DNA from: Verrucomicrobiales bacterium
GTDB lineage: Bacteria; Verrucomicrobiota; Verrucomicrobiia; Limisphaerales; UBA1100
DNA length: 12,270 nt
Assembly (NCBI GenBank): GCA_002719595.1
Contig: PBEJ01000029.1
Span: 1-12,270 of the forward strand
Direction: 5' to 3'
A program made the translations under genes and the position numbers. A model generated the notes under the pieces. The model saw only the letters and a program-made list of their open reading frames with translations. It was not told the DNA's origin and ran no database searches. The first letter of the stretch is position 1, and each line of letters starts with the position of its first letter. Below are positions 1 through 12,270 of this stretch, one piece after another.

Positions 1-303
1 CTGCACGTTCTCCTCGACGTTCAAATAAGGCACCAAGTGAAACATTTGGAAGACAAAGCCTACCTCATTGGATCGAAAATTTCCGAGTTCTGAAGGTGAT
101 AGCTGATATAAATTGTCGCCTTTGTATTTGATTTCTCCTTCAGTGGGTCGAAGCATTCCGCCCAAAGCGAGAAGTAGAGTTGTTTTTCCGCTTCCACTTG
201 CTCCTTTAATAACCACGAATTCGCCCTTTGTCAGGTTAAGATCAAAGGGAGACAGCGCAGTGACATCACCAAAACATTTCGTAACTTGTTTACAGGTAAT
301 CAT
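1..303 (-). CDS. LolD/MacB-type ABC transporter ATP-binding protein (3' end outside window)
   Basis: Only the first 101 codons are present; the gene runs off the left edge, so it is partial because of the window and not because it is broken. Reading the minus strand from the ATG at 303-301, the protein has a Walker A motif GASGSGKTT at about residues 34-42 and a Q-loop with FVFQMFHLVPYL (about 83-94). This Q-loop form is typical of the LolD/MacB/FtsE branch, whose members drive FtsX-type permeases in lipoprotein release, macrolide or peptide export, or cell-wall hydrolase control. The start codon shares one base with the stop of the upstream FtsX-type permease (TAATG), so the two are very likely translationally coupled and form one complex. 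The signature motif and Walker B lie outside the window. Family assignment is firm; substrate is unknown. Confidence 0.93.
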   Translation of the reverse strand, partial: MITCKQVTKCFGDVTALSPFDLNLTKGEFVVIKGASGSGKTTLLLALGGMLRPTEGEIKYKGDNLYQLSPSELGNFRSNEVGFVFQMFHLVPYLNVEENVQ

Positions 304-1589
304 TAATCGTGACGTAGGGTGTCGGCAGGATCTTGAACGACAGCCAACATCGCTGGGATGAATGTCGCCAGAGCTGCAAAGGCCGGGGCCAGCCAAAGTG
401 CTTCAATGAGCAGGGAAGGTTCCCATTTTAATTGGGCTTTTGTTAAAGCGAATAGTTCCTGCCCAAAGTTCAAAGTTATGTATCCACCAATTACATAGCC
501 AATAATCGCTCCGGCAATACCAATGGCAACTGCTTTGCCGAGAAATAATATGGCGATGTGCAAGCCTCCGTGACCAAGGGCTCTAAATATACCGATCTCT
601 TGTCTTCGGTCCCGTGTGTTAAGCATCGCTAAGGCTGCGATGGATAAACCGCAAAGAAAGACCATCACCGGAAGCATTTTGGTAAAAGTTTTTTCCAGAT
701 TACTGGTTTGTGACTCAATTGCGTCGTTTATTACTTTGGGCATGGCTTCTCCCAATTGAGCCTCCATCAGTCGTCTTTGTTGTTCACGAGCCTCTGCCAT
801 ATCCTGCATTCGAAATACCTTAGCTTTAGGTAAAATTGGCGCCAGTTGCTCGCGTAGCAGCGTTAAAGTATCCTGTGACTCATCAGCACAGTAGCAATCA
901 AGTGCCTGGATTTCGTTAATTAAACCTTCCCGGTTCAATACCGATTGTGCATCTGCCAAGTGCATATAAATTCGAATTTCAGCACCACTCCCTTTTTCTG
1001 CTAACACGCGGTCTACTTGGAATTCACCGTTTTCAACCTTTACCAAATCATCACGCTTAACCTTGTGGATTTCAGATAGTGTTTTACCTAACTGTATGGT
1101 TCCTCGCTTTACCGGTGTAATCATAATCGGTTTTTCCCGGCCAGGAGGGGCGACTTCGCGGGGGGCTAATCCATAAACCATGGCCGGTGAGCCGCGCCAA
1201 TCAATCTTCCATTTTAAAATGGCTGACAGATGGGAATAGTTGATCTGTTTAGTGACGTTTGTAAATTGTTGGAGCCAGTCTTCTGGAAAAGTTACTTTTG
1301 AAAACCCTTCATCCCAGAAATGTGCTAAATCAGTTTCTTCGGAAACTATCCGGAGGTTTTGCCCCATATCCCTTTGAATCCGTTTTGTTTTTTTCTGTGT
1401 GGATTGCGATATTCCATCTGTTGATGCATTCATGTCACCGAGAATCTTTGCTTGCTCACGTTGCGTTCCCTGGCTAACGCTGAAAAATATTACAACCAAA
1501 GCTACGGCGATAGTTATCGCAAGCAGACTCAAAAGCGCATTCGCTTTACGATGGGTGATTTCTTTAAGAATCAGTGTTAGTGGATTCAT
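303..1589 (-). CDS. FtsX/MacB-like ABC transporter permease
   Basis: A 428-residue inner-membrane protein with the MacB/LolC layout: one N-terminal membrane helix (about 18-39), a long periplasmic region (about 40-303), then three C-terminal helices (about 305-325, 345-372, 393-418). The cytoplasmic loop after helix 2 carries the FtsX signature RRQEIGIFRALG (328-339), and the end reads DPADTLRHD, a common close for this family. The end of the periplasmic part (about 260-302) is charged and helical, as in MacB-type stalks, and the domain also holds a CYC motif at 232-234. Its ATG overlaps the stop of the upstream CxC protein by four bases, and its stop overlaps the ATPase start. These proteins usually transmit ATP-driven conformational change to a periplasmic partner or extract lipoproteins; the cargo here is unknown. 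A weak AAGAG lies just before the start. Confidence 0.93.
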   Translation of the reverse strand: MNPLTLILKEITHRKANALLSLLAITIAVALVVIFFSVSQGTQREQAKILGDMNASTDGISQSTQKKTKRIQRDMGQNLRIVSEETDLAHFWDEGFSKVTFPEDWLQQFTNVTKQINYSHLSAILKWKIDWRGSPAMVYGLAPREVAPPGREKPIMITPVKRGTIQLGKTLSEIHKVKRDDLVKVENGEFQVDRVLAEKGSGAEIRIYMHLADAQSVLNREGLINEIQALDCYCADESQDTLTLLREQLAPILPKAKVFRMQDMAEAREQQRRLMEAQLGEAMPKVINDAIESQTSNLEKTFTKMLPVMVFLCGLSIAALAMLNTRDRRQEIGIFRALGHGGLHIAILFLGKAVAIGIAGAIIGYVIGGYITLNFGQELFALTKAQLKWEPSLLIEALWLAPAFAALATFIPAMLAVVQDPADTLRHD

Positions 1590-2779
1590 GAGCTCTTTTT
1601 ACGTGCGAAAATCAATATTGCACACCCCGTTAAAAGTATAGGAGCACCAGCAATCATTATCCATTGAATCATTGACCGTGATTGAGGTGGATTTGTCGGT
1701 TTTGCTTCTGTGATGGCGGGGCTTGCGGGCTCGGTGTTTTTCTGCTCAACAGGTGTTTGTAGTTCTTGAGCCTCAGGTTCCTTTAAAGAACCTTCTCGAT
1801 AGCCCATCAGTAAATCATCAAGTGAGCCTCCGATAATTGTCTGTCTGTTGGCTCCTTGACCCTTGCCGCCTTTACTTAAGATTTGGCTCATTTCTAGTCG
1901 AATTGCGGGGCTTTCAGGATCAAATCCGAGTTGGTTGGAAAGTCGCTTTTGTAAATCATCATCCCATTTTTGTGGGACCATAGTTCCCTGCATCCATTTA
2001 CGATCCAAACCACATTCACAGTTTAGCCCAATTGTATTGACTATCGCTTTAAGTGAACGCTCATCCAGTCGCTCATTACGCAAGACAGGGCCGATCATAC
2101 GGCCGCGGCCGTAGAGTATAGCTACCTGTGGAGTTTCCGATATCTCAGTGATTCCCATACTCCAGAGAAACGTCTTCTCAGAATTGAAGTCCTTGATTGA
2201 AATAATCTCTACGACCGGGGGTTCCCGGATTTCTTTCTCCAGTTTATCCATCTGACCGCTTATCGATTTCACAACCCTATTGGCTAGGCCCCGAATTCTC
2301 TGATTTTCTTCAAGGTTTTTACCTTCAGTAATCAGAATCACACAATAGTGTTCGTACGCCTTTGAAATGACTGAATTCCGCCGTTCTGAATCAAATACCG
2401 ACTCAAGTCCATCCCAGGCAGATACTGCCAGGGGCCTTCCTTCTACCGATAACTTTACTGGTAGTGATTGTTTTTTATCAGGGGATACCAATACCGCTTG
2501 TGGTTGTGTTAATTCCCTCGGGACAAATTGTGCAGCTTTGCCTTTGAGGGCATCCTTTGGACTTAGGACTGAGGCCTTAACATTAGAATCTAGATAAGTG
2601 GTATACGCGGCTGACTCGAGTAGTTCCAATTCAGAGGTTGGGGTGTCTTCTGGAACAAATATAAATAAACGATAAGGCTCAGAACCCAAATCTACAAAAC
2701 CTACATCTCTGACATTAAAACGGCATGCCAGTGTGTCTATTGAAATCAAGCAGGCAAAAATGAGACCTAGTTTTTTCAT
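1586..2779 (-). CDS. Exported, C-terminally anchored CxC protein (protein A), function unknown
   Basis: Not recognised as a named family. The 397-residue form starts at the ATG at 2779, which overlaps the ThiF-like gene's stop as ATGA. An upstream in-frame GTG at 2794 would add MCRCE and spoil the signal peptide, so it was not chosen. Residues 1-18 form a signal peptide (MKK, then a hydrophobic stretch) ending TLA, and the mature protein would begin with Cys19; a lipoprotein is possible but the lipobox is poor. After a mixed globular region comes ILYGRGR (221-227) and CEC at 254-256, then a Pro/Glu-rich linker (about 333-368), one membrane helix (about 371-392) and the tail RKKSS. It is a diverged paralogue of protein B at the other end of the window, matching it in signal peptide, N-terminal Cys, GRGR, CxC and C-terminal anchor. 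Position between an E1-like gene and an FtsX permease suggests a periplasmic partner of one of these systems; that is inference. Confidence 0.85.
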   Translation of the reverse strand: MKKLGLIFACLISIDTLACRFNVRDVGFVDLGSEPYRLFIFVPEDTPTSELELLESAAYTTYLDSNVKASVLSPKDALKGKAAQFVPRELTQPQAVLVSPDKKQSLPVKLSVEGRPLAVSAWDGLESVFDSERRNSVISKAYEHYCVILITEGKNLEENQRIRGLANRVVKSISGQMDKLEKEIREPPVVEIISIKDFNSEKTFLWSMGITEISETPQVAILYGRGRMIGPVLRNERLDERSLKAIVNTIGLNCECGLDRKWMQGTMVPQKWDDDLQKRLSNQLGFDPESPAIRLEMSQILSKGGKGQGANRQTIIGGSLDDLLMGYREGSLKEPEAQELQTPVEQKNTEPASPAITEAKPTNPPQSRSMIQWIMIAGAPILLTGCAILIFARKKSS

Positions 2780-3540
2780 TTCGCAGCGGCACACACTGGG
2801 CAGTTAGGAACTGGTCGTATGCGCACCTGGCGGAATTTCATTGATTTCAAATCGCAGGTCAATAATCGACCGAATAAAGGTTCTCCCAATTCCACAATTA
2901 TTTTAATTACTTCCATTGCGCCCAAGCAACCGACCATACCTGAGACAGCTCCGAAAACCGGGAAACGACGCTGCCAATAATCCGGTTTTTCAGGATAAAG
3001 GCATTGTAAGCATCCTGTTAAACCCGGCTTAAAACTGGTGATATGTGCCTCCATCTCAAACATGGAGCACTCGATAATAGGTTTGCCTTGGGCAAACGCT
3101 TCGCGGTTCATCAAATAGCGTTCTTCAAATAACGGGGCGCAATCCACAACAATATCAGACTCTGATACCAGGCCGGAGATATTTGATTCAGTGACATTTT
3201 CAGCTAATCCAATAATTTCCAGTCTCGGGTTGAGTTCTTTTAAGCGCTCTATTGCGCAGTCGATGCGGGAAGACCCCAGCGCTTTATCTTTCATCAATAA
3301 CTGGCGATTCAAGTCCGATGGCTTCAGGTTGCCCCCATGCGCCAGAATTAACCTTCCTATCCCCGCAGCTGCCAGCTCATAGGCAACCAGTCCTCCAAGC
3401 CCGCCGACTCGGCTGATCATTACGCTCGCATTCTTCAATCTGCGCTGACCCTCTTCCCCGAATCCATCCACCGTGGTTTGCCAGGAATAGATCTCCCGCT
3501 CAATTTCGTTTAATTCGGGAAGATTTTTAGATCCATTCAT
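2776..3540 (-). CDS. ThiF/MoeB/HesA-family E1-like enzyme
   Basis: A 254-residue cytoplasmic Rossmann-fold protein of the E1-like superfamily, which normally adenylates the C-terminal glycine of a small sulfur-carrier or ubiquitin-like protein (MoaD, ThiS). Visible motifs: RVGGLGG at 44-50 in the dinucleotide-binding loop, DLNRQ at 76-80 (the conserved Arg and Gln), Asp133 in VVDCAPLFEERYLMN, and a zinc tetrad from GCLQC (Cys177, Cys180) and NCPVC (Cys247, Cys250). Cys158 in IIECSM lies where MoeB/ThiF carry a reactive Cys. Two departures stand out: the first glycine of the usual GxGGLG is Arg44, and the usual acidic pair before the NRQ motif is replaced by His68 and Gly70. There is no rhodanese domain and no carrier protein in the window. 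Both ends overlap neighbours by ATGA. Following a molybdate-type importer, a role in Mo/W cofactor sulfur transfer is the simplest idea, but the substrate is unproven. Confidence 0.92.
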   Translation of the reverse strand: MNGSKNLPELNEIEREIYSWQTTVDGFGEEGQRRLKNASVMISRVGGLGGLVAYELAAAGIGRLILAHGGNLKPSDLNRQLLMKDKALGSSRIDCAIERLKELNPRLEIIGLAENVTESNISGLVSESDIVVDCAPLFEERYLMNREAFAQGKPIIECSMFEMEAHITSFKPGLTGCLQCLYPEKPDYWQRRFPVFGAVSGMVGCLGAMEVIKIIVELGEPLFGRLLTCDLKSMKFRQVRIRPVPNCPVCAAAK

Positions 3541-4190
3541 TCTTTAAGGTGTCCCTCGTTCAGCTGCCCTCCTTCGAGTCGTATAAAGGTTTCCCCAAGT
3601 CGCTTGGCTTCATCGGAACTATGCGTGATATGCAGAATGGTAACATCTATTTCGCGATGAAGTTCAACGAGTAAATCGCAAATTTCACTATGAGTTTGCT
3701 CGTCTAATGCGCCCAAAGGTTCATCAAGACAGAGCACGCCGGGTGATGCGGCTAACGCACGTGCTAAAGCAACCCGTTTAGCTTCTCCTCCGCTTAATCC
3801 AAAAGGTAGACGATCAAGAAGTTTTGTTATAGCCATCAACTCCGCCAGCTCATAAACACGTTTTTGTATATCGGCCTCGGTCCAATTACGTAGGTTGAGG
3901 GCAAAGGCAACATTATCAAATATCGACATCGTTTCAAACAAGGCACTATCCTGCGGAACATATCCGATGCCGCGTTCGGCGGGCTTTAGCCTGGTAACAT
4001 CGATGTTATTTAGCCAGATGGTTCCACTTATGACATGAGGACGGAGGCCGCAAATTGCTTCCAGAATAGTTGTCTTGCCGCAACCTGTACGACCCATGAG
4101 AATCCCATAAGACCCGTTGGCTATTGTTACAGACAGGTCATTTAGCTCAAAAGAGCCATTGCGTAGGCAAAGATTTTCGAGCTGAATCAT
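3537..4190 (-). CDS. ABC importer ATPase, molybdate/tungstate (ModC/WtpC)-like
   Basis: A 217-residue nucleotide-binding subunit that powers import through the adjacent permease. All ATPase motifs are intact: Walker A GRTGCGKT (33-40), Q-loop YVPQDS (Gln80), signature LSGGE (132-136), Walker B VLCLDEP (152-158), D-loop GALD, and H-loop His190 in HITH. The form VPQDSALFETMSIFDNVAF is typical of the ModC/WtpC/CysA/PotA group. It is short: ModC and CysA usually carry an extra C-terminal regulatory (TOBE/MOP-type) domain of about 100 or more residues, and this protein ends soon after the H-loop, so it probably lacks oxyanion feedback control through that domain. Start and stop each overlap a neighbour by four bases (ATGA). 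Placement in the importer is secure; the specific anion is not. Confidence 0.94.
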   Translation of the reverse strand: MIQLENLCLRNGSFELNDLSVTIANGSYGILMGRTGCGKTTILEAICGLRPHVISGTIWLNNIDVTRLKPAERGIGYVPQDSALFETMSIFDNVAFALNLRNWTEADIQKRVYELAELMAITKLLDRLPFGLSGGEAKRVALARALAASPGVLCLDEPLGALDEQTHSEICDLLVELHREIDVTILHITHSSDEAKRLGETFIRLEGGQLNEGHLKE

Positions 4191-5446
4191 CGTTGGGGTG
4201 CCGAATCACTTTTACCTAGGTTACGAACAAGCAGGAGGACTACGAAGGCAAGAGCAATCATTAGGAGGGAGACTACCGCAGCCTTTTCGATTTCACCGAT
4301 ACTAAACTGTAGGTAGACGGAAGAAGACATCACTTCAGTGCGGTGAGCATTGATACCACAAAAAATTAAAATAGGACCGAATTCCCCGAGGGATCTTGCC
4401 CAAGCCAAGGTGCCTGCAGCCATTAGCCCTCGATAACCTTGTGGCAGGACAATGCTCCAAAAGGCCTCACCACGTGAGCTACCCAATGTCATTGCTACTT
4501 CTTCCTGACGCGGGCTGATTTGATCAAAAGTATTGCGCATCGTGCGCACAGCAAAGGCACAGGCAACCATGAACTGTGCTAATACCACACCTGCAGCTCC
4601 ATTGGTAATTCTCAGTTGAAGGCCCAAGGATTCACCGGCTTGTTTGATCATGCGTTCAATCGTACGGTTTTCCTTAACAATATATTCACTCCCACCCCGA
4701 TCAAAATAGGTAATATCCATGGTGCCAAACGAGATATTGTTGAATAGAATCAGCAATCCGAGCCCGATAACAAGTGGCGGAAGCACAATCGGAACATCAA
4801 GAATGGTATCGATAAAGTTTTTACCCCGAAATTGGAAGCGCGACATGGTGTAACCAATGGGGACGGCAACCCAGAGTGATAAGAGTGCGGAAATGGTACA
4901 GGAAACAAAACTGAGCTTGGCGGATGAACGAATCCTGGGATCATTAAATACCGCTGAGTAATCACTAGGCCGATCAATTGCTACAGCATCCAGAAGAGAG
5001 TTTTTTGCGAGGCCAAGTTCTCTACCAATGTCGACGTTTACAGCATCAGCCTTTTTGACCAGTTCACTAAGTTTAATGTTGGCCAATGATCGAGCCTCAG
5101 TGGCAAGATAATTGATTCGGTCTGCTTTAGATCGCCCATCAAATGGGGGGTCAATTAACAGGCGTGTTTCTTTAAGAGCTTGCTCCAGTCCGGTAGCCAC
5201 AACCGTTCCATTGGCTTTTTGATTGGCAGATTCTAGGTATTTAATGGCTTCTCTAATGGAAGGAGACATTAATAATAATTTGGTTTCGTTGCTCTTGCCC
5301 CAGCGTGGAACGATTACCAGTGCCAGAATTAAAGATATGATCAAAAATAAATAGAAACCACCAAGGGTGCCTAATCCAAAAAAGAAAGTCGTGTCGGATT
5401 TGGGTCGAAAATGAGAAGGAGAGTCCGGGGTCGGCGTGCTACTCAT
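4187..5446 (-). CDS. ABC importer permease, ModB/WtpB-like, with extra extracytoplasmic insertions
   Basis: A 419-residue inner-membrane permease, much longer than a typical ModB (roughly 230 residues). An N-terminal helix (about 27-47) is followed by a hydrophilic, helix-prone stretch at about 50-165 that ordinary ModB proteins lack. The conserved core begins at VFNDPRIRSSAKLSF (166-180), continues through the ModB-like run DVPIVLPPLVIGLGLLILF (217-235), and is then interrupted by a second insertion at about 237-279. The cytoplasmic EAA loop that docks the ATPase is clear: EEVAMTLGSSRGEAFWSIVLP (315-335), followed by SLGEFG. The last helix ends near 407. The start overlaps the binding-protein stop by eight bases; the stop overlaps the ATPase start by four. 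The insertions face the periplasm by topology and could contact the unusual double binding protein; that is inference. Confidence 0.93.
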   Translation of the reverse strand: MSSTPTPDSPSHFRPKSDTTFFFGLGTLGGFYLFLIISLILALVIVPRWGKSNETKLLLMSPSIREAIKYLESANQKANGTVVATGLEQALKETRLLIDPPFDGRSKADRINYLATEARSLANIKLSELVKKADAVNVDIGRELGLAKNSLLDAVAIDRPSDYSAVFNDPRIRSSAKLSFVSCTISALLSLWVAVPIGYTMSRFQFRGKNFIDTILDVPIVLPPLVIGLGLLILFNNISFGTMDITYFDRGGSEYIVKENRTIERMIKQAGESLGLQLRITNGAAGVVLAQFMVACAFAVRTMRNTFDQISPRQEEVAMTLGSSRGEAFWSIVLPQGYRGLMAAGTLAWARSLGEFGPILIFCGINAHRTEVMSSSVYLQFSIGEIEKAAVVSLLMIALAFVVLLLVRNLGKSDSAPQR

Positions 5447-6971
5447 TTTCTGAATCAGGGTTTTCGATTATCTCAAAGCCCGCGTTAATGAAGTTTTCCT
5501 GTCCAGTTGATGATTTCAGGCGGCTCAGCAAGCGTTGCATTAGTTGTTTGTGCTTCGAGGTTTTACTGATGGCATAAGTTTGAGTAGCGCTCGAAAGAGG
5601 GTTGTCAATACGGATCATTTTTACCTTGTCTCGCTGGGCATGAGCATTAGCTACGTACACTAATCCGGCATCCAATGCGCCTTGGGTGACTTGTCCTACG
5701 ACCATTGGAGCCTCCGGAAAAGGATTTCCAATATTTGGCTCAATTTGGTTGTAGATGCCTTCGTCTTTTAGCAGGTCAATCGTGAGTTTACCCATCGCAG
5801 TTTTTTCAGGATCACCAATTCCCACCTTCATTCCCGGCTTAGTTAAATCTTCCAGTGATTTTATATCCTTGGGGTTTTCCTTTGGCACCAGGATGATTAT
5901 ATCAGTTTGTGAAATATTAATAAGTTTTCCAAACCGATCTTCAACCATGGTGTGAAACGAAGCGTCACAGGTATGGTATACGTCCGGTGTTTCACCACCC
6001 TTCATTTTACTTACCAGAAGCCCGCAACCCATCCAGGTTGTTTCAACAGTACAGCCTTCGCGTTTTTCGAATGCGGAAATGATGGGTTCAGTTGCATGGC
6101 GGTTAAGTCCGCCAGCAAAGTAAACTATATTAGGCCGCTCATCCCATAGATCTCCTTCGGCTGCTTCAAAGCCGTGTTTTCTGAAAATATTTAAACCTTT
6201 ATCAACGGCACATAAGTACCGCGCAAAGTGTAGAGTTGCACGTGGTAGAGTTGCATACTTTAGTACACAAACTGTTACAACCCCGATTGGAGCTTCTTCG
6301 ATTTTAACTGATTCGAGTTCGGGGTATTGGCTGGCAATTGAATTCCAAACAATGGCAGCATCCGCAGCATCAATTTTTACATCATTTGCAATTTCATTAA
6401 CCGTTGGTTTGAAGTTTCCTCGGGCATTTACTGCCTTAAGTAAAGGACCCCACTTGCCTAGATTGGTCATTAGTTTTTTTGTTTTTTTACCGACGCTGGC
6501 TGCTTCAGGGTTTCCCAGGTTTACCCGGACATCTTCACGTAGTAGGTCGTTAACCTTGAGGATTTTTTTGGGATTACCTTTTTTTACCACAATAACCGGC
6601 CATAAGCGGGCTACGGGAATAGATTCTTCAGCAATCTCTTTTTCTTTGGCAATTTGAACGTAGCTGGAATCTGCTGCTAGGTACAGATCGCCGCTATTTT
6701 GCGCCCTGATTTTTGTGAGTAATGTACCCGACCCGCTGTAACTTACCTCGACTTTGCGATCCGGATAATCTTTTTGGTATGCGGCAATGATTTCATCCAC
6801 GGGTTTGGACATTCCTGCCGCACAATAGAACTCAATGGTATTGGCATCTGAAGATGAGGTGGGGTCTGAGGGATTTCGTTCATCAACTAAATGATTGTCG
6901 CGCACCATAAAAGCCACCAGGCCAACAATAACTATTAAGGAGGCAGTGGCGAATTTAACGGGTGTTTTCAT
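5439..6971 (-). CDS. Membrane-anchored substrate-binding protein with two tandem ModA-like domains
   Basis: A 510-residue extracytoplasmic solute-binding protein, first gene of the operon. Residues 7-23 form a hydrophobic N-terminal segment with no clear AxA site or lipobox, so it may remain as an anchor. Two homologous type-II binding-protein domains follow, at about 46-272 and 281-502. Matching elements include SYSGSGTLLTKI (77-88) with TWMGCGLLVSKM (312-323), VNLGNPEAASVGKKTKKLM (150-168) with VGIGDPEKTAMGKLTIDLL (383-401), and a shared closing (N/H)xGFE at 267-269 and 498-500. The first domain also has PVIVVKKGNP and ADAAIVW, which fit ModA/WtpA. Usual ModA/WtpA proteins have one such domain. 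Cys residues occur at 50, 235, 254, 307, 316 and 335, several in the expected ligand-facing loops. The likely role is capture of an oxyanion such as molybdate or tungstate, or another small anion, for the downstream permease. Confidence 0.92.
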   Translation of the reverse strand: MKTPVKFATASLIVIVGLVAFMVRDNHLVDERNPSDPTSSSDANTIEFYCAAGMSKPVDEIIAAYQKDYPDRKVEVSYSGSGTLLTKIRAQNSGDLYLAADSSYVQIAKEKEIAEESIPVARLWPVIVVKKGNPKKILKVNDLLREDVRVNLGNPEAASVGKKTKKLMTNLGKWGPLLKAVNARGNFKPTVNEIANDVKIDAADAAIVWNSIASQYPELESVKIEEAPIGVVTVCVLKYATLPRATLHFARYLCAVDKGLNIFRKHGFEAAEGDLWDERPNIVYFAGGLNRHATEPIISAFEKREGCTVETTWMGCGLLVSKMKGGETPDVYHTCDASFHTMVEDRFGKLINISQTDIIILVPKENPKDIKSLEDLTKPGMKVGIGDPEKTAMGKLTIDLLKDEGIYNQIEPNIGNPFPEAPMVVGQVTQGALDAGLVYVANAHAQRDKVKMIRIDNPLSSATQTYAISKTSKHKQLMQRLLSRLKSSTGQENFINAGFEIIENPDSENE

Positions 6972-7167
6972 TTCAAAACAATCAACGGCTGTAACTAATC
7001 AAGCAGGCGAAATCACTACCTACTCCGAGGCTTATTGGCAACTTTTCTCTGGTTATTCTCATGCATGGATTCTTTACTTTGAACGTACTACTTCACCAAA
7101 AATAGCCATGTTGGCAAGCATCATTCCCTAAGCTTGCTCAATTACGCCGACCCTTTACAATCAAGCC
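6972..7167. promoter_or_regulatory. Divergent intergenic promoter region
   Basis: This 196-base gap separates the two divergent transcription units and must hold promoters for both. For the plus-strand gene, TTGCTC (7134-7139) and TACAAT (7156-7161) are spaced by 16 bases; TACAAT lies only six bases before the ATG at 7168, so a transcript from it would be almost leaderless. For the minus-strand operon, TTGCCA (plus-strand 7036-7041) and a poor TAGTGA (7013-7018) are spaced by 17 bases. A short inverted repeat, GCAAGC (7114-7119) with GCTTGC (7132-7137), and an 8-base palindrome CATGCATG (7060-7067) are possible operator elements. None is strong, and PVC promoters need not follow the E. coli consensus. 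The region as a promoter site is nearly certain from gene layout; the individual boxes are weak. Confidence 0.5.
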
Positions 7168-10100
7168 ATGCAGACCCTTTGTACTCTTTCCGGTCTAGTG
7201 TTGTCCGGTATCTTTTTTGCATTACCAGCTATAACGCGCGTAGAGGCGGCCAGTATTCCTGAGTCTCTTAACGTACAAGGTGGATTTATTGTGCACTTGG
7301 GCTGTGGAGATGGCGAGCAGACCTTGAACCTTAGACCGAATGAAAGCTACCAGGTTCATGGGCTGGATAAGGATCCAGAGAACGTCAGTCTGGCTCGAGC
7401 AAAGGTGAGGGAAGCGGGAGTGTATGGTCCGGTTTCCATTGATCGACTTGCTGGGCAAACACTGCCTTACATTGATGACATGGTGAATTTGGTGGTGGTT
7501 GAGAAATTGGGCGAAATACCAATGAGCGAAGTTATGAGGGTTCTCGCTCCTAAGGGAGTGGCTTATGTAAACCATGGTGGCGAGTGGAAAACAACGGTTA
7601 AACCTCGTTCTGATGACATTGATGATTGGACGCATTTTTTGCACGGTCCGGGAGGTAACGCTGTTGCTCGTGATAAAAAGGTAGGGCCACCGCGTCATCT
7701 CCAATGGTTGGGGAGTCCTCGGTGGTCAAGGCATCATGATCGCATGGCCAGTATGAGTGCCTTGGTTTCATCAGGCGGTCGGGTGTTTTACGTAATGGAT
7801 GAGGGTTCGCGGGTTTCCATTCAGTTACCTGCACGCTGGACACTGGTTGCTCGTGATGCATTCAACGGCGTAATTCTTTGGAAGAAGCCGATGAAGAAAT
7901 GGCAGAGCCATCTTTGGCCGTTGAAAAGCGGTCCAACACAATTGGCACGCCGTTTGGTGGCGGTTGATGATCGTGTTTTTATTACGCTGGGAGTGGATGA
8001 GCCGGTAAGTGTTTTGGATGCGGCTACCGGAAAATTGATACATGAACTGCCCGAAAGTAAAGGTGCTGAGGAAGTGGTGGTAGACGGAGGACAGGTGTTC
8101 GTATTGGAAAGTCCAGCGGAATGGGAATTGAATTCATTCTTGCCCTTTCATAACACTGGGGATCAGGCTAGAGTTAGGAAAGACTATGCATGGAATGAAA
8201 AACCGCGGAAGGTAAAAGCCTACGATGTGGTTACTGGCAAAAGATTGTGGGGAGATGACTCCAAGGTCGCTCCGTTAACCTTATCAGCCGACCAAAATCA
8301 TCTCTATTTTCACGATGGAGAGAAAGTTCAGGCTAGGAATCGTTCGTCTGGAGACATTGCCTGGACAAGTGGCAAAACATTTATACCGGAGCAGGTGCGT
8401 TTCAATTTTGGCCCTAAGCTTGTTGCTTACGATGGAGTCGTTCTTTATGCGGGTGGAGATCGCCTTATGAAGGCCTTTGATTCCAAGACCGGTAAGCAAC
8501 TCTGGGAAGCACCTCATGCTCGAGGGGGTTATCAGTCTCCGGAAGATGTGCTGGTCATGCAAGGCATGGTTTGGAGTGCTCCAACAACAAGTGGTCGGGA
8601 TTCCGGTGTATTCACGGGTCGTGATTTACGGACTGGTGAAGTGAAAGTTGAGTTTCCTCCCAACGTAAGCACTTACTGGTTTCATCACCGCTGTTATATT
8701 GCCAAAGCTACAGATAATTTCCTCATGCCTTCGCGCACGGGAATCGAGTTTGTTGATCCCTCAACCAAAGATTGGGATATTAACCACTGGGTTAGAGGTG
8801 GCTGTTTATATGGCGTAATGCCGGCTAATGGGCTTACTTATGCTCCCCCCCATAACTGTGCCTGTTACCCGGAGGCTAAGCTTTTTGGTTTCAATGCATT
8901 GGCCCCAGCTGCTCCTTCTCGGAAATTAGGAAAAGTTAACGAGCTTAACCGACTTGAAAAAGGGCCTGCCTACGGTAAAGCAACTCACTCAAAAGGTAAT
9001 GCGGATTCAGATTGGCCAACTTATCGTCACGATAATCGCCGCAGTGGTTTTTCTCAATCGAAAGTTTCTGACCAAATTCAAACTAAATGGACATCAGAAC
9101 TGAAAGGTAAACTTAGCGCAGTTACTATAGCGGAAAACAAGCTTTTGGTTGCACGAGTCGATGCTCATGAAGTGGTGGCATTGAATGCAGAAACAGGAAA
9201 AGTAATTTGGCGGTTTACTACTGGTGGCAGGGTAGATTCACCTCCCAGTATTCATGATGGTCGGGCTTACTTTGGAAGTGCTGATGGTTGGGCCTATTGC
9301 CTGAGAATAAGTGACGGGGAATTAGCCTGGCGCTTTCGTGCGGCGCCCGAAGACAGGCGACTTATGGCCTACGAACAGATCGAGAGTGTGTGGCCGGTCC
9401 ACGGCAGCATGCTGGTCAAAGATGAGAAGGTGTTTTTTGTGGCCGGAAGATCTAACTTTCTTGACGGCGGTATGCGCTGGTTTGCTTTAGATGCAAGAAC
9501 TGGCAAAAAACTGGTAGAGGAAGTACTTGATGAAAAAGAACCCGGACAGGACAACAATTTACAAGATCGCATTCAGATTTTGCAAATGCCAGTTGGTCTA
9601 CCCGATATCCTTTCTGCAGATGAAAAGTACATCTATATGAAGTCCCAGAAGTTTGATGATAAAGGTAAAAGGCATGATCTGGGGCCCCATAGCGGTGATT
9701 TTGCCGGTCAAGGTGGACAACGAGGCGGAGAAACCGCCCATGTCTTTTGTCCTACAGGCTTCCTCGATGATACTTGGTTCCATCGCACCTATTGGGTATA
9801 TGGCCGAAGTTTTGCTGGTGGTCATGGTGGTTACTATCAAGCGGGTAAGTTTGCCCCATCTGGTCGCTTGTTGGTTTTTGATGAAGATAAGGTTTATGGC
9901 TTTGGCCGCAAACCCCAGTATTATAAATGGACTACCATTTTGGAGCATCAACTCTTTGCCAGTGAACGCAACCGAAAGGCTCCCCCACCTCCGGTCCCCG
10001 GCCAGAAGAGGCAACGTGCCGCAGGTTCAATGATTGACTATGGCACACCTAGGACTCTGGACCCCACCAATAAAGCCTTAACTATCAGTGCTTGGTGTAT

Positions 10101-11022
10101 TTCTGAAAAAAATGCCGGCGTCGTTATGGCGCACGGAGGTCCTTTAAACGGTTATGCTTTAACCGTGGAAAAAGGTCTGCCGACCTTTTTGGTTCGCTCC
10201 GAAGAGAAACTTACCTGCGTTAAAGGAAAGAAGAAAATTACCAATAAGTGGATTCACCTAATGGGTGTACTCACTGAAGATAAAAAGATGCGTCTTTATG
10301 TAAACGGGGAACTCGTTGGCGAAGGTAAGGCTCCGGGATTATTGACCAAGACTCCGGTTCAGGGATTACAAATTGGGGCTGATACGGGCTCAGCAGTAGG
10401 TGAATATACTGTTCCATTTGCCTTTAAGGGAGTGGTGGACGAAGTGCGCGTTTATCACCGGGCTTTAAATGACCCGGAACTGGCCAAACTTTCAGATTGG
10501 GGAAATGAACCCAAGGATAAATCACTGGTTCTCTATTCGGGTTTTGAAACAGGTAAAGCTTTAGATGATTCAGGTAATAAGCACGGAGGCAAAATAACCA
10601 GCGCAAACATCGTTCGGGCTAAAACCGGCAAGGCGGTTTATTTTTCCGGGCGGTCTGTTCCCGGGCGTGGCGGTCCTAATATTGAACACCATTGGACACA
10701 GGATATACCAATTTTGGTCAGGGCTATGGCTAAGTCAGGAGATACTCTGCTGCTGATGGGGCCGCCGGATCTGGTGGATGAAGAGGAAAGTTTCGTGCGC
10801 TTAGCCGAAGGTGATAAGGAAATTGAAAAAGTTTTGAGCGAGCAGGATCAAGCCTTACAGGGAAAGCAGGGCGGTATTCTGTTATTAGTCAACGCTCAAG
10901 ATGGGGAAACAAAAAGAACTATAAAACTTCCATCATTACCAGTTTGGGACAGTTTGGCGGTAGCAAAGGAAAAAGTGTATTACACTACGCAGAAAGGTGA
11001 AGTAGTTTGCCTTAGTGAATAA
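7168..11022 (+). CDS. Exported multidomain protein: methyltransferase-like fold, PQQ-type beta-propeller, LamG-like module
   Basis: A 1284-residue protein starting at the only plausible ATG; the frame is closed by TAA at 7129-7131. Residues 1-27 form a signal peptide ending VEA. Residues about 38-137 look like a class I SAM-dependent methyltransferase core, with HLGCGDGE (43-50), the acidic strand end LDKDPEN (66-72) and VMRVLAPKGVAYV (122-134). DDWTHFLHGPGGNAVA (152-167) opens a PQQ-like/BamB-like beta-propeller with repeated blades (for example VLDAATGKL, AFDSKTGKQLW, ALNAETGKVIW, LRISDGELAWRF), interrupted at about 606-630 by DWPTYRHDNRRSGFS. HNCACYPEAKLFGFNALAP (562-580) is a distinctive Cys-containing blade. 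A LamG/concanavalin-like module occupies about 958-1165, and a final blade closes the protein. Export of a SAM-binding fold is odd. It may act as a surface or periplasmic quinoprotein-like or carbohydrate-binding scaffold; enzyme activity is unproven. Confidence 0.9.
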   Translation: MQTLCTLSGLVLSGIFFALPAITRVEAASIPESLNVQGGFIVHLGCGDGEQTLNLRPNESYQVHGLDKDPENVSLARAKVREAGVYGPVSIDRLAGQTLPYIDDMVNLVVVEKLGEIPMSEVMRVLAPKGVAYVNHGGEWKTTVKPRSDDIDDWTHFLHGPGGNAVARDKKVGPPRHLQWLGSPRWSRHHDRMASMSALVSSGGRVFYVMDEGSRVSIQLPARWTLVARDAFNGVILWKKPMKKWQSHLWPLKSGPTQLARRLVAVDDRVFITLGVDEPVSVLDAATGKLIHELPESKGAEEVVVDGGQVFVLESPAEWELNSFLPFHNTGDQARVRKDYAWNEKPRKVKAYDVVTGKRLWGDDSKVAPLTLSADQNHLYFHDGEKVQARNRSSGDIAWTSGKTFIPEQVRFNFGPKLVAYDGVVLYAGGDRLMKAFDSKTGKQLWEAPHARGGYQSPEDVLVMQGMVWSAPTTSGRDSGVFTGRDLRTGEVKVEFPPNVSTYWFHHRCYIAKATDNFLMPSRTGIEFVDPSTKDWDINHWVRGGCLYGVMPANGLTYAPPHNCACYPEAKLFGFNALAPAAPSRKLGKVNELNRLEKGPAYGKATHSKGNADSDWPTYRHDNRRSGFSQSKVSDQIQTKWTSELKGKLSAVTIAENKLLVARVDAHEVVALNAETGKVIWRFTTGGRVDSPPSIHDGRAYFGSADGWAYCLRISDGELAWRFRAAPEDRRLMAYEQIESVWPVHGSMLVKDEKVFFVAGRSNFLDGGMRWFALDARTGKKLVEEVLDEKEPGQDNNLQDRIQILQMPVGLPDILSADEKYIYMKSQKFDDKGKRHDLGPHSGDFAGQGGQRGGETAHVFCPTGFLDDTWFHRTYWVYGRSFAGGHGGYYQAGKFAPSGRLLVFDEDKVYGFGRKPQYYKWTTILEHQLFASERNRKAPPPPVPGQKRQRAAGSMIDYGTPRTLDPTNKALTISAWCISEKNAGVVMAHGGPLNGYALTVEKGLPTFLVRSEEKLTCVKGKKKITNKWIHLMGVLTEDKKMRLYVNGELVGEGKAPGLLTKTPVQGLQIGADTGSAVGEYTVPFAFKGVVDEVRVYHRALNDPELAKLSDWGNEPKDKSLVLYSGFETGKALDDSGNKHGGKITSANIVRAKTGKAVYFSGRSVPGRGGPNIEHHWTQDIPILVRAMAKSGDTLLLMGPPDLVDEEESFVRLAEGDKEIEKVLSEQDQALQGKQGGILLLVNAQDGETKRTIKLPSLPVWDSLAVAKEKVYYTTQKGEVVCLSE

Positions 11023-11025
11023 TCC

Positions 11026-11039
11026 AAACTCACGAGTTT
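11026..11039. repeat. Short inverted repeat followed by a T-run between the two plus-strand genes
   Basis: AAACTC (11026-11031) pairs with GAGTTT (11034-11039) and the right arm runs into a five-T stretch (11037-11041). The stem is short and AT-rich with a very tight loop, so at most it is a weak attenuator or an operator. It sits in the 26-base gap before protein B and would not be expected to separate the two genes completely. Confidence 0.3.
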
Positions 11040-11048
11040 TTGGCTCAT

Positions 11049-12233
11049 ATGTCTAAGGATATAACAAAAAATCTTTTAGGGGCGCTTGGGGCACTACTGT
11101 TGTTTTGTAATCCATCAGTTTCAGAAGCCTGTTCGGTTCCAGTCTTTCGTTATGCACTGGAGCTGTGGCCGCCTGATGAGTACGAAGTAGTTCTCTTTCA
11201 TAAAGGTCCTTTGACTGAGGAACAAAAGCAGCTTTTGGATAAAATAAAGCCACTAAAGTTGGAGAATGCCTCCGTTCCCAATATGCGCATTCACGAGGTG
11301 GATTTGAAGGCTGATCCAGATCCACGTTGGATCAAATGGTGGGAAGAAAATAAACCTGAGAAATTTGATGGAGCTTGGATGGCGATATTTTACCCGGCCA
11401 GTACCCTTAAGATCACACCCTTATGGGCGGGGCCATTTACCCAGAAAGGCTTAAGTAAAACGTTTCAGTCACCAGCACGCCAAAAGTTGGCCAAGCGTTT
11501 GCAGGATGGAGACAGTGCGGTTTGGATTTTATTGGAGTGCGGCAACAAGCAAAAAGATGATTCTACCAAGAAGATTTTGGAAGAACGGTTGGTTCATTTG
11601 GGTAAGACTTTGAAAATGCCTGAACTTAAGGACCAGGATGTTCAGGCTGGGTATCTTTCCATTCGTCCGGAGGACTTGAAGCTGGGTTTTTCATTACTAA
11701 CTATTTCCGCTGATGACCCCGATGAAAAAGTGTTCCGAGAGATTCTTTTGAGTAGTGAAGATGATCTGAAGGAGTTTGATGAGCCGATTGCCTTTGCTGT
11801 GTTTGGTCGTGGTCGGGCGATGCCGGCTTTGGTGGGTAAGGGTATTAATAACGACATGATTGATGATGCCTGCACATTTCTATCTGGGCCCTGCTCCTGT
11901 CAGGTCAAGCGGCAGAATCCAGGCTTTGATATTCTGACCTCGGTCAACTGGGATGAACTTTTGGAAGAACAGATTGAGAGGCTCGATGACAAGGCATTGG
12001 CGCAGGCCGGAAAATCACCTCAACCTGAAACGACTGTTGATGCAAAGAATGCGCCTGCTCCAGCCAATGAAGCTTCAGTCAACTCAGTTAAAACACCTTC
12101 CAATAAGCTTGAGAAAAACAATCAGGAATCTGGAGCAACACCTTCACCTTTCATGGGTTGGATTATCTGGGGGCCGGCAGTTATCCTTGGAGCGGGTGTT
12201 TTGGTGCTCCTGTTTGGCCGCAAGAAAGCGTGA
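11049..12233 (+). CDS. Exported, C-terminally anchored CxC protein (protein B), paralogue of protein A
   Basis: Not recognised as a named family. The chosen ATG gives 394 residues; an in-frame TTG nine bases upstream adds only MAH. A signal peptide (1-27) ends VSEA, so the mature protein should begin with Cys28 in ACSVPVFRYALELW. A globular region follows with LWAGPF (125-130) and VWILLECGNK (158-167), then VFGRGRAMPALVGKG (251-265), CSC at 282-284, VNWDELL (299-305), a Pro/Ala/Asn-rich linker (about 319-367), one membrane helix (about 369-389) and the tail GRKKA. The same order of elements is found in protein A, with exactly the same 22-residue spacing from the mature N-terminal Cys to a Phe, so the two are diverged paralogues. 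It lies 26 bases after the propeller gene on the same strand and is probably co-transcribed. Extracytoplasmic location is well supported; metal or thiol chemistry at the CxC is only a guess. Confidence 0.86.
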   Translation: MSKDITKNLLGALGALLLFCNPSVSEACSVPVFRYALELWPPDEYEVVLFHKGPLTEEQKQLLDKIKPLKLENASVPNMRIHEVDLKADPDPRWIKWWEENKPEKFDGAWMAIFYPASTLKITPLWAGPFTQKGLSKTFQSPARQKLAKRLQDGDSAVWILLECGNKQKDDSTKKILEERLVHLGKTLKMPELKDQDVQAGYLSIRPEDLKLGFSLLTISADDPDEKVFREILLSSEDDLKEFDEPIAFAVFGRGRAMPALVGKGINNDMIDDACTFLSGPCSCQVKRQNPGFDILTSVNWDELLEEQIERLDDKALAQAGKSPQPETTVDAKNAPAPANEASVNSVKTPSNKLEKNNQESGATPSPFMGWIIWGPAVILGAGVLVLLFGRKKA

Positions 12234-12270
12234 AGTTCATCTGAGCTTCTCCTTCAATCATGACGATAAA

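Follow-up and report, generated by a model that had tools for sequence, protein, structure and literature searches.

Seven overlapping genes (A to G) in the window (the whole 12,270-nt stretch of DNA analyzed here), the nearby gene I, and a group of large propeller proteins sharing a four-cysteine signature very probably belong to one system. Gene order, protein families, conserved cysteines, and co-occurrence across genomes, all observed directly, point to this. On balance we favor the view that the operon belongs to an extracytoplasmic system for cofactor assembly whose clients are the four-Cys propellers; that its product is a metal-sulfur center is a more tentative suggestion. H and I, which lie beyond 1..6971, the extent of the preliminary description, belong to the same system. 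Their membership, the carrier protein, the four-Cys propellers as likely clients, and the Cys-x-Cys motif (CxC) of F are additions to that first reading.

The fully overlapping seven-gene operon claimed at the outset was confirmed by an ORF check of the window: A to G are minus-strand ORFs at the places given, each with an ATG start and no internal stops, and their six junctions overlap by 8, 4, 4, 4, 4, and 1 bases. E has an alternative GTG start 15 bases upstream (at 2794); its ATG start (2779), with the 4-base overlap, is also present in a close relative, L079. There the A-G overlaps are 8, 4, 1, 4, 4, and 1, and the run goes on past G, with overlaps of 1 and 4, into two propeller genes; with a third propeller gene upstream, P1500, A to G, P450, and P960 make up a single run in which 9/10 genes overlap. 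The A-G arrangement is more than chance: overlaps are present again in L079, and other phyla have the gene set as well. In the window, G is a 101-residue fragment because the contig, 77,350 bases long, ends where the window starts. The P1500 gene of L079 sits between H and A; the window has a remnant of it (7029..7060, minus strand), matching bases 4519-4550 of the 4554-base L079 gene. H is separated from the downstream I by 26 bases. Promoter and terminator scans gave on average fewer sites than in shuffled sequences. No Rfam family reached its gathering score in the window, L079, L117, L158, L130, or L105, and hence no Moco riboswitch was seen in these six loci.

A (5439..6971, minus strand; 510 aa) has an N-terminal hydrophobic segment and two ModA-type solute-binding (SBP) domains in one chain. 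It exceeds the NCBIfam modA cut-off (TIGR01256, 111 vs. 62.5 bits, two stretches summed), and residues C50 and S81 in domain 1 and C316 and C335 in domain 2 are identical in 14/14 aligned rows. By alignment, neither domain has the paired Ser12 and Ser39 that we take to be the ligand serines of ModA (Ser39 as a molybdate ligand): domain 1 retains Ser39 as Ser81 and has Gly53 in place of Ser12 (Gly in 12/14 rows), and domain 2 has Cys316 (6024..6026, minus strand) at the Ser39 place, with Cys in all 14 aligned homologs. The ModB-type permease B (4187..5446, minus strand) has 419 aa, vs. 261-305 residues in many homologs from other clades, and scores under the curated modB cut-off (148 vs. 182.6 bits). 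C (3537..4190, minus strand), an ABC ATPase of Wtp/Cys type, is likewise under the curated modC cut-off (144.5 vs. 285.05 bits); at 217 residues, it is without the C-terminal part of ModC/WtpC. Membership in the SBP family suggests that the A-B-C substrate may be a metal oxyanion or other molybdate-class anion.

D (2776..3540, minus strand) is an E1-like adenylating enzyme of the ThiF/MoeB family, with Zn-type cysteines C177, C180, C247, and C250. It is under the cut-offs of curated MoeB models (148.9 vs. 376.55 and 173.5 vs. 266 bits). Arg73, Lys86, and Asp130 are functional residues in E. coli MoeB; D retains Arg79 and Asp133, and has Arg92 in place of MoeB Lys86 in 16/16 aligned rows. In a quick tree, which carries a long-branch warning, D stands apart from the canonical MoeB of its genome (81 D rows vs. 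14 MoeB-type rows, SH-aLRT 100), and in related genomes eight 3.7-kb loci around canonical MoeB include none of the D-operon partner genes. PADLOC matches of D reflect weak E1-family kinship. A MoaD/ThiS-like carrier ending in Gly-Gly is encoded upstream of D in 30 of the 80 loci found with D; L130 and L141 have such a Gly-Gly carrier. The window's clade has no MoaD-like carrier in its operon, and no A4-type carrier was found in the window's genome (61.5% complete). Five D loci have a second MoeB-type gene; the three of these genes that were checked encode a rhodanese domain. When ORFs around D were clustered (clusters of at least four loci, judged by eye), no biosynthetic enzyme was recurrent enough to stand out besides MoaD and TauE; the TauE-like ORFs (sulfite exporter family) form a six-locus cluster, of which three were checked by Pfam.

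E (1586..2779, minus strand) has, by eye, a signal-peptide-like N-terminus followed by an invariant Cys19, and ends in a C-terminal hydrophobic anchor. It has no Pfam or NCBIfam matches; its ectodomain is predicted to be a tandem thioredoxin fold (mean pLDDT 79.9). I (11049..12233, plus strand) is a paralog of E, with Cys28 after the signal-like N-terminus, CxC at 282/284, and the C-terminal anchor; the corresponding motif of E is Cys-Glu-Cys at 254-256 (2012..2020, minus strand). This Cys-x-Cys is invariant in all 27 aligned E/I rows. The E/I profile had no match to solved structures at a useful E-value. Frame changes, probably sequence errors, split E or merge it with F in G016 and G017. An apparent E-F fusion ORF in L124 (on the same contig as L064) was rejected: its translation crosses undetermined bases (X) at the join, and so gives no evidence for fusion.

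F (303..1589, minus strand) is an FtsX/LolC-type permease with four hydrophobic segments, and has its own CxC (Cys-Tyr-Cys at 232-234; 888..896, minus strand) in the large domain between segments one and two, invariant in the 25 rows of a length-filtered set. It scores below family cut-offs (36.9 vs. 362.45 for lolCE, 19.6 vs. 27 for MacB_PCD). G (1..303, minus strand), a LolD/FtsE-type ATPase of which 101 residues precede the contig end, reaches 87.7 vs. 307.75 bits against the LolD model, with only 100 residues scored.

The putative client in the window is H (7168..11022, plus strand), an apparently secreted protein of 1284 aa with a methyltransferase-like Rossmann domain, PQQ-type propeller repeats, and LamG. 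Its four-cysteine stretch (C509, C546, C564, and C566; 8665..8892, plus strand) is an instance of a signature, C-x(36-37)-C-x(17-19)-C-x-C, common to large propeller proteins: the four cysteines are present in H, P960, P1500, and further families. The signature was not found in the operon propeller P450, and one H-like protein in L103 departs from its spacing. These proteins are recognized only by general domain models. Eight of 12 scanned propellers have carbohydrate-binding-type modules and six the methyltransferase-like Rossmann domain, and in these phyla individual genomes can encode as many as 17 four-cysteine propeller proteins. The signature had no match to solved structures at a useful E-value, and in the predicted P960 model pLDDT is about 30 over the four-Cys region (residues 911-966).

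The four cysteines could also be disulfides. A rival reading is a metal-free thiol-redox maturation: E and I with F-G would form a disulfide or reductant pathway folding the Cys-containing secreted propellers, with the importer and D only supplying sulfur. The conserved cysteines of the clients, the TauE-like ORFs near D, and the resemblance of the E model to the tandem domains of the PDI family are in keeping with this. Against PDI-type proteins, Foldseek gives the E model a probability of about 1 and low TM-scores (about 0.2 to 0.33), which may be read as two thioredoxin folds in a different relative orientation. One argument against such a pathway is that none of the 27 aligned E/I rows has a CxxC motif, the invariant cysteines being Cys19 and the CxC. 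Another is that disulfide chemistry needs neither an oxyanion-type importer nor an adenylating enzyme. We consider this explanation unlikely.

Cofactor assembly, the reading preferred here, draws on the conservation of the locus. The gene set recurs in Verrucomicrobiota, Planctomycetota, Kiritimatiellota, Omnitrophota, Poribacteria, and Bacteroidota. An isolate, Agaribacillus aureus BMA12 (locus L130), has it complete. With strict thresholds, importer genes are present at 61 of the 80 D loci (many of them contig-cut), E-F-G module genes at 42, and both within 9.5 kb of D at 36. By gene, A, B, and C are each within 9.5 kb of D at 57 loci, E/I at 35, F and G at 29 each, the four-Cys signature at 24, and the MoaD-like carrier at 30; a looser count adds up to two to these figures, and looser thresholds admitted weak matches in L109 and L110 (SBP 27 bits). 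The preliminary description had proposed that import, E1-like chemistry, and envelope export form one pathway; these neighborhoods in several phyla, and the genome co-occurrence below, support it. The outcome that it named as refuting, parts lying mostly apart, was not found: the importer accompanies D at those 61 loci, though 13 loci (some contig-cut) have neither importer nor E-F-G genes near D. E-F-G is elsewhere in the genome in some cases (e.g., G020 and G049).

Among 58 related genomes, the four-Cys signature occurs in 22/22 with D, all of which also have A and E/I, vs. 4/36 without D. Exceptions to the full set include G053 (E-F-G-A-B-C and the signature, without D), G039 (A-B-C only), and G056 (an E/I gene only). 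When one genome was taken from each of 38 families, the signature was present in 12/12 with D vs. 1/26 without (p 5e-9), and in 13/14 with A vs. 0/24 without. In a phylum sample of 337 genomes, with a ceiling of 7 and 17 scored candidates per genome, the signature was found in 15 of 21 genomes with a strong D match vs. 10 of 316 without, leaving six strong-D genomes without the signature and ten signature genomes without strong D; adding four weaker D matches (about 207 bits) makes it 15/25. Since related genomes with the gene set usually also encode large, apparently secreted four-Cys proteins, the set may build a cofactor for them.

As a second alternative, A-C might import molybdate or tungstate, with D an extra MoeB for molybdopterin and E-F-G an unrelated, merely adjacent Lol-like exporter. 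A does pass the NCBIfam modA cut-off, and PMC1779556 describes MoaD next to AOR genes, in many cases together with MoeB, as an arrangement for the tungsten cofactor. The D loci resemble these AOR-linked clusters in having MoaD adjoining a MoeB-type gene and Mo/W-type transport; they differ in that an AOR match is lacking in 58/58 genomes. In addition, the control MoaA has no association with D (p 0.39; 38 families, one genome each) and was not found in G030, a 97% complete genome with D; D groups apart from canonical MoeB; and gene order and co-occurrence link D to E and the propellers. This makes Mo/W supply very unlikely. A third idea is that a thiocarboxylate metabolite or metallophore, made by D and the carrier, is exported by F-G and re-imported by A-B-C as a metal complex. 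It recalls the thiocarboxylate siderophore operons with E1, ThiS/MoaD carrier, and JAB in section 12 of PMC1779556 and would suit a double SBP with Cys in its second domain, but it is highly improbable, as no recurrent biosynthetic enzyme stands out beyond MoaD and TauE in the ORF clusters of at least four loci judged by eye, and the propeller co-occurrence is left unexplained.

In the cofactor-assembly system favored here, we infer the chemistry of all steps, where each part is located in the cell, and which way transport runs. A, B, and C, to judge by family, would take up a small molybdate-class anion. D would adenylate the C-terminal Gly-Gly of the MoaD/ThiS-like carrier, allowing sulfur to be carried as a thiocarboxylate; its family, and the carrier gene adjoining D in other clades, suggest this step. 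In the cytoplasm, the carrier sulfur might then become part of a cofactor, either thiolated or of the metal-sulfur kind. The FtsX/LolCD-type transporter F-G would deliver the product as a whole, or just its sulfur portion, on the outer side. There F, through its CxC, could transfer it to the membrane-anchored tandem-thioredoxin protein E or I, which has a Cys near the mature N-terminus and the CxC. E and I would finally load it into the four-Cys site of large, apparently secreted propellers: H in the window, and P1500 and P960 in relatives, many such clients having carbohydrate-binding-type modules. In its most specific form, the proposal is of a cofactor without precedent in biology, whose metal center is bridged by sulfur (e.g., Mo or W plus sulfur, possibly Cu), with sulfur from a ubiquitin-like carrier, FtsX-type export, a Cys-x-Cys relay from F to E/I, and a four-Cys seat in secreted propeller enzymes; at this level of detail it is doubtful.

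In that most specific form, the proposal would imply a class of extracellular glycan-acting oxidoreductases in Planctomycetota, Verrucomicrobiota, and their neighbors. A dedicated cofactor system would account for a whole class of the four-Cys propellers and would be a new branch of ThiS/MoaD-E1 sulfur transfer. Alongside Nos, bacteria would have a further way of building sulfur-containing centers outside the cytoplasm, and the system would supply a clear list of testable genes and residues.

The A-B-C importer shares its SBP, permease, and ATPase families with ModABC/WtpABC, but differs from them in its fused SBP pair with Cys at the Ser39 place of domain 2, its short ATPase, and the scores of permease and ATPase below curated cut-offs. 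Similarly, F-G pairs an FtsX-type permease with a LolD-type ATPase as in LolCDE/MacB, while F is far below the lolCE and MacB cut-offs and has an invariant CxC. A limited search of the open-licence literature found no description of the gene set, in agreement with the initial statement that no system with such a gene order was known. Iyer, Burroughs and Aravind (2006; PMC1779556) treat ThiS/MoaD-E1 operons that serve neither thiamine nor Moco synthesis (classes 4a-4e). In these, an E1-like enzyme is accompanied by a ThiS/MoaD carrier and in many cases by rhodanese; one class has sulfate/sulfite ABC transporters, and their distribution is sporadic. They differ from the D loci, where no recurrent JAB or sulfur-assimilation gene was seen among ORF clusters by eye. 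The words propeller, FtsX, LolD, MacB, and lipoprotein, as well as Planctomycetes and Verrucomicrobia, are absent from the main text of PMC1779556.

Nos is a further comparison. The nitrous oxide reductase (N2OR) has a propeller fold. NosZ, NosD, and NosL families are absent among the family matches listed for the window proteins. According to PMC6530538, an ABC transporter is believed to provide sulfide in Nos (NosDFY, NosL); a membrane-linked protein has a metal motif that contains Cys, and the exported enzyme has a metal-sulfur center (CuZ). Like the system proposed here, Nos combines a transporter, a membrane-linked Cys-motif protein, and an exported client. In contrast to Nos, the system here has an FtsX/Lol-type transporter and an outer protein with thioredoxin folds and a CxC; four cysteines rather than seven histidines would form the client site, and an importer and an E1-like enzyme are added.

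The window covers bases 1 to 12,270 of a contig 77,350 bases long, from a genome that is 61.5% complete. Its minus strand carries seven genes overlapping by 8, 4, 4, 4, 4, and 1 bases, the seventh cut by the contig end. Pfam and NCBIfam assign two SBP_bac_11 stretches to A, BPD_transp_1 (ModB-like) to B, an ABC ATPase to C, ThiF to the E1-like D, FtsX to F, and a LolD-like ATPase to G; E, the Cys-x-Cys protein, matched no family in either scan. The preliminary description, which read seven overlapping genes of these families, was therefore correct. Scores fall under the curated cut-offs for D against MoeB, B against ModB, C against ModC, and F against LolC/E, and Arg92 of D replaces MoeB Lys86 in 16 of 16 aligned rows.

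The full operon is longer than these seven genes. In L079, a close relative whose D is 93% identical to that of the window, the order is P1500, then after 53 bases A, B, C, D, E, F, G, P450, P960; from A through P960 the genes overlap by 8, 4, 1, 4, 4, 1, 1, and 4 bases. The window genome's own P450 and P960 would lie past the contig end. In L079, L080, and L081, P1500 separates H from A; the window lacks it. Here, positions 6941-7060 resemble the L079 sequence upstream of A, including 32 bases from the end of P1500 (7029-7060, a remnant of its 3′ end), while 7059-7218 resemble the sequence upstream of H; the absence is either a true deletion or a collapsed assembly.

P450, P960, and P1500 all belong to the PQQ-type propeller proteins, and by eye their N-termini resemble signal peptides. 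P960 adds LamG and methyltransferase-like domains, and P1500 a malectin domain. The propeller protein H (1284 aa) is followed after 26 bases by I (394 aa), a paralogue of E that shares its layout. This pair, divergent from A-G, belongs to the operon's system. An I-type gene lies ahead of A-B-C-D on the same strand in eight other loci (L063, L067, L068, L103, L120, L127, L146, and L150; in L068 one 138-residue ORF intervenes), preceded by an H-type gene in L063, L068, L103, and L150.

H, P960, and P1500 have in common four cysteines spaced C-x(36-37)-C-x(17-19)-C-x-C, in a setting like GCW..IPA.GL...E.S.GC.C; the exceptions are one H-like L103 protein with deviating spacing and one fragment without the region, and the signature is absent from P450. 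Similar spacing recurs in 8 further signature proteins of related genomes, including weak matches of 1004-1073 residues. Against PDB chains the signature gave no match with a useful E-value. By Pfam scan, 8 of 12 signature proteins have LamG, malectin, PA14, CBM96, or chitobiase-type domains, and 6 of 12 a methyltransferase-like domain. The latter, a class I Rossmann type, occurs in apparently secreted proteins (H residues 36-140, window 7273-7590; L079 P960 residues 374-467), even though no SAM would be expected on that side of the membrane, and most rows keep its glycine-rich first motif.

Conserved cysteines extend to other proteins of the set. Cys19, Cys254, and Cys256 are invariant in all 27 aligned E/I rows, none of which has a CxxC; so are Cys232 and Cys234 in 25 of 25 rows of F. 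In the second SBP domain of A, Cys316 occupies the position of ModA Ser39 (14/14). Residue 183 of permease B (column 418 of its alignment), in the first core membrane segment, is Cys in 49 of 50 homologues. B (window 4187-5446) has about 420 residues in the window's clade, against 261-305 in many others, the extra sequence lying between hydrophobic segments 1 and 2.

These components co-occur across genomes. Among the window's own genome and 57 relatives, 22 of 58 have a D ortholog (E below 1e-80), and all 22 also have the signature (E up to 1e-6; 26 genomes), E/I (1e-15; 24), and A across most of its length (24, leaving out shorter matches in G009, G013, and G038). The signature occurs without D in G011, G018, and G019 (56 to 73% complete) and in G053 (93%), and E/I without D in G056 as well. 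Importer genes also occur where no E1-like gene does: G053 (L184) has E-F-G-A-B-C and G039 (L186) A-B-C alone. With one genome for each of 38 families, treated as independent, the signature is found in 12/12 families with D and 1/26 without (p 5e-9), E/I in 12/12 and 2/26, and the signature in 13/14 with A and 0/24 without; the control MoaA showed no association with D over the same families (11/12 vs. 19/26, p 0.39). MoaA had no match in one D-bearing genome (G030, 97% complete), and AOR none in the 58. In a phylum sample of 337 genomes (D at 300 bits or more, n = 21, leaving out four weaker matches of about 207 bits, which all lacked the signature; signature at 1e-10, n = 25), 15 had both, 6 D only, 10 the signature only, and 306 neither (p 3e-15). 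Misses are likely on both sides, because the first pass scored at most 7 and at most 17 candidates per genome. G171 and G347 have 17 signature matches apiece, G347 without a strong D in the sampled search.

Scanning GTDB with the D alignment, one genome for each species, yielded 506 matched stretches with 409 relatives among them; the best 80 include members of Verrucomicrobiota, Planctomycetota, Kiritimatiellota, Omnitrophota, Poribacteria, Lentisphaerota, and Bacteroidota. By profiles built here, at strict thresholds and within 9.5 kb of D, these 80 loci, many cut by contig ends, have A, B, and C in 57 each, E/I in 35, F and G in 29 each, a MoaD-like gene in 30, and the signature in 24. A-B-C is complete in 52, at least one importer gene is present in 61, and at least one of E-F-G in 42; 36 have both modules and 13 neither. 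Without the 22 loci nearest the window, the remaining 58 (L101-L158) have A in 38, B and C in 37 each, MoaD in 30, E in 28, G in 24, F in 22, and the signature in 17, with both modules in 30. TauE/SafE-family (sulfite exporter) genes near D were Pfam-confirmed at L127:4914-5702, L117:10756-11148, and L102:3034-3771; by similarity the cluster spans six loci.

In a quick tree, D rows fall on one side of a branch and 14 MoeB-type rows on the other (SH-aLRT 100), with phyla partly intermixed among the D rows. Transfer of D between phyla is suggested, not proved, since the tree carries a long-branch warning. The D of L093, on a contig labelled Euryarchaeota archaeon (SAT1553), falls within a Verrucomicrobiota branch, and the contig is therefore probably misbinned.

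The MoaD-like gene encodes a ThiS-family carrier of about 92 residues upstream of D (30/80 loci). In 29 of these 30 the two matched starts lie at most 480 bases apart, and in L122 they are 872 apart. The carrier sequences listed have Gly-Gly at or near the C-terminal end, except one broken by undetermined bases, and both glycines are invariant in 17 aligned sequences. Pfam calls the L141 carrier ThiS; L139 has a weak match downstream of D, L142 another. Five loci have an additional MoeB-type gene, with a rhodanese domain in all three checked. The operon of the window's clade has no carrier gene, C and D overlapping or adjoining in the window and L079. Searching the 61.5% complete genome of the window gave one ThiS-family match in total and none to the carrier alignment. 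Related genomes have paired neighboring ThiS-family matches off the D contig, at G024:C185, G025:C171, G036:C101, and G040:C16.

The gene layout fits an inside-to-outside relay. Inside, the importer would be followed by the adenylating enzyme with a sulfur carrier; the FtsX-type transporter, with its CxC within a large soluble domain, would span the membrane step; outside, an anchored protein (E/I), modeled as a tandem thioredoxin, would offer its early Cys and CxC; and the four-cysteine propeller proteins would be the end point. As product we infer, tentatively and at rather less than even odds, a metal-sulfur centre; the main rival is that the cysteines serve disulfide chemistry instead.

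No description of this gene set was found in the open-licence literature, judged mostly from search listings, and an earlier one may exist. In its proposed working, the relay would most closely resemble the Nos system, in which the sulfide for CuZ is believed to come from an ABC transporter and the copper from NosL (PMC6530538); within the scope of this comparison, the two use different protein families. Set beside classes 4a-4e of PMC1779556, the present arrangement would be a new subtype of sulfur-carrier operon.
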